A stretch of DNA of 64,000 bases, taken from contig NZ_DATCTU010000044.1 in the NCBI RefSeq assembly GCF_036567765.1, positions 1 through 64,000 of the forward strand. The letters run 5' to 3'. The stretch's first letter is position 1. Each line of letters begins with the position of its first letter. Both the position numbers and the translations under genes were made by a program. Shown one piece after another: positions 1-64,000 of this stretch. The notes under the pieces were generated by a model. That model had not been told where the DNA came from. It worked only from the letters and a program-made list of their open reading frames with translations, and made no database searches. Source of the DNA: Pseudobacteroides sp. Its GTDB lineage: Bacteria; Bacillota; Clostridia; Acetivibrionales; DSM-2933.

Positions 1-174
1 TGTAGCTTTCTGCTTTTGATCTAGAAATAAAATAATTTTTACTGGCTCCCTCAAAATAATCTAGTGTATGGTTTTCTACCGTTAAAAGGAACGCATATGT
101 TTGTATGTTGTATCAGGTGGTTAACGAAATTTTAGGCTTTCGTCCTGTTATAGGGGCGAAGGCTTTTATTTATG
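1..174 (+). promoter_or_regulatory. T-box leader (3' part) of the leuA-type gene
   Basis: This is a tRNA-sensing transcription attenuator upstream of an amino-acid biosynthesis gene. The antiterminator can be drawn directly: CAGG at 114-117, a UGG-containing bulge, and ACGAAA, pairing with UUUCGU-CCUG at about 138-147. The sequence AGGTGGTTAACG at 115-126 is a divergent form of the T-box (usual AGGGTGGNACCGCG). The competing terminator is a stem of about 11 bp (135-146 with 152-163) followed by TTTTATTT. The UGGU in the bulge would pair with a tRNA ending ACCA, which fits tRNA-Leu among others. Stem I and the specifier codon may lie partly before the window, so the tRNA identity is inferred only from the downstream gene. 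Confidence 0.8.
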
Positions 175-244
175 TCTATATTAAGAGTAATAATATAGGA
201 AAAAGGGTTTAAGAATTTTTAATTTGAATGGAGGTATACATCAT

Positions 245-1759
245 ATGAGAATTGAGATTATGGATACAACCTTGAGAGATGGAGAACAAACTCCCGGCCT
301 TGCTTATACACAGCATGAAAAACTTACAATAGCAAAGACATTATTGGAAGATGTAAAAGTTGACAGGATAGAAGTTGCATCAGCAAATGTATCTGCAGGA
401 GAATTAGCTTCAGTGCAGGCCATAACTTCCATGTGTCAGAAATGCGGCTGCCTCGAAAAGGTCGAAGTGCTTGGATTCATAGATAAAACAAGATCCGTCG
501 ACTGGATTGTATCATCCGGTGCCAAGGTTATGAATCTTTTATGCAAAGGTTCTCTTAACCATGTGACCAACCAGCTTCGCAAAACACCGGATCAGCATCT
601 TGAAGACATTAAGTTTGTTATTGACTATGCTGTTCAGAAAAACATAAAGGTAAATGTTTACCTGGAGGATTGGTCAAACGGCATATTAAACTCACCTGAC
701 TATGTATTCTTCCTTGTAGACAATCTTAATAAGCTTCCCGTTATGAGGTTTATGCTTCCTGATACCCTCGGTATATTAAATTCCAAACAGACATATGAGC
801 TATGCAAAATGATGGTTGAAAGGTACCCGGGCTTGAAATTTGATTTCCACGGCCACAACGACTATGATATGGCTGTTTCAAATTCATTTATGGCTATACA
901 CGCAGGCTTCTCAGGTATTCATACCGCAGTTAACGGACTTGGAGAAAGAGCGGGAAATACTCCTCTATCAAGCATAGTAGGTGTAATCAATGATCATTTT
1001 AGCGATGTTGAAACCACCATAGATGAATCAAAATTAAATTCAATAAGCAAATTGATAGAAGCATTCTCAGGTATAAGGATTCCTGTTAACAAGCCTATTA
1101 TTGGAGAATATGTGTTTACTCAGACCTGCGGAGTTCACGCAGATGGTGATAAAAAGGGCAACCTTTATTTTAATAAGCTTGTTCCTGAAAGGTTCGGAAG
1201 ATTAAGAAAATATGCACTTGGGAAGACTTCCGGGAAGGCCAGCATCCTTAAAAATCTCGAAGAGCTGGGAATTTTCCTTGAAAGCGATGCTATTGCCCGT
1301 GTAACCCAAAGGATAGTTGAGCTTGGCGATAAGAAAGAAAGCATCACAACTGAAGACTTGCCTTTTATTGTATCTGATGTACTAGGATCCCAAGCACTTA
1401 CCGAAAAGGTAAAACTCATAAATTATTATATATGCCATGCTCAGAACTTAAGTCCTGTTGCTACTCTAAAAATAGAGATTGATGGTGTAGTTTATGAGGA
1501 AACCGCTACAGGTGACGGTCAGTATGATGCATTCATGAAGGCACTTAGCAAGATTTATTCAAGCCTCAATAAAACCCTTCCGACACTGGTTGATTATATC
1601 GTTACAATTCCTCCCGGAGGAAAAACTAATGCATTGGTTGAAACAGTTATAACCTGGTATAAGGATAAAGAATTTAAGACAAGGGGATTGGACTCCGACC
1701 AAACAGCCTCATCCATTAAAGCTACAGTCAAGATGCTTAACTTAATAGAGCAAGAATAA
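245..1759 (+). CDS. leuA: 2-isopropylmalate synthase family protein (LeuA-type)
   Basis: It should condense acetyl-CoA with a 2-oxoacid, most likely 2-oxoisovalerate, as the first step of leucine synthesis in the cytosol. The protein has 504 residues. The N-terminal TIM barrel carries DTTLRDGEQ at residues 7-15, the metal-ligand motif HGHND near 206 and GLGERAGN near 235. A linker with GVHADG and GKTSGKA follows, then a C-terminal region the size of the LeuA regulatory domain. I chose the ATG at 245 because GGAGG at 230-234 sits 10 nt upstream; a longer TTG-initiated reading at 224 would swallow the ribosome site. The T-box leader supports an amino-acid biosynthetic role. The divergent sequence means citramalate synthase cannot be fully excluded. 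Confidence 0.85.
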   Translation: MRIEIMDTTLRDGEQTPGLAYTQHEKLTIAKTLLEDVKVDRIEVASANVSAGELASVQAITSMCQKCGCLEKVEVLGFIDKTRSVDWIVSSGAKVMNLLCKGSLNHVTNQLRKTPDQHLEDIKFVIDYAVQKNIKVNVYLEDWSNGILNSPDYVFFLVDNLNKLPVMRFMLPDTLGILNSKQTYELCKMMVERYPGLKFDFHGHNDYDMAVSNSFMAIHAGFSGIHTAVNGLGERAGNTPLSSIVGVINDHFSDVETTIDESKLNSISKLIEAFSGIRIPVNKPIIGEYVFTQTCGVHADGDKKGNLYFNKLVPERFGRLRKYALGKTSGKASILKNLEELGIFLESDAIARVTQRIVELGDKKESITTEDLPFIVSDVLGSQALTEKVKLINYYICHAQNLSPVATLKIEIDGVVYEETATGDGQYDAFMKALSKIYSSLNKTLPTLVDYIVTIPPGGKTNALVETVITWYKDKEFKTRGLDSDQTASSIKATVKMLNLIEQE

Positions 1760-1893
1760 CCTAATTTAATAACTTAAGCATTGTAAATTTTTCAAAAAGG
1801 CCATATAATTACTAAGGAAAAGTCACTTTGGGATAAATAAAACTCAAAATTGATTGATTTTTATGAAGTTGATTTGTTTGAAAGGAGCATAAA

Positions 1894-3081
1894 ATGATTA
1901 TAAAACCAAAAACCAGGGGCTTTATTTGTACAACTGCACACCCAGAAGGTTGTGCACAAAATGTTCAGGAGCAGATTAATTATATAAAAGGCAAGGTTCC
2001 CTTAGAAGGTCCTAAAAAAGTATTGGTAATAGGTGCTTCCACCGGTTATGGGCTGGCTTCAAGAATTGCAGCAGCTTTTGGATCAGGTGCAGCTACAATA
2101 GGTGTTTTCTTCGAAAAGCCTGCTTCAGAGACTAAGACTGCATCAGCAGGATGGTATAACGCTGCTGCCTTTGATAGGAAAGCCAAGGAAGCTGGACTTT
2201 ACTCCCAAAATATAAACGGAGACGCGTTTTCCGATGAAATAAAAGATAAAACTATCCAATTAATAAAAAAAGATCTGGGTAAGATAGATATGGTTGTATA
2301 TAGCCTTGCTTCCCCAAGGCGCATACACCCAAAGACAGGAGTTACCCACAATTCTGTTATAAAGCCTATAAGCAATCCATTTACCAATAAAACAATAGAT
2401 TTTCACAGCGGCGTTGTATCGGAAGTTACAATTCAACCCGCTAGCGAGGATGAAATAAAAGATACCGTAGCAGTTATGGGCGGTGAAGATTGGGAAATGT
2501 GGATTCAGGCACTTAAGAGTGCCGGAGTGCTTGAAAGCGGTTTTAAAACAGTTGCTTTTTCATATATCGGCCCTGAGTTGACACATGCAATTTATACAAA
2601 CGGTACGATTGGCAAGGCAAAGGAACACCTTGACAATTCATCTAAAGCAATAACAGCTCAGCTTAAAGACATTGATGGAAAAGCCTATATTTCAGTGAAT
2701 AAGGCTCTGGTTACACAGGCAAGCTCAGCTATTCCGATAGTACCCCTTTATATATCTATATTGTATAAGATAATGAAGGAAAAAGGACTTCATGAAGGTT
2801 GCATAGAGCAGGCATACCGCCTTTTTGCAGAGGGCCTATACTCCGACTCACCTACACTCGATGATTCTGGCAAAATCCGTATCGACGATTGGGAAATGAG
2901 AAGTGATGTTCAGGAAGGAATTAAACCTGCATGGGAACAAATTACTACGGAAAACGTGAACTCACTTTCAGATTTGGAAGGTTACCGCAGTGATTTCTTC
3001 AAGCTCTTTGGCTTTGGCTTAAAGGGTGTCGACTATGAGAGTGATGTTAATCCTGTAGTAGAAATACCCGGAGTTGAATAA
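1894..3081 (+). CDS. fabV: Trans-2-enoyl-CoA/ACP reductase FabV
   Basis: It reduces the trans-2 double bond of enoyl-ACP or enoyl-CoA with NAD(P)H, either in fatty acid elongation or in butyrate/butanol-type fermentation. At 395 residues it matches the usual FabV/TER length of about 400. Visible family features are the N-terminal RGFICTTAHPEGC, the nucleotide-binding GASTGYGLASR near 48-58, and YSLASPRR near 137. The active-site Tyr followed eight residues later by Lys lies in the YIGPELTHAIYTNGTIGKAK region near 226-246. The ribosome site AAAGGAG is 7-8 nt before ATG. The gene is followed by a hairpin terminator. Whether it serves FASII or CoA intermediates cannot be read from the sequence. 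Confidence 0.93.
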   Translation: MIIKPKTRGFICTTAHPEGCAQNVQEQINYIKGKVPLEGPKKVLVIGASTGYGLASRIAAAFGSGAATIGVFFEKPASETKTASAGWYNAAAFDRKAKEAGLYSQNINGDAFSDEIKDKTIQLIKKDLGKIDMVVYSLASPRRIHPKTGVTHNSVIKPISNPFTNKTIDFHSGVVSEVTIQPASEDEIKDTVAVMGGEDWEMWIQALKSAGVLESGFKTVAFSYIGPELTHAIYTNGTIGKAKEHLDNSSKAITAQLKDIDGKAYISVNKALVTQASSAIPIVPLYISILYKIMKEKGLHEGCIEQAYRLFAEGLYSDSPTLDDSGKIRIDDWEMRSDVQEGIKPAWEQITTENVNSLSDLEGYRSDFFKLFGFGLKGVDYESDVNPVVEIPGVE

Positions 3082-3119
3082 AATCCATCTGCTTATGGCT
3101 CAATAATTTCCTACAAATA

Positions 3120-3172
3120 TAAGCCGGCTTCCTGATATATCATAGTATGTATCAGGTGAGCCAGCTTTTATA
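3120..3172 (+). terminator. Intrinsic terminator of fabV
   Basis: An imperfect hairpin (AAGCCGGCTTCCTGATA against TATCAGGTGAGCCAGCTTTT) with a T-rich 3' end, 40 nt after the fabV stop. Confidence 0.75.
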
Positions 3173-3234
3173 TAAAAATTATGTGCAATTTTAAAATACA
3201 TGCTATCTTTTTTGAAGGGAAAGTGCTTTATCAC

Positions 3235-3312
3235 TTAAAGCGAATTAATACAATCCTTCAGATTATCATTTCTCCACTTTCTTAAAATTATTCCGTCTGC
3301 CTCCAATTGCAT
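3235..3312 (-). pseudogene. N-terminal remnant of a GNAT-type acetyltransferase
   Basis: A 25-codon reading frame starts at ATG 3312 behind a good ribosome site (GGAGGGAAAGCAT). It encodes MQLEADGIILRKW followed by RNDNLKDC, which resembles the first strand and helix of RimJ/RimL-like N-acetyltransferases (I-x-LR-x-W then D-L-K-D). It stops after 25 residues and no downstream continuation is recognisable before the fabV terminator. I read it as the 5' stump of a deleted gene. A functional small peptide is possible but less likely. Confidence 0.45.
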
Positions 3313-3381
3313 ATGCTTTCCCTCCTCAAAACCTACTTCAAAATTATAATATCTATATACTCCCAATCCTTAATAGTCATT

Positions 3382-3924
3382 CTATTCTCGAATAAGTTTT
3401 TCTTTTTTTAACCGCTTAATATTTCTTGACGTCTTAGCTATTCCCAGTACAATTAATATAGCCAGAATAGTAGTAACGCTGACTAAAACCAGTCGTAGTT
3501 TATCCCCTTCTTCATAAAAACGACTCCAGTTTAAAATAGTAGGAAATACACTTACTGGTATTAAGCAGGCTAGTAAAGTCATAATCCGTTTATAATGCTT
3601 GATTTTGGATTCAATATCCGAGTATATCTCAAATGCTCCACTAGTAGTTTTCTTTCTAAAATATACCCAGCGAAACAGTGAGCCGATATGCTCTACTCCT
3701 GTTTCTTCAAGAAACTTAATATATGAAGAGCTTTCATAATTTGATGGAAGGTTTTCTAAAAGCTCTAATTTGTATGTATATTCTCCATGTATACCTTCCT
3801 CAAAGACATATTTACAAAACCCTACCGATACAAGCTGCAACCCTTTTGCCGACATTTCATTCAGCCATTTTTCCTCTTTCTCAAAATCCCACGCGAAAAA
3901 AAATTTGTAAATAGTATGTCTCAT
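3382..3924 (-). CDS. DUF2812 family membrane protein
   Basis: A 180-residue protein with the DUF2812 signature near its start (FFAWDFEKEEKWLNEMSAKG). A soluble N-terminal half of about 105 residues is followed by two hydrophobic segments, near 112-132 and 140-160, and a basic C-terminus. The gene overlaps the upstream padR-family gene by 4 nt. DUF2812 genes are commonly paired with PadR repressors, and the biochemical role of the family is unknown. It is probably a cytoplasmic-membrane protein whose expression is set by the adjacent repressor. Confidence 0.85.
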   Translation of the reverse strand: MRHTIYKFFFAWDFEKEEKWLNEMSAKGLQLVSVGFCKYVFEEGIHGEYTYKLELLENLPSNYESSSYIKFLEETGVEHIGSLFRWVYFRKKTTSGAFEIYSDIESKIKHYKRIMTLLACLIPVSVFPTILNWSRFYEEGDKLRLVLVSVTTILAILIVLGIAKTSRNIKRLKKEKLIRE

Positions 3925-4250
3925 TTTTCTTCTCCCCCTGTAATTTTTTCCCCATTTCTAACCAGTTCCCGAAGCCTTTCAATTTCGTTATTAACAACTT
4001 CTTTGCCTAATTCGGTAATTTGATATTCCTTTTTACGTGAATTAGATTCTCCTGAAACTGCTATTATAAAACCCTTTTCAAGCAAAGTATTTATTGCACC
4101 ATATAGCGTTCCCGCTGCCAGATTAACTCTACTATCACTTAGATCCATTACGTTTTGCATTATCCCATATCCATGCATTGGCTTATAAAGCGATAGAAGA
4201 ATATAATAAACTGCCTCTGTCAAAACAATGCTCTCTTTACTCTGTCCCAT
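3921..4250 (-). CDS. PadR-family transcriptional repressor
   Basis: A 109-residue winged-helix protein of the short PadR-like type. The sequence EAVYYILLSLYKPMHGYGIMQ is the canonical first helix-turn region, followed by GTLYGAINTLLEKGFI (recognition helix and wing) and KKEYQITELGKEV. It should bind DNA as a dimer and repress its own two-gene operon with the DUF2812 gene. A palindrome matching this role lies upstream at 4281-4299. No ligand-binding domain is attached. Confidence 0.93.
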   Translation of the reverse strand: MGQSKESIVLTEAVYYILLSLYKPMHGYGIMQNVMDLSDSRVNLAAGTLYGAINTLLEKGFIIAVSGESNSRKKEYQITELGKEVVNNEIERLRELVRNGEKITGGEEK

Positions 4251-4280
4251 TATATCTGCCCCCGTTATTTCGTATCACGT

Positions 4281-4299
4281 TATATCGTCATCCGATATA
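4281..4299. promoter_or_regulatory. Probable PadR operator
   Basis: A perfect 7-5-7 inverted repeat, TATATCG-TCATC-CGATATA, lies 31 nt before the padR start. It is just downstream of a TATAAT-like -10 box read on the minus strand (about 4303-4310). A further CCGATAT half-site occurs near 4318. The position fits autorepression. Confidence 0.6.
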
Positions 4300-4342
4300 A
4301 TTATATTATAACGGCAGCCGATATGTTTGTCAACAACTTATA

Positions 4343-4421
4343 CAAAATCGCTTGCGATTTTATCAACCTTGGTCGTTGTCGTAAGAAATTATGATGTAGC
4401 ATACACCATAATTTCTGAGAC
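4343..4421 (+). repeat. Dispersed 79-bp two-hairpin element, copy 1
   Basis: The first module is a hairpin (AAAATCGC-TT-GCGATTTT). A spacer ending TTGTCGTAAGAAATT leads into a palindrome (GAAATTATGATGT ... ACACCATAATTTC) ending in GAGAC. Copies of identical length occur at 24884 and 60226. This copy lies between the padR promoter and the terminator of the GGDEF-EAL gene. Confidence 0.8.
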
Positions 4422-4432
4422 ATTAATAAAAA

Positions 4433-4462
4433 CAGCTTACCGATTATTTTATCAGTAAGCTG
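4433..4462 (-). terminator. Terminator of the GGDEF-EAL gene
   Basis: Read on the minus strand, CAGCTTAC and GTAAGCTG form an 8-bp stem followed by TTTTTATT, 28 nt after the stop codon. Confidence 0.8.
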
Positions 4463-4489
4463 ATTCCCCTTTTCCCTCATCCTATTAAC

Positions 4490-6832
4490 TTATACACCCT
4501 GCATGCAGCTATCCGAAATTTTTAGTGCCTCTTCCGACGGAACAGGCTTGCTGAAAAGATACCCCTGCACCATGTCACAATTCATTTCATCCAGCACTTC
4601 CAACTGCGAATGCTCTTCAACCCCTTCTGCCACAACTTTGAAGCCAAAATCATGGGATATTTCGATAATTGCTTTTACAAGCTTAATATTCATTTCTTTC
4701 CTCTTGCATATGTCATTTATAAACGACCTATCAATTTTAACCTCACTAACAGGGATTGATTTTAAATAACTAAGGGATGAATAACCTGTGCCAAAGTCAT
4801 CGAGGGATATCTTAAAGCCTTTTTCCCTTAGTCGCCCCAACTTATCTACATTGTCCTTAAATGATTGCATGACTGCTGTTTCTGTGACCTCAAAGCATAA
4901 TCTCTCAGGCTTTATATTGTAATACTCTACAATCTTTAGAGCCTTCTCTTCAAACATCTGATTTGACAGCTGTATAGGCGAAACATTAACCGATATGGTG
5001 ATATCCTTCCATCCCCTGTCATCCAGTTCCAGAATAAACTTGCATGCTTCATTTATAACAAAATAGCCTATATCATTAATAATTCCTGTTGTTTCAGCAA
5101 GCCCTATAAATGAATCAGGCGTTACAAAACCGAATTCCGGGTTATACCAGCGAATAAGTGCCTCATAACCAAAAAGTTTTTTCCCTCTTATCATATACTG
5201 GGGCTGGTAATATACCATAAACTCGTGGGAGTGCAAAGCATTCTTCAGTCCGTTTTCCAACTTGGATGTCCGTATAACTTCTTCATTCATTTTTTCATCA
5301 AATATTACCCAGTTGTTTTTACCGAGCTCTTTTGCTTTATACATTGCTATTTCAGCTTTTTTAATATAATCATGAACATCATTTGCCCCACTTTTAAACT
5401 CAACAACACCTGAACTTACGCCCAAGATGAATTCCTGATCTTTGTATTGTATAGGAGTAGTAATTATCTCAAGGATATTGTCGTAAGCTTCCTTCAAATT
5501 TTTTTCTTCCCCTGAAATACAACAAACAAATTCGTCTCCGCCAAATTTAGCAATAGTATAATCCTTGCCGAGATTAATTATATTTTTTGAAAGGAGTCTT
5601 AGAACTGTGTCACCTACAGGATGACCGAACACATCATTAATATACTTAAAATTATCTATATCCATCAGTATAAGAAACCCTTTTTTATTTTCCTTTATAA
5701 TTCCTGAAAAATAATCAATAAACCACAATTTATTAGGCAGCCCTGTAAGTACATCATGGGATGCAATAAAAATAAGTTCGTCATGTTGAGTCTTTTTCTC
5801 ATGTATGTTTATAAATGCACCTAAAAGGTGCACTGCATCACCAATATGATTTTTAACTGCGACGAACTTGGCACTGAACCAGTTATAGTTATTGAAGTAG
5901 TTTTTGTATCGGAACTCCGTTTCGTAAATATTGATTTCACCTTTTTTTAATCTTTCAATATTTTTAAAAACAGAAGACAAGTCCTCAGGATGAATTTTCT
6001 CAAACCATTCTTCGATGAGAAACTCACCTTCAGAGTCGGAGTCAAATATTGAGTACCAGTTTTCCGACAAATACTTTTTATTGCTGCTTAAATCCCATTC
6101 AAAGAGTGCTTCATTGCTTGCTTCAAATATCTTTTTGTATCTATCTTCACTTTGCCTTAAGCTTTCCTGGTAGTTTACCAATTCATCATATTTATCCCTG
6201 AGTTCCTCCTCTGTTGCAGTTATCTCCTCATAGAGTGCTTCAATTTCATCCCTTTGAAGAGACATTTCATTAAGTTTTCTTATATTTTCATTAGCTCTTT
6301 GATTCAGTAAGTAATTGGTATAATATGAAACAGCTATTACCATTGCAAGTATCCCTATTCTACCTAAATGATCTGATATATTTAGATTTACTGTTTCTTC
6401 AGGCTGTTTAAAAGCTAGATAGGTTAATAGCCCCATCGATGTAATAGATAATGTTGTCAGAACAATGCGGCTTGTATACAACAAGGACATTATCACAAGA
6501 ACGAATATTGAACTCCATATGGTTAAAGAGGCGGCCTGTCTGTCTCCTAGAATTAGAATTATATAAGTCGATGCAAAAATTATTGAATTTATATATGTTA
6601 TAAGGTTTTGTCTTCTTGTAACTTTGCTTAAAAAATATGGCAGCACTGAAAGCAATGCCATAAACATACAAATAGCCATAATCTTTCCAGATATACCTAT
6701 AATAATTGTCCTTAATATAAAATATAAAATTACACCAAAAATTGTAGATACACCAAATATCAGTGATGCTATCTGATTGGCTTTTTCATTTGACCCAAAG
6801 CCCCTTAAATCATTATGGCTATTATTTAACAT
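4490..6832 (-). CDS. Membrane GGDEF-EAL cyclic-di-GMP protein with PAS domain
   Basis: A 780-residue signalling protein. Residues 1-185 contain about six hydrophobic segments (membrane sensor). A coiled coil at about 185-235 is followed by a PAS/PAC domain at about 235-350 (ends FINIHEKK), GGDEF at about 355-510 and EAL at about 520-770. The GGDEF motif is intact (KFGGDEFV), but no RxxD inhibitory site is visible before it. The EAL domain keeps its catalytic set: YEALIRW, NVSP, ETAVM, DDFGTGYSS and KIDRSF, VVAEGVEE, QGYLFSKP. Both synthesis and hydrolysis of c-di-GMP are therefore possible, with hydrolysis clearly supported. The gene is monocistronic with its own terminator. Confidence 0.93.
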   Translation of the reverse strand: MLNNSHNDLRGFGSNEKANQIASLIFGVSTIFGVILYFILRTIIIGISGKIMAICMFMALLSVLPYFLSKVTRRQNLITYINSIIFASTYIILILGDRQAASLTIWSSIFVLVIMSLLYTSRIVLTTLSITSMGLLTYLAFKQPEETVNLNISDHLGRIGILAMVIAVSYYTNYLLNQRANENIRKLNEMSLQRDEIEALYEEITATEEELRDKYDELVNYQESLRQSEDRYKKIFEASNEALFEWDLSSNKKYLSENWYSIFDSDSEGEFLIEEWFEKIHPEDLSSVFKNIERLKKGEINIYETEFRYKNYFNNYNWFSAKFVAVKNHIGDAVHLLGAFINIHEKKTQHDELIFIASHDVLTGLPNKLWFIDYFSGIIKENKKGFLILMDIDNFKYINDVFGHPVGDTVLRLLSKNIINLGKDYTIAKFGGDEFVCCISGEEKNLKEAYDNILEIITTPIQYKDQEFILGVSSGVVEFKSGANDVHDYIKKAEIAMYKAKELGKNNWVIFDEKMNEEVIRTSKLENGLKNALHSHEFMVYYQPQYMIRGKKLFGYEALIRWYNPEFGFVTPDSFIGLAETTGIINDIGYFVINEACKFILELDDRGWKDITISVNVSPIQLSNQMFEEKALKIVEYYNIKPERLCFEVTETAVMQSFKDNVDKLGRLREKGFKISLDDFGTGYSSLSYLKSIPVSEVKIDRSFINDICKRKEMNIKLVKAIIEISHDFGFKVVAEGVEEHSQLEVLDEMNCDMVQGYLFSKPVPSEEALKISDSCMQGV

Positions 6833-7054
6833 TATTGAACTCCTTCATGTAATAGTATTGGGCAAATATTAAATAATCATGACTAAGCATTATTACACAA
6901 AATATATATCGGCAAAAATTATGTCAACATTAACACTTGATTGAGTCTAAACTTTTTCTAAAATACATTTATTGGACCCAGTTTCACATATGATAAACGA
7001 GGGTATTTAATTAATGTGCTTTATACGTGAATAGTAAAACTCAGGAGGTATGAA

Positions 7055-7957
7055 ATGATAATAGGACTTGTTGGTTTGGGCAAAATGGGTTTAAATCTGG
7101 CCCTGAATATGAAGGATAACAATCATAATATCATCGCATTTGAAATTTCCCGGAAAGCTGCACAAGAGGCTAAAACTTATGGTATTGAAAGCTACACTGA
7201 ATTGGAAACCTTTATTGATAAAATGTCCGGCAGTAGTCCTAAAATTATATGGCTAATGATACCAGCCGGAAAGCCTGTCGATGATATGATAGACAATATT
7301 TCCCCCTACCTTTCCAAAGGCGATATCCTTATTGATGGGGGTAATTCTAATTATAAGGATACACTAAGACGGTTTGAAAAGTTGGAGCCCTTAGGGATTG
7401 AATTTGTGGATATAGGCACCAGCGGAGGCATGGAAGGAGCCAGAAACGGAATATGTGCCATGATAGGTGCATCCCAAGAAGCCTATAATACTCTTAAACC
7501 CTTATTGGAAAGCATCAGTATCGAGAACGGTTTTATCCATACCGGACCTAATGGCTCGGGGCATTTTGTAAAAATGGTTCATAATGGAATAGAATACGGC
7601 ATGATGCAGGCAATTGGAGAAGGCTTTGAAATATTGAAAGAAAGCCGGTTTGATCTGGATTTGGAAAGCATTGCAGATGTATGGAACAACGGGTCGGTAA
7701 TAAGGGGCTGGCTTATGGAGCTTGCTGCAAGAATGTTTAAAAAAGATGCTGGTCTCAATGGCATAAAAGGCATTGTTCAGTCCTCCGGGGAAGGATTGTG
7801 GACCGTTCAGGAGGCACTTGAACTAAAAGTAGCAGCACCTGTTATTACAGAGTCATTGTTTGCAAGGTACCGTTCCGAAAAAGAGGATACATTTACAGGA
7901 AAAGTAGTAGCTGGTCTAAGAAATGAGTTCGGAGGACATTCGGTAGTAAAAAAATAG
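7055..7957 (+). CDS. gnd: 6-phosphogluconate dehydrogenase, decarboxylating (short YqeC/GndA type)
   Basis: It oxidises and decarboxylates 6-phosphogluconate to ribulose 5-phosphate in the cytosol. The 300-residue length matches the short class rather than the 470-residue enzyme. Motifs seen: GLVGLGKMGLNLALN (Rossmann loop, residues 4-18), DGGNSNY near 98, GTSGGMEGARNG near 123 and GHFVKMVHNGIEYGMMQ near 170 (catalytic Lys and substrate residues). The ribosome site CAGGAGG is 6 nt before ATG. It is followed 21 nt later by zwf, so the two oxidative pentose phosphate dehydrogenases are co-transcribed. NAD versus NADP preference cannot be read with confidence. Confidence 0.93.
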   Translation: MIIGLVGLGKMGLNLALNMKDNNHNIIAFEISRKAAQEAKTYGIESYTELETFIDKMSGSSPKIIWLMIPAGKPVDDMIDNISPYLSKGDILIDGGNSNYKDTLRRFEKLEPLGIEFVDIGTSGGMEGARNGICAMIGASQEAYNTLKPLLESISIENGFIHTGPNGSGHFVKMVHNGIEYGMMQAIGEGFEILKESRFDLDLESIADVWNNGSVIRGWLMELAARMFKKDAGLNGIKGIVQSSGEGLWTVQEALELKVAAPVITESLFARYRSEKEDTFTGKVVAGLRNEFGGHSVVKK

Positions 7958-7978
7958 TATCTTCGGGGGTTTTATATA

Positions 7979-9466
7979 ATGGATAGAAAGATAGATTCAC
8001 CTTGCATTATGACTATATTCGGAGGCACCGGTGACCTTACACACAGAAAACTTATTCCCGCACTATACAATCTCTTCCATGAAGGTATGCTGCCCCAAGG
8101 ATTTCTAGTAGTTGGCGTGGGCAGAAAAGATAAAAACCATGAAAGCTACAGGGAGGAGCTTAAAGCTTCTGTTGAAAAACACTCCAGATTCAAGTTGAAT
8201 AAGGATGTATGGGAGTTGTTTTCACAAAAAATACATTACTATAGAATGGAGATAACCCATTCAGAAGACTATGACGGTTTAAAATCATACTTAAATAGCT
8301 TGGACACCTCATTTTCTACAGAGGGGAACAGGCTTTACTATCTCTCGGTTGCTCCCTCTTTTTTTGAGACAGTAACCTGCAATCTTCACGCTTTTGGCAT
8401 GGCTGAAAATAATAGCAGTTGGCAGAGACTTATTATTGAAAAGCCCTTCGGGCATGATCTTAAAACAGCTCAATATCTTAACAAAATAATTTCAGAGGTT
8501 TTCCCACAGGAAAACATTTTCAGAATAGATCACTATTTAGGCAAGGAGATGCTCCAAAATATCCTTGTAATCCGTTTTGGAAATGCAATGTTTGAGAGCT
8601 TCTGGAACAGCCGCTATATTGAAAACATTCAAATAACTTCTTCTGAAACATTAGGGATAAAAAACAGGGCAGATTACTATGATTCCTCAGGAGCTTTAAG
8701 GGATATGCTCCAAAACCATATGCTGCAGCTTTTGGCTCTGGTTGCAATGGAACCTCCTGCTTCCATTGATGCCAAGTCCATAAGGGACGAAAAAATTAAG
8801 CTCCTAAGAAGCATTACCAGGAATAATCTTGGTACCATTAAGGAAAATATAGTACGAGGCCAGTACAGTGACGGCGCTATTGGTTCAAGGGAAGTTCCTG
8901 CATACAGAAATGAAAGCGGAATACCCAGGGAATCAAATACCGAAACCTTTATAGCTGCGAGCCTTATGGCGGGAAATTTCCGCTGGGGCAATATGCCGTT
9001 TTATCTTAGGACGGGTAAAAGGATGAGACAAAAGATAACTAAGGTAATTATAGAGTTCAAATCCCTTCCTGAAATACTGTATTTCAAGGAATACAAAGGC
9101 ATGCAGCCTAACCTCATGGAAATAAGGATTCAACCAAGCGAAGGCGTGTCCTTCAGCTTTAATGCTAAAAAGCCGGGTACACACAATGAAATAGCAAACG
9201 TAAAAATGGATTTCTGCCAGAACTGCAGCCTGGAGCACAACTCTCCCGAGGCTTACGAGAGGCTTCTGGCAGATGCATTAAAGAATGATCAGACGCTTTT
9301 TACCAGTTGGGATGAAATTGAAGCATCCTGGATGCTGGTTGATAATATAGCACAATTATGGAATGAAGAAAAGCCGGATTTTCCAAACTATAAACCAGAT
9401 ACTTTTGGCCCCCCTGAAGCTGACGAGCTTTTGGCAAAAAAAGGGCATAAGTGGTGGAATGAGTAA
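7979..9466 (+). CDS. zwf: Glucose-6-phosphate 1-dehydrogenase
   Basis: It catalyses the NADP-linked oxidation of glucose 6-phosphate, the entry step of the oxidative pentose phosphate pathway. The protein has 495 residues, the usual length. Motifs: GGTGDLTHRKLIPALYNL near 15-32 (nucleotide binding), EKPFGHDL near 158, and the signature RIDHYLGKE near 182 with the catalytic His region. RTGKRM lies in the C-terminal half. The ribosome site is weak (GGGGG upstream of ATG). It sits between gnd and a cyclase-family gene in a tight forward operon (21 and 18 nt gaps). Confidence 0.96.
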   Translation: MDRKIDSPCIMTIFGGTGDLTHRKLIPALYNLFHEGMLPQGFLVVGVGRKDKNHESYREELKASVEKHSRFKLNKDVWELFSQKIHYYRMEITHSEDYDGLKSYLNSLDTSFSTEGNRLYYLSVAPSFFETVTCNLHAFGMAENNSSWQRLIIEKPFGHDLKTAQYLNKIISEVFPQENIFRIDHYLGKEMLQNILVIRFGNAMFESFWNSRYIENIQITSSETLGIKNRADYYDSSGALRDMLQNHMLQLLALVAMEPPASIDAKSIRDEKIKLLRSITRNNLGTIKENIVRGQYSDGAIGSREVPAYRNESGIPRESNTETFIAASLMAGNFRWGNMPFYLRTGKRMRQKITKVIIEFKSLPEILYFKEYKGMQPNLMEIRIQPSEGVSFSFNAKKPGTHNEIANVKMDFCQNCSLEHNSPEAYERLLADALKNDQTLFTSWDEIEASWMLVDNIAQLWNEEKPDFPNYKPDTFGPPEADELLAKKGHKWWNE

Positions 9467-9484
9467 CATACATGGAGGTTTACA

Positions 9485-10117
9485 ATGAAAATTATCGATG
9501 TAAGCATGACAATCCATAGGGATATGCCCGTATATAAAAATAAAGATGAAAAACGTCCGGTAATAACTGTAACAAGTGATTTTAAAAAGGGTAGTTCATA
9601 TGAATCCAGAATAGATATGGACCTCCACACAGGAACCCATATCGATATGCCTCTTCACATGATAGAAGGAGGAAAGACCTCTGAATCCCTTGATATCCAT
9701 AGGCTTGTTGCAAAATGTTTTGTTATTGATCTTACGGGGGTAGAAGGTAAAATAACAGAATACGATCTGAGATCAAAGGTTCTACCCTCCTGTGATTTCA
9801 TTCTATTTAAGACGAAAAACTCCTTTTGCACCAACTTTGATCCTGATTTTGTCTATCTTGATGTGACAGGTGCAGAATATATCAGCAGCATAGGTATAAA
9901 AGGCGTTGGAACCGATGCACTTGGCATAGAAAGGGCTCAACCAGGTCACGAGACCCATAAAATTCTTTTGGGGAGCGGAATTATCATAATTGAAGGGCTT
10001 AGATTGGCACATGTGGAGGAAGGAATATATCAGATGATTGCCCTGCCCCTTAAGATTGATAAAACTGAAGCCCTTCCTGCAAGAGTTATATTGGCTCCGG
10101 ATGTGGATTTTGAATAA
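9485..10117 (+). CDS. Cyclase family protein (kynurenine formamidase-like metal hydrolase)
   Basis: A 210-residue member of the cyclase/KynB fold. The metal-binding signature HTGTHIDMPLH is at about residues 47-57, with VGTDALGIE near 141 and LLGSGIIIIEGL near 160. Family members hydrolyse N-formylkynurenine or related amides, but most clostridial members have no assigned substrate. The gene has a GGAGG ribosome site and follows zwf by 18 nt, so it is probably the last gene of the gnd-zwf operon. No kynurenine pathway genes are nearby. Confidence 0.88.
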   Translation: MKIIDVSMTIHRDMPVYKNKDEKRPVITVTSDFKKGSSYESRIDMDLHTGTHIDMPLHMIEGGKTSESLDIHRLVAKCFVIDLTGVEGKITEYDLRSKVLPSCDFILFKTKNSFCTNFDPDFVYLDVTGAEYISSIGIKGVGTDALGIERAQPGHETHKILLGSGIIIIEGLRLAHVEEGIYQMIALPLKIDKTEALPARVILAPDVDFE

Positions 10118-10221
10118 GTATGTAGCTATAACTATATGAAGTCTGCTATAATTATATAAAGTTTTATAGATACTTGTCTGCAAAGTTATAGGTGGGTATC
10201 TATTCGTGAAGGGACGATTTC

Positions 10222-12135
10222 ATGAATATACTATCGGCAGAAGGAATTTCAAAAAGCTATAGCGAGAAGATCTTGTTTAACGATATATCATTGGGAATCA
10301 ATGAAGGTGAAAAAATAGGGCTCATTGGCATAAATGGGGTTGGCAAGTCAACCCTGCTGAAAGTTATTGCCGGTGTTGAAACTTCAGATACAGGAAGGAT
10401 TATAAAGGGAAGCGGTGTGCGGATCGGATACCTTTCCCAAAACCCTGACCTAAAAAAAGGCATGACTGTATTAAGTCAGGTATTTGATGGTGATACACCG
10501 GTAATGAAGCTTATTAGTGAATACCATTATACACTTCATAAATTTAATGAAAATTCCGATTCGCAATTGGAAAAGAGGCTTCTGTCACTTACCCAGAGCA
10601 TGGATGCCATGGGTGCATGGGAAATGGAGAGCGAAGCTAAAACTATTCTTACCAAGCTTGGCGTATATGATTTTGAGGCTGATGTGGGCACACTCTCAGG
10701 GGGTCAGAGAAAAAGAGTAGCACTTGCCGGGGTTCTCATAAACCCAGTAGACCTCATCATTCTTGACGAGCCTACTAACCATCTGGATAATGACACTGTT
10801 GATTGGCTTGAGAATTTTCTTAACAACCGTAAAGGTGCCCTCCTTATGATAACCCATGACCGCTACTTTCTCGACAGGGTGGCCAACAGGGTTATTGAGC
10901 TTGATAACGGAAATCTGTACAGCTATGAAGCAAACTACACCAAGTTCTTAGAGCTTAAGGCTGAAAGGGAAGAGCTTATTCAATCCTCCGAACGAAAACG
11001 CCAAAGCCTTCTTAGAAAGGAATTGGAATGGATACGCAGAGGTGCAAAAGCACGTTCAACCAAACAAAAGGCTCGTATAGACAGGTTTGAGAAGCTTTCG
11101 GAGCAGCAGGGCAGCACCTTATCCGGCAACATTGAGATTATGGTTGGTTCCTCCCGTCTGGGAAGAAAAATAATTGAGATGGAAAATGTAAGCAAGGGTT
11201 TTTCCAACATAAGACTTATAAACAATTTCAGTTATATTTTAAAAAGAGATGACAGGATTGGTATAATAGGCCCAAACGGAATGGGCAAAACAACTCTCAT
11301 GAAAATCATTTCCGACAGGCTGAAGCCTGACAGCGGAAACATAAGCTATGGTGAAACAGTAAAAATAGGCTATTTCTCACAGGAAAACGAGGAAATGGAC
11401 CACAGCTTGAGAGTTATTGACTATATACGGCAAACAGCAGAATATATAACAACTAAGGAGGGAAAGATTTCTGCATCCCAGATGCTTGAAACATTTCTAT
11501 TTCCTCCAAGTGTGCAGTGGACTCCTATTTCAAAGCTTTCAGGAGGAGAAAAGAGGCGGCTTTATTTACTCAATGTCCTAATGGCTGAACCCAATGTTCT
11601 CTTATTGGATGAGCCCACAAACGATTTGGACATACAAACCCTTACAATTCTGGAAAGCTATCTTGACGAATTCCCGGGAGCAGTTATTACCGTATCTCAT
11701 GACAGATATTTTCTTGACCGTATAGTAAATAACATTTTTGCATTTGAAGGCAATGGTTTAATAAAACAGTTTACCAGCAATTATTCAGAGTACCAGAGTT
11801 ATAAAAAGGAATCCTTATCCGAAACAAAAAGCATTAGCCAGAACAATGAAAAAAACAAGGAAAAGAATTATAATGAAACCGTTAAAGATAAGCCCCTTAA
11901 GCTGTCTTTCAAAGAACAGAAGGAATTTGAACAGATTGACGACGAAATAGCTTCTTTAGAAGAAGCCATAAAAAATACCACGTGCAAAATCGAAGTAGAA
12001 TCCAGCAATTTCGAGCTTCTTCCAAAGCTTCTTTCAGAAAAGGAAGCCCTCGAAAAGCAGCTTGAAGAGAAAATAGAGCGTTGGGCATATCTAAACGAGT
12101 TGGTGGAAAGAATTAATAACAACAAGAAGAACTAA
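10222..12135 (+). CDS. ABC-F family ATPase (Uup/YfmR-like)
   Basis: A soluble tandem ATPase without membrane segments, 637 residues; proteins of this family act on the ribosome. First ABC domain: GINGVGKST near 36, LSGGQRKRVAL near 155 and LIILDEPTNHLD near 175. The interdomain linker is basic (KELEWIRRGAKARSTKQKAR). Second domain: GPNGMGKTTL near 350, LSGGEKRRLYL and LLLDEPTNDLD. The C-terminal 100 residues are a charged coiled coil, as in Uup. Resistance-type members have longer specific linkers, so a housekeeping translation or rescue factor is more likely. ATG follows AAGGGACG. Confidence 0.92.
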   Translation: MNILSAEGISKSYSEKILFNDISLGINEGEKIGLIGINGVGKSTLLKVIAGVETSDTGRIIKGSGVRIGYLSQNPDLKKGMTVLSQVFDGDTPVMKLISEYHYTLHKFNENSDSQLEKRLLSLTQSMDAMGAWEMESEAKTILTKLGVYDFEADVGTLSGGQRKRVALAGVLINPVDLIILDEPTNHLDNDTVDWLENFLNNRKGALLMITHDRYFLDRVANRVIELDNGNLYSYEANYTKFLELKAEREELIQSSERKRQSLLRKELEWIRRGAKARSTKQKARIDRFEKLSEQQGSTLSGNIEIMVGSSRLGRKIIEMENVSKGFSNIRLINNFSYILKRDDRIGIIGPNGMGKTTLMKIISDRLKPDSGNISYGETVKIGYFSQENEEMDHSLRVIDYIRQTAEYITTKEGKISASQMLETFLFPPSVQWTPISKLSGGEKRRLYLLNVLMAEPNVLLLDEPTNDLDIQTLTILESYLDEFPGAVITVSHDRYFLDRIVNNIFAFEGNGLIKQFTSNYSEYQSYKKESLSETKSISQNNEKNKEKNYNETVKDKPLKLSFKEQKEFEQIDDEIASLEEAIKNTTCKIEVESSNFELLPKLLSEKEALEKQLEEKIERWAYLNELVERINNNKKN

Positions 12136-12165
12136 ACAAAACTATTAATGTAAAAGGAGATTTAC

Positions 12166-13362
12166 GTGATTGAATTATTTAACAGCTTGAATATGGATCA
12201 GTCCATAGTCACAGCACTAAAAAAGCAAAACATAACTGTTCCTACAGATGTACAAAGAAAGGTTATTCCGGAGGTTTTAAAAAACAAGGATCTGATAGTA
12301 CGGTCCCAGACAGGTACAGGTAAGACCTTAGCTTACCTTATACCAATTTTTGAGAAGCTAAAAGAATCAAAGGACCTTCATACCATTATCCTTGTACCTA
12401 CACATGAGCTTGCGGCACAGGTTCACAAGCAGATTGAATTTTTATCCCAGAACTCCGACATCAAGGCACGGTCTGCCCTTATTATAGGAAACGTAAATAT
12501 AGAAAGACAAATAGTTAAGCTTAGGGAAAAGCCCCAGGTTATCGTAGGCTCGGCCGGACGTATACTTGAGCTTATTAAAAAGAGAAAGATAACGGCACAT
12601 ACAGTAAAGTCAATAATAATTGATGAAGCTGACAGGCTCATGCTTGAGAATACACTTGAAGATGTTAAGGCTATCGTAAAGGCCACATTGCGAGAAAGAC
12701 AGATAATGATGTTTTCCGCTACAATCTCCACACTAACCGTAAAAAAGGCGGAGGAGATCATGAAAGAACCTGAATATATTGAAGTTGAGGAAGTCATTGC
12801 CGTCCCTGATACAATCCAGCATTTATATTTTGTTGCCGAGGAGCGGGACAAGGTTGACATGCTGAGAAAGCTTCTTAGGACAATAAACCCTGAAAGGGCA
12901 ATTATTTTCGCAAGCAAAAGCGATGAAATAGAAATTATTTTATCAAAGCTTCTTTATCACAAATTTAACGTTCATGCCATTCACGGAGCTAACGTTAAAC
13001 TAGATAGAAAAAAGGCATTGGATGATTTTAAATCCGGGAAGGTACAGATATTACTTGCATCCGATATCGCTGCTAGAGGGCTTGATATTAGCGATATTAC
13101 ACATGTTTTCAACCTCAATGCCCCCGAGGATCCCAAAGCCTATGTACATAGGGTCGGCAGGACAGGGAGAGCAGGAAAAAGCGGCGTGGCAGTGTCTATC
13201 GTCTCCCCTAAGGAACTATTGACAATTAAAAGTTACAAGAATTCTTTAAAAATAAACATTGAAGAAAAGGCACTCTATGAAGGCAAAATAATTGAACCGT
13301 CAAAGAGAAAAACTTTCAGGAAGGCACCAAGGAAAACCACCCAAAGACATCCAAAAAGATAA
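12166..13362 (+). CDS. DEAD-box ATP-dependent RNA helicase
   Basis: The helicase core holds RecA1 at about 5-205 and RecA2 at about 210-365, followed by a short basic tail rich in Lys and Arg that probably binds RNA. Motifs in order: the Q-motif region with PTDVQRKVIP, SQTGTGKT, PTHELAAQ, GSAGRIL, DEAD (as IDEADRLM), FSAT, ARGLDI and HRVGRTGRAG. The protein has 398 residues with a GTG start behind AAAGGAG. It follows the ABC-F gene by 30 nt, so the two RNA-associated factors are probably co-transcribed. The tail is too short for CsdA or DbpA classes. Confidence 0.95.
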   Translation: MIELFNSLNMDQSIVTALKKQNITVPTDVQRKVIPEVLKNKDLIVRSQTGTGKTLAYLIPIFEKLKESKDLHTIILVPTHELAAQVHKQIEFLSQNSDIKARSALIIGNVNIERQIVKLREKPQVIVGSAGRILELIKKRKITAHTVKSIIIDEADRLMLENTLEDVKAIVKATLRERQIMMFSATISTLTVKKAEEIMKEPEYIEVEEVIAVPDTIQHLYFVAEERDKVDMLRKLLRTINPERAIIFASKSDEIEIILSKLLYHKFNVHAIHGANVKLDRKKALDDFKSGKVQILLASDIAARGLDISDITHVFNLNAPEDPKAYVHRVGRTGRAGKSGVAVSIVSPKELLTIKSYKNSLKINIEEKALYEGKIIEPSKRKTFRKAPRKTTQRHPKR

Positions 13363-13424
13363 GCAGCATTTGCAAATTTATATACAAAACTAACAAATGC
13401 CATATAAATAATATAAAACTATAA

Positions 13425-13458
13425 AAGGTAACGGACTGCTTTCACATCCCGTTACCTT
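13425..13458. terminator. Bidirectional terminator between the helicase and glutaredoxin genes
   Basis: A perfect 10-bp stem (AAGGTAACGG with CCGTTACCTT) lies between convergent genes. The T-run is short in both directions. Confidence 0.75.
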
Positions 13459-13497
13459 AAATCATTTGCCGTAAAAATCACTTTTCAGATCGGATGA

Positions 13498-13725
13498 TTA
13501 TTTCAAAAGGTTATCAATAGCTGCCTGATCAAAACCTACAATGATGTTCCCATCAATATCAATTACCGGTACTCCTCTTTGTCCGGATTTGTTAATCATT
13601 TCCATTGCTGATTCCCGATCTTTTGAAACATCAACCTCTTTAAATCCAACTTCCTTATCTTTCAAATAATCCTTAACTCTGGTACACCATGGGCATGTAG
13701 GTGTTGAATAAACTGTAATGTTCAT
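13498..13725 (-). CDS. Glutaredoxin-like small redoxin
   Basis: A 75-residue thioredoxin-fold protein with the redox motif TPTCPWC at residues 9-15, the cis-proline region GVPVIDID near 50, and FDQAAIDNLL at the C-terminus. It belongs to the NrdH/YruB-like group of short glutaredoxins reduced by thioredoxin reductase, not the GSH-dependent class, since most clostridia lack glutathione. It should act on cytosolic disulfides or persulfides. ATG follows AAGGAGGAG. Its promoter holds a CsoR/CstR-type palindrome, which points to induction by copper or sulfane sulfur. Confidence 0.88.
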   Translation of the reverse strand: MNITVYSTPTCPWCTRVKDYLKDKEVGFKEVDVSKDRESAMEMINKSGQRGVPVIDIDGNIIVGFDQAAIDNLLK

Positions 13726-13752
13726 AAAATCTCCTCCTTCAATCCTAATATT

Positions 13753-13781
13753 ATATTAATACCCCCTAAGGGTATAAGCAA
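13753..13781 (-). promoter_or_regulatory. Promoter of the glutaredoxin gene with a CsoR/CstR-like operator in its spacer
   Basis: Read on the minus strand: -35 TTGCTT (13776-13781), a spacer of exactly 17 bp (13759-13775) and -10 TAATAT (13753-13758). The whole spacer is the inverted repeat ATACCC-TTAGG-GGGTAT, the form bound by CsoR/CstR/RcnR-family repressors. Binding there would block RNA polymerase. No gene for such a repressor lies in the window. Confidence 0.6.
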
Positions 13782-13998
13782 AACATATAATTTCCTAAAT
13801 TATATATTTTATTTTATGCAATCGCAACATGTTTTTATCGCATAAACATTTTCCATTAAAATATATTTTAAGACGAAGTATTATGTGGTATGTTATAGAT
13901 GTATATTTTAAATAATTGGAAAAAATAATATTTGATATACTTTTATAAAATAACTTCATCCATAAGTATAATTCATGAAGAATGGAGGTAACAAGAAA

Positions 13999-15282
13999 GT
14001 GTCAGAATTTTACACCGTATGTGATTCCACAAACTTTGAAGAGGTTGCTTTAAAAAGCGATCTTCCGGTTGTTGCTTATTTTTACTCCGATGACTGTCTT
14101 CCCTGTACTAATTTTTCACAGATATTTGAGAGGTCTGCTGCTACATTATCTGGCCAATTAAAGTTTGTAAAGGTATTTAGGCCCCATAACAGACAGCTTG
14201 CAGAGAAATATTCCGTTAAGTCTAGCCCTACCATAATATTTTTCAAACAGGGGAAGGAAACCTGCTCCAGGCTTAATGGGTATATAAACTTTCCTGAATT
14301 TAAACAATCTCTTGAAAATATACTTGAAAGAACCTGTGATTCAAAAGAACATACTATTGTTCACTGCGACGTACTTATTATAGGTGCAGGACCTGCGGGC
14401 CTAACTGCGGCTATTTATGCTGCCAGAAGCAAGCTCCACACAGTTGTAATAGACACAAGTCTTCCGGGAGGGCAGGTTGCCTCAACCTTCCATATAGCCA
14501 ACTATCCGGGGACAAATGGTGTTATACGAGGCATTGATCTTATGGAAAACATGAAAAAACAGGCTCTTGACTTTGGTGCACAGATTGACGATATGCAGAG
14601 CATAAAGAGTATCGACTTCACAGGCGAAGAAAAGTATATAAAAACCGACACCAACGATTATTATGCCAAAAGCGTAATAATTGCAACAGGAGCGGAGCCC
14701 AGAAAACTACCTGTGGAAAGCGAGCGTCAGTTCAGAGGCCGCGGTATACACTACTGTGCCACATGTGACGGTGCACTCTATGTCGATGCCAATGTAATAG
14801 TTGTCGGTGGAGGAACCTCGGCAGTTGAAGAGTCTTTATTTCTTACAAGGTACGCAAAAAGTATTACAATTATTAACAGATCAGGCCAGTTTAAAGCATC
14901 ACGTTCATCAGTTGATGAGGTGCTGAAAAATCCTCAGATAAAGGTATTATGGAATACCGAAATTAAGGATGTTTCCGGTGAAAACTTTGTTCAAAAGGTG
15001 GTTTTTCATAACAAGGAAACGGGAGAAACTACAGAAATGGATACAGACGGAATATTCGTGTATATAGGCATGGAGCCTAATGTATCCCTTTTTAAAGGCA
15101 TATTAAACATATCGGAATATGGCTATATTATAACAGACAACAATATGTCTACCAATGTACCGGGTGTATTTGCTGCCGGTGATATCCGCGATAAGGAAAT
15201 ACGCCAGATATCCACAGCCGTAGGTGATGGAACCATTGCAGGTATTATGGCTGAAAGGTTTATCGGCAATAAGCTAGCATAA
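13999..15282 (+). CDS. Thioredoxin-thioredoxin reductase fusion protein
   Basis: Residues 1-100 form a thioredoxin-like domain with active site DDCLPC rather than WCGPC, and a cis-Pro at SSPTIIFF. Residues 115-427 form a complete low-Mr thioredoxin reductase: FAD motif GAGPAGLTAAIYAAR, redox centre HYCATCDG, NADPH motif GGGTSAVEE and FAD-binding GVFAAGDIRD. It should use NADPH to reduce its own thioredoxin domain and then cytosolic substrates. I chose GTG at 13999 because GGAGG at 13984-13988 precedes it by 10 nt; the ATG at 13975 has no ribosome site. The better-known fusion has thioredoxin at the C-terminus, so the order here is unusual. It ends at a strong terminator. Confidence 0.92.
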   Translation: MSEFYTVCDSTNFEEVALKSDLPVVAYFYSDDCLPCTNFSQIFERSAATLSGQLKFVKVFRPHNRQLAEKYSVKSSPTIIFFKQGKETCSRLNGYINFPEFKQSLENILERTCDSKEHTIVHCDVLIIGAGPAGLTAAIYAARSKLHTVVIDTSLPGGQVASTFHIANYPGTNGVIRGIDLMENMKKQALDFGAQIDDMQSIKSIDFTGEEKYIKTDTNDYYAKSVIIATGAEPRKLPVESERQFRGRGIHYCATCDGALYVDANVIVVGGGTSAVEESLFLTRYAKSITIINRSGQFKASRSSVDEVLKNPQIKVLWNTEIKDVSGENFVQKVVFHNKETGETTEMDTDGIFVYIGMEPNVSLFKGILNISEYGYIITDNNMSTNVPGVFAAGDIRDKEIRQISTAVGDGTIAGIMAERFIGNKLA

Positions 15283-15322
15283 TCTTCTCCACACATTCAA
15301 AAATTACAAATAAAGGATTATG

Positions 15323-15352
15323 AAGGGCTGCCCCACGAACAGCCCTTTTTTA
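15323..15352 (+). terminator. Terminator of the thioredoxin reductase fusion gene
   Basis: An 8-bp GC-rich stem (AAGGGCTG with CAGCCCTT) followed by a run of T. It abuts the end of the convergent polyferredoxin gene. Confidence 0.85.
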
Positions 15353-15353
15353 T

Positions 15354-16799
15354 TTACATTGAAGGAACCTTTTCTACAGCCGTATCCTTAACATCCCTAT
15401 CTTTGTGTTCTTTAACAGGACACACATCAATACATTCTCCACACCTTATACACTCCGACTCACTTATAATCCCCCTGCTTATTGCTCCTGTCGGACATGA
15501 TTTTTCACAAATGGTACAATTTTTGCACCATGTAATGAGTTTTTTCATCTTGAAGACAAGTACTGCTCTTGACACTAAAGCCAGCAATACCCCATAGGGA
15601 CAAATATACCTGCAAAAAGGCCTTGAATTTATGAATGAGGCTATAAGCATTATCACTGAAGCCACTAATGTTATGGTGGTCCAATTGAAGTTAAATAAAG
15701 CTGCAAAAGGATCAAACCTACATAACCACGCAGTACCTGTTGCAATTGCTAATAAAAAAAGTCCTCCAAGGAAAATGTACCTGAGATTTTTTAGTATTCT
15801 GTCGGTGCCCGACTTTATCTGCACATTGAGCCTAAGCTTTGTACCTGCTTTATGAACAAATTCCTGAACTGCCCCAAAAGGACAGACACCTCCGCAGTAA
15901 ACCCTTCCAAAAAATATGGCAAACACAATAGGCACTATAAGAACTACAACCCAATCAAGGGCCTTCCCCTGCACAATGCTGGAAAAGAATATTGGAATCT
16001 GCTGTACAGACCCTATAGGTGATGGACACCCCCCCGTGACAAACCCAAGATAAACAAGGCTTGTCCCTAATAAAACATAACGTAGCCATTTAAACTGCCT
16101 CCATTTTATCTGTAAAAACAGTAGGAATGATGCTATAGAAAGGAAAACCAAAGTAATAAGATTCCTTGTACTGAACATTTTTTCTATAAAGCTACTCAGG
16201 AAAGTTTCTCTTGATTTGCTTTCCTTTATACTCTCATTTGCAGCATCAACTGAAGCTTGTGTATGTTCTTGATTTTCAGCAGGTTTCCCGCTCCCCCCCG
16301 GCTTGAAAGTAGTGTTTACAACTTCATTTGAAGGCTTTACATCTGATGAACTTTCAGGAATCTTAGAAACAGTGTTTTTCCCTGTAGCCAAAGATGCAGT
16401 ATTATCAGGTTCTGCCCCCGGCTTTTTCGAATTACTGCTTTCAGTGACAGCTGATACCTGTTGCTTTTTTGTCGGTGTAGAATTTACCAACGCTTTTGAA
16501 GGTACCGGTGTCTTCCTCACAGCGGCTTGTGAGGTATTAGCCTTATTCTTGGTAGTTGCTGGAGTTTTGGCAATTTCCGTTGGCTTGGGTGTTGGCGATT
16601 GAACTACTTTAGCCGGTGCAATCTCGGAGAGGTCACAAATCTTATCCCCATCGTCATCCACATACAGCCCACATTTTCCAGGGTATGGGTCATTCTCGAT
16701 TTCCAGGGGACATTTAGTTGCCGCATAGACCATACCTGCTACTGATATTATAGATAAAATAGCAAATAAAATAATAAAAATAATAATTCTTCTTTTCAT
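15354..16799 (-). CDS. NapH-like membrane polyferredoxin with extracellular Cys-rich motif
   Basis: A 481-residue membrane iron-sulfur protein. A signal peptide or anchor (1-27) is followed by a Cys-rich segment at about 30-57 containing GKCGLYVDDDGDKICD. A Pro/Thr/Ser-rich linker of about 130 residues leads to several membrane helices. Two half-motifs, CGGVCPFGAV near 303 and CRYICPYGVL near 397, are typical of NapH/NosR-type proteins. Two C-terminal 4Fe-4S clusters are CKNCTICEKSCP near 426 and CIRCGECIDVCP near 456. It likely moves electrons across or along the membrane to an unidentified extracytoplasmic acceptor. The Cys-rich motif resembles the repeats of the SLH protein at the head of the same gene block. 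Confidence 0.85.
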   Translation of the reverse strand: MKRRIIIFIILFAILSIISVAGMVYAATKCPLEIENDPYPGKCGLYVDDDGDKICDLSEIAPAKVVQSPTPKPTEIAKTPATTKNKANTSQAAVRKTPVPSKALVNSTPTKKQQVSAVTESSNSKKPGAEPDNTASLATGKNTVSKIPESSSDVKPSNEVVNTTFKPGGSGKPAENQEHTQASVDAANESIKESKSRETFLSSFIEKMFSTRNLITLVFLSIASFLLFLQIKWRQFKWLRYVLLGTSLVYLGFVTGGCPSPIGSVQQIPIFFSSIVQGKALDWVVVLIVPIVFAIFFGRVYCGGVCPFGAVQEFVHKAGTKLRLNVQIKSGTDRILKNLRYIFLGGLFLLAIATGTAWLCRFDPFAALFNFNWTTITLVASVIMLIASFINSRPFCRYICPYGVLLALVSRAVLVFKMKKLITWCKNCTICEKSCPTGAISRGIISESECIRCGECIDVCPVKEHKDRDVKDTAVEKVPSM

Positions 16800-16864
16800 T
16801 TCTTGTCCTCCATTGGACTATATCCAAAAATTAATTAATCGACTAATCACTTCAATCTTTTAAT

Positions 16865-17986
16865 CTAAACAAATAAATTTAATATGCAATATACAGAGTT
16901 TGCCATCATTCTGATTCCAAAGACTACCATAAACATATAGGCAGGATAAATGAAATACAAATTGGATATTTTTTCATCCTGTATCTGCAGTGAAATAGCA
17001 GAAGATGGGCAACTATCATGACATCTCATACATTTGGTACACATATCGCTTATTTTTAAGCCATCATTTTCAGATTCTGATATCCCAAAGCTTGTGCATA
17101 CACTTATGCATTTATTACACCTGGTGCATTTATCCTTTTTCACAGCCAGCCTTACTAAACCGATTTTGGATAACAGAGATTGAATCCTTCCTATAGGACA
17201 TATAAACGAGCACATAGTTCTTTTTCCTGTCAGAAGAGGCAGGACAATTGCAAGTGCAATAAAAGCAATGCTTAATATAGCCAGTACTCCCAAAAATGAG
17301 CTTACAGGAATTGCAGCTGCATGAATGATATTCTTTGAAGGACAATTCTTAGCACAATGGGTTGTAGGAATCACCTTACCGAATAAAAGCAAAGCTATGA
17401 CGATCAAAATTGCAAAGGGCAAATTGAGCCACTTCTTATCCAGCACCTTAATGTATGGATTTTTTATAAAGCTTGAAAGCTTATCATCTGTTCCTCCGGC
17501 AGGGCATATCCAGCTACAAAACCCTCTTCCGAAAGCGAAGGTTGCTCCTCCCCATACAAGCAGAAACATAAAAGCAAAGAAAAGAATTCCCTTTGTTTTT
17601 CCAGGCAAATTCATAGTGTATATTACAGCCTCTGCTACATCATCAATTCTTACTAAATTATCATTTGTACCTGATAAATCGGTTTTTACATAGTGGTTGA
17701 AATTTAATATTAAACCTGCTGCAAACATAAAACCTAAACTAAAGAATGCAATGCTCCTGAATTTATGTGTATTACCGGTTTTCAGCATCATTATAAAAAT
17801 AAAAAGGAAAAAAGACCAAACACTGATAATTGATATGGCTTTTGTTACGCTTAAGCCTGATATATCAATATCCCACGCAAGTACAAACAGGAAAACAACT
17901 GCGGTAAAGCAGGTTAACAGGCATATTCTAAAATCAAATTTCATAATGGGTGAAACGTTATTTTGATTGGTAAGAATCTTATTCAT
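16865..17986 (-). CDS. Second membrane-bound 4Fe-4S polyferredoxin (NapH/NosR-like)
   Basis: A 373-residue protein with about seven hydrophobic segments. Its iron-sulfur motifs are FCSWICPAGG near 158, MCSFICPIGR near 258, and two complete ferredoxin clusters, CTRCNKCISVC near 288 and CTKCMRCHDSCP near 318. The architecture parallels its neighbour at 15354 but lacks the extracellular Cys-rich segment. It starts 5 nt after the stop of the CcdA/SafE-like gene, so the two are translationally linked. It is probably an electron carrier between a cytoplasmic donor and a membrane redox partner. The terminal acceptor is unknown. Confidence 0.85.
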   Translation of the reverse strand: MNKILTNQNNVSPIMKFDFRICLLTCFTAVVFLFVLAWDIDISGLSVTKAISIISVWSFFLFIFIMMLKTGNTHKFRSIAFFSLGFMFAAGLILNFNHYVKTDLSGTNDNLVRIDDVAEAVIYTMNLPGKTKGILFFAFMFLLVWGGATFAFGRGFCSWICPAGGTDDKLSSFIKNPYIKVLDKKWLNLPFAILIVIALLLFGKVIPTTHCAKNCPSKNIIHAAAIPVSSFLGVLAILSIAFIALAIVLPLLTGKRTMCSFICPIGRIQSLLSKIGLVRLAVKKDKCTRCNKCISVCTSFGISESENDGLKISDMCTKCMRCHDSCPSSAISLQIQDEKISNLYFIYPAYMFMVVFGIRMMANSVYCILNLFV

Positions 17987-17991
17987 AAAAT

Positions 17992-18624
17992 CTATATTAT
18001 TCCTCCAATCGTAATAATTCCGATATAAAGATAATAAAAGCTCATTAATAAAGCAGCCATCTTGCCAATGGTCTTTAGGTGCTTGAAGTTTGAAAATAAC
18101 CCTAAAAGAGGCAGTGGAATAAAGTAAATCATTGTCCCTGCAAAAAATGTTATAAAGAACAACAGGCTGTTAACCAAACTGCTTTTACTCATAGCTTCCG
18201 TGAATACAAGCAATAATGGAGGACATAGATTTATACCTGTTATAAGTCCGAAAATAAATGGGACAAGAAATGGCATCCTATTTGAAAGCTTGGCTGTAAA
18301 GCCGTTCATTTTTTTCGCAGAACAATTTTTATGAGTGTTAGATAGCCCGTAGAAGAACATCATTACAGCAAATAATAAGTATAATATACCAAATACTATG
18401 CTACTATCCTGTAGCTTGCTTAAAAGCAACTGAGATGCAATCCACGACATTATTCCAAATATTGTATATCCCACAAATCTGCCAAGAAGGAACTGCCCCA
18501 TATGTAAAAAGTTAAATCTTATATTGTTTCCTTCAGCAAGCAAATATGGGACCAGCACAGGTGAACAGTAGGCAAGGCATACCGTTCCATTGGCAAGTCC
18601 CAGAAAAAATCCGTTACCATTCAT
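17992..18624 (-). CDS. CcdA/SafE-like six-helix membrane protein
   Basis: A 210-residue hydrophobic protein of the TauE/SafE or CcdA/DsbD-beta type. Two conserved segments stand out: LAYCSPVLVPYLL near 15 and GINLCPPLLLVF near 130. Each has a Cys next to Pro in a half-repeat, as in CcdA-type thiol carriers. It probably shuttles reducing equivalents (thiols) or a metal through the membrane. The reading frame could extend to a TTG at 18639, but GAGAGGT lies between that and ATG 18624, so the ATG is the better start. It sits directly upstream of the two polyferredoxins. Confidence 0.72.
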   Translation of the reverse strand: MNGNGFFLGLANGTVCLAYCSPVLVPYLLAEGNNIRFNFLHMGQFLLGRFVGYTIFGIMSWIASQLLLSKLQDSSIVFGILYLLFAVMMFFYGLSNTHKNCSAKKMNGFTAKLSNRMPFLVPFIFGLITGINLCPPLLLVFTEAMSKSSLVNSLLFFITFFAGTMIYFIPLPLLGLFSNFKHLKTIGKMAALLMSFYYLYIGIITIGGII

Positions 18625-18679
18625 AAATGTACCTCTCAAAATTAAAGAATAAATGATTTAAAAGAATAAATAATTTAAG

Positions 18680-18716
18680 AGAAGTTATGGCACCCTTAAG
18701 GGCACCATAACCTTCT
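18680..18716. promoter_or_regulatory. Large imperfect hairpin between the SLH gene and the membrane redox genes
   Basis: Two arms of 16-17 nt (AGAAGTTATGGCACCC and GGGCACCATAACCTTCT) flank a TTAA loop, with one bulge and two mismatches. It begins a few nt after the SLH stop codon. On the minus strand the T-run is poor (CTTAAATTATTTATTC), so partial termination or an mRNA-processing site is more likely than a full stop. Expression of the SLH protein could thus exceed that of the membrane proteins. Confidence 0.5.
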
Positions 18717-18722
18717 GGTTTT

Positions 18723-19715
18723 TTATAATGTTTGAGCCTGCAAATCTAAAGCCCTTGCTATCATGGTAAAGGTTTCAGCACGTAAAACGTTTTTGTCAGG
18801 CTTAAATGTATTGTCAGGATACCCTGATATAATTTTTAGATCGGAGGCGATACAAATACATTTTTTCGCCATGTCGGATATGCTTGATATATCTTTAAAT
18901 TTAGCCCCTTGAACACTTTCTTCATCCAGTCCGAATGCCTTAACAAGTATCACTGCCAATTCTTGTCTTGATATTTTGCCCATTGGCTTGAATTGAACAT
19001 TTTTGTCAGCTGTTATTATTTTATTCTCAACAGCAGCTTCAATATAGTCCATAGACCACGCAGGAATGGATGACTTGTCCGCAAAATTGGCTCCATCCTT
19101 GTGAACGGGCTTTACCCCTGCAGCTTTCAGAACAAGCACGACTGCTTCAATACGGTTTATTTCAAGATCGGGCTTTATTGTACCATCAGGGTAACCACTC
19201 AATATTTTGCTGCCTGCAAGCCTTTCAACATAGTTTTTTGACCAGTGATTGGCAATATCCTTAAACGTTACCAAAGCAGAAGGTACGGTTGCTGTTGGCT
19301 TTACAACCATACCCTTATCAGCCACAGAAAGATCACAAACTCCATTTCCGCTGGCATCAGTGTAGAGGGCACATCCCTTGCCTTTACAGTTTGCCGGGCA
19401 TGGTGTTGCAATTGGCTTTGCAGTTGGTTTTTCTTGTACTCCCTTATCAGCAGCTGAAAGATCGCAGATACCGTTGCCGCCGGCATCGGTGTAGAGGTTA
19501 CATCCCTTGCCTTTGCAATTGGCTGGACACGGAGTTGGTGTTGCCTGTGTGACAGTGTCTGCAAGTGCTACATCACAGATACCGCTGGAATTGACATCTG
19601 CATACAGATTGCATCCAGTCCCGCTGCAGTTGGCAGGACATGGCTCAGATGCAGAAACCATTGCTCCTATCACCAGAATAAGTGACAGGATTAATACTGG
19701 TAAAACCTTTTTCAT
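18723..19715 (-). CDS. SLH-domain cell-wall protein with three Cys-rich repeats
   Basis: A 330-residue secreted protein. After a signal peptide (1-23) come three near-identical repeats of pattern CPANC-x-G-x-GC-x-LY-x-D-x(5)-CD at about 26-50, 66-90 and 108-132, each with four Cys. Three SLH domains at about 148-325 follow (ILSGYPDGTIKPD and IISGYPDNTFKPD), which should anchor it non-covalently to secondary cell-wall polymer. The Cys and Asp pattern suggests a metal- or disulfide-stabilised loop, and a redox or metal-holding role at the surface is inference. A related motif occurs in the polyferredoxin at 15354. The third SLH domain carries extra Cys (KKCICIA). Confidence 0.87.
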   Translation of the reverse strand: MKKVLPVLILSLILVIGAMVSASEPCPANCSGTGCNLYADVNSSGICDVALADTVTQATPTPCPANCKGKGCNLYTDAGGNGICDLSAADKGVQEKPTAKPIATPCPANCKGKGCALYTDASGNGVCDLSVADKGMVVKPTATVPSALVTFKDIANHWSKNYVERLAGSKILSGYPDGTIKPDLEINRIEAVVLVLKAAGVKPVHKDGANFADKSSIPAWSMDYIEAAVENKIITADKNVQFKPMGKISRQELAVILVKAFGLDEESVQGAKFKDISSISDMAKKCICIASDLKIISGYPDNTFKPDKNVLRAETFTMIARALDLQAQTL

Positions 19716-19962
19716 TTTTACACCTCCATATAAATTTAAATAATAAATATATAAAAATATAATTTATTATCAATAAATAACTTAAGATGCAGTACTAAGT
19801 CCCATAATTTATATTAAAAGTGTAAAAATATATAACTTCCTTTTTTCTCTCTATTGCAAAATAATTCTACCACATACGCAAAAAAATGTAAAGTTTTGTG
19901 TTGTTTGATATAATATACCTGCAAAGCCCGTAACTTTTTGGCTTAATATTATAAAAAGAGGC
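19716..19962. other. Intergenic promoter region of the SLH gene
   Basis: About 250 nt of AT-rich sequence upstream of the SLH start. I see no ORF, repeat or clear operator here. Confidence 0.4.
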
Positions 19963-19968
19963 ATAAAA

Positions 19969-20003
19969 AGAGGAACTGTACAGTATCCATGTTCAGTTCC
20001 TCT
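19969..20003 (-). terminator. Terminator of the GH5-GH43 gene
   Basis: A perfect 10-bp stem (AGAGGAACTG with CAGTTCCTCT) followed on the minus strand by TTTTTATG, 14 nt after the stop codon. Confidence 0.88.
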
Positions 20004-20017
20004 TCATATCTGCAGTC

Positions 20018-22885
20018 CTAGTTTATGCTACTTCCCCATGCTGCAGCGTTGCCGTTTCTTGTCAATACACTAAACGTCATCACAAACTTTTTGAGACCGG
20101 TGTCCCACTGTTCAACTAATACTCCTGTATAATCAACCCCACCGATGCTTAATCCTATACCATTATAACCATTAAGCTGCCATTTTCCATTTGCACTTCC
20201 TGTAACAGTGCCGTCTTTATTTAAGGATATTTTAACAGAGTTTTTCACAGAGGCACTAATATCTTTTCCGTGATTTACATAAGCATAATCCCCGCTGATT
20301 TCATCCAAAGAGTACCTTCCGATAGTTTCTCCCCCATAACGATGAGGTGCAGATACAGGCCATCCGTCCTCGTTTATAAACATTTGATGCACTCTGACCT
20401 GGTGCATTTCTCCTTGTCCCGGAAAACGTGTATGGAATATCAAATAATATTTGTTTGCAGCTGCATCGTAATATACTGAATTATGCCCTGGCGAAACATA
20501 TCCTGTGCCACTTTCAGCAAAGCGGAAATTACCCATAAGCTTAACACCATAAGGCTCAATAGCCTTATCATCAAATGTAGTGCCTGCAGGGCCACGGCAG
20601 TCCGTCATATTGTTTCCTGCAGCATCGACAAAGGGTCCGTCAGGATTTTTTGAGCGTGCAACCCTTATATTATAACCACCAGCAGCATCTAGTCCACCGA
20701 AGCTAAGGAATAGGTAATAATAATCAGTTTCCGGGCTGTATAGCATGCTTGGCCCTTCAATCCTGCTGTGATTTGCTCCTAGAAGCTTCTTTCCATAGCC
20801 TTGACCGGCAATGGGCTTTCCTGTTGCAGGGTCCATTTTCAAAATGTATATTCCTCCGGAATAGGAGCCATATACCATCCACAGGTTTCCGTTTTTATCA
20901 AAGAATACATCCGGGTCAACCGTATTAGGATGCTTTGTGGCATCGTAGACAGTTCCATCCTCGCTTCGCTCCCCCCACATGCCGGATTTCAATAATATAC
21001 CCTGGTTTTTATACGGGCCAGTTATGCTGTCTGAAACGGCTAAGCCCAGCGTAGATCTTGGCGAATCGCCCTTACACAAGCAGTAATACATATAATATTT
21101 GCCGTCTTTAAGCTGTATTATGTCTCCTGCCCACATTGTATCGGTTTGTGCCCAGTCAAAGGATTCTTTAAGCTCAGCATACACATTCGGTATTAAAGGA
21201 TTGGTGTTGCTTACACTTGAAGATACCTGCTGCCACTGCATCAAATCATCGGTCCTTGCAGAAGCAAGATGTGATCCTATAACATAATAGGTACCATTAG
21301 TTTTTATTACCGAAGGATCATGCACCGACACATCCTTAAATACGGGTATGGATTGTGCAGTGGGCGTAGGTGTTGAAACGTTTACTACCATATTAAATTT
21401 CAAGGCAACCAGTATGACATCGCTCATGTTTATGGCTCCATCATTATTGAGGTCACATTTTTTATTATAATTGGTCCCTGATACGATAGCATTAAAATGT
21501 GATGCTATTAATATAATATCCGCCATGTTAACAACTTTGTCCCCATTGATATCTTCCGGAACAGGGTTTACAGCTGAAACCACAGGCGTAGCAGTTGTTA
21601 CCGCTTTTGTCGGTGTAAGTGTCGACGTTTTTGTAGGTGTGGGTGTAGGTGTTACAGCCTCTGTGGGCGTACACGTTGGAGTTTTTGTTGGTGTAGGTGT
21701 AGACGTTGGAGTTGAAGCTTTTGTTGGTGTAATTACTCTTGTGGGACTTGGAGTATTTGAAGCACCTCCTGCCCCCCTCACAAGAGCTTTTGCTATTTCA
21801 GGATAATGCCATGAAAGGGCAGTCCTGTTTAGCAAACCATATGAATCTGATTTTTTGGCTTCGGAATACCCGTTATCCCACCAAACAGGCGTAATCCCTC
21901 TTGCCCTTGTTTCTTTGACAAAAAACTCAGCATGTGCTATTCTGGCAGCCTCGTTGCTTTTGTTTATTGTACCGAATTCACCAATTACTACAGCTCTTCC
22001 GTTTTTAACAAATCTGTTATACAGTACATCGAATTCGCCTGCAAGAGAAGACTTATCGCTTGCAGTCCCCCAGCTTGCAGTTCCGTTTACATCCATGGCA
22101 AAATAGTATGGCGAATAGTTATGTATTGATATAATAATTCTATTGTCATTATTGGGAATAACCAGGTCGTTCAGTGCTGCATCTATTGCCGATGCCGCAT
22201 GAGCCGGTATCATGATATGCCTGGATGCATTATTGCCTCCTGTACCCCTTATAGTATTGACGGCTGCCAAATTAAAGCTGTTTATCACTTGTCGGTTCTC
22301 AGCTGTTCCGCCCGACCATTCGTTTGGTGAACCCTCTACCCTTGGTTCATTCATAGTTTCAAATATCAAATAATCACTATAGTTTTTAAAGCGGTTTGCT
22401 ACCTGCTCCCATATTTTTGTGAGCTGTGCTTTGCTTTGTGCTTCGTTGGCATATGTGGGTTTAAGCCATGAATTCTCATGATGGAAGTTAACTATGGCAT
22501 ACATATTGTTGTCCAAGGCATAATTTACCACCTCTTCTACCCTGTTTAGCCATGCTTGATCAATTGTGTAGCTTGGAGCAGGGCCAACATGTCCTCCCCA
22601 GGTAACGGGAAATCTTACAGTATTAAATCCCATTTCCTTTACCTTATCAATCATTTCCTTTGTGGTCTTAGGATTACCCCAGCTTGTTTCCCCGCCGGTA
22701 GCATCAAGGGTATTGCCCAAATTCCATCCAAGCCTCATATCCTTTACAAGCTCCAGTGACGAAATGTTCCTCATTCCTGTAAATGCAGTTGACGCATCCG
22801 CGGGAATACTTCCTAGAATCGCAACAAAAAGAAATACCATAGTTAGTAGAATTGCTTGTCCCCTAAGAAAAAATTTTTTAATCAC
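20018..22885 (-). CDS. Bifunctional cellulosomal GH5-dockerin-GH43 enzyme
   Basis: A 955-residue secreted enzyme. Signal peptide 1-31. GH5 domain at about 40-375 (subfamily 4-like), with acid/base Glu in [10 protein letters not shown] near 178 and nucleophile Glu in VVIGEFGT near 302. A Thr/Pro-rich linker of about 65 residues follows, then a type II-like dockerin at about 442-500 with loops [12 protein letters not shown] and [14 protein letters not shown]43 follows at about 515-830 with [16 protein letters not shown] and RIEGPSML (the three acidic residues), and a C-terminal beta domain to 955. The GH5 half should cut beta-1,4-glucan or xyloglucan and the GH43 half arabinan side chains. The dockerin lies between the catalytic domains instead of at an end. 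Confidence 0.93.
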
Positions 22886-22967
22886 AACACCAACTCCTAT
22901 ACAAAGTTTTATAGTAGCAGAATCTATTTATATAGTACGTATTAAAAGATTTTTTAGTGGGGCACAA

Positions 22968-24863
22968 TCAGTTATAATCAGCTGAAGTTTTTCCAAAATG
23001 CTTGGCTATGATAACAATATCCGACATGTTAATGCTGTTATCCTGATTCAAATCACGGGATAAAATGTATTTAGGATCTGAACTTGTGGCGTTAAAGCAC
23101 TTGCCTATCTCAATAACATCCTTCATGTTAATCGCACCGTCTGAAATCCCATCTACAGGTATATCACCAGCCCACATGTAAATTGGAGCATTCACGGCGG
23201 AAACCTGAGTATCCTTTGTGACAGTCAAGCTGCCAATTTCCCTGGACAAATATCCTGCCTTGGATACCTTTAATGAATAGCTCGAACCTGCCGACACGCC
23301 ACTTATCTCAAAGTAGCCTGTGTTATCTGTTTGTGCAGAAAGCTGTGTTCCCACAATTTGAATATTAAATCCGGATTTTGATACTGTACTGGTCAAATCA
23401 TGAGCTATAAAACCCGATACCTTATAACCGTTTGCAGGAGTTGGCTTTGTAGTTGGGGTTGAGGACGGAGGATTGGATACTATAGCTCCTCCGTAGTATT
23501 TGGTAACCGCTGCCATTGCACCTACAAATCCTGCATTATAGTCTATTGCAACCTCAGTGTACTGGAACTGGTTGACATCATCGATGTATTTGTCGGTAGC
23601 ATCAGGACCTCCAACTAAGGCACCTGTCAGCAAATGCTTCGCCGGTTTTGAGTTTTCACCTCCTGCATATGTATAGCCGTTGGCAGCTCTGTGATGAGGA
23701 TGAGTAGGGTATTTAGAGCCAAAACCGATAACATATGACATGTTTGCCGGATTGTCGCCAAGTATATAGTCGATTTGGGACTTAGCCAATGTTTTAAGGG
23801 ATTCATCCTTTGACTGTTTATAATACAGCATAGCCAAAAGTGATGCTGCCGAAGCATATCTTAAAGCTCCCCAGTTGTCAAGGTATTTCATTCCTCCAGG
23901 GGATGTTTTGATGCCAGTCTTCCAGTAGTTCAAGTTGTATTCAACTGCATTTTTATAAGTTTCATTCCCGGTAAGCTCGGATAATTTTGTAAAAACAGCG
24001 AGGTACATATCATCCCAGCATATTGTCCACTTATGTTGGAGAGGGTCTTCCTGCTTTCTGTTTCTGTTTTTGATAAAATTTTGAGAATCCTGAAGGTATT
24101 TTTCATCCTTCGTTATCTGGTAAAGCCAAGCTGCAGCAAATGCCAGGTCATCATAATAGCTGTTGGACATATAAAATGACTGTCCGCTCCCATATCCAGG
24201 GTTGGATGTTCCCATTACATAAAGTTCCTTTGCTGCCTTGAGACATTTGTCTGCATATACAGAGTCAGTGCCCTTATAGTTGAGATACATTATAGTAAGT
24301 GCCGCAGATGTCATTCCAAGAACATCAGATGCGGTATGGCTTGCATCCGCAACATAATATGTAGGCCTGTTATATGTCTGTTTCTCAGGAGCATCCCAGT
24401 ATTTATGGTCCTCCTCCCCTTCTCCCAACTGATAGTAAAATGTAATGGCATCAGGATGGCTTTTTAAGAAATAGTCGGTAAAATATTTAAGTGTTGAAAG
24501 CATTTTCTGGGTATTTCCGGTTGAGTCAAATACATCTCTGTATTCAAAAAGAGACCACCCCAGTATTGCAGCTGCATACCCCTGAGGCAATCCAAATTTG
24601 ACATGATCACCGGCGTCATGGAATCCCCCGGTAAGATCCACGCCTACATCCTTACCGTCTTCAATATGGCAGGCACCTCTCCATCCGCTGAAATGATTGT
24701 CACCCGCCACATCCTTACCGCATTTGTTAGCATCAAAAAACAAAATGGAATCCTTAAATGCCGCAGCATAATCAAAGCCTCCGGCTGCTGAAAAAGACAC
24801 AGACGGAACAATAAAACCCGTTAGTACCGATACAATAAGTAAACAACTCAAAATCTTTCTCAT
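22968..24863 (-). CDS. GH9 endoglucanase with X-module and type II dockerin
   Basis: A 631-residue secreted cellulase. Signal peptide 1-26. GH9 domain at about 28-455 with DAGDHVKFG near 83 (catalytic base Asp), PHHRAANG near 391 and TEVAIDYNAGF near 435 (acid Glu). No CBM3c or Ig domain is attached. After a Pro/Thr linker comes an X-module at about 477-565 (YKVSGFIAHDL ... GYFEISGV ... APIYMWAGD) and a dockerin to 631. This X-dockerin pair is the arrangement best known at the C-terminus of scaffoldins such as CipA. The first calcium loop is irregular (DGISDGAINMKD, Ile at the third ligand position). It could attach directly to an anchoring cohesin. Confidence 0.93.
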   Translation of the reverse strand: MRKILSCLLIVSVLTGFIVPSVSFSAAGGFDYAAAFKDSILFFDANKCGKDVAGDNHFSGWRGACHIEDGKDVGVDLTGGFHDAGDHVKFGLPQGYAAAILGWSLFEYRDVFDSTGNTQKMLSTLKYFTDYFLKSHPDAITFYYQLGEGEEDHKYWDAPEKQTYNRPTYYVADASHTASDVLGMTSAALTIMYLNYKGTDSVYADKCLKAAKELYVMGTSNPGYGSGQSFYMSNSYYDDLAFAAAWLYQITKDEKYLQDSQNFIKNRNRKQEDPLQHKWTICWDDMYLAVFTKLSELTGNETYKNAVEYNLNYWKTGIKTSPGGMKYLDNWGALRYASAASLLAMLYYKQSKDESLKTLAKSQIDYILGDNPANMSYVIGFGSKYPTHPHHRAANGYTYAGGENSKPAKHLLTGALVGGPDATDKYIDDVNQFQYTEVAIDYNAGFVGAMAAVTKYYGGAIVSNPPSSTPTTKPTPANGYKVSGFIAHDLTSTVSKSGFNIQIVGTQLSAQTDNTGYFEISGVSAGSSYSLKVSKAGYLSREIGSLTVTKDTQVSAVNAPIYMWAGDIPVDGISDGAINMKDVIEIGKCFNATSSDPKYILSRDLNQDNSINMSDIVIIAKHFGKTSADYN

Positions 24864-24883
24864 GAATTATAATCCCCCTTTTA

Positions 24884-24962
24884 ACAAAATCTCTTGCGAT
24901 TTTGCAGCATTGATTGTTGTCGTGAGAAATTCTGGTGTGGAATACACCAGAATTTCATAGAC
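24884..24962 (+). repeat. Dispersed 79-bp two-hairpin element, copy 2
   Basis: It has the same modules as the copy at 4343: hairpin AAAATCTC-TT-GCGATTTT, then TTGTCGTGAGAAATT and a palindrome TCTGGTGT ... ACACCAGAATTTC. It lies 20 nt upstream of the GH9 start, in reverse orientation to the gene, so it would be in that gene's 5' region. Confidence 0.8.
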
Positions 24963-25286
24963 AAAACAAAAAATTATTTACCCACAAAAATTGTTTTTTC
25001 ATATCACCACCTATTAAATTTTAATTTTTGATGTATGTTTTAAGAATATATCATAGAAGCATTGCTCAGATAATTGTAATATATATTATACAGTAGTTTT
25101 AAATCATTCCTTAATTTAGATTATATCACACAAATTCAGCCTTTTAAAATCAAAGTGGGAATAAAATTGAATATTCCCCTTCATAAATGATGATATATAT
25201 TATGAATATTTTCTGAATTAACATAATAGATTATTAAATAATCTGTTTCATTTGTTTTTATCAGCTATATTTTGTGAGGAATAATT
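24963..25286. other. AT-rich divergent intergenic region
   Basis: About 320 nt between divergently transcribed genes. It must hold the GH9 promoter on one strand and that of the 320-residue protein on the other. Apart from AT-rich tracts I see no ORF, riboswitch or recognisable operator. Confidence 0.4.
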
Positions 25287-26249
25287 ATGATAAAAAGAAT
25301 CACAACAGCATCATTTATATGCGTAGTTATGGGTATAGCATCAATATTTATAGCTTCCTATTTTGAACGTGTGATAGGTACAGGTGGCCAAAATCATGCG
25401 GACTTTTTGTTGAGTTCCATGTTAAACAGCTTCAGAGGAATAGGATTTGCACTTATTACAACAACTCTCATTAATGTATTTAAGCTGAAGTTTGAATCTA
25501 CAGAAAATTTAGTGAAGTATGGATACCTTGATCGCCTGACCCGAGAAGAAATACTGGAAATAAAAGAAAAGCTTGATAGAAAGCTTTATTTTAGAGATAA
25601 CCAGCACGAAAAAGACAATGTATTCAATTTTTTTGTCAAGGGAGTTTCTTCTTTACTCAATGAATGCTATTACAAAAAATATGAAGCACGCATAGAGTGC
25701 CTAATAAATGGCAATCATATTAAAAAAATAATACATAAGAGAATGGTAATTATTAATCCATCTAAAAAACTTGCCTTTGAAAAAATAGTTTTTGAAGCTT
25801 CCATGCAAAAAGTAAATGGTATTGATAATAATTCTCTTTACAAAGTAAGCAGGTTTATGGTCAACAAAAAGGACAGGACAAAATATATACAGAAAAAAAT
25901 AAAGCCCTTTGATAATTCCGATAAGTGCACCGACGAATACTGCATTGTCATTAACACTATATGCAAAATACCCATAAAGTACTGCTGCGTAATAGATATG
26001 ACAATTGAAACGATAGTGCCTAAAAACGATCTGTACTTTACAAACTGTGTGACCAAACCCTGTAAAGAATACAATATAATATTTATAATGGAGGATAAGT
26101 CATACAAATTATCCGGCTTTAGTTTTGGCTACATGGAGAATCAAAAGTATAATTTGGTCCAGCGAAAGCTTGGCAACGGGCTGGAATTGGGATATTCCGA
26201 TTGGATTTTACCAGGTGATGGAGTTGTCTTTGCAATAACTCCCAAGTAA
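25287..26249 (+). CDS. Unrecognised protein with two N-terminal membrane segments
   Basis: A 320-residue protein I do not recognise. Two hydrophobic segments (about 6-26 and 48-66) form a hairpin-like anchor. A charged helical segment (REEILEIKEKLDRKLYF) and a soluble domain of about 200 residues follow, with several Cys and alternating hydrophobic residues suggesting beta-strands (DEYCIVINTICKIPIKYCCVIDMTIE). There is no signal peptidase site, SLH domain or dockerin. The start is supported by GAGG 7-8 nt upstream. It stands alone between cellulosomal genes but lacks any feature tying it to them. Confidence 0.6.
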   Translation: MIKRITTASFICVVMGIASIFIASYFERVIGTGGQNHADFLLSSMLNSFRGIGFALITTTLINVFKLKFESTENLVKYGYLDRLTREEILEIKEKLDRKLYFRDNQHEKDNVFNFFVKGVSSLLNECYYKKYEARIECLINGNHIKKIIHKRMVIINPSKKLAFEKIVFEASMQKVNGIDNNSLYKVSRFMVNKKDRTKYIQKKIKPFDNSDKCTDEYCIVINTICKIPIKYCCVIDMTIETIVPKNDLYFTNCVTKPCKEYNIIFIMEDKSYKLSGFSFGYMENQKYNLVQRKLGNGLELGYSDWILPGDGVVFAITPK

Positions 26250-26349
26250 GAATACTTTTAATAAAAAGTGAAATGATAATATATATTAATCAAAGACAGA
26301 CACTAAAGAATAAATGCCTATATATAATACTAATGAAGGAGTGATTACA

Positions 26350-26427
26350 ATGTACGACGAAAAAACAGTAAATATATTTGACGAGAAAACAGTAAACGCT
26401 CATGATGTAGGAACTTTCAACAAATAA
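26350..26427 (+). CDS. Small ORF encoding a 25-residue peptide with an internal repeat
   Basis: ATG at 26350 follows a very good ribosome site, GAAGGAG, with 8-nt spacing. The peptide begins MYDEKTVN, continues IFDEKTVN and ends AHDVGTFNK, so an eight-residue unit with core DEKTVN occurs twice in tandem. It has no signal peptide, no Cys and no hydrophobic stretch. A clear terminator begins about 57 nt after the stop and a TATAAT-like box lies about 20 nt before the ribosome site, so this looks like a short monocistronic transcript. The function is unknown. Confidence 0.5.
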   Translation: MYDEKTVNIFDEKTVNAHDVGTFNK

Positions 26428-26483
26428 TGGCTTTATGGACAAGCTGGAAATTCTCCTGCATACACATAAATAAAGCTCATCTG

Positions 26484-26517
26484 ATACCGCACGAATATTC
26501 GGAGCGGTTATTTTTTT
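26484..26517 (+). terminator. Terminator of the small-peptide transcript
   Basis: Stem ACCGC with GCGGT enclosing the palindrome CGAATATTCG, followed by TTATTTTTTT. Confidence 0.75.
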
Positions 26518-26638
26518 AAATCAATGCCATGACTAAAGTCACTTCTATTTAATAACATATTTTGCTAAAATAGAATATGTGTTTTGCAATGTAAAACAAC
26601 AAAACAAGTTAAAATCTACCACTTAGGGAGGAATGTAC

Positions 26639-28918
26639 ATGAAAAAGAGAAACCGATCAAAAAAAGGTTTTACTTTACTTACAATCATTGCGTCAGTAAT
26701 TTGCACTTCCATTTTATTTTTGCCTGTCAAATCGTTTGCTTCAAATGTAATAACGTTTCCGGACAGCCGTCTTGAGTCAGTTATAAGAGAACAAATCAAT
26801 AAGCCCTCAGGAAATATTCTTGATACTGATGTTGCAGCAATTACTTCACTATTTGCAAGTTTAAAAGGAATCTCCAACCTAGAAGGCATACAGTATCTTA
26901 AAGGATTAAAAACCGCATTGCTATCCAATAACCAAATAAGAGACATAAGCCCGTTGAGTACACTGACAGCTCTAACTGTTTTGGATCTTGGCAATAACAA
27001 AATAGGAAATATCGATGCCATCAGAAACCTAACCAACCTCAAATTTCTGACATTGGATAACAACCACCCAGCATCTCTTGAGCCTATTACAGGCCTTGCA
27101 CAGCTCAAAATACTAAGCCTTAACAATACCGGCTTAATTAATATCGGCATTATAAGCCGTCTTTCCTCCACATTATCTTTGACATCCCTATCCCTTGGAG
27201 GAAATGGCGTTGCCGATATATCTCCCCTAACTCCTTGCATAAATCTTACTATGCTAGACCTTGGTAACAACAAAATCAGCGATTTGTCATTTTTAGCCAA
27301 ATTTATAAAACTCAGAACATTAACTCTTAATGACAATCTCATAAGTGATATCAACCCTATTAAAAGCATTACAGGCCTTACAAATCTGAATCTTGCAAAC
27401 AATCGGATAACCTCACTCATATCAATTAAAAATCTTTCAGGCTTAACCCAACTCAACATCAGTGGTAATACTATTGATATTAATGAAGTTTCAGGATTCA
27501 CTTCTCTTACAACGCTTTATATGAATAACTGCGGTGTTAGTAATATAAGTGCTCTGACAGGGCTAAGTCCAGTTGATCTGCAGCTTGATAACAATCAGAT
27601 TAGTGATTTGGGCCCTCTAAACGGAAAAACAATGTTACAGCTTCTTTCACTAAATAACAATCAAATCAGTGACTTAAGTCCATTGTCAAACTTAAGAAGC
27701 TTAATCTCTTTAAACCTTAGAAATAACCTGATTACAGACATAAAGCCTTTATCTTCGCTTACACTCCTCGACTCATTGTACATAAACAGCAACCAAATTT
27801 CAGATATAAGTGCATTTCATTCATTACCGACACTTAAATATGTTGGTATCGGCCAAAATCCAATAAGCAATATTGAGCAAATCACCAAGTATAACAGCAT
27901 TACTGACCTTGAACTGGACAATCTGGGGATTAGCGACATTTCATTTTTATCAAATATGCCCCAGCTGGCATCTATAGTGTTGAGCAGCAATCCCATCAAT
28001 AATTTCAGCCCGATTAGCAGTTTTACCAACCTTCAGGCTATAGGTCTTAATGATACCGGCATAATTGACCTTACAGTACTTTCTAATTTACCAAATATAA
28101 TTGCTCTTGAAATAAAGAATAACGGAATTACTGATATAAGGCCGTTAAAGAGCTTGAAAAATCTGATTTATCTATATCTTTCATGCAATAAAATAACTGA
28201 TTACAGACCGATTGAAAACGTATACAGCCAGCTTTTATACAAAGATTTTGAATTTGAAATACTTCCTGTTTTAGGTTGTTTGGAAGTACCTATAAAGGAT
28301 AGCACAATCAGCGGAACTGTTAATCTGTCAGGCTATTTCTTGGATCCAGAGAACGTATCCAAAATCGAGATATTGGTAGACGGCAAAAAAGTAGGGGAAG
28401 CAGCTTATGGCAGTTTAAGGGAAGATATTGCAAAATTATACCCCAAATATTATAACTCCAACTCGGGATTTAGCTATATGCTAAACACAGCAAATCTTTC
28501 CACAGGAAGCCATACCATTACAATCCGCGAGACTTCAACAAATGGTACTATTACAACACTAGCACCTGCAAATATTATGGTTTCAAGACTGCTGCCAAAG
28601 GGCTATATTGACAAGCCAACTTCGGGTCAAACTATAAGAGGGACCTTCAGGGTTTCAGGCTGGTTTTTAGACATAAGCGGTGTTGATAAAATTGAAGTAC
28701 TTGTTGACGGAGTTGTTATAGGTACTGCTGTCTATGGCCTGTCAAGACCGGATGTTGCTTCTGTCTATCCACAGCACAACAATTCACGAAGCGGTTATGA
28801 TTATTACCTAAATACCAATTCGATTTCAACAGGTAAGCATACAATTACAGTAAGGGAAAAGGGCATAAATGGGGTAACCACTACATTATCTTCAAAAACT
28901 GTCTATGTAACAAGATAA
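26639..28918 (+). CDS. Secreted leucine-rich-repeat protein with two C-terminal Ig-like repeats
   Basis: A 759-residue extracellular protein. Signal peptide at about 1-33. About 20 internalin-type LRRs of 21-22 residues occupy 45-535 (consensus LTxLxxLxLxNNxISDISPL). Two homologous repeats of about 95 residues at 555-655 and 660-755 follow (IEILVDGKKVGEAAYG and IEVLVDGVVIGTAVYG; SGYFLD and SGWFLD). No dockerin, SLH or sortase motif is present, so it is probably released or bound by its C-terminal repeats. I chose ATG 26639 because GGGAGG at 26626-26631 lies 7 nt away; the ATG at 26633 is too close. A binding role for polysaccharide or surface protein is inferred. Confidence 0.88.
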   Translation: MKKRNRSKKGFTLLTIIASVICTSILFLPVKSFASNVITFPDSRLESVIREQINKPSGNILDTDVAAITSLFASLKGISNLEGIQYLKGLKTALLSNNQIRDISPLSTLTALTVLDLGNNKIGNIDAIRNLTNLKFLTLDNNHPASLEPITGLAQLKILSLNNTGLINIGIISRLSSTLSLTSLSLGGNGVADISPLTPCINLTMLDLGNNKISDLSFLAKFIKLRTLTLNDNLISDINPIKSITGLTNLNLANNRITSLISIKNLSGLTQLNISGNTIDINEVSGFTSLTTLYMNNCGVSNISALTGLSPVDLQLDNNQISDLGPLNGKTMLQLLSLNNNQISDLSPLSNLRSLISLNLRNNLITDIKPLSSLTLLDSLYINSNQISDISAFHSLPTLKYVGIGQNPISNIEQITKYNSITDLELDNLGISDISFLSNMPQLASIVLSSNPINNFSPISSFTNLQAIGLNDTGIIDLTVLSNLPNIIALEIKNNGITDIRPLKSLKNLIYLYLSCNKITDYRPIENVYSQLLYKDFEFEILPVLGCLEVPIKDSTISGTVNLSGYFLDPENVSKIEILVDGKKVGEAAYGSLREDIAKLYPKYYNSNSGFSYMLNTANLSTGSHTITIRETSTNGTITTLAPANIMVSRLLPKGYIDKPTSGQTIRGTFRVSGWFLDISGVDKIEVLVDGVVIGTAVYGLSRPDVASVYPQHNNSRSGYDYYLNTNSISTGKHTITVREKGINGVTTTLSSKTVYVTR

Positions 28919-29028
28919 ATCCAGCAATAATATGGATAATATTTATAATATCGAGAAATATTATTTCTGTATACATATTATTTATTAAACGTTTTTGTGG
29001 GCTAATTTTAAAATAGGCTCCATAGAAG

Positions 29029-29073
29029 AAATGGACCGGCATTGCCCCTAATCAGGCATTTACCGATCCATTT
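29029..29073. terminator. Bidirectional terminator between the LRR and cohesin-dockerin genes
   Basis: The arms AAATGGACCGG and CCGATCCATTT pair with one bulge, followed by TGTTTTG on the plus strand. It lies between convergent genes. Confidence 0.65.
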
Positions 29074-29124
29074 GTTTTGAAATAATTTATATTTTAGGCT
29101 TTTTATTTTGATTAAACTCAATCT

Positions 29125-29997
29125 TTAATATGTATAGTTAAACTTTAATGAAAGCCTTACAACGTCTGCCATATTAACTGTTCCATCATTGTTTATATCA
29201 CATTTCTTATTGTAATTTGGTGAAGTAGAAGTTGCATTAAAGCTTCCTGCTATAAGAACAACATCTGCCATGTTAACTGCCCTGTCTCCATTGATATCTT
29301 CAGGAACTGTAACAACTACAGGTGTGCTGGTAGGGCCTGGTGTGATTACCTTAGGAGTTGACGAGCTGCCTGAAAGTATTATTCCCGGTTGGATTATATC
29401 ATAGTAGGTTGTCTGCTCTGCATTATAGTTAAAAAGAGCTGTTCCTAGAAAGCCATTTGGCAAAATGTTTGTGTTCTTAAAATAAATTTCAGTTGGAATT
29501 GATCTTAAAACTCTGAATTTTATTTCTGCAATAGAACCTGTTGTTTCAATGCTTCCTGAGTTTCTGTAGGAAGGTAGCTGGAGATATGATCTACCAAAGC
29601 TTAATATACCAATATCCAAATCATGGAAAACTATATCAACAGGGCTAAATTTTGTATTTGCCAATAAAGTACCTGGCTCAACAGCTGTCAAATTCTGGTA
29701 TGGCAAAAGATCAGCACCGAATGGAATGACAGGCTTCAAAACAGTTGGATCAAATTTTATATTTGCCTGATAACCGGCAAAGTTTTTTATATTTTTTATG
29801 CTTAAAGTAGCTGTTATAATCTCTCCTTGATCAGCAATGGTCTTATCGACACTAAGAGTCAGGGTACCTTTTTCAATAGTATCAGCAGCAAATACATTCA
29901 TTACAGGTATAGATGTGATAAGCAGTCCTAAAGTTATAAGCATCGTCAGTACTCTTTTTGACTTATTTCTAATGTTTTTTATTTGTTTCATTTTCAT
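29125..29997 (-). CDS. Single type II cohesin plus type II-like dockerin (monovalent scaffoldin)
   Basis: A 290-residue secreted adaptor. Signal peptide 1-38. Type II cohesin at about 40-213: the segments NIKNFAGYQANIKFDP, GILSFGRSYLQL and FLGTALFNYNAE with YDIIQPG match the pattern of anchoring type II cohesins. A short Thr/Pro linker follows, then a dockerin at about 230-288 with loops DINGDRAVNMAD and DINNDGTVNMAD spaced 34 residues apart and FNATS between them, which is the type II pattern. One molecule thus carries a receptor and a ligand of apparently the same class. It could extend, branch or self-chain cellulosome assemblies. It is monocistronic and convergent to the LRR gene. Confidence 0.88.
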   Translation of the reverse strand: MKMKQIKNIRNKSKRVLTMLITLGLLITSIPVMNVFAADTIEKGTLTLSVDKTIADQGEIITATLSIKNIKNFAGYQANIKFDPTVLKPVIPFGADLLPYQNLTAVEPGTLLANTKFSPVDIVFHDLDIGILSFGRSYLQLPSYRNSGSIETTGSIAEIKFRVLRSIPTEIYFKNTNILPNGFLGTALFNYNAEQTTYYDIIQPGIILSGSSSTPKVITPGPTSTPVVVTVPEDINGDRAVNMADVVLIAGSFNATSTSPNYNKKCDINNDGTVNMADVVRLSLKFNYTY

Positions 29998-30019
29998 TCC
30001 CCTTTCAAAATTTAAATAA

Positions 30020-30510
30020 TAAACAATTTAAAGACTAATTGCTAACTACACATGACAAATAGTATTTAAATACAAAAATGGCGAAGTTATAATAGATTAT
30101 ATGAATAAATAGAGTTTTGGGTATTTTATAATAATGTAAGTTATTTTGAATACTATTTACAACATAATTTTGCGAATATGATAAATATAGAAGAATTGAT
30201 AAGCTAATTTGTAAATATGTAGAATATATATTTATAATAACTGCAAGATTTTACGGCATTTATATAATTAAAAACTAAAGCCAAGGCTTATTGTAGTGCC
30301 TTCATCCCCCCTTCTGTTAAAGTTACACTTGATACCTACTATTTTAATCTTTTAACACCCCTATTCTCTCTTGTATTTCTTATATAAAAAAACATGCAAT
30401 ACCTAACTATATTATAACCGACAAAATGAAATTAGTAAATTTTTATTTTGTTATATATCACAACAAATCAGTACAAATGGGTAATGGAACCACCGACTTC
30501 TTACAGAGAC
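30020..30510. other. Long AT-rich intergenic region upstream of the cohesin-dockerin gene
   Basis: About 490 nt without a convincing gene. A five-codon frame behind GGGGGG (near 30305, minus strand) and a small stem followed by TAGTTTTT near 30290 are visible, but I would not call a leader peptide or riboswitch from them. The region presumably holds the promoter of the type II cohesin gene. Confidence 0.4.
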
Positions 30511-30515
30511 CACAC

Positions 30516-30557
30516 AAAAGTCCCGCAACCTTAATCAATAGTGGCTGCGGGACTTTA
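30516..30557 (-). terminator. Terminator of the BspA-like/cohesin operon
   Basis: On the minus strand, AAAGTCCCGCAGCC pairs with GGTTGCGGGACTTT across a 12-nt loop, followed by T. It lies 65 nt after the stop codon of the BspA-like gene. Confidence 0.85.
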
Positions 30558-30621
30558 CTTATTTGTTTTATTTGTTTTGCACCTTTAGAAGATGCTAAAG
30601 CTTATGTTACTTCACCCATCC

Positions 30622-33600
30622 CTAAATCCGGGATATTTCAACCCTGTACTGAGGGTTATTAATGGGCTGCCATATCCATGACGAATCGTTTCTTCCGCCA
30701 AAACCATATGCTGATGGTAATATTGTGATTTTAAAATTACCGGATGCTTCTTTAAATACATCTGTACCAAATCTAGGCTCTTTCCCCATAAATGCTGCTG
30801 TAGCAAGCTTAGTACACCCTTCAAAGGCCCTTGAATCTACAAATGATACACCGGCAGGAATTGTTATCTCCAAAAGGGAGCTACACCTCTGGAATGCACC
30901 ATAGCCTATAGTGGTAAGACTTCCTGGAAGGGATATACCTGTAAGTCTACTGCAATCTGAAAACGTGAAATCCTCTATTGCTGTTATATGGTTTGGAAGG
31001 GTTATATCAATTAAGCTTATACAGCTTGCAAATGCGTACTTTTTAATTGTCCTTACATTGTCAGGTACCATAACGCTTAATAACTTGCCGCAGCCCTGGA
31101 AGGTAGACTCTTCTATAACTGTAATACCCTGGGGTATTGTAATCGATCCTATACCGCTGCAGCCCTGGAAGGCACCCTTGCCGATCTTCGTCACTCCATT
31201 TGGTATTGCTATTTTTGTAAGTCCGCCGCAGCCTGAGAATGCATAGTCTCCTATGGCGGTCACAACTTCCGGTATCGTTAATGTTGAAAGGCCGCTGCAG
31301 CCCTGGAAGGTGAAACTTCCTATTGCCGATACCTTTGCGGGAATTGCAAGAGCCGTAAGCTTACTACAACCTGAGAATGCATAATCCCCTATGGCAATTA
31401 CACTCTGAGGAATTCTTATACTTAAAATTCCATAACACCCTGAGAAAGTATAATCGTCTATTGTTGTAACACCTTCAGGTATAACCAGGCTCAGTAATGA
31501 ACTGCAATCTCTAAAAGCACCCTTACCTATTTCGCATACGCTTTCCGGTATAGTTATACGGTTTATCCTGGTGCAGCTCTGGAATGCTCCTTCCCCTATA
31601 CGGCTTACTCCTGCAGGAATCATGAGGCTGAACAGGTCATAGGATCCTGAGAATGCAAAATCTCCAATTCCGGTCACTTTTACTCCGCCTATTGTGTCAG
31701 GAATTATAATATTTCCACCCGAACCTATGTATTTTATGATTGTGCCTGTTTCAGTGTTGAATTCAAAGTCCTTTTCGCCAGCTACTTTAGTTGACGGAGT
31801 AGGTGTTGGCGTATTTGTCGGTGCTGAGGTTGCCGTAGGTGTAGGAGTTATATCTTCCGCACCCTTTAAAACCACCCTGTAGGATGATCTGTCGTTTATA
31901 GTCCACGTCCAAGCTACTTCATTATTATATGGCTCAGGTTTGCCAAAACCCTTTGCACCAGGCAAAACTACAATTTTAAAACCTGTTTGAAACCCTTCAA
32001 AAGCATAATCACCAAAGTAGGATGGTTGATTTCCACAAAATTCTACTGAAAGTAGTTTGCTGCAGCCTTCAAATGCTCTGGCTTCTATGGTTGTTACTTT
32101 GCCTGGAATTTTAACTGCTGCAAGTCCCGTACATCTGAAGAAAGCACCATATCCAATAATTTTCAGATTTTCGGGTAAAGTTATGTTATACAAGTTGCTA
32201 CAGGTTGAAAATGCATATTCCCCTATTCTTACAACCCCTGCAGGGAACCTTAAATTATTAAGACTTATACAGCCTGCAAATGTATAATCTTCTATTGATA
32301 ATAGATTTTGGGGAAGAGTTATGGAAGTCAATGACCTACATCCGTTAAAAGCGTTCTTACCGATATCGTTAACCCCGTTTGGTATTGTGATATAGGCTAA
32401 GCTGCTGCAGTTGGAGAACATCCCCTCTCCTATGCTTGTTATACCCTGTGGTATTTTTATACTATTAAGACCGCTGCAGCCTGCAAATGCACTTTTCCCA
32501 ATATCAGTCACACCTTCCGGAACTGCTAAACCTGTCAAAGAGCTGCAGTCAAAAAATGCGTTGTTTCCAATACTCGTAACAGTGTATGGGATTGTTATGC
32601 CAGCAAGGGATCTGCATCCATAAAATGTATTGTCTCCTATGCTTGCGACACCAGTTGGAATTATCATGCCTTTTAATAGGCTGCAGCCTGCAAAAGCATA
32701 TCTCCCTATACTAGTGGCACTTTTGGGAACAGTTATATCAGTAACATAGCCGCAACCTGAAAATGCGTAATCTCCTATAAATGCCACACCCTCAGGAATT
32801 ATTACACGGCTGAGACGATTGCAGTTGTAGAATGAAGTATTGTCTATCCCCTTTACCGGCACTTCGTCTATTATGCAGGGAATCCTTACATCTCCGCCAG
32901 GCCCTATATACTTTATAATTGTTCCTGTAGCAGCATCAAACTCAAAGTCATTTTCATCTGCTAAAGGTATGTAGTTTTTACTTGGAAAAACATTAATATA
33001 TTGTAGCAAAAATCTCTTAAGCACTGCATAATCAATTGAGTTGATCTTCCCGTCTCCGTTTAAGTCGGCCAGCCTCAATTCATAACCCGATGAAAGAGGA
33101 AAAGTATTCTCAAGTCTAAAAATATACTTCTTTAATAATTCCCTGTCGCTTGCATCGATTAATTGGTCCCCGTTTAAATCTCCAAGCATATAGTCAATTC
33201 TGAAGTCCTTTTCCTGAAGGTTGTCATAATACGGTTTTACAGGTGAAAAATCCTGAATGTCATTGTTGGCTAATTTTAAGCTACTCAGCTTTTTAAGCCT
33301 GTATAACGGTGTTATATAACTTAACCCATTGCCTGACAAATCCAGCTTCTCAAGGCTTTGAAAGTGCTGTATACCTTCGATATCGGTTATCCCTGCATTA
33401 GAGCAATTGAGCTCTTTTATACCCGCAACATCGCCATAAACAATATCCCCATAGCTTTTACCTATGTTTTCGCGTATACGCTTTTCAAAATTATAATCCT
33501 TAAAATCTATTACCTCAGTCAACGAAATTGCATTGCCGTTCAAATCTAAAGCAGTTCCCTCTGCAAAGACAGCTGACGCAATGGAGACACCTCCTACTAC

Positions 33601-33651
33601 CAAAACCGCCATATATATTATCAAAAGTTTTTTAATTAAACTATTAATCAT
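30622..33651 (-). CDS. BspA-like LRR_5 protein with internal type I dockerin
   Basis: A 1009-residue secreted protein. Signal peptide 1-31. A short canonical LRR block lies at about 60-120. A type I dockerin at about 153-220 has loops DLNGDQLIDASD and DLNGDGKINSID, with LLKKY and LKRF helices typical of type I. Two arrays of BspA-type LRR repeats (GDYAFSGCSxLTxxxIPxGVTxIG pattern) lie at about 235-585 and 628-990, separated by a Thr/Pro linker. Each array starts with a similar DFEF ... TGTIIKYIG segment. Such arrays act in adhesion and protein or carbohydrate binding in other species. It begins 15 nt after the type I cohesin gene, so the two are co-transcribed and their modules can pair. Confidence 0.92.
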   Translation of the reverse strand: MINSLIKKLLIIYMAVLVVGGVSIASAVFAEGTALDLNGNAISLTEVIDFKDYNFEKRIRENIGKSYGDIVYGDVAGIKELNCSNAGITDIEGIQHFQSLEKLDLSGNGLSYITPLYRLKKLSSLKLANNDIQDFSPVKPYYDNLQEKDFRIDYMLGDLNGDQLIDASDRELLKKYIFRLENTFPLSSGYELRLADLNGDGKINSIDYAVLKRFLLQYINVFPSKNYIPLADENDFEFDAATGTIIKYIGPGGDVRIPCIIDEVPVKGIDNTSFYNCNRLSRVIIPEGVAFIGDYAFSGCGYVTDITVPKSATSIGRYAFAGCSLLKGMIIPTGVASIGDNTFYGCRSLAGITIPYTVTSIGNNAFFDCSSLTGLAVPEGVTDIGKSAFAGCSGLNSIKIPQGITSIGEGMFSNCSSLAYITIPNGVNDIGKNAFNGCRSLTSITLPQNLLSIEDYTFAGCISLNNLRFPAGVVRIGEYAFSTCSNLYNITLPENLKIIGYGAFFRCTGLAAVKIPGKVTTIEARAFEGCSKLLSVEFCGNQPSYFGDYAFEGFQTGFKIVVLPGAKGFGKPEPYNNEVAWTWTINDRSSYRVVLKGAEDITPTPTATSAPTNTPTPTPSTKVAGEKDFEFNTETGTIIKYIGSGGNIIIPDTIGGVKVTGIGDFAFSGSYDLFSLMIPAGVSRIGEGAFQSCTRINRITIPESVCEIGKGAFRDCSSLLSLVIPEGVTTIDDYTFSGCYGILSIRIPQSVIAIGDYAFSGCSKLTALAIPAKVSAIGSFTFQGCSGLSTLTIPEVVTAIGDYAFSGCGGLTKIAIPNGVTKIGKGAFQGCSGIGSITIPQGITVIEESTFQGCGKLLSVMVPDNVRTIKKYAFASCISLIDITLPNHITAIEDFTFSDCSRLTGISLPGSLTTIGYGAFQRCSSLLEITIPAGVSFVDSRAFEGCTKLATAAFMGKEPRFGTDVFKEASGNFKITILPSAYGFGGRNDSSWIWQPINNPQYRVEISRI

Positions 33652-33666
33652 TTTTCTCCCCCTGTC

Positions 33667-34668
33667 CTATATGCTGTAATCAGCAGGCACCCTATTGAAG
33701 TGCTTTGCTATAGCTACTATATCCGCCATGTTTATCCGACCGTCTTTATTTATATCGCATTTACCGCTGTATCCGCTGTCTGACTTGGAGAAATTGAATA
33801 CTTTACTTATCTCAATTATGTCTTTCATATTAATAGCCCCATCATTATTTATGTCCCCAATCCACATTTTGATGGGAGCTGCCACTGAGGATACTTCTGT
33901 AAAGCCATTAGGGCTTGTGAGGCTTATGCCATTTATATTCCTGGACAAGAAGCCGTCCTTGGTTATAGCTAGAGTACAATTTGTTATGCCGTTTTCTATG
34001 TACAATTGAAAGAATCCGTTTTCATCAGTCACGGTATTGATTCCTGTACCTGCTACTCCAACACTGAAGTCGGATTTCAGGGCAGAAGACGAATCGCCCA
34101 TTGCCAAGTCAGGCGTTATATAGCCCGACACCTTGTACCCCTGCTTTTCAATGACATTCAAATTTCCTTCTGTTATGCCTGCCGGTACAGCCTCGAGATA
34201 TGTACTTCCAAAGGTGCATACACCTACAGTTCTTATTCTATTAAAACCTATAGGTGCGGTTTGCTTTATTAGAAACTTTATGTTAACAAATACTCCATCT
34301 GACTTGATAGCTTCATTCCCCAATCCTGTTTCATCACAGTAAAGGAACTTTATTATTCCGCTATTTGGGTCTACAATTTTGTCAAATGTTATGCTTGCAT
34401 TTCTGGCTATAGGCCCTGGTATAATGCCATCCTCTAAAACCTTCATTATACTGGCATCATATTTTATCGTAAAATCACAGTTGTTGATTCCTGCTGCAGG
34501 AACATTTTTAAAGCTTACTGGTACTATAACCGTTTCTCCCTTGCATCCTTCAACAGAGCCTATTTCCATCTCAAACCCAGCAGCTTGAACTGTTGAATTA
34601 AAAAGAAACATTGATAGCAGCATTGTAACTGCCAGTAGAACTGATGTGCATACTGACTTTCTTCTCAT
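33667..34668 (-). CDS. Single type I cohesin plus X-module and type II dockerin (adaptor scaffoldin)
   Basis: A 333-residue secreted adaptor. Signal peptide 1-29. Type I cohesin at about 31-172: FEMEIGSVEGCKGETVIVPV, GINNCDFTIKYD and KSDGVFVNIKF follow the CipA-type cohesin pattern. X-module at about 178-270 (GYKVSGYITPDL, GFFQLYIENG, APIKMWIGD). Type II dockerin at about 273-333 with loops [12 protein letters not shown] and DINKDGRINMAD. The dockerin would attach it to a type II cohesin, while the cohesin captures one type I dockerin partner. The next gene in the operon encodes exactly such a partner. No CBM or second cohesin is present. Confidence 0.9.
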   Translation of the reverse strand: MRRKSVCTSVLLAVTMLLSMFLFNSTVQAAGFEMEIGSVEGCKGETVIVPVSFKNVPAAGINNCDFTIKYDASIMKVLEDGIIPGPIARNASITFDKIVDPNSGIIKFLYCDETGLGNEAIKSDGVFVNIKFLIKQTAPIGFNRIRTVGVCTFGSTYLEAVPAGITEGNLNVIEKQGYKVSGYITPDLAMGDSSSALKSDFSVGVAGTGINTVTDENGFFQLYIENGITNCTLAITKDGFLSRNINGISLTSPNGFTEVSSVAAPIKMWIGDINNDGAINMKDIIEISKVFNFSKSDSGYSGKCDINKDGRINMADIVAIAKHFNRVPADYSI

Positions 34669-34821
34669 TATTTACTACCCCCCCTATAAAATTGAAAATG
34701 ATAAAAATTAATTATCTATAATTCTCTTACCATTTCCTAGATAATTATTACAAGTCATTATATCTCATTTTTAAATTGCAGTATATATTTGAAAGCAAAA
34801 AATTCAATAAATATTAACACT

Positions 34822-35415
34822 TTAGTCATGCCTTAAATAGTCTTCAATTTTCTCCCCGTCAATATAAAGATTTTCTACGACTGTATCACCATTATGTATT
34901 TTTACAGTTATATAGACTTCCTTTCTTTCCGACAGGCTTTTATTGTATGCTTCCTCAGCCGGTTTAGCCTTGTTTTCCGCCATATAATACCTCTCAAAGG
35001 GTATCTTTATATAAACCGCCCTGGGAACCAATTTTGTTGTTTTACTTTCTTCTCCTGCCCTTGTTTCATAATCAAAATACAAAATCTTTGTCTTTATATA
35101 ATTTCTATGTTCAGGTATTTGTGACGACACCCCTGTAAATTTTGCAAAACCGTCAATATCATTTTCAACAGTTGCATATACTGTTTGGTTCAGCGAATAA
35201 TTATCATTACTACTTACAGGCACTCTGTTATCACTAAAATAAATGCTTAAGTAATTCCCTCTGAAATTATCAACAGGGTCGATGGGCTTGATGCGAAATT
35301 TAAAAACCTGGCCCTTATTTAATACATTCTCCCTGCTCATTATCATTTGAGCTGGAAATGCCAGCTGTGCAAGGGAAAGTATAATAAACAATATAATCTT
35401 AATATGCTTTTTCAT
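34822..35415 (-). CDS. GDYXXLXY-family protein
   Basis: A 197-residue protein with a single N-terminal hydrophobic segment and the family signature in the form RGNYLSIYF near residue 54. The rest is a predicted extracytoplasmic beta-rich domain. Members are usually encoded next to DUF2157 membrane proteins, as here, and have no assigned activity. Its start overlaps the end of the DUF2157 gene by 17 nt, so translation is coupled. Confidence 0.85.
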   Translation of the reverse strand: MKKHIKIILFIILSLAQLAFPAQMIMSRENVLNKGQVFKFRIKPIDPVDNFRGNYLSIYFSDNRVPVSSNDNYSLNQTVYATVENDIDGFAKFTGVSSQIPEHRNYIKTKILYFDYETRAGEESKTTKLVPRAVYIKIPFERYYMAENKAKPAEEAYNKSLSERKEVYITVKIHNGDTVVENLYIDGEKIEDYLRHD

Positions 35416-36730
35416 CCAGACTCACTTCCTTTTGTTTTTTGATTAAAACAGCATTTGATATGATAAAACCTATACCTACTGCAATAAATGATAATCCCTT
35501 CAACAAAAATGACATTTCGGTATCAAAGAATCTTACAATAATGAGGGCTGAAATAATAAGCATACCTCCATTGGTTATTCCCATATGCTTCTTTCTTATC
35601 CCGTTAACTATTGTACTTAGTCCAAGAGCAAATATATAAATATTGTACAATATTACAGGGATAGATCCATCTTGTATCAAGGCTGCTGCCATATAGCAAA
35701 TTGCAGATAATATTGCTGCAAATCCGAATATCTGTGTAAAAGCATTCTTGGTTTTTAAATTCCTTATAAAAAGATAAACAGCTGCTGATAAGAGTATGGC
35801 AACAAGAATATAATCCACTATTCCGGCCAAATCATTAAATCTTGCCTCATGGCGGTACATAAGCCAACCTACGTGGTCCCAGAACCCTCTGAATGTCAAT
35901 AAAATGGAAACAACCAGTATGCCTATGGTACCTACAACATTAAAAGGCATCCGGTCAATTGAGTGGTTTTTGTTTATAAATGCTTTTTCTAGCAGATAGA
36001 GCACAGCGAAGAAACTACTGTAAATAACAATCCATAACCCAGGCAAAACCTTTTCCAGAACTATCCCGATAGATACACACAAGTTTAGTGATAAAGCCCA
36101 CAATAGCATTACCGATCGGTTTGATTCAATGTTTCTGAATGCTTTAATGATATAAGGTATCAGTATTGCCAATAGCCCCCAGTATAACACCGCGTAGCCT
36201 CCATCCGACTGCTCAAACCCCGCCCAGAATGTTATTCCAATAAGATAAAAAAGTGCTGGGGTAAATGCATCGAAAATATAAACAAGGGGTGCTATGAGAA
36301 GCATCCATGTGAGGGTAAAAACAGTCCTGTCTCCCGATATATTATAGGTCTGGCCTACAAGGGATATTGCAGCACCCACGGCAAGGATGATGAATGTCGA
36401 TACTCCTTCTTTCCAAGCCATCGAATCCCTCTTTTTTAGAATCACATAAATGCCAAGCACCTGTGAAATGATAAGAGGTGTGAAAGATAGTACGGTTCTA
36501 GCTGGAACTGACAAGGCATCCCAATTTTTCGCAAAAATAAGGATAATACCGCTACCAATAAGTATGGAACCCAGCGTTCCAAATATGGCAAGCATTATCC
36601 TGAGCCAGTTTCTCTCTTCAGGTTCTCCATAATATTTTTTGATTTCCTGTGCAGTTTCTTGAGTGAGTATGCCCTTTGATATCAAACCAGGCAATTCCTC
36701 ATAAAGCCATTTGATGTTTTTATCCTTCAT
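35399..36730 (-). CDS. DUF2157 multi-spanning membrane protein
   Basis: A 443-residue integral membrane protein. The first 50 residues are soluble (LYEELPGLISKGILTQETAQEIKKYY), the DUF2157 N-terminal signature. About 12 hydrophobic helices follow (for example GSILIGSGIILIFAKNW and AVGIGFIISNAVLI). Frames reaching upstream to 36742 begin at GTG inside the ribosome site, whereas ATG 36730 follows AGGTGG by 8 nt. Together with the GDYXXLXY gene it forms a two-gene operon of unknown function. Confidence 0.85.
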   Translation of the reverse strand: MKDKNIKWLYEELPGLISKGILTQETAQEIKKYYGEPEERNWLRIMLAIFGTLGSILIGSGIILIFAKNWDALSVPARTVLSFTPLIISQVLGIYVILKKRDSMAWKEGVSTFIILAVGAAISLVGQTYNISGDRTVFTLTWMLLIAPLVYIFDAFTPALFYLIGITFWAGFEQSDGGYAVLYWGLLAILIPYIIKAFRNIESNRSVMLLWALSLNLCVSIGIVLEKVLPGLWIVIYSSFFAVLYLLEKAFINKNHSIDRMPFNVVGTIGILVVSILLTFRGFWDHVGWLMYRHEARFNDLAGIVDYILVAILLSAAVYLFIRNLKTKNAFTQIFGFAAILSAICYMAAALIQDGSIPVILYNIYIFALGLSTIVNGIRKKHMGITNGGMLIISALIIVRFFDTEMSFLLKGLSFIAVGIGFIISNAVLIKKQKEVSLDEKAY

Positions 36731-36966
36731 GCTCATCACCACCTGTATTTTATATTATTATAATTATACCAATAATATTGGCCAATTATTGCTTTTTTGG
36801 TTATTGAAAGCTAATATTTACGAGGAATTTTTTCTGCCTGTAAGAAGTTGTTATCCATTTTATAGAACTTAAAAAAAATTATATTACGAAATATATTAAT
36901 GAGGTTTAATAATTGAATTTACATAAATGTAAATTATAAATTAATTTATTTTAGGAGGGAATTAGA

Positions 36967-38475
36967 ATGAAAACAAATATTAGAAAGCTGCTAATTTTTA
37001 TACTCATTCTCGTTGTTGCTGTAACATCATCTATCAACTTTACAGTAATAACACAAGCAGCAAGTGATGTAACAGTCAATTTATCGGCACAAAAACAAGT
37101 AATTCGAGGTTTTGGAGGAATAAACTTTCCAACTTGGATTGATGATTTGACAGAATCTCAAAGAGAAACAGCTTTTGGTAATGGAGAAAAGCAGCTAGGT
37201 TTTTCTATTTTAAGAATCCATGTAGACGATATTAGAGATAATTGGTCCAAAGAAATAGCTACAGCAAAAGCAGCTATTAAAAAGGGTGCAATAGTTTTTG
37301 CTTCCCCATGGAATCCCCCAAGCAGCATGACTGAGACCGTCAATGGAAAAAAACGACTCAGGTACGATAAGTACGCTGCGTATGCACAGCATCTTAACGA
37401 TTTCGTCTCGTACATGAAGGAAAATGGTGTGGATTTGTACGCTATTTCAGTCCAAAACGAGCCTGATTATGCACATGAGTGGACATGGTGGACTCCAGAG
37501 GAAATGCTTAAATTCATGAAGGAAAACGCTAAATCAATTAACTGCAGAGTAATAGCACCAGAGTCATTTCAATACCTGAAAAATATCTCTGACCCTATTT
37601 TGAACGATCCGACGGCTCTTGCCAATATGGACATTCTCGGTGCTCACCTATATGGTACACAAGTCAGTGCATTTCCTTATCCTCTTTTCAAACAAAAAGG
37701 AGCAGGAAAAGATCTCTGGATGACAGAAGTATATGTTCCAAATAGTGAAGCCAACTCAGCGGATCGCTGGCCTGAAGCATTGGATGTGGCGACTCATATG
37801 CATAATTCCATGGTAGAGGCAGAGTTCCAGGCATATGTGTGGTGGTACATACGCAGATCATATGGTCCAATGAAAGAGGATGGTACTATAAGCAAGCGTG
37901 GTTATATGATGGCTCATTTCTCCAAATTTGTTCGTCCTGATTATGTAAGGGTTGATGCAACGAAGAATCCAAATACAAACGTATACATTTCTGCCTATAA
38001 AGGTGATAATAAAGCTGTTATTGTGGCAATAAACAAAGGTACTTCCGCAGTAAGCCAGAAATTCAATGTACAAGGTGCAGCATCCTTATCAAAAGTCACT
38101 CCCTGGGTTACTACAGGCAGCAGCAACATGGCAGCAGGATCTTCCATAAATGTATCCGGCGGTTCCTTTACTGCTCAGCTTCCTGCACAAAGCATTACAA
38201 CCTATGTTGGCGAATTGGCGGATGCTGCAACACCAACTCCTACACATACTCCAACACCTACATATACAAAAATTCCTTCAACTCCGGATATAAGTGTTGA
38301 TCTAAATCGTGATGGTGTGGTAAACATGGCAGATGTTATTTTACTTGCTACCAGATTTAACAGTACAAAAGGAGATTCAAAGTTTGTTGATGCTTATGAC
38401 TTAACCAGGGATGGAGCAATAAATATGGCAGACGTGATAATGATAGCGGGTCAATTCAACAAAAGTATAGCATGA
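36967..38475 (+). CDS. Cellulosomal GH30 glucuronoxylanase with type II-like dockerin
   Basis: A 502-residue secreted enzyme. Signal peptide 1-32. GH30 subfamily 8-like catalytic domain at about 35-415: RGFGGINFPTW near 42, acid/base Glu in VQNEPDY near 166, nucleophile Glu in WMTEVY near 256, and WWYIRRSYGPM near 295, which supplies the Arg that recognises the glucuronate side chain of xylan in XynC-type enzymes. The C-terminal side-associated beta domain ends at YVGE. A Thr/Pro linker precedes a dockerin at about 440-498 (DLNRDGVVNMAD and DLTRDGAINMAD, 34 apart). The ribosome site AGGAGG lies 9 nt before ATG. It has its own terminator. Confidence 0.94.
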   Translation: MKTNIRKLLIFILILVVAVTSSINFTVITQAASDVTVNLSAQKQVIRGFGGINFPTWIDDLTESQRETAFGNGEKQLGFSILRIHVDDIRDNWSKEIATAKAAIKKGAIVFASPWNPPSSMTETVNGKKRLRYDKYAAYAQHLNDFVSYMKENGVDLYAISVQNEPDYAHEWTWWTPEEMLKFMKENAKSINCRVIAPESFQYLKNISDPILNDPTALANMDILGAHLYGTQVSAFPYPLFKQKGAGKDLWMTEVYVPNSEANSADRWPEALDVATHMHNSMVEAEFQAYVWWYIRRSYGPMKEDGTISKRGYMMAHFSKFVRPDYVRVDATKNPNTNVYISAYKGDNKAVIVAINKGTSAVSQKFNVQGAASLSKVTPWVTTGSSNMAAGSSINVSGGSFTAQLPAQSITTYVGELADAATPTPTHTPTPTYTKIPSTPDISVDLNRDGVVNMADVILLATRFNSTKGDSKFVDAYDLTRDGAINMADVIMIAGQFNKSIA

Positions 38476-38544
38476 TCTAACAGAGGGTAACAGGGCTTAA
38501 GCAAAACTATATATTAATATATTTCATGAATATGAAATCTTAGT

Positions 38545-38577
38545 AGGAGTAGGCAGTCTGCCTGCTCCTTTTATTTT
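38545..38577 (+). terminator. Terminator of the GH30 gene
   Basis: Stem AGGAGTAGGC with GCCTGCTCCT (one wobble) and a TTTTATTTT tail. Confidence 0.85.
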
Positions 38578-38689
38578 ATCCGGAGTTTGAAAGCTAGTGA
38601 ATCTGAGCTTATAAATCCCTCTATTATCTATAGAGTATTCAATTCACGCTTCTATTAACAGATATTACCACCTCCCCTGCAAGGGCTCT

Positions 38690-39490
38690 CTACCTCTTAC
38701 TGATAATCCCCATGACAGTGTTTTGCATCTCCATAATATCCCTTATATCCACATCACCCCATTCTTCAAGACATCCCTTAACCGCCGCCGCAAACTCAGC
38801 ATAATTGCAGTTTCCGGCCCTCTCACCCATACCTCCTATTGTGCAATCAATAAAATCGGCTCCCGCCAAATATGCCGCTATGGAATTGGCAACAGCCATA
38901 CCCAAATCGTTATGGGCATGAAATTCTACGTCTATTCCAATTTTTGACCTTATAGCCGATATTTCCTCATACACTTTCTGTCTATGACATACTCCTACCG
39001 TATCCGCATATCTTACCCTTTTTATGCCCTCGATGGAAACCTCTGAAATCACATCAAGGAGGAACCCGAAGTCCGCTCTCGATGCATCCTCCAATCCAAC
39101 CGTTACCTCACAGCCGCTTTCAAGGGCAAAACAGACACACCTTTTAAGCGTATCTATAACCCAGGTTCTTTCCTTTCTTAATTTAGATTTTATCTGAATG
39201 TCGGAAGTCGGAACAGATATATGTATAATATCCGGTTCACACTCCATCGAGTGCCTTATATCCTCAATATTAATCCTGTTCCAGGCAGAAATCCTGCTTT
39301 TAATACCCAGAGCTGCAATTCTCTTTATGCTCATCTTCTCATCTCCACCCATGGCAGGGACCCCTGCTTCTATCTGATAAATCCCAGCTTTATCAAGAAG
39401 CCTGGCAATCTGGACCTTTTCATCACAACTTAAGGCAACACCTGCTTTTTGCTCCCCATCCCTTAATGTAGTGTCCACAATCCTGATCAT
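38690..39490 (-). CDS. nifV-alpha: Homocitrate synthase, catalytic N-terminal-type subunit (split NifV)
   Basis: It makes homocitrate, the organic ligand of FeMo-cofactor, from acetyl-CoA and 2-oxoglutarate. The 266 residues correspond to the TIM barrel alone: VDTTLRDGEQKAGVA near residue 4, FHAHNDLGMAVAN near 195 (metal-binding His) and GMGERAGN. It lacks the C-terminal part carrying HADG and GKHSG, which is encoded by the neighbouring gene. I chose ATG 39490 because GGAGGGG lies just upstream; an open frame to 39541 has no ribosome site. C. pasteurianum has the same split and the same order after modB. Use of the alpha name for this half is from memory. Confidence 0.85.
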   Translation of the reverse strand: MIRIVDTTLRDGEQKAGVALSCDEKVQIARLLDKAGIYQIEAGVPAMGGDEKMSIKRIAALGIKSRISAWNRINIEDIRHSMECEPDIIHISVPTSDIQIKSKLRKERTWVIDTLKRCVCFALESGCEVTVGLEDASRADFGFLLDVISEVSIEGIKRVRYADTVGVCHRQKVYEEISAIRSKIGIDVEFHAHNDLGMAVANSIAAYLAGADFIDCTIGGMGERAGNCNYAEFAAAVKGCLEEWGDVDIRDIMEMQNTVMGIISKR

Positions 39491-39509
39491 AGCACCCCTC
39501 CATTGTGTA

Positions 39510-40574
39510 TTACAAACAACATAATTCCCTGGACAGTACAATGTCCTTTAGCTCATGGTCATACAATTCCCTTTTGACATGAATGCTTTTAGTCCTTACC
39601 ATATCCAGTACAGTACAAATTTTATCCTCATCAACATCATGACCGAGCTCCTTAAGTTTCTTACATACCGATTTCTTACCCGAATGCTTGCCTATGACAA
39701 GCTTCCTTTGCTGGCCAACCACTAATGGGTTGAAGGGCTCGTATGTGGATGGGTCCTTCTCTATACCGTCCGCATGTATTCCCGATTCATACTTGAATAT
39801 ATCCTCACCTAAAACAGGCTTGTTGTCAGGCACAACTAATCCTGTCAGCTTACAGAAGGATTTTTTTAATTGAGGCAATATATCAAGTTTAGTATTGGTT
39901 TTAAGATCCATAAGCAGTCTTGTTGCCATCAAAACCTCTTCAATTGCCGCAAATCCTTTTCCGCTCCCATACCCCATAAATGTTCCCGTAACAGTGTTCA
40001 CGCCGCCCATTATTCCTTCTAAGCTTAAGGCCGTGGCTATGCTATATGTATTATCGGGACAAATATCAATATCCATATTGTATTTTTTGCTTATGTCCCT
40101 GAGAATTTCTAGCCACCCATCAGAAACAACCCTGTCGAGTCCCTTGATTCTCAGTTTGCCTGTACTTCTTAATTTCCCCATAGCCAGCATCTTATCCAGT
40201 TTGTAAAGATCCCCGATATTTTCAACCTTATATTCAACTGTTACTGCCAATCCACTTTTTAAAATAACGTCGCAGAAATAGGGATTTATAAGTTTTATCC
40301 ACTTAACAACACAATATTTGATTCCCCTTCTGATACACTCTTCTACTTCGTACTCGGAGTTTGCCCTATAAATAAAGTCAATTCCCTTTGGCATTTTTTT
40401 AACCTTTTTCATTACAGCTGAATCTACCTCAAAAAGGTCTATGCCCATTATTTTAACAAGGTTGCAAAAACTGAGCACATCATTCCCGCTAAAGTTATTT
40501 TTGCCGGCAAAAACCTCCGGCAGCGTTCTGTCGATTATCTTTAGAATCCTGTTATTTCCCAAAAACAACGCCAT
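39510..40574 (-). CDS. nifV-omega: Homocitrate synthase, second subunit (split NifV)
   Basis: A 354-residue partner of the catalytic half. Its barrel is degenerate: the usual DTTLRDGEQ is IIDRTLPEVF, and the HAHND position has no equivalent, so it probably cannot catalyse alone. The C-terminal third keeps NifV features, DNKPVLGEDIF, SGIHADGI and VIGKHSGKKSV, which shape the active-site lid and dimer. ATG 40574 follows GAGGTG by 6 nt; the in-frame GTG at 40583 is inside that site. The two subunits are separated by 19 nt and presumably form a heteromer. Confidence 0.82.
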   Translation of the reverse strand: MALFLGNNRILKIIDRTLPEVFAGKNNFSGNDVLSFCNLVKIMGIDLFEVDSAVMKKVKKMPKGIDFIYRANSEYEVEECIRRGIKYCVVKWIKLINPYFCDVILKSGLAVTVEYKVENIGDLYKLDKMLAMGKLRSTGKLRIKGLDRVVSDGWLEILRDISKKYNMDIDICPDNTYSIATALSLEGIMGGVNTVTGTFMGYGSGKGFAAIEEVLMATRLLMDLKTNTKLDILPQLKKSFCKLTGLVVPDNKPVLGEDIFKYESGIHADGIEKDPSTYEPFNPLVVGQQRKLVIGKHSGKKSVCKKLKELGHDVDEDKICTVLDMVRTKSIHVKRELYDHELKDIVLSRELCCL

Positions 40575-40584
40575 AATATGCACC

Positions 40585-41445
40585 TCATTCCCCTAACCAT
40601 ATTTTTGTTATAAACAACATAATAAAGGTTATTAAAAAAAGTATCGTGGCTAGAGCAGCCGCTTGACTTATATCAGTCTGCATCAGAGTGTATATCTCCA
40701 AAGGCATGGTTCTGGTTTTGCCCATGATATTTCCAGCAAACATGATGGTGGCACCAAACTCACCTAATGCCCTGGTCCACGAAAGGACAAGCCCTACAAC
40801 TATAGGCTTTTTTATCATTGGGATAACAATTTTCAAAAAAGTCTCTATTTTACCAGCACCCATAACATAAGTTATCTCAAGTATTTCAGGCTCTATTGCG
40901 TCTGTGGCTGTTTTTAGAACCTTTATATAAAGCCCTGACGCAACAAAAAACTGAGCTAAAATAACAGCAATGGGGGTAAAAACCACTTCAATCCCTATGC
41001 CTTCAAGTAATTTTCCTATAAATCCGTTTCTTCCAAACATAAGAAGCAAACCAATTCCTGCCACTGCCGGCGGTAGTACCGCAGGTACATTGACCACCAT
41101 ATCAAGCAATTTGGTAAATACACTCTTCTTGTTATTCATAAGAATAAATACCACAGGAGTACCCAGCACAAATGTAAGAATCAGGCTTAATGTAGTTGTT
41201 ATCAAGCTTATACCTATGGCAGACAGACTTTCAATGCTTTTTAATGAAAACAAAGTATTTACTAGCCCTGCCGTGCGGATTATGGAAACTATGGGAATGA
41301 TTATAATTGTAAAGTAAAGAAGGACAGTTATAGCTATAAATCCCAATAGAAGTTTTTCTTTATCAACTCTTAGCTTATTGACACTAAAAGTGTGCCCCAT
41401 ATCTTCTGCCTTAAACTTTACCGCACTTACACCACTTCTATCCAT
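40585..41445 (-). CDS. modB: Molybdate ABC transporter permease
   Basis: The membrane channel of the molybdate importer, 286 residues with about six helices. The EAA-loop signature that contacts the ATPase is in VMGAGKIETFLKIVIPMI, and RALGEFGATIMFAGN is typical of ModB/CysT permeases. It lies between modA and the split nifV genes, matching the need for Mo in nitrogenase. No modC ATPase gene is found in the window and the protein is too short to be a ModB-ModC fusion, so the ATPase must be encoded elsewhere. Confidence 0.92.
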   Translation of the reverse strand: MDRSGVSAVKFKAEDMGHTFSVNKLRVDKEKLLLGFIAITVLLYFTIIIIPIVSIIRTAGLVNTLFSLKSIESLSAIGISLITTTLSLILTFVLGTPVVFILMNNKKSVFTKLLDMVVNVPAVLPPAVAGIGLLLMFGRNGFIGKLLEGIGIEVVFTPIAVILAQFFVASGLYIKVLKTATDAIEPEILEITYVMGAGKIETFLKIVIPMIKKPIVVGLVLSWTRALGEFGATIMFAGNIMGKTRTMPLEIYTLMQTDISQAAALATILFLITFIMLFITKIWLGE

Positions 41446-41472
41446 ATAACCGCACCTCCTTATACCTTAGTT

Positions 41473-42279
41473 TTAGTCAGTAATAAACTTATATTTTTGA
41501 AGCAGCTTCTTCCCCTCATCAGATAAAACATAATCATAAAACCTTTTAACTAAGTCCCTGTTCTCCGAGCCACTTAAGACAGCTATGGGATAGGATGCAA
41601 TGATTTTGTCGAAAGCAGGTATTTCTATTGCTTTCAATATTGAAGGATTAGCTTTCGTAAGATCTGTTACATAAACTACCCCTGCATCAACCTCATTCAA
41701 ATAAACCTTACTTACAACATCCTTAACGTTAAGCTCCCTTGTTCTTATATTAATTTCTATAAGCTTCTTCTCTTCCTTATTTATTTCTCCGTCAATTAAC
41801 GCTTGTTCCAAAGCTTTTATCCAGTACATCCCCACAGGAACACTTTTATCTCCAACAGCTATTCTAATGCCCTTTGAAGTCAGACTTTTCAGATCTTTAA
41901 CATCATACTTGGATCTTCTGTTATTGGCTATAACAAGCTTATTTTTGGCAAAAACCTTATACTCACCAAGAAATCCCTTGTCTTTTAGTTCATCCATAAA
42001 ACTTAACCCGGCACTGGCATAAATATCAGCTTTAACACCGTTTTCCAATGAGGTTTTAAGGGTCTGGCTTCCTGCAAAGTTAAACTCAACCTTCACACCG
42101 TTGCCTTCCTTGCTTTCAAACTCCCTGCCGATCTCGGTAAAACTTTCACTGAGACTGGCAGCCGCAAACACAATGATCCTTTCCTTACTACTTTCAGCAG
42201 CTGTTTCATTTTCACCCCTACAGCCGGAAGCCATGCATAGTATAACTATAGCTAGCAGTAAAACATATATCTTATTCAT
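41473..42279 (-). CDS. modA: Molybdate-binding lipoprotein
   Basis: The extracellular receptor of the molybdate importer, 268 residues. A lipoprotein signal (CMASGC, lipid-anchored Cys near 19) precedes a type II periplasmic-binding fold. Family motifs: FAAASLSESFTEIG near 43, FNFAGSQTLKTSLENG, KADIYASA near 90, and VDAGVVYVTD near 215. ATG 42279 is used; a GTG three codons earlier lies in the ribosome site. The 27-nt gap to modB indicates co-transcription. Confidence 0.93.
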   Translation of the reverse strand: MNKIYVLLLAIVILCMASGCRGENETAAESSKERIIVFAAASLSESFTEIGREFESKEGNGVKVEFNFAGSQTLKTSLENGVKADIYASAGLSFMDELKDKGFLGEYKVFAKNKLVIANNRRSKYDVKDLKSLTSKGIRIAVGDKSVPVGMYWIKALEQALIDGEINKEEKKLIEINIRTRELNVKDVVSKVYLNEVDAGVVYVTDLTKANPSILKAIEIPAFDKIIASYPIAVLSGSENRDLVKRFYDYVLSDEGKKLLQKYKFITD

Positions 42280-42302
42280 TTCAACCACCCCTATACCATG
42301 TG

Positions 42303-42614
42303 CTACTTAATTTCCAATCTACTGACTATCCTGCCGTTTTCCAAATGCTCTTCAACAATTTCAGTGACATCCTCTACAGTTACCTCTTTATACCATACGC
42401 CATCGGGATATACTATAACCACGGGTCCTTTGCTGCAAATCCCCAGACATCCTGTATTCGTAATGAGAATATCTCCCCCCATTTCCCTCTCTTCTATTTC
42501 CTCCATAAACCTCTGAATGACGGAAACCGAATCTTTAGAGAAACAATATCCCTTCTGCTGCCCTGTAACCCTTGAACTTGAACAAACAAACACATGATAC
42601 TTTGGCTTTTGCAT
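42303..42614 (-). CDS. Thioredoxin-like 2Fe-2S ferredoxin
   Basis: A 103-residue ferredoxin of the Shethna/thioredoxin-like type. The four cluster Cys are C11, C24, C56 and C60, in the contexts HVFVCSSSR, GYCFSKD and NTGCLGICSKGPVVIVYPDGVWY. Such ferredoxins donate electrons or serve cluster assembly in nif systems. It lies 14 nt after the nifN-B gene and before modA, a position not occupied in the C. pasteurianum order as I recall it. Confidence 0.88.
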   Translation of the reverse strand: MQKPKYHVFVCSSSRVTGQQKGYCFSKDSVSVIQRFMEEIEEREMGGDILITNTGCLGICSKGPVVIVYPDGVWYKEVTVEDVTEIVEEHLENGRIVSRLEIK

Positions 42615-42628
42615 AACACATCTCCTCC

Positions 42629-45259
42629 TTATACAACCAGATCCATCCGGTCTTTTTTAGAAAGTTCCTCCGCCGCATTCTTTACAGCGTCTTCAATCCT
42701 CTCGCAGGTCTGAATTACCTTAATCCCTACTTTTTCAAGCTCTTTTGACGGATTGTAACCTATTCTCATTGTGATAACAGCGTTGCAATCAGAAATAGTC
42801 TTTATAATTGTTTGAATTTTATCATCATGCTCACAGTCCTCGCTGCCCGTGCAGTACTTCTTAATCAAACGCTGTTCAACGAGCTCCAAGCCTGATTCAT
42901 TGTACTTGTAGATATAAAACCCTTCAGATTGGCCGAAATGCTGATCAACAAAGATGTTTGTTTTAGTCGCCACCGCAAAAGTATACATCTTCTTTTTTCC
43001 ACCTTTTATATTTTCACTGCATCCTGTGGAGCATTTGGTATTCATAAACTCCGATGATACGTCTTCATCCAAAGTTCCTATTGCATCTGCCCTGCATTGC
43101 CTGCAGTGGTACATCTGCTTTAGGTGTATATTGCATTTTTTTCTAAGGTCATTAAGCTCCTTGTTACTGGTCATGGGCATATTTTCAAACATGCTTCCTG
43201 CTGCTGGTATGAGAGGCATTATATTGGTCATAAAGGCACCATATTCTTTTACCCTTTCTACTACAGACTCAATGTGATTATCATTTATGCCCTTTATCAT
43301 AACAATATTGACTTTACATACAATTCCTCTAGAGGATAGATATTTGAGACCTGCAAGCTGATTTGCCAGGAGAATTTCTGCTGCTTTTTCACCTGTAAGC
43401 TTAACCCCCATAAAGTTCACTTCCCTGTAAACGAGTGCCCCTACTTTAGGGTCTATGGCGTTTATTGTGATTGTTACGTGAGTTACACCCAGCCTAATTA
43501 TTTCATCTGCATAATACATGAGCATCAGTCCATTGGTGGAAAGGCAAAATGTTATGTCAGGGTCAACAGCTTTTATCATTTCAAGAGATTTCTTAGTATC
43601 GTCAAAATTGGCTAATGCATCTCCTGGTCCTGCAATCCCAATTACTTTTAGATTCTGCACCTTTTGTCTTACATTAAGAAATTTTTCCAGGGCCTCCTCA
43701 GGAGTTAAGACTTTACTGGTTACGCCGGGCCTGCTTTCATTCTGGCAGTCATATTTTCTATTGCAGTAATTGCAGGAAATGTTACATCCCGGTGCAACAG
43801 GCAGATGCATCCTGGCATTCTGACATCCTCCGCTGAAGCATGGATGGGTCGACGTCTTCTCTTCAATAGACAGTCTTTCATTCTTTGCTTCTTCCATTGC
43901 TTCATTACCTTTATAATACTTGTCGTACATACTTCTTCTGTATTTGTTGTATTTATTTTCAATAAGTGTATTTGTAATTTCATCAAGGAGCCTCAGAGTC
44001 CCATTATAGCCGGTTATGACCTGCCTTTGGGCACCTACCCTGTCATGTACGGGGAAACCTACCCTGACTAATGGAATTCCATCTTTTTCTGTAATTACTT
44101 TTCCATCGGAGTTTCCAATAAGTATATTGGCCTTTAGGCTGTTTGCCTTCTCTCTAATAGTGTCAAAATCGGTATCGTCCAATACCACAGGTTTCTCTTC
44201 GTAGGTTTTTGGAGGAACAAGCTGCCCTATAACCTTATTTTGAGATCCTGTTGAAAGCAATACAGGCTTGATACCATTCTCAAAACATAGTTTTCCTAAT
44301 GCATATACCAGCTCAGGCTCACCATAAATGACAGCCTTTCCCTCAGAGTTAAACTTATGTGAATCTATCATTCCGTCTATCAATCTACCCTTTTCCTTCA
44401 GAATCTTATCAGGTACAGGCTTTCCTTTGATTTCAGAAAGGATATTTAAAAACAAATCGGTATTTTCAATTCCAATTGGTAATGGACACCTATAAAACTT
44501 TACCCCCCATTTGTCCAAAAGGTATTGCCCAGGCGACAATTCCTTGCTGATTGTATATCCTATTTCAATACTGGCAGGAGCTCCGGGCATATTCACTATG
44601 TCACTTATTTTTGTCCCTCCAGGAGGAATACGTTTATAATCCCTGCTGTAAGGTGCATCAAGGGTTTCAGACACATCCGGAAACATTGTGTAAGATATCT
44701 TGAATGCTTCAAGTATTTCTTTTATGTTCCTCACATCTCCCGGATTTAGATTACTTACAATTATATTGACTTTGCTATTTGGCTTGCTGTTTTTTGCCAG
44801 TCCTGAAACCATTGCCTTGAGGGCTGAAAAATATCCTTCAAACTGGGTTCCCCCATACCCCGGAGTGGGAACAGGCACTATTTTAAGATTTTTTATCTCT
44901 TCCTCTTCTTTAAATTCCGTTACTATCCTATTTATATCTTCCCCAATTGTTTCTGCAAGGCATGTAGTTGCAACACCGATTATATCCGGGTTATAAACCT
45001 TGATAATGTTTAAAAGGCCCTTTTTCAGGTTGTTCTCTCCGCCATAAACGGTTCCTTCTTCACTTAGTGAGGAAGATCCTATATCAATAGGTTCGTTATA
45101 GTGGCCCGTCATATGCCTTCTTATATAGGTGCTGCAGCCTTGTGATCCGTGAAGCAGGAGGATACTGTTTTCAATTCCCTTAAATGCCAGTGCCGCTCCC
45201 ATAGGCATACACATTTTACAAGGATTCATATTTAAGTTTACAAAGTTTGTGCCCGCCAT
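42629..45259 (-). CDS. nifN-B: NifN-NifB fusion for FeMo-cofactor assembly
   Basis: An 876-residue fusion. Residues 1-440 are the NifN scaffold (NPCKMCMPMGAALAFKG, LLHGSQGCSTYIRRH, TTCLAETIGEDI). Residues 465-876 are NifB: HPCFSGGCQNARMHLPVAPGCNISCNYCNRKYDC gives the radical-SAM CxxxCxxC together with an N-terminal accessory Cys. A C-terminal NifX/NafY-like domain (FAVATKTNIFVDQHFGQ) begins near 762. NifB builds the carbide-containing NifB-co core and NifN with NifE matures it, so the fusion may channel the intermediate. C. pasteurianum has the same fusion. ATG 45259 is favoured over the GTG three codons upstream. Confidence 0.95.
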   Translation of the reverse strand: MAGTNFVNLNMNPCKMCMPMGAALAFKGIENSILLLHGSQGCSTYIRRHMTGHYNEPIDIGSSSLSEEGTVYGGENNLKKGLLNIIKVYNPDIIGVATTCLAETIGEDINRIVTEFKEEEEIKNLKIVPVPTPGYGGTQFEGYFSALKAMVSGLAKNSKPNSKVNIIVSNLNPGDVRNIKEILEAFKISYTMFPDVSETLDAPYSRDYKRIPPGGTKISDIVNMPGAPASIEIGYTISKELSPGQYLLDKWGVKFYRCPLPIGIENTDLFLNILSEIKGKPVPDKILKEKGRLIDGMIDSHKFNSEGKAVIYGEPELVYALGKLCFENGIKPVLLSTGSQNKVIGQLVPPKTYEEKPVVLDDTDFDTIREKANSLKANILIGNSDGKVITEKDGIPLVRVGFPVHDRVGAQRQVITGYNGTLRLLDEITNTLIENKYNKYRRSMYDKYYKGNEAMEEAKNERLSIEEKTSTHPCFSGGCQNARMHLPVAPGCNISCNYCNRKYDCQNESRPGVTSKVLTPEEALEKFLNVRQKVQNLKVIGIAGPGDALANFDDTKKSLEMIKAVDPDITFCLSTNGLMLMYYADEIIRLGVTHVTITINAIDPKVGALVYREVNFMGVKLTGEKAAEILLANQLAGLKYLSSRGIVCKVNIVMIKGINDNHIESVVERVKEYGAFMTNIMPLIPAAGSMFENMPMTSNKELNDLRKKCNIHLKQMYHCRQCRADAIGTLDEDVSSEFMNTKCSTGCSENIKGGKKKMYTFAVATKTNIFVDQHFGQSEGFYIYKYNESGLELVEQRLIKKYCTGSEDCEHDDKIQTIIKTISDCNAVITMRIGYNPSKELEKVGIKVIQTCERIEDAVKNAAEELSKKDRMDLVV

Positions 45260-45287
45260 ATTAATCACCCCAATTCCGTATCAAATG

Positions 45288-46622
45288 TTAAACAAAATTC
45301 CATACAGGACTATTTATTGTTGAATCAATCTCTTTTGCAAAATTCACTGCACCTTCAAACCCGCATAACGGATGCTTTCTTTCGTGGTTATGATCGCAAA
45401 ATGCAATTCCCAGCTTGTAAGCCAATGGTCTTTCCTTGACTCCTCCAACCAGGATGTCTGCTCCTTTTTCCTTGATAAACTTCTCAAGCTCGGCAGGGTT
45501 TGTGTCGTCAAGTATTACCGTATCACTGCTTGCCAAACTTCTTATAACCTCATACTCGTCTTTTCTCCCGGTCTGTGTCCCCACCATAACGGTTTTAATG
45601 CCCAGTTCTGCAAACTGCTTGATGAGAGAAATAGCTTTAAAGCCTCCTCCTACATAAATAGCAGCTCTTTTTCCATGCAGCCTTTCTCTGTATTGGGAAA
45701 GCTTAGCCCTTATTTTAAGCTCCTCAACAAAAACCAATTTCTTTACTCTATCTGAAGTTTCCTTATTTTCAATCATATTAGCGATATTCATTAGTGATAT
45801 TCTGGTATCCTGAATACCAAAAAAGCTTACTTTTATATATGGTATACCGTATCTTTTTTCCATTTCTTCCGCAAGAAAAGTCATAGACCCGGCACACTGA
45901 ACAATATTTAAAGATGCCTTTGGGGCATTCATTATTTCTTTATAAGTGGAATCTCCTGTAACCTTTGTAACTATGCCAATTCCCACCTGTTTCAAATACT
46001 TCGTTATAATCCATATCTCGCCTGCCAGATTGAAATCTCCCAAAAAGTTGACCCCTTGGAGCTTTTCAGACTTCGGCTCCCCCATTAGCTTTAATAACGC
46101 CCTGCAGGCTGCTTTATATCCCATTGATTTGTTTCCTGCAAATCCGCTGGACTGAACAGGTATAACCCTGATTGAATACTTTTTTTCTGCATTTTTACAA
46201 ACCGCTTCGATATCATCACCTATTACTCCAACAATACATGTTGCATAAACAAATATAAGTTTCGGTGAAAACCTTTGTACAATTTCATCAATTGCAGCTC
46301 CCAGTTTTTTCTCTCCCCCAAAAATCACATTTTCCTCTCTTAAATCAGTGGAAAAACTATTCCTGTAAGTGTCGGAACCACTGGTAAGACTCCCTCTGAT
46401 ATCCCATGTATAACTGGCACAGCCAATGGGGCCATGAACTAAATGGAACGCATCGGTTATTGGGTTTAGCACTACCCTCGCACCGCAATACACACATGCA
46501 CGCTGACTTACAGAACCTGCAACGCTGTGGGAATCACATTTTAAATTATTTTTAAATTGTGAATTACAGAATATAGACCCTTTTCTTTCTTCCAATATGT
46601 CATTGGTTAAAATATTTTCCAT
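45288..46622 (-). CDS. nifE: FeMo-cofactor scaffold subunit NifE
   Basis: The partner of NifN in the scaffold that receives NifB-co, 444 residues. Cluster-binding motifs resemble NifD: QRACVYCGARVVLNPI near 39, LVHGPIGCASYTWD near 64 and VYATCIVGVIGDDIE near 125. NIVQCAGSM replaces the NifD QCHRS segment, and the C-terminal CDHNHERKHPLCGFEG lacks the HSYDYSGPY cofactor loop of NifD. That distinguishes NifE from a second NifD. ATG 46622 has GGGG 8 nt upstream; ATG 46628 is too close. Confidence 0.94.
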   Translation of the reverse strand: MENILTNDILEERKGSIFCNSQFKNNLKCDSHSVAGSVSQRACVYCGARVVLNPITDAFHLVHGPIGCASYTWDIRGSLTSGSDTYRNSFSTDLREENVIFGGEKKLGAAIDEIVQRFSPKLIFVYATCIVGVIGDDIEAVCKNAEKKYSIRVIPVQSSGFAGNKSMGYKAACRALLKLMGEPKSEKLQGVNFLGDFNLAGEIWIITKYLKQVGIGIVTKVTGDSTYKEIMNAPKASLNIVQCAGSMTFLAEEMEKRYGIPYIKVSFFGIQDTRISLMNIANMIENKETSDRVKKLVFVEELKIRAKLSQYRERLHGKRAAIYVGGGFKAISLIKQFAELGIKTVMVGTQTGRKDEYEVIRSLASSDTVILDDTNPAELEKFIKEKGADILVGGVKERPLAYKLGIAFCDHNHERKHPLCGFEGAVNFAKEIDSTINSPVWNFV

Positions 46623-46652
46623 AGTCATCACCCCTTATTATTTTTTAAATCC

Positions 46653-46691
46653 CTAGGAAATTATGGTGTATACTGCACCACAATTTCTCAC
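46653..46691 (-). repeat. Partial copy of the dispersed palindromic element (copy 3)
   Basis: On the minus strand this reads GTGAGAAATTGTGGTGC ... ACACCATAATTTCCTAG, closely matching the 3' palindrome of the 79-bp element at 60226. The 5' hairpin module is missing. It lies between nifK and nifE. The remaining roughly 170 nt of this gap show no convincing gene. Confidence 0.75.
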
Positions 46692-46868
46692 TGATGATAC
46701 CCTGTCCTCACTTTTACCCATCTGACAGATAGGCCCATAAATGAAACCTCAATGCCCCAAAGGACCTTGACTAACGTCTTTGGTGTGTGATGCAACAGAT
46801 AAAGGTATTTTTGAAAGCGGCGTTGCGAATGCTTGGGGTAAAAGTGAGGAGTTTGGGGAGGGGTATGT

Positions 46869-48230
46869 TTACAGAATAAGCTCCAGATCTTCATCTGCCG
46901 CATCTCTGTCCTGCCTATCGAGTAATGTGTTGCTGATCATTTCAATTATTCTCATGGCACCTTTATATCCCACTATGGGTAGATAAGAATGCACGCTTCT
47001 ATCAAGTATAGGGAATCCGATCCTCGCAAAGGGGATATCTTCCGCCCGGGCTATATACTTACCGTAAGTTGTTCCCATTATAAGATCCACAGGCTCTTGT
47101 TTTATCCATTGATGCAGGGCAAAAAGATCTCCAAGTGCTTTTACCTTACCATCAATACCTGCTTCCTCCAGCATGAATTTTACTTCCCTTTCAAACGCAT
47201 CTCCAGGTGTTCCCGTCAAAACATATTTAGGAATCATTCCAAGGCTTAGAGTGAACTCGGTTAGTGCAATAACCAGATCGGGGTCACCGAATATAGCTAC
47301 CTTCTTACCATGATAATGATAATGACAATCCACCATTATATCCACCACCTGGCCTCTTTCCTCTTCAAGTTCTGCAGGAATCGGCTTACCTGTGAGCTTT
47401 GAAATTGCCATAAGCAAGTCATCTGTAGCTTTTATTCCGATTGGTGTCTTGAGCACCTTCCCCGGCACCTTGCATTTCTTTTCAAGCTCATACGCCGCTT
47501 CACTAGAAGCAAAGCTTCCCAATGCAACAGTCGCCATGGAATTGCCTGAATCAATTATTTCATCCACTGTAGTACCGCCCTTGGGATACATTTCATATTT
47601 TCCTGTCATGGGAGCATCAAGCACTCCGCTTGTATCAGGAAGCATTATATATTCCTGCCCAAAAGCCTTCATTATTCTTTTTATTTCTCTCATATCTCCG
47701 GGGTTTACAAACCCAGGCAGTATATTAATCTTTTCGTTAGGTGTCTTGCTGTTTGCTGCCAAATACTTGACCATGGCCTTTACCATGTTTGAAAATCCCG
47801 TAACATGTGAACCTTGGTAGCTTGGTGTGTTGGCATGAATAACCAGTTTCCCTTCCGGAACCTGTGCCGTCGCAACAAAGGCCGGAATATCGTCTCCTAT
47901 GGTCTCTGACAAACATGTTGTGTGTATTGCAATAATATCCGGGTTATATATCGAAAAAACATTTTTTATTGCAGTCTTTAAGTTTGTTCCTCCTCCAAAA
48001 ACCGAAGCACCCTCCGTAAATGAACTTGTTGAAGCCATCACAGGATCCCTGAAATTCCTTGTAAGGAATTTTCTGTGGTATGCACAGCAGCCTTGTGATC
48101 CGTGGCTGTGAGGAAGACATTTATGAATTCCAAGTGCTGCATACATGGCACCAACCGGCTGGCAGGTCTTTGCAGGATTTACCGTCAATGCACTTCTTTT
48201 GGAATACTCCCTAGGTGTTAAATCTAACAT
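46869..48230 (-). CDS. nifK: Nitrogenase MoFe protein beta subunit
   Basis: The beta subunit of dinitrogenase, 453 residues. It holds half of the P-cluster ligands: NPAKTCQPVGAMYAALG near 18, PHSHGSQGCCAYHRKF near 40 and HTTCLSETIGDDI near 102. The N-terminus lacks the roughly 50-residue extension of proteobacterial NifK, as in C. pasteurianum. The ribosome site GGAGG lies at the end of nifD, 8 nt before ATG, so nifD and nifK are tightly coupled for equal stoichiometry. Confidence 0.96.
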   Translation of the reverse strand: MLDLTPREYSKRSALTVNPAKTCQPVGAMYAALGIHKCLPHSHGSQGCCAYHRKFLTRNFRDPVMASTSSFTEGASVFGGGTNLKTAIKNVFSIYNPDIIAIHTTCLSETIGDDIPAFVATAQVPEGKLVIHANTPSYQGSHVTGFSNMVKAMVKYLAANSKTPNEKINILPGFVNPGDMREIKRIMKAFGQEYIMLPDTSGVLDAPMTGKYEMYPKGGTTVDEIIDSGNSMATVALGSFASSEAAYELEKKCKVPGKVLKTPIGIKATDDLLMAISKLTGKPIPAELEEERGQVVDIMVDCHYHYHGKKVAIFGDPDLVIALTEFTLSLGMIPKYVLTGTPGDAFEREVKFMLEEAGIDGKVKALGDLFALHQWIKQEPVDLIMGTTYGKYIARAEDIPFARIGFPILDRSVHSYLPIVGYKGAMRIIEMISNTLLDRQDRDAADEDLELIL

Positions 48231-48235
48231 ATCAA

Positions 48236-49831
48236 TTACCTCCCTACATAACTTCCTTCAATCATAGGCTCGGTCTTCCAAGGTGGAGTCACGAATTTCC
48301 ATGAAGGAGTAGTTAATCCCATTGTAATATCTCTTGCAAAATTCACAGCTCCTCTGAACCCTGCATAAGGACCGCTGTAATCATATGAATGAAGCTGCTT
48401 TGAGAAAATTCCTGCTTTATGTGAAATATATTTATCCTTTATACCTGAACAGAATAGATCAGGCTTTAAAATCTTAAGAAGTTCTTCAGTCTCATAGTGG
48501 TTAAGATCATCTATAACAATACTTCCATTAGCCATATCCTTCATCATGCCGGCATAGTAGTTTAAGGATATCTCATCTTTCAGTTTCTCATATCTTTCTT
48601 TTGATAAAGTTATCTTGTAATGCTCCGGATCTGGCTTGACTTCTATACTTTCAATATTTTTGCTGTCACCGTCTTCTTTTATTGTGGGCAGAACTTCTCT
48701 TCCTTCATAATCATCCCTGTGGGCAAATTCATATCCTGCAAGTATTGTCTCAATACCTAAATCCCTTAGCAAATGCTGATAGTGATGTGCTCTGGAGCCC
48801 CCAACAAACAGTGCTGCTGTTTTTCCCTGACAGAGCCTCTTATACTGATCCATTTTTTCGCTTATGTCAGACAGCTCTTCTGCAATTACAGCTTCTGTTC
48901 TAGCTGTCAGATCAGCATCATCAAAGTACTTGGCTATATCCCTTAAGCTCTTTATTGTGCTTTTTACTCCAATAAAGTTAACTTTTATCCAGTCAGTCCC
49001 ATACTTAGTATTTAGCATTTCACCTATATAGTTAATGGAACGATGACATTGTATTACATTAAGGTCAGCCTTGTGGGCACTCTTCAAATCCTCTACAGTC
49101 CCGTCACCTGTCATCATCGAAACAATCTCGTATCCTATTTTCTTAAGTATCCTCTCAAGCTCCCATCCGTCACCGCCTATGTTGTACTCACCCAGAATAT
49201 TCAGCGAATATTTGCCTACAACCTTATCTCCAGTACCGATGATATGCTTTATAAGACCGTTATTTGCAATATGATGCCCACCTGACTGGCTGACGCCCTT
49301 ATAACCTTCGCAGCTAAACGCTAGAACCTTGATTCCGTATTCTTTGGAAGCCCAGTTTGCTACGGCATTTATATCATCACCTATAAGACCTACAGGACAT
49401 GTGGAACATATCATAACGGTTTTTGGCTGGAAGATTTCAACTGCTTCAGTTATTGCTTTTCTTAGCTTTTTCTCTCCTCCAAATACAATATCGCCTTCCT
49501 GCAAATCTGTCGAGAAGCAGTAATTCAAATAATTCTGCTCATCACCTTTGGTTTTCCCCTTGTTTCTTCTGGTGCCCCAGGTATAATACCCGCATCCTAT
49601 GGGACCATGTGTTATAATCAAGGCATCTCTCAAGGGTCCTAAAACAACGCCCTTACAACCCGCATAGCAACACCCTCTATTAGTTATTATTCCTGGAATC
49701 GTTCTTGTATTGGCGGTTATGGTTTGGGGCTCCGGCTTATCTGCATTTCTAAGAAGCACATGCTCTTTACGATTTTTAAAAACACTTGCCGGGTACTGCT
49801 CAATAACTTTATCTATTTTACTTTTCATCAT
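48236..49831 (-). CDS. nifD: Nitrogenase MoFe protein alpha subunit
   Basis: The catalytic subunit that binds FeMo-cofactor, 531 residues. P-cluster region: TNRGCCYAGCKGVVLGP near 52 and ITHGPIGCGYYTWG near 74. The cofactor Cys is in NVIQCHRSINYIG and the cofactor His in KQLHSYDYSGPYAGFRG near 490. An insertion of about 50 residues (around 385-430, GREVLPTIKEDGDSKNIES onward) is the hallmark of C. pasteurianum-type NifD. Two adjacent ATG codons (49831, 49828) follow GGGAGG by 5 and 8 nt and cannot be separated. Mo rather than V or Fe type is supported by the neighbouring nifE, nifN-B, nifV and mod genes. Confidence 0.96.
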   Translation of the reverse strand: MMKSKIDKVIEQYPASVFKNRKEHVLLRNADKPEPQTITANTRTIPGIITNRGCCYAGCKGVVLGPLRDALIITHGPIGCGYYTWGTRRNKGKTKGDEQNYLNYCFSTDLQEGDIVFGGEKKLRKAITEAVEIFQPKTVMICSTCPVGLIGDDINAVANWASKEYGIKVLAFSCEGYKGVSQSGGHHIANNGLIKHIIGTGDKVVGKYSLNILGEYNIGGDGWELERILKKIGYEIVSMMTGDGTVEDLKSAHKADLNVIQCHRSINYIGEMLNTKYGTDWIKVNFIGVKSTIKSLRDIAKYFDDADLTARTEAVIAEELSDISEKMDQYKRLCQGKTAALFVGGSRAHHYQHLLRDLGIETILAGYEFAHRDDYEGREVLPTIKEDGDSKNIESIEVKPDPEHYKITLSKERYEKLKDEISLNYYAGMMKDMANGSIVIDDLNHYETEELLKILKPDLFCSGIKDKYISHKAGIFSKQLHSYDYSGPYAGFRGAVNFARDITMGLTTPSWKFVTPPWKTEPMIEGSYVGR

Positions 49832-49843
49832 GACCACCTCCCA

Positions 49844-50227
49844 TTAAATGGCTTCATTTCCTATTTCCCCAGTCCTTACTCTTATGGCATCCATGATAGG
49901 CAATACAAAAATCTTGCCGTCCCCCTGTTTGCCTTTGCTGTTTGTATTTATAATAATCTCAACTACTTTTTTTACCTGTTCATCCTCTACAACAAGGGAT
50001 ACCAGTCTTTTGGGCAGTAACCTGTGCCCCTCTGAAACAACCTCTGCCAGCATTGGTGACATGGCCTCATTTCCGCTGATTAAATTTTCGATTAACGAAT
50101 AATCTACTTTTTTATTTCCACGTCCCATAACCTTTTTACAATGCAAAGATGGAAAGTCTTCCTTCAAAAGAGCGTCTTTAGTCTTATTGATCATATCCAT
50201 TCTTATTATGGCCATTATCTCTTTCAT
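49844..50227 (-). CDS. nifI2: PII-like nitrogenase regulator NifI2
   Basis: A 127-residue GlnB-family protein. MKEIMAIIRMDMINKTKDAL forms the first strand and helix, and KVDYSLIENLI starts a longer, divergent T-loop region. VVEDEQVKKVVEIIINTNSKGKQGDGKIFVLPI is the PII C-terminal signature. In archaea and clostridia NifI1 and NifI2 form a complex that inhibits dinitrogenase when ammonium is present and is relieved by 2-oxoglutarate. Its place between nifH and nifD is the classical one. Confidence 0.93.
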   Translation of the reverse strand: MKEIMAIIRMDMINKTKDALLKEDFPSLHCKKVMGRGNKKVDYSLIENLISGNEAMSPMLAEVVSEGHRLLPKRLVSLVVEDEQVKKVVEIIINTNSKGKQGDGKIFVLPIMDAIRVRTGEIGNEAI

Positions 50228-50241
50228 AAGCTTCTCCCCCC

Positions 50242-50568
50242 TTACAGCCCACTTGATCCTGAGCTTATTGTATAGGCTTCCTCAACAGGACTTACGAAGA
50301 TTTTTCCGTCACCGAAAGCCCCTTTCTGCCCCGTCTTGGCGTTTTTCATTATCAATTTAATAACATCATCCTTGTCTTCATCTTTTATAACCATTATCAG
50401 CATTTCCTTGGGTATTTCATCATAAAATACATCCCCAACCTTAACACCTCTCTGCTTCCCTCTTCCCATAACATCTATCTTGGTTACCGCCGGAAAACCT
50501 GCATCACATAATTCCGACAATACGGTATTAACTCTCTCAGGTCTTATGATAGCTCTTACCATTAACAT
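50242..50568 (-). CDS. nifI1: PII-like nitrogenase regulator NifI1
   Basis: A 108-residue GlnB-family protein: LMVRAIIRPERVNTVLSELCDAGFPAVTK, then GRGKQRGVKVGDVFYDEIPKEML as T-loop region, and TGQKGAFGDGKIFVSPVEEAYTI as the PII signature. It acts with NifI2 in post-translational switch-off. ATG 50568 has GGAGG 8 nt upstream; the TTG at 50583 is part of that ribosome site. Confidence 0.94.
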   Translation of the reverse strand: MLMVRAIIRPERVNTVLSELCDAGFPAVTKIDVMGRGKQRGVKVGDVFYDEIPKEMLIMVIKDEDKDDVIKLIMKNAKTGQKGAFGDGKIFVSPVEEAYTISSGSSGL

Positions 50569-50630
50569 AATAAATTCCTCCAATCTATTTTAAATATCTA
50601 TGTTTAAATGTCATATCAGGTTGGTATATT

Positions 50631-51473
<843 letters not shown>

Positions 51474-51490
51474 TCAATTGTTGATTGATG

Positions 51491-51534
51491 TGGTTAGAAA
51501 TTGTGGTATTTAAATACACAGTAATTTTCTAACC
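51491..51534. repeat. Diverged copy of the dispersed palindrome in the nifH leader (copy 4)
   Basis: GGTTAGAAATTGTGGTAT and the inverse ATACACAGTAATTTTCTAACC make a long AT-rich hairpin immediately after the leader terminator, about 40 nt before nifH. Only the GAAATTGTGGT core matches the other copies. Confidence 0.5.
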
Positions 51535-51544
51535 AAAAACAAAA

Positions 51545-51579
51545 GGGCACTAAAATCATAGATTTTGATTTTAGCACCC
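51545..51579 (-). terminator. Leader terminator/attenuator of the nif operon
   Basis: On the minus-strand RNA, GGGUGCUAAAAUCA pairs with UGAUUUUAGUGCCC (two G-U wobbles), followed by UUUUGUUUUU. It lies about 80 nt downstream of the nifH promoter and about 93 nt before the nifH start, so full termination here would abolish nif expression. A second hairpin precedes it at about 51594-51622. Confidence 0.75.
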
Positions 51580-51668
51580 TGGCTTTACTCCCTACATAAA
51601 AATCATTCACGGATTTTATGCAAGTTATTTACTTTTATTGTTACTATTTACTTCTTTTGTTATTATCT

Positions 51669-51697
51669 ACTTTAACATCATTTTTATTATTTGTCAA
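51669..51697 (-). promoter_or_regulatory. nifH promoter
   Basis: Minus strand: consensus -35 TTGACA (51692-51697), a 17-bp spacer, and -10 TAAAGT (51669-51674). It gives a leader of about 210 nt. No sigma-54 GG/GC motif is visible. Confidence 0.7.
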
Positions 51698-51757
51698 TAG
51701 ATTTTTTGCAAGTTTTGTATTTTAAAATTGCATTTATTCATCCTCCGGTATATCAAA

Positions 51758-52330
51758 TCATCCCTTCGTTAATATCAAGGCTTCTGCAATATCTTTCATA
51801 GGAATCCTGTTATCCCTGCTTTTCCTCCTTATAACTTCATAAGCCGCTTCTTCAGTGTAACCGTCTTTTTGAACCAGTATCCATTTTGCCTTTTCTACTA
51901 TTTTTCTGCTTTCTAATGTTTCATTGAGCTTTTTTACCTTTCTTTCATATTCCAATATTCTGCCAAAATTCAATAGCGACATATCTATGACCTGAAGTGC
52001 AGGTTCTTCAAATACAGGCTTTGTAATATATGACAGTACCTTCTTTCCCTTTATAAATTCAATTATCTTATCGTTTTTTGTATTCATTACCACCACACAG
52101 GCTGCAAGGATTTCATCATCAATAATTTCAAGTACTTTTTTTAGTTCAGAAAAGTCATTTGTTGCTTCCACAATAATAAGGTCTGGAACATTGGTTCTTA
52201 TGCACCTTAAAAGATTTGTCGATTCCTTTAGGTAGCCAATAAAAACATGCCCGCTGCTTACAAGTATATTTTTAAATATAGTCAATGTCCGTTTATCTTC
52301 ACCTGATATGATGAATTTACTGCAATCCAT
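51758..52330 (-). CDS. ANTAR-domain antiterminator-type response regulator
   Basis: A 190-residue protein with a pseudo-receiver domain (1-125). The receiver has FIISGEDKRTL at the start and PDLIIVEATNDF where a phosphoacceptor Asp would sit, so it is probably degenerate. A coiled-coil linker leads to an ANTAR domain at about 130-188 (EKAKWILVQKDGYTEEAAYEVIRRKS and MKDIAEALI). ANTAR proteins bind paired stem-loops in nascent RNA and prevent termination. It sits directly upstream of the nif operon and both it and nifH have leader terminators, so control of nif by antitermination is the natural reading. No paired sensor kinase lies beside it. Confidence 0.88.
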   Translation of the reverse strand: MDCSKFIISGEDKRTLTIFKNILVSSGHVFIGYLKESTNLLRCIRTNVPDLIIVEATNDFSELKKVLEIIDDEILAACVVVMNTKNDKIIEFIKGKKVLSYITKPVFEEPALQVIDMSLLNFGRILEYERKVKKLNETLESRKIVEKAKWILVQKDGYTEEAAYEVIRRKSRDNRIPMKDIAEALILTKG

Positions 52331-52363
52331 ATGTTTCCCCCTCCTTGAAAAGAATGTCCTGAA

Positions 52364-52407
52364 GTCATGAGAAATTGTAGTGATGTATACACCATAATTC
52401 CCCAGAC
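52364..52407 (+). repeat. Partial copy of the dispersed palindromic element (copy 5)
   Basis: GTCATGAGAAATTGTAGTG followed by TATACACCATAATT and CCCAGAC matches the 3' half of the 79-bp element. It lies between the leader terminator and the start codon of the ANTAR gene. Confidence 0.7.
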
Positions 52408-52410
52408 ACT

Positions 52411-52453
52411 AAAAAAGGCTTTCCGTTACATATTCTATGTAACAAGAAAGCCT
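52411..52453 (-). terminator. Leader terminator of the ANTAR gene
   Basis: On the minus strand, AGGCTTTCTTGTTACAT and ATGTAACGGAAAGCCT form a long stem followed by TTTTT. It could also terminate transcripts from the alcohol dehydrogenase gene. The 5' arm overlaps an alternative hairpin described at 52449. Confidence 0.8.
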
Positions 52454-52483
52454 CTACGCCTTTCATCAACTACTCCATAGTAG
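52449..52483 (-). promoter_or_regulatory. Candidate ANTAR-type two-hairpin RNA before the leader terminator
   Basis: On the minus strand, CTAC-TATGGA-GTAG (52470-52483) and AAGGC-GTAGAG-GCTT form two small hairpins with six-base loops, each with G at loop position 4. The 3' arm of the second is the 5' arm of the terminator, so the two structures exclude each other, as in ANTAR targets. The conserved A at loop position 1 is absent. Confidence 0.45.
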
Positions 52484-52549
52484 CGAAAACAATTTTATTA
52501 TATTAAAAGTGTTGTAATAGATTTATCACTTTTAATTTATGATAAATAA

Positions 52550-52578
52550 ATATTAACATGGATTGAACTTTTTTGCAA
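52550..52578 (-). promoter_or_regulatory. Promoter of the ANTAR gene
   Basis: Minus strand: TTGCAA (52573-52578), 17-bp spacer, TAATAT (52550-52555). The implied leader of about 210 nt includes the hairpins and terminator. Confidence 0.6.
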
Positions 52579-52615
52579 GTATTCATTTTTTAAATTGCAA
52601 ATTTCTCTAGTTAAT

Positions 52616-53785
52616 TTATGAATTTGCAATCTTTAATATATTATAGACATCATTTTTGCTAAGCTTTTTGAAGTTTCCTACTGTAGCAGTATCTCCTCTG
52701 GTACATTTTGAAGCCATTTCTTCCATCCTGTCATCGGTGATTCCCAATTCTTTCATAGTGACAGGAAGCCCGATCTGTCTGAAAAAGCTTTCCAGCTTTC
52801 TAATGCCTTCGAGTGCAGTCTTTTCCTGATCTTCAAAGCAAATCTCCACATTCCAGACCCTTGATGCAAATTGGACAAACCTTTCAATATTTTGTTTATA
52901 GACATATTTCATCCATGCCGGGAAAACCACTGCCAATCCTGCACCATGTGCTACGTCATATATTCCGCTGATCTCATGCTCAATATCGTGGGAAGCCCAA
53001 TCTCCTATTCTTCCTGTGCCCAGCAAACCAAAGTGAGCAACTTTTCCTGCCCACATGATTTCTGCCCTGGCATCGTAGTCATCGGGATTTTCCAGTGCCA
53101 ATGGAACATTTCTTATGAGGGTTTTCATTGTAGCTTCACAAAGCCTGTCAGTCAGTTCAACATTTTTGGTATTGGTAAAATACCTTTCCATAATGTGTGC
53201 CATTATATCTGCAGCTCCGCAAGCTGTCTGGTAATCTGGCAAAGTATATGTCAATACCGGATTAAGTATGGAATATACCGGGCGAACCAGGTCAGAGCCC
53301 ATGCCTCTTTTGTACCATCCATCCTCGTTTGTTATTACAGAATTTGGGCTTGCTTCGCTGCCCGCTGCCGGGATAGTCAGCACTACACCTACTGGAAGAG
53401 CTTTTTCTACCGTCTTACCACTGAAAAAGTCCCAAACATCTCCCTCGTAGGGTACACCGATGGCAATAGCCTTTGCAGAGTCAATAACGCTTCCGCCTCC
53501 AACAGCTAATACAAAGTCTATACCATTGTCACGGCAGAGCTTAATCCCCTCTTTTACAAGACTTAACCTGGGGTTTGGAACTACTCCTCCAAGTTCAACA
53601 AACTCTATGCCCTCATCCTTCAGTGACTTAATTATCCTGTCATAGAGGCCGGATTTTTTAATGCTGCTTCCACCGTAATGAAGCAATACCCTTTTACTGT
53701 AAACCTTAGTAAGGAAACCCACTTGATTTTCCGTATCCTTTCCGAATACTATTCTGGTGGGGCTGTAAAACTCAAAATTCTCCAT
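52616..53785 (-). CDS. Iron-containing alcohol dehydrogenase (BdhA/YqhD-like)
   Basis: A 389-residue NAD(P)H-dependent reductase of aldehydes to alcohols (butanol or ethanol type). Motifs: VGGGSVIDSAKAIA near 95 (nucleotide binding) and the Fe ligands Asp and His in CGAADIMAHIMERYF near 195. Two further His lie in SHDIEHEISGIYDVAHGAGLAVV near 270. The fold start FYSPTRIVFGKD is typical of the BdhA group. It is monocistronic, next to but divergent in function from the nif regulator gene. The in vivo substrate is not readable from the sequence. Confidence 0.93.
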   Translation of the reverse strand: MENFEFYSPTRIVFGKDTENQVGFLTKVYSKRVLLHYGGSSIKKSGLYDRIIKSLKDEGIEFVELGGVVPNPRLSLVKEGIKLCRDNGIDFVLAVGGGSVIDSAKAIAIGVPYEGDVWDFFSGKTVEKALPVGVVLTIPAAGSEASPNSVITNEDGWYKRGMGSDLVRPVYSILNPVLTYTLPDYQTACGAADIMAHIMERYFTNTKNVELTDRLCEATMKTLIRNVPLALENPDDYDARAEIMWAGKVAHFGLLGTGRIGDWASHDIEHEISGIYDVAHGAGLAVVFPAWMKYVYKQNIERFVQFASRVWNVEICFEDQEKTALEGIRKLESFFRQIGLPVTMKELGITDDRMEEMASKCTRGDTATVGNFKKLSKNDVYNILKIANS

Positions 53786-53895
53786 GTCAATCCTCCCGGT
53801 AATTTTAGTTGATTGTTCAAATATTGATTATACTATAAGATTTCACATTTCCAGTATTATACCATAACATTTCAAAGCAGCAAATACCCTTCAAA

Positions 53896-55500
53896 CTACT
53901 CCTCATAGCTTACCCTGCTGTATTCATTTTTCATAAAGGTGTCCTCCCAGTTATCTACATATTTACCTGTAGCCCATTCAGCCATAATCACAGAGTCACC
54001 CTTGCCCAGTTTAATCTTTGCAAAAGGCTCATACTTAAGCCTTCCTTCATGTATCTGATAAACATATAGCTTGCTGTTTGAGACAATTACTGCCATATCC
54101 TCATAAGGAGACGTGAATGCATCGATAGCATCAGGAACCCTGTCCTTTATGTCTGTCCAAGGCAAAGCCAGAACATCATACCTTACAAGAGTGGATGGAA
54201 TAATAAGATTGATGTTGAAGTCGGAATGTTCCACCATGGAATCATTTTTATAGCTGAGCCTTCCCCTTAAAAACCAGTGTCCATTCTTTCGCTGCAAATA
54301 GAAGTTCTCTTCTTCAATGCTTTTATCCACAATGCTAATCCCTGCAGCACCAAGGCCTGAAATTTTGCTATTCCTTGAATCCCTGAGCATTTTAAGACCT
54401 TTATCCCCTGCAATATCGGATATCTTAAGCCCGTGTTCGCCAGTAATATTATCTACAGGTTGAACCTTCATGATACTTAGCTCTTGCCCTTTTTTTGCAA
54501 AAGGCGATTTGTCTTTAAACGTCACTTCCATAGATACATAATCATTCCCGATAAACAATATCTTTCTGTATATATTTTTCCCTTCATCTGACAAACCTCT
54601 GCTTTGCTTATTCATCGGTTTTTCCCCTGTGATGGAGTGTAAGGCCTTGCTTTTTTCAGCAAGATCTGATGTTCCAGAACCCGTCCCGCTATTATACAAT
54701 TGATAAGGATTATAAACCATGAGTTTATCCTCCTCTATTGAGTTTTCCATCATTCTATTGCTTTCAACCTTCCAGAAACCATTTTTTCTTGGAAGAAATA
54801 TATTGTCTGTTTCCAAAATTGGATGGAAAACAGAATCTTTGCTGGCTATCCATAAAGTTTTATAGCCGTACTCCGTATCGGAACCTTCTTCCTTATTAGT
54901 GCCTTTAATAAACCTTATACCCAATAATAAGCCTGAACTCCTTGTCTCCGACTCAGTCTGCAACTGGGTTTCGTTTTCTTGATCCTTTTTACTGGACAAT
55001 TCCTGTATCAGACCGTCATCTATCTTTTTACTGAGCCTCTTAATCATGCAAAGATTGCTTTGAATTGCAAGCAATGCTTCATCATCGCTCAGCCTTATGA
55101 AATCGTACAGGAACTTATCCCCTGATGTTATGGTTGTGACAGACACCTCTTTTTCGTTGACAGTAAAATCAATGGCCGATATACCGTACCTATACAAGAA
55201 ATAGTCCTCAGCAACCACTCTCTTTACCTTGTAGCTGGTTTTTGTCCATATGTTATCACTGACTTTTATTCCATATGTTGAGAAAACAGCCTTTTTGCCA
55301 ATCCAATTTTCCACATCTTTTTTCCTTGATGATGCAAATCCCCCATCTATATACTTTACAAATTCCCAAATACCCTCAAAGGATAAAACATTATTTTTAG
55401 GAGGAGCTATTTCTATTCCTGAAGGCTTGCCCATATTAAAGCAGCCCGAAAGTAAAATAATTGTCAGCATCAGTGCACAAAGCTTCAATGCTCTAATCAA
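53896..55500 (-). CDS. Lipoprotein of unknown function linked to a two-component system
   Basis: A 534-residue exported lipoprotein: a short basic start, a hydrophobic stretch and lipobox LLSGC (lipid-anchored Cys near 20). I do not recognise a known domain. The body contains two or three segments with similar wording (NGFWKVESNRM, NGHWFLRGRLSY) suggesting internal beta repeats. I chose the TTG at 55500 because GGAGG lies 11 nt upstream and the histidine kinase stop codon is 1 nt away; an ATG at 55521 would precede the ribosome site. As the third gene after a response regulator and kinase it may be an extracytoplasmic sensor or effector of that system. Confidence 0.7.
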   Translation of the reverse strand: MIRALKLCALMLTIILLSGCFNMGKPSGIEIAPPKNNVLSFEGIWEFVKYIDGGFASSRKKDVENWIGKKAVFSTYGIKVSDNIWTKTSYKVKRVVAEDYFLYRYGISAIDFTVNEKEVSVTTITSGDKFLYDFIRLSDDEALLAIQSNLCMIKRLSKKIDDGLIQELSSKKDQENETQLQTESETRSSGLLLGIRFIKGTNKEEGSDTEYGYKTLWIASKDSVFHPILETDNIFLPRKNGFWKVESNRMMENSIEEDKLMVYNPYQLYNSGTGSGTSDLAEKSKALHSITGEKPMNKQSRGLSDEGKNIYRKILFIGNDYVSMEVTFKDKSPFAKKGQELSIMKVQPVDNITGEHGLKISDIAGDKGLKMLRDSRNSKISGLGAAGISIVDKSIEEENFYLQRKNGHWFLRGRLSYKNDSMVEHSDFNINLIIPSTLVRYDVLALPWTDIKDRVPDAIDAFTSPYEDMAVIVSNSKLYVYQIHEGRLKYEPFAKIKLGKGDSVIMAEWATGKYVDNWEDTFMKNEYSRVSYEE

Positions 55501-55501
55501 G

Positions 55502-56899
55502 TTATGCCACACCTCCTGCAACTGGCATGATAACAGTTACCTCAGTGCCGCTTCCAAGCTCGCTTTTTATACTTAAGGTGCCTCCCATACATGTTACCAA
55601 TTCATCACATATGGAAAGTCCTATCCCGTTTCTTGATTTTTCATTTTTGCCTTTATAAAACCTCTCTTTTACCTTCGGAAGCTCTTCTTGTGAAATTCCG
55701 CATCCGGAATCCTTAATTGAGAATATAACCTTACCTTCCTCACAATGTGTATTAAAATCAATCTTACCCCCTGGAGGAGTAAAGCGGAATGCATTATCAA
55801 GTATATTTATAAAAATCTGCTTTAGCCTGTTTTCATCGGAAAAAATATTGGGTAGATTCTCACTTTGGGTAACAGAAAACTCAACATTTTCCCTCTCTGC
55901 TCGCGGTACAAGCTGGATTTCCAAGTATTCGAGAAGATCCTTCAGGCTGACCTCCCTGTTAACAATCTGCAATTTTCCCGAAACGTATTTCGAAAAATCA
56001 AGAAGCTCCTCAACCATAGAAGTAAGTCTGTCGCTTTCTTTTTCAATTATTTCAAGCCCATCCATAATAAGCTCTCTGTCCTCAGGATTGCCCACCTTCA
56101 ACGTAACTGCCCATCCCTTTATTGATGTAAGAGGGGTCCTGAGTTCATGGGATACCGATGATATAAAATCGTTCTTAAGCTGCTCCTTCTTTAGTATTTC
56201 CTCCGCCATATGGTTTAATGTATCGGAAAGTCTTCCGATTTCATCGTCATTCTTTTTAATACTCTTTATTTTATAATCCCCTAAGGACATCTTTTCCGCA
56301 ACCCCGGTAATCTCCTTAAGCGGCTCGACAATAGAATTTGCCAGCAGCACACTCAAAAGGCCGCAAATCATTATTACGGCAATACCGATAAATATAAAAA
56401 TTTTAGTTATCTTTCCTACATCCCTGTTTATATCATCCAATGTAGCTATAAGCCGTAAAACTGCGACCGTCTCAGTGCCCGACTTCAGGGGACATGATAC
56501 TGCCATAACCTCCTCATCGGTATAATCAACCTTTCCAACCCAGGTCCCTATACTTCCGTCTAAAGCCTCTTTTACGTCTTTTTTCGCAGATAAATCTTCA
56601 GGGGTAACACCGATTGAGTCCATTTTCACCTTGCCAGTAAGATCAATAATCTGAACCTGTGCCTTTATGGGCTTCCAGAATGTATCAACATCATTCAAAA
56701 CATTTTCATACAGCGATGTATCGGAATAATACCTAAGATAGATATCCGAACACAGCTTTATCTGGCTGACTAAAAAACCTTCACGGCTGACATAGTAGTT
56801 TTGCTTTATAACGTTAATAAGAAGAATTTCTAAAATCAAGACCGTTATTATAATTACAAACATGAAATTTGCAACCAACCTGGTTCTTATACTCCTCAT
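55502..56899 (-). CDS. Sensor histidine kinase
   Basis: A 465-residue membrane kinase. Transmembrane segment 11-31, extracytoplasmic sensor domain at about 32-160 (single-Cache-like), second transmembrane segment 163-187, HAMP at about 188-240, HisKA with phospho-His in SSVSHELRTPLTSIKGW near 250, and HATPase_c with NRLKQIFINILDNAFRFTPPGG, IKDSGCGIS and GIGLSICDELV. It starts 1 nt after the stop of the response regulator gene, so they are a cognate pair of the PhoR/ResE class. The signal is unknown; the adjacent lipoprotein suggests an envelope cue. Confidence 0.95.
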   Translation of the reverse strand: MRSIRTRLVANFMFVIIITVLILEILLINVIKQNYYVSREGFLVSQIKLCSDIYLRYYSDTSLYENVLNDVDTFWKPIKAQVQIIDLTGKVKMDSIGVTPEDLSAKKDVKEALDGSIGTWVGKVDYTDEEVMAVSCPLKSGTETVAVLRLIATLDDINRDVGKITKIFIFIGIAVIMICGLLSVLLANSIVEPLKEITGVAEKMSLGDYKIKSIKKNDDEIGRLSDTLNHMAEEILKKEQLKNDFISSVSHELRTPLTSIKGWAVTLKVGNPEDRELIMDGLEIIEKESDRLTSMVEELLDFSKYVSGKLQIVNREVSLKDLLEYLEIQLVPRAERENVEFSVTQSENLPNIFSDENRLKQIFINILDNAFRFTPPGGKIDFNTHCEEGKVIFSIKDSGCGISQEELPKVKERFYKGKNEKSRNGIGLSICDELVTCMGGTLSIKSELGSGTEVTVIMPVAGGVA

Positions 56900-56900
56900 A

Positions 56901-57596
56901 CTATTCCGCCTTCCGCCACCGATATCCGAATCCCCAAACCGTTTCTATGAGTTTTGGATCCGACGGGTCATCCTCAATCTTCTCACGCAGCCTTCTGATA
57001 TGGACATCCACCGTTTTTATATCACCAAAATAATTCCTTCCCCAAATATGGTTCAAGAGCTCATCGCGACTGAAAGCTTTGCCCTGGCTCTCCATAAATA
57101 CTTTCACAATGGCAAACTCCCTGGGCGTAAGCTCAACATCAATACCATTCTTACAAAACTTCTGGGCTGTAATGTCAAGCTTTATCCTTCCTGTAGCAAT
57201 TATGTTTTTACTGTCCTCCGGCGACTTACTGATCCTTCTAAGATTGGCCCTTATCCTTGCAACCAGTTCAAGAGGGTTGAAGGGCTTTACCATATAATCG
57301 TCAGCACCTAACTCAAGGCCTACAATTTTATCCATGTCCTGTCCCTTAGCAGTCAGCATAATAACCACCGCATCGGACTTTTCATCCCGAATCCTCCGGC
57401 AGACCTCAAAGCCGTCAATACCCGGCAGCATAATATCCAATACAACCACCTCAGGGCCGCACTCTACCAGCTTCTTAAGTCCTTCTTCTCCCGACTCGGC
57501 TTCTATTACTTCAAATCCGCTTCTTTCAAGATTTATGTTTATAAACTTCCTTATAGAACTTTCATCCTCAACAACAAGCACCTTGACATTTTCCAT
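56901..57596 (-). CDS. OmpR/PhoB-family response regulator
   Basis: A 231-residue regulator. Receiver domain 1-120 with acidic pocket VVEDE, phosphoacceptor Asp in VVLDIMLPG near 53 and Lys in DYMVKPFNPLEL near 103. Winged-helix DNA-binding domain at about 130-230 (VELTPREFAIVKVF, SRDELLNHIWG, VDVHIRRLREKIEDDP, VWGFGYRW). It is the first gene of the three-gene operon with the kinase and lipoprotein. Targets are not evident here. Confidence 0.95.
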   Translation of the reverse strand: MENVKVLVVEDESSIRKFININLERSGFEVIEAESGEEGLKKLVECGPEVVVLDIMLPGIDGFEVCRRIRDEKSDAVVIMLTAKGQDMDKIVGLELGADDYMVKPFNPLELVARIRANLRRISKSPEDSKNIIATGRIKLDITAQKFCKNGIDVELTPREFAIVKVFMESQGKAFSRDELLNHIWGRNYFGDIKTVDVHIRRLREKIEDDPSDPKLIETVWGFGYRWRKAE

Positions 57597-57733
57597 TTTT
57601 ATTTACCTCATAAACAAGATTCTTCAAGTGATATTTTACTATATTTAAGCTCCAACCGCCATATAATTAAGCCAGATATAATCTTACATTTAAAAACATA
57701 ATCGCAAGTGTTTTTTTATTTAACTGTATGACA

Positions 57734-58900
57734 TCAATGCTTCTCTGGCCTAACTCCATCTATCACTACATTGCAATCAAACAAATCTGCAAGCCTTTTA
57801 GCATTATTAAAGCTAATTCCGTCAATTGGCCTCCTGTCTGTAATTATACAATCCTTTTTGTACTCGGCAACAGTTTCAGGCCCAACCCCGCAAAAAACAT
57901 CGAACCCACTATCCATTAGAAATTTGAACTTTGCTTCAGTATAATTAACAGTACTGCCAAAAGGATAAATATAAATAGATGTTGGACCTACCAGCGGCTC
58001 TACTTCGTTCTTCCAGCGGTTAGTATCCCTCTTAAGCCTGCTAATGTCAACCTTATTTGCATCAAGATGTCCATATCCATGACACGCAAAAGTCCACCCA
58101 GTCTCCTTAAGCCTGTTTACCAAACTTATTGCTTCCTTTTTTTGGCCCTCATACACTGCGGATTTAAGTTCATTTGTTCTGTATCCCAAAACGCCCTCAT
58201 AGCCCGTTAGTGCTATAACTCCTTTAGCACCTTCTAAAGAAAAATCCGGGTGCTCATTAACAAACTTGTCTAATATGGGTACAATATCATTGTCATCAGA
58301 TATAACTGTCTGTCCATTTTTATCTCTTGAATAGGTCTTTACTACCCCGTCATCTATTATTAGTTTATGTGCATTACCATTGCTTATCATATATTCGTAA
58401 TAGTTCATATCATCAATCGATATTATCAATGGTTTCTTCCCCTTAGGAAGCATAAGTTTTTTTTGCTGTAACAACCTCTTTCCGCTAACTTCTTTTACAT
58501 CGAAGGTATCATGAATACTTACCAGTATATAACCCTTCTGATACAAGCTTTCTATAATCCGTTTAAACTCACTAACTGTCACAAATCAGTCATTATAACC
58601 CTCGGATAGATAATCTCCATCAAAGGCCATTTCGGGGTAAATTATAAGAGGATGAAAAAAGATGTGGTTTATAACACCTTCATATTCTGCCAATTCATCT
58701 CTCGGGAAACTGGCAGATTCGTATTCAGTGCTTCTGCTATGCATACTTTCATTTAAATTTTGGGCTTTATATTCTCCTATTTTAATTTGTCCACTGCCCA
58801 CAGCAGGAATAGCCTCTTCCTCAGGATGGCTGCATGCTGAGGATACTACAATAAATATTAACAGAATTATTTCTAACTTTACTTTTCTCCAACCTCTCAT
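57734..58900 (-). pseudogene. Polysaccharide deacetylase-like lipoprotein gene interrupted by an in-frame TGA
   Basis: Two open segments lie in one frame, separated by a single TGA at 58586-58588. The first (58586-58900) encodes a signal peptide with Cys near 23 (SSACSHP) and a domain start ending FDGDYLSEGYND. The second (57734-58582, next GTG 3 nt later) encodes FKRIIESLYQKGYILVSIHD, LIISIDDMNYYEYM, CHGYGHLD and IYIYPFGS, a divergent NodB-like deacetylase fold. A single substitution, for example TGG to TGA, explains the break. It may be a true nonsense mutation, a sequencing error, or two translated halves. The second half has no good ribosome site. Confidence 0.72.
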
Positions 58901-59298
58901 TTTTCATCACTCCATATAAACTTTTCCATTTTTATGCCGATATTTATTATGTGCACTATTTTAATGCTAAGACTAAATGCAATTTTAATATATATTTTTT
59001 TAAATCACATTAATTTAAGAATTTGTTAAGAATAATTACAGAAGTGTTACATTTTGCGGATTTCATAGGGTATTCCTCTCATGTTTATTTATTATCAAAT
59101 CATATATTTCCGCCGTCTTGCCAGCTTTGCCGCTTTAAATAAATACTTTTAAATATTTTTATCTATATAAATATATATGGTTTTAGAAATCAAGTTCCCG
59201 GCATATAATGTTTATTAAGCTTGGGAACAGGTAAAATATAAATATAAATGCTTTATGATATTTTACTTATTCCTCAACCAATTATACATATTTAGGAA
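58901..59298. other. Intergenic region before the L,D-transpeptidase gene
   Basis: About 400 AT-rich nt between divergent genes. A small hairpin (GTTCCC near 59191 with GGGAAC near 59223) lies about 80 nt before the start codon. I see no ORF or riboswitch. Confidence 0.4.
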
Positions 59299-59307
59299 GT
59301 GATACTC

Positions 59308-60207
59308 TTGCATATGAAATCTAAAATACTTAAGGGAAAGTCCGCTAAGTTGCTGCTATACCCCCTGCTTATTTCGCTCACAGCCGTTTCTGTTACAGGT
59401 TATAGCTTTGGTGCAGGCACTAATACGCAAATAAGTTCAAAGGAACCAATATCTTTTATTAGCAGTTCCAACAAGTCTATCTCTATAGATGAGACACTTG
59501 AACTTATAAAAAAAGTGCCGATTGTAGATTCCAACTTAAAAAAGCTTGTGAAAAACAATAGTCTGGCATCACTAAAAAAACTTGGCTATTATAAGGAGAA
59601 CTTCAAAGATAAAAACCTTAATTCCAGAAGTGCCCTTATTCACTTTCAAAGCAACCACAATATGAACCCTACCGGCAAGTGGGATAAAAAAACTACTGAT
59701 GCAGTTCTTAAAAAACTAATTGCTCCTGATTTGTCACCTTCCGATAAGGTATCCGACATACCATCCGAAGGTCTATGGTTAACAATTAATAAGTCTAAAA
59801 ACTTATTGACGTTATACAAGGGCGGCAAACTGGTTAAAAAATATCCTGTAGCTGTTGGAAACCCGTCCACACTAACACCGTCAGGTAAATTTACAATAGT
59901 TAATAAAATTGTAAATCCTGCCTGGGGCGGCGGCGGGTATGCAAAGCCCGTTAATGGAGGTTCTCCTTACAATCCTTTGGGATACAGATGGATGGGTCTT
60001 TCTCTAAAGGGCGGGTCATCCTATGGTATACATGGTACAACCGATCCATACTCTATCGGTACATATGCTTCACATGGCTGCATAAGGATGTTTAATTTTG
60101 ATGTAGAAAGCCTTTTCCCGCAAATACCTATGCATACAAAGGTATATATCGGTACCGCAGAAGAGCTTGCAAAGTGGGGAATCCTCCAGGAAGAAGTAAC
60201 GGTATGA
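59308..60207 (+). CDS. L,D-transpeptidase with peptidoglycan-binding domain
   Basis: A cell-wall enzyme of about 300 residues. Signal/anchor segment at about 12-35. A peptidoglycan-binding_1-like domain lies at about 65-140 (LKKLGYYKENFKDKNLNSRSALIHFQ). The YkuD catalytic domain at about 155-285 has the active-site motif YGIHGTTDPYSIGTYASHGCIRM, with the nucleophile Cys in SHGC. It should form 3-3 cross-links or remodel peptidoglycan. AGGAAG at 59294-59299 is 8 nt before TTG 59308 and 14 nt before ATG 59314, so the TTG start is preferred but not certain. Confidence 0.93.
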   Translation: MHMKSKILKGKSAKLLLYPLLISLTAVSVTGYSFGAGTNTQISSKEPISFISSSNKSISIDETLELIKKVPIVDSNLKKLVKNNSLASLKKLGYYKENFKDKNLNSRSALIHFQSNHNMNPTGKWDKKTTDAVLKKLIAPDLSPSDKVSDIPSEGLWLTINKSKNLLTLYKGGKLVKKYPVAVGNPSTLTPSGKFTIVNKIVNPAWGGGGYAKPVNGGSPYNPLGYRWMGLSLKGGSSYGIHGTTDPYSIGTYASHGCIRMFNFDVESLFPQIPMHTKVYIGTAEELAKWGILQEEVTV

Positions 60208-60225
60208 ACAAAAATATAGACAGAA

Positions 60226-60304
60226 CAAAATCATAAAATGATTTTGTCAACCTTGACGCTGTCGTGAGAAATTGTGGTGCAGCACGCACCATAATTTCCT
60301 AGAC
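60226..60304 (+). repeat. Dispersed 79-bp two-hairpin element, copy 6
   Basis: Hairpin AAAATCATaaAATGATTTTGT, then a spacer ending CTGTCGTGAGAAATT and the palindrome GTGGTGC ... GCACCATAATTTC ending TAGAC. Its length is identical to the copies at 4343 and 24884. It is followed directly by a bidirectional terminator. Confidence 0.8.
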
Positions 60305-60309
60305 ATTAA

Positions 60310-60341
60310 AAAATGCGAGGACTTCAAGTCCTCGCATTTTT
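60310..60341. terminator. Bidirectional terminator between convergent genes
   Basis: A near-perfect palindrome AAATGCGAGGACTT and AAGTCCTCGCATTT with T-runs on both strands. It serves the L,D-transpeptidase gene on the plus strand. On the minus strand the stop codon of the 219-residue gene lies inside the stem. Confidence 0.88.
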
Positions 60342-60983
60342 GTTGGCTCTTAGCCTTTTATTTACTCCTATAAGGGATACAAGTGCTAAATTGCTTCTTA
60401 AAAAATTATCGTTATAGTTTTCCGGAAGACTTGATAAATCCCTAAGTGCAATGGCATAAACGTCCAGGCCTTTTGCAACCATATATCTGAATGTATCATA
60501 TGCTTCCCTTAAAGCCTTTCTTGTAACCTTAACAAATCTCGACTCCATTAGAATATGTGTACAGCTTCTAAACATATACTCCGCTGCACCTCTGATTACA
60601 AACCTTAACTCTCCATTAATAAGATGAACCGATGAAGTAAGCTTGTTATCATGATTAATATCCAATCCTGGTAGCTTTGGTGCTATACTTTCAATGAGAT
60701 TTGCGTCAAAACCCATTAAACTTGCATATGCAGATACAGCTTTTTTTAACTTATCCTCTTTTCTTTTATAAACCTCTGTATCGTGCTTCTTCAGATCCAC
60801 CGTATTACTTAGAATAAGTGAATGCATAAATACTCCAAAACTTTTATCCTGCTCGCTTATCAGTGATGCTTCTTTTAGCTTCCCATCCAAATAAACCTTT
60901 TCTATATATGGCTCCATACTGTAATTTTTCAAGTGTAAAACCTTGTTTTTAAAATCAGTGCCTTTTTTAACAACAATGCTCAT
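60324..60983 (-). CDS. Unrecognised 219-residue cytosolic protein
   Basis: I do not recognise this protein. It is soluble and basic, with no signal peptide or membrane segment. It begins MSIVVKKGTDFKNKVLHLKN. The C-terminal half is helical (TRKALREAYDTFRYMVAKGLDVYAIALRDLSSLP). There are no Cys or His clusters to suggest metal binding. ATG 60983 follows GGAGG by 5 nt; an open frame starting at TTG 60995 contains that site. The stop codon falls within the terminator stem, so the transcript ends almost exactly with the coding region. The neighbours give no hint of function. Confidence 0.65.
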   Translation of the reverse strand: MSIVVKKGTDFKNKVLHLKNYSMEPYIEKVYLDGKLKEASLISEQDKSFGVFMHSLILSNTVDLKKHDTEVYKRKEDKLKKAVSAYASLMGFDANLIESIAPKLPGLDINHDNKLTSSVHLINGELRFVIRGAAEYMFRSCTHILMESRFVKVTRKALREAYDTFRYMVAKGLDVYAIALRDLSSLPENYNDNFLRSNLALVSLIGVNKRLRANKNART

Positions 60984-61188
60984 AGTAACCTCCAATTCAT
61001 CAAGCAGCCATCATCATTAAACAAGCAAAATAATTTAAACAAACATATAAATATATTAACTATTTTAATGATACCGTAAATATAATTAACTTGTCAATGA
61101 ACAAATTGTAAATTATTTGTTAAAAAAGTTAATTATACTTAATTACTAACGCATAGCAGTTCATACAAAATCCCATAGAATAAACTCA

Positions 61189-63369
61189 TTAAACAACCTT
61201 AACAATATCCTTTATGAGGTCACAGTCTCTAGATGAGCTTCCTACCATTATTTCAAATTCCCCAGGCTCCACAACCCTGTTCAACTGTCTATCGATAAGT
61301 GATAATTGGGAAACAGGCAGCTTAATTTGTACATTTTTTGTCTCTCCAGGATTAAGTGTTATCCTGCTAAAACCTTTAAGTTCCTTTATTGGAGTAGTTA
61401 CCGAACTGTAAATATCATTTATATAAAGCTGTACTATCTCAGTGCCTCTAATTGACCCGGTATTTGTTACATCTATAGAAACAATGATCTCACCATCAAT
61501 TCCTATTTCCTTTGTTGAAAGCTTCAAATTGGAATAATCATAACTTGTGTAAGAGAGTCCGTATCCGAAAGAAAACAGGGGCTCCGGGTCCACATCTATA
61601 TACCTGGCTGGTCCGTGCCATCCGGGATACTGGTTGTAGTATACAGGCTGCTGACCTACATTTCTTGGGAAAGATATTGTAATTTTTCCACATGGATTAT
61701 GATCTCCAAAGAGTACTGCCGCTACTGCGTTTCCACCTTCCATTCCGGGATTCCAGGCTTCAATGATAGAATCTGCATTGTCCTTTATCCATGGTACAGT
61801 AAGGGGTTTACCGTTTATAAGCACTACAGCAAGAGGCTTACCGGTATTCTTCAAAGCCTCAAGAAGCTTTTGCTGTGCACCTGTAAGATCAAGGCTTGAC
61901 CTGTCACGTACTTCGCCATTTAATAACACAGTATCTCCCACAACTGCAATTACCATATCGGACTGCTGTGCCAATTTTACTGCCCCTTCTATGTTTTCTT
62001 TTGACTCATCAAACATATCGCAGCCCTTGTCATATACAACTTCCACCCTATCCCCTGCTCTTTTTTTGATGCCGTCAAGTATGGTAACTACAGAGGTTAT
62101 ATCATAGTCATTGTACTCCAGCATGGGTTTTTCAGGATAATATCTCGGCCCGAATGTCCAGTCTCCAAGCTGAGCCTCAACATCATGGGCATTAGGTCCG
62201 ATTACAGCAATCTTTCTCACCTTATCTGAAACAGGCAGGGTACCATTTTCATTTTTTAATAATACAATGGATTGCAAAGCACTTTCAAAAGCTGCCCTTT
62301 TATGTTCTGCACATCCTATTATGCTCCGTGCTTTTGTAAAATCTGTGTTTCGCTTATGGTCAAAAAGTCCAAGCCTGAATTTTGTTTCCAGTATCCTTCT
62401 GCAAGCCTCATCTATAAGCTCTTCCTTTATAGTTCCCTCTTTAACAAGCTCTATTGCAGATTCGTAGAACTCAGGTGTCGACATCATCATATCGTTCCCT
62501 GCTTTAATAGCCAGCTCAGCTGACGTTTTCATATCAGGTGCAGCCTTTTGCAGCCTGTGCATGTGGCCCACATTGTCCCAGTCAGTCACAATAAAGCCGC
62601 TTAAATTCCACTCGTCTTTAAGAATGTCCCTCAAAAGCACCTTGTTTGCAGTACATGGAAGTCCATCAATTGCATGGTACGCAGTCATAAAGGTCGCACA
62701 CCCTGCATCCGCTGCTGTCTTGAAAGGCGGCAGAAAAGTGGATCTCACCTTTCTTTCTGCTATATCGCACTCGGTTGAATCCCTTCCCCCTACTGTTTCT
62801 CCATGAGCTACATAGTGCTTTGCGCAAGCAAGTATGCTGTATGGATCGGAAAGCTTCTCACCCTGGTAACCTTTTACCATTGCTGCAGCTAAAATACCCG
62901 CAAGATAAGGATCTTCCCCAAACGTCTCATCAACTCGTCCCCATCTTGCATCCCTGCCTAGACAGATTACAGGCGAAAATGTCCAATGCAATCCGGTAAG
63001 GATAACCTCCTTTGCTGTTATCGCAGCCATCTCCTTTAATATATCAGGGTTCCAACTGGAAGCCACACCCAACTGGGAAGGAAATACCGTAGCACCGCTG
63101 TAAAATCCGTGGCCATGTATTGCATCAATTCCAAATATAATAGGAATACCCAGCCTTGTTTTGCTGGCAATGTCCTGAAGCCTTTGAGCTTCTTTCCCCC
63201 TTACATGCAGAAAAGAACCTATATGTCTTTCATTTATCCAGAACTCAGGGTTTTCTCTTCCATCAATCTGACACATTTGCCCAATCTTCTCTTCAAGGGT
63301 CATCCTGCTTAAAAGATCCTTTGTCCTTTCTTCAGGAGAATATGCAGGGTTTTTGTAAATCTCTTTCAT
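61189..63369 (-). CDS. bglX: GH3 beta-glucosidase
   Basis: A 726-residue glycosidase without signal peptide, probably cytoplasmic, that would split cellobiose or other beta-glucosides released by the cellulosome. GH3 N-terminal barrel at about 20-330: the nucleophile is the first Asp of FIVTDWDNVGHM near 262, with CAKHYVAHGE near 185 and GRDARWGRVDETFGEDP near 130. The C-terminal alpha/beta domain at about 370-590 carries GEVRDRSSLDL, and a fibronectin III-like domain at about 630-720 ends the protein. ATG follows GGAGG by 6 nt. It lies 25 nt downstream of an amidohydrolase gene in one operon. The gene symbol reflects family resemblance only. Confidence 0.93.
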   Translation of the reverse strand: MKEIYKNPAYSPEERTKDLLSRMTLEEKIGQMCQIDGRENPEFWINERHIGSFLHVRGKEAQRLQDIASKTRLGIPIIFGIDAIHGHGFYSGATVFPSQLGVASSWNPDILKEMAAITAKEVILTGLHWTFSPVICLGRDARWGRVDETFGEDPYLAGILAAAMVKGYQGEKLSDPYSILACAKHYVAHGETVGGRDSTECDIAERKVRSTFLPPFKTAADAGCATFMTAYHAIDGLPCTANKVLLRDILKDEWNLSGFIVTDWDNVGHMHRLQKAAPDMKTSAELAIKAGNDMMMSTPEFYESAIELVKEGTIKEELIDEACRRILETKFRLGLFDHKRNTDFTKARSIIGCAEHKRAAFESALQSIVLLKNENGTLPVSDKVRKIAVIGPNAHDVEAQLGDWTFGPRYYPEKPMLEYNDYDITSVVTILDGIKKRAGDRVEVVYDKGCDMFDESKENIEGAVKLAQQSDMVIAVVGDTVLLNGEVRDRSSLDLTGAQQKLLEALKNTGKPLAVVLINGKPLTVPWIKDNADSIIEAWNPGMEGGNAVAAVLFGDHNPCGKITISFPRNVGQQPVYYNQYPGWHGPARYIDVDPEPLFSFGYGLSYTSYDYSNLKLSTKEIGIDGEIIVSIDVTNTGSIRGTEIVQLYINDIYSSVTTPIKELKGFSRITLNPGETKNVQIKLPVSQLSLIDRQLNRVVEPGEFEIMVGSSSRDCDLIKDIVKVV

Positions 63370-63394
63370 ATGAAGCCTCCTTGTTTAGGTAAAT

Positions 63395-64000
63395 TTAAAC
63401 ACACTTTTCCTCTATATTAAAAAGCCCAGCTGCGTTACCGTATAATATCATTTCCCTCTCATTATTATCTAATTCCAGCTTATTGAACCTTTCCAGCTCT
63501 TCTTTATGAATCCACATGGGGTAATCGGTACCGAAAAGTATCTTTTCTGCACCATGCCTTTTAATTATATTTTCTGCTTGGGTTTTATCCATAAAAGCAA
63601 GTGAGCTTGAAGTGTCAAAATATACATCCCTACCCACTAAACATTCTATTGCTTCATCCCACATGCTGTAGCCACCGAAGTGAGCAGCAATAATCTTTAA
63701 ATCATTAAACATGTCCAAAACCCTTGCAAGCCTTTTTGGCCTTGAAGATGTTCTTTTCTCATCCCCCATATGTATAAGTATCGGCAGTTTTCCTTCTGCT
63801 GCCCTATATATTTTCAAAGCAGATTCATCATCAATGTTAAAATCCTGAAAATCGGGATGCAGCTTTATGCCCTTAAGTCCAAGGCTTATAATTCTGTTTA
63901 TCTCTGCTTCCACATCCTTCACATCAGGATGAATAGTTCCTAGTCCGATAAAACAATCAAACCTTCCGCAGGCATCTGCAATAAAGCTGTTTATAGGCTC
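63395..64000 (-). CDS. Amidohydrolase family protein, partial (cut by the window edge)
   Basis: At least 201 residues, open to the end of the window. It belongs to the amidohydrolase-2 (metal-dependent TIM barrel) family: GLGTIHPD, LGLKGIKLHPDFQDF, LPILIHMGDEK, IAAHFGG, VYFDTSS and ILFGTDYPMW provide the usual Lys, His and Asp positions. A GTG at 63922 is an internal codon, not a start. Members decarboxylate or hydrolyse diverse small molecules. The pairing with GH3 does not reveal the substrate. Confidence 0.85.
   Translation of the reverse strand, partial: EPINSFIADACGRFDCFIGLGTIHPDVKDVEAEINRIISLGLKGIKLHPDFQDFNIDDESALKIYRAAEGKLPILIHMGDEKRTSSRPKRLARVLDMFNDLKIIAAHFGGYSMWDEAIECLVGRDVYFDTSSSLAFMDKTQAENIIKRHGAEKILFGTDYPMWIHKEELERFNKLELDNNEREMILYGNAAGLFNIEEKCV

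Follow-up and report, generated by a model that had tools for sequence, protein, structure and literature searches.

A possible private cohesin–dockerin pair joining a monovalent adaptor to a BspA-like LRR protein in Pseudobacteroides

The C-terminal unit of CipA from Acetivibrio thermocellus (3kcp) combines a type I cohesin, an X-module and a type II dockerin in this order. A related adaptor logic is found in C. clariflavum ScaH/L, in which three type I cohesins are joined to a type II dockerin (PMC4582956), and in a 316-aa cohesin-X-dockerin protein of the Acetivibrio genome G054 (L285:6758-7708), which carries a type I cohesin and an X60-type II dockerin. Among non-catalytic dockerin proteins, CttA of R. 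flavefaciens (CBM-CBM-X-dockerin) resides on the surface cohesin ScaE (PMC5301203) and thus provides a precedent for adhesion by cohesin-dockerin contacts. Strain FD-1 of this species encodes 28 LRR-dockerin proteins (PMC2930009), and most LRR-protein dockerins of R. flavefaciens have shown no binding in a microarray (PMC5301203). In Pseudobacteroides cohesins show reversed types, those of type II being for the most part enzyme-binding and located on primary scaffoldins (PMC5590126, PMC8063739), and the published analysis of P. cellulosolvens has assigned all type I dockerins to primary scaffoldins, with types reversed throughout. The gene tandem described here looks like an exception to these rules, and it names a specific, so far unrecorded cargo for an adaptor.

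The window analyzed, a stretch of 64,000 nucleotides, derives from a cellulose-degrading Pseudobacteroides related to P. cellulosolvens. Its gene P0001 (33667-34668, minus strand) encodes a protein of 333 aa with a signal peptide, as read from the sequence, followed by a type I cohesin (residues about 32-173; 34153-34572), an X60 module (about 176-266) and a type II dockerin (about 270-327; 33694-33858). Pfam places a single cohesin at 33-172 (E 9e-30) and a single dockerin at 271-325, and residues 32-332 align to 3kcp (E 3e-54) as well as to 4u3s and 2b59, crystal structures of the CipA X-DocII unit, an alignment in which the stretch between cohesin and dockerin matches the X-module. Having a single cohesin, a single dockerin and a secretion signal but nothing catalytic, P0001 has the build of a monovalent adaptor scaffoldin. 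Compared with CipA it has a single cohesin, no CBM and no role as enzyme hub, and the enzymes of its genus carry type II dockerins. The adaptor dockerin itself belongs to type II, each of its two repeats having Met10 and Phe20, with X60 upstream; loss of Met10/Phe20 abolishes binding of DocCel48 to a ScaA1 type II cohesin in P. cellulosolvens (PMC8063739).

The second gene, P0002 (30622-33651, minus strand), encodes 1009 aa, in which a signal peptide is followed by an LRR block at about 50-140, by a type I dockerin at about 153-222 (32971-33192) and by two BspA-type LRR arrays (about 245-540 and 640-955) separated by a PT-rich linker (602-621). Only LRRs and the dockerin have been recognized by Pfam (dockerin 156-216, E 1e-13; LRR_5 arrays, E 1e-196). 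The tandem 23-residue units of the arrays, at about 269-522 and 662-938, are the same repeats as in BspA-like surface proteins (homologues 4fs7, 4gt6 and TpLRR 6mlx), most of which, among the relatives seen, differ from P0002 in carrying no dockerin. No carbohydrate-binding module has been found by Pfam, and P0002 is accordingly not an adhesin of the CttA type; both are non-catalytic dockerin proteins, P0002 presumably also taking a cellulosome site, whereas CttA works without an adaptor, having CBMs and an X-dockerin of its own.

The two genes are separated by 15 nt (33652-33666, minus strand), which hold a G-rich ribosome-binding site of the LRR gene's own. The gene anatomy and spacing given in the preliminary description are exact to the base. 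A strong terminator-like hairpin on the same strand (30517-30556; 14-bp stem followed by a short T run, -24.2 kcal/mol, z -4.2) lies 3' of the LRR gene, between the pair and the next cohesin gene. Co-transcription of adaptor and LRR genes appears plausible from this layout; a promoter scan of the locus has given matches only modestly better than shuffles, which we do not count in its favor. Both genes share one frame with a single TAG between them, and fusion by TAG readthrough was considered and rejected, as the corresponding gap in P. cellulosolvens measures 14 nt and is out of frame. A structure predicted for a 538-residue translation across both genes (TAG as Q linker, one-sequence alignment) was uninformative, with pLDDT 32 and pTM 0.21.

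Regarding its origin, the adaptor cohesin groups with type I cohesins, split from type II with a support of 100/100, and forms a clade of its own with its P. cellulosolvens ortholog (100/94). This clade joins the CipA-like primary cohesins (99/96) and lies apart from the genus's 35 anchoring type I cohesins, although a tree constrained to place the adaptor cohesin with the anchoring ones has not been rejected (p-AU 0.37). In line with the CipA-like position, it holds an extra residue at CipA position 89 (the 'DETGLG' loop), which is absent in 35/35 anchoring type I cohesins compared. No close relative has been found elsewhere in the genome in a census made over stretches of its sequence. Transfer of the cohesin from one Acetivibrio lineage is not supported, as it branches outside the lineages sampled.

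The same census, covering dockerins as well, has scored 148 of them. Nearly all are type II; four are type I dockerins of the 'SD...YAxMRQ' kind, each on a scaffoldin, and that of P0002 is the sole other type I dockerin and the only one on a non-scaffoldin. We have assigned a dockerin to type I by two calcium loops, Ser/Thr-type residues at positions 10-11, Lys/Arg at 17-18 and the lack of Met10/Phe20. In P0002, repeat 2 conforms (S-I / KR), repeat 1 has drifted (A-S / KK), and Met10/Phe20 is missing. The genus pattern, with S-D at positions 10-11 and an MRQ-type helix in both repeats, is absent, and in both repeats almost all contact positions of the recognition code differ from those of the SD dockerins. 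The P0002 dockerin shares 31-45% identity with the SD group; identity is 73% for its ortholog, 58% for an LRR-dockerin protein from G042 and 49-51% for the dockerins of A. thermocellus enzymes.

In P. cellulosolvens the same pair has been found in the same order with a 14-nt gap, amid mostly different flanking genes. The orthologs of P0001 (L077:9963-10961, 58% identity) and P0002 (L077:10976-13981, 71% over 1008 residues) are intact, as are both frames here, and the modules are conserved throughout; because order and spacing are kept at such identities, a chance juxtaposition of the pair can be excluded. The adaptor ortholog is probably ScaT, as judged from the paper's text, since the other X60 scaffoldin named there, ScaI, has a type II cohesin. 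The pair has been found neither in a third Pseudobacteroides species nor in the rest of the order (58 genomes searched), and the LRR–dockerin block has been recovered across these 58 genomes only in G001 and in a G042 relative without BspA arrays. Two G042 proteins (L198:6988-10107 and L289:4006-5718) resemble P0002 as non-catalytic LRR proteins carried by a dockerin, one of them having the LRR-dockerin block in common with it at 50% identity, and Ruminococcus sp. L063 has BspA arrays with a C-terminal dockerin. In GTDB contigs, the close relatives of P0002 are generic BspA proteins without exception, and most of those scanned lack a dockerin. Neither the LRR-dockerin-BspA-BspA layout nor an LRR-dockerin gene adjoining a cohesin adaptor has been found outside P. 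cellulosolvens, and the inspected Acetivibrio adaptors, unlike the pair here, have no dockerin-LRR gene alongside.

Based on these features, the connecting parts of both proteins, unique in the genome, probably fit only each other, as far as can be judged from sequence. Two orphan modules of matching type would be unlikely to lie side by side by chance among several thousand genes, which argues for a private pairing. The idea of a dedicated pair, put forward in the preliminary description, has thus gained weight from the orphan status of both modules and from a tandem kept in two species. In the mechanism that we propose, the type I cohesin of the adaptor would bind the type I dockerin of the LRR protein, and the X60-type II dockerin would plug into a type II cohesin, in most cases one that serves as enzyme slot of a ScaA-, ScaL- or ScaM-like primary scaffoldin and more rarely one of those few that are anchored at the surface. 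The adaptor would thereby turn a general enzyme slot into one reserved for a single non-catalytic LRR protein, whose arrays may serve adhesion to substrate or cells. We give this reading as a whole about even chances. A more specific version, in which a pair of canonical polarity (CipA-like type I cohesin, Acetivibrio-like type I dockerin) survives amid reversed types and as a slot converter gives a BspA-like protein an enzyme position, is held only tentatively. Counting against the proposed mechanism are the constrained tree that has not been rejected, the X60-linked dockerins of P. cellulosolvens, none of which bound any of the cohesins assayed (PMC5590126), the lack of binding by most R. 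flavefaciens LRR-protein dockerins in a microarray (PMC5301203) and the absence of the pair from the third species. In P. cellulosolvens, moreover, at least one other type-I-like dockerin resides on a non-scaffoldin, a kelch-like protein (L124), so that specificity may not be strictly private there.

If the X-dockerin of the adaptor instead preferred surface-anchored type II cohesins, such as ScaJ with its SLH repeats or small membrane-anchored single-cohesin proteins, the LRR protein would be displayed directly on the cell. Candidate partners in the genome are the type II cohesin of an SLH protein (C4:71283, 582-aa frame) and those of two small proteins, of which C36:55273 terminates in a hydrophobic segment and a basic tail and C4:74395 has a membrane segment followed by an acidic tail; moreover, ScaJ of P. 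cellulosolvens strongly binds enzyme type II dockerins (PMC5590126). However, the scaffoldins that integrate enzymes hold most of the type II cohesins found here (eight in C95, four in C31, several in C36 and at least two in C108), and nothing separates the adaptor dockerin from the bulk of the genome's type II dockerins, which renders direct display rather unlikely. Of the surface-display pair postulated in the preliminary description, the tandem of an adaptor and a non-catalytic dockerin protein stands and is conserved between two species, while the type II anchoring cohesin as its target is not supported as stated, because that arrangement is the one of A. thermocellus and in this genus type II cohesins serve mainly as enzyme slots. 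Adhesion or sensing by the LRR protein, suggested there as well, is a guess by analogy from the BspA-like fold.

Cohesin-dockerin pairs of the same type often cross-react. Together with the residues shared by type I cohesins (N37, in most also D39), this would allow the type I dockerin of the LRR protein to dock on the ordinary type I cohesins of ScaB, ScaE and ScaF in competition with primary scaffoldins, the adaptor then acting on its own as a branching element for ScaA-type dockerins. We consider this improbable in view of the divergent recognition code, the position of the adaptor cohesin apart from the anchoring ones and the conserved tandem. Still further from our preference is a remnant in decay, a former canonical-type system whose modules once bound each other and of which one or both now have little function. 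Such decay would agree with the drift of repeat 1 from the canonical Ser-Thr (A-S in P0002, S-A in its ortholog), with the absence of the pair from one of three species and with the X60-linked dockerins of P. cellulosolvens, none of which bound any tested cohesin in vitro (PMC5590126); the intact frames and conserved modules in two species leave it very little probability.

If the slot-converter reading is true, a possible adhesin is plugged into a cellulose-degrading machine in place of an enzyme, and a pair orthogonal to the rest of the system would offer a ready-made further specificity for designer cellulosomes. The purpose of monovalent adaptors, and whether cellulosomes take up non-enzymatic, adhesin-like cargo by design, have become testable questions. 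A third cohesin gene nearby, P0003 (29125-29997, minus strand), absent from the preliminary description, encodes 290 aa with a single type II cohesin and a type II dockerin and no X module. Its cohesin is sister to those of the ScaL1/L2 type, and its ortholog (L077:18036-18920, 76% identity) is likewise found downstream of the P. cellulosolvens pair, making P0003 the third gene of a conserved neighborhood.

Both reading frames of the pair lie exactly where the preliminary description had placed them, on the minus strand. The adaptor, P0001 (33667-34668), is secreted and consists of a cohesin, an X60 module and a dockerin; its residues 32-332 align to the A. thermocellus CipA C-terminal unit known from a crystal structure (3kcp, E 3e-54). 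The LRR protein P0002 (30622-33651), also secreted, contains an internalin-like LRR block and a dockerin as well as two BspA-type arrays, which are built of repeats 23 residues long and joined by a PT-rich linker. The 15 nt between the genes contain a ribosome-binding site, and a hairpin with a 14-bp stem and a short T run (-24.2 kcal/mol, z -4.2) follows P0002. The two genes share one frame, with a single TAG and five codons between them (33652-33669), which is probably accidental since it is not conserved in P. cellulosolvens. Close to the LRR-dockerin gene, the plus strand (26633-28918) encodes another LRR protein, which is internalin-like, carries two Big_7 Ig-like domains and lacks a dockerin.

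The pair is conserved in P. cellulosolvens with a 14-nt gap and identities of 58% (adaptor) and 71% (LRR protein), and the adaptor ortholog is probably the published ScaT, as judged only from the text of the paper. Neither protein has been found in the third species of the genus, and a search for the LRR–dockerin block across 58 genomes of the order has retrieved only P. cellulosolvens and one relative in genome G042, which lacks the BspA arrays. Upstream of the P. cellulosolvens pair, all that remains of the GDYXXLXY gene of the window (34822-35415) is a degraded stretch of 41 residues (L077:9805-9927); this gene has decayed there. Another genome of the order, G054, encodes a 316-aa cohesin-X-dockerin protein (L285:6758-7708), the dockerin of which apparently lacks the second repeat.

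Adaptors of cohesin–X60–dockerin layout and LRR–dockerin proteins are already known; new in the literature searched are the conserved tandem, its seemingly private specificity and the canonical polarity that it shows within a reversed system. In this genus type II cohesins on primary scaffoldins hold the enzymes, and type I cohesins on anchors hold the primary scaffoldins (PMC5590126, PMC8063739). The 5.34-Mb draft carrying the window holds 51 cohesin matches and at least 148 dockerin matches (150 of 249 candidates scored), and the census fits the reversal, as nearly all of the 148 scored belong to type II and have Met at position 10. By layout, from which the names are taken, and by tree, many scaffoldins correspond to those of P. 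cellulosolvens: the seven-cohesin ScaE, the three-cohesin ScaS, ScaB and ScaA1 (both pieces cut by contig ends), ScaA2, ScaL, ScaM and SLH proteins. The type II anchoring cohesin to which the adaptor had been proposed to clip the LRR protein is, owing to the reversal, mostly an enzyme slot, though a few surface-anchored type II cohesins do exist in this genome.

Four type I dockerins of the genome, all on scaffoldins, have MRQ-type helices, and each of their two repeats shows S-D at positions 10-11. That of P0002 is the sole further one among the 148 scored; a genome search with it as query has been scored in full (54 of 54 candidates). It shows A-S and S-I with LLKK/VLKR helices, has neither Met10 nor Phe20, and is 43-58% identical to the Acetivibrio-family dockerins compared (an LRR–dockerin protein ranking top) versus 31-45% to its own genome's four. 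P. cellulosolvens has at least one type-I-like dockerin besides that of the pair, C-terminal on a kelch-like protein (L124; G001:C1, near 1636169; S-N / S-I), an apparent further exception to the published rule confining type I dockerins to primary scaffoldins there.

The adaptor cohesin and its ortholog form one clade (100/94), which joins CipA-like cohesins (99/96) and not the 35 anchoring type I cohesins; in agreement, the loop of the adaptor cohesin carries at position 89 a CipA-like residue that is missing from all 35. A constrained tree has not been rejected, and the CipA-like placement is therefore favoured, short of proof. Mainly because these matching-type orphans adjoin in two species, we infer that the P0001 cohesin binds the P0002 dockerin, with an apparently private specificity. 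Each repeat of the adaptor dockerin retains both Met10 and Phe20; when these residues are mutated in DocCel48, it no longer binds the ScaA1 cohesin (PMC8063739). The simplest model is a converter, in which the adaptor would occupy an enzyme slot and provide a type I slot private to the LRR protein. P. cellulosolvens X60-dockerins have bound nothing tested (PMC5590126), and in a microarray most of the R. flavefaciens LRR-protein dockerins showed no binding (PMC5301203).

Beyond the hairpin, a third cohesin gene overlooked in the preliminary description, P0003 (29125-29997, minus strand), encodes a type II cohesin, sister to ScaL1/L2-type cohesins, and a type II dockerin without an X module. Its P. 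cellulosolvens ortholog (76% identity) follows the pair after two inserted genes. P0003 is a possible receptor in its own right for the X-dockerin of the adaptor, and together with the pair may represent the published scaffoldin 'cluster F'.

Elsewhere in the window, a cellulosomal bifunctional GH5-dockerin-GH43 enzyme with internal dockerin (20018-22885, minus strand) adjoins a GH9-X60-like-dockerin gene (22968-24863). An 879-aa frame (42629-45268, minus strand) unites nitrogenase component 1-type, radical SAM and FeMo-cofactor domains. Together with another nitrogenase-type gene (48236-49837) it forms a nitrogenase cluster, here in an organism that produces cellulosomes.
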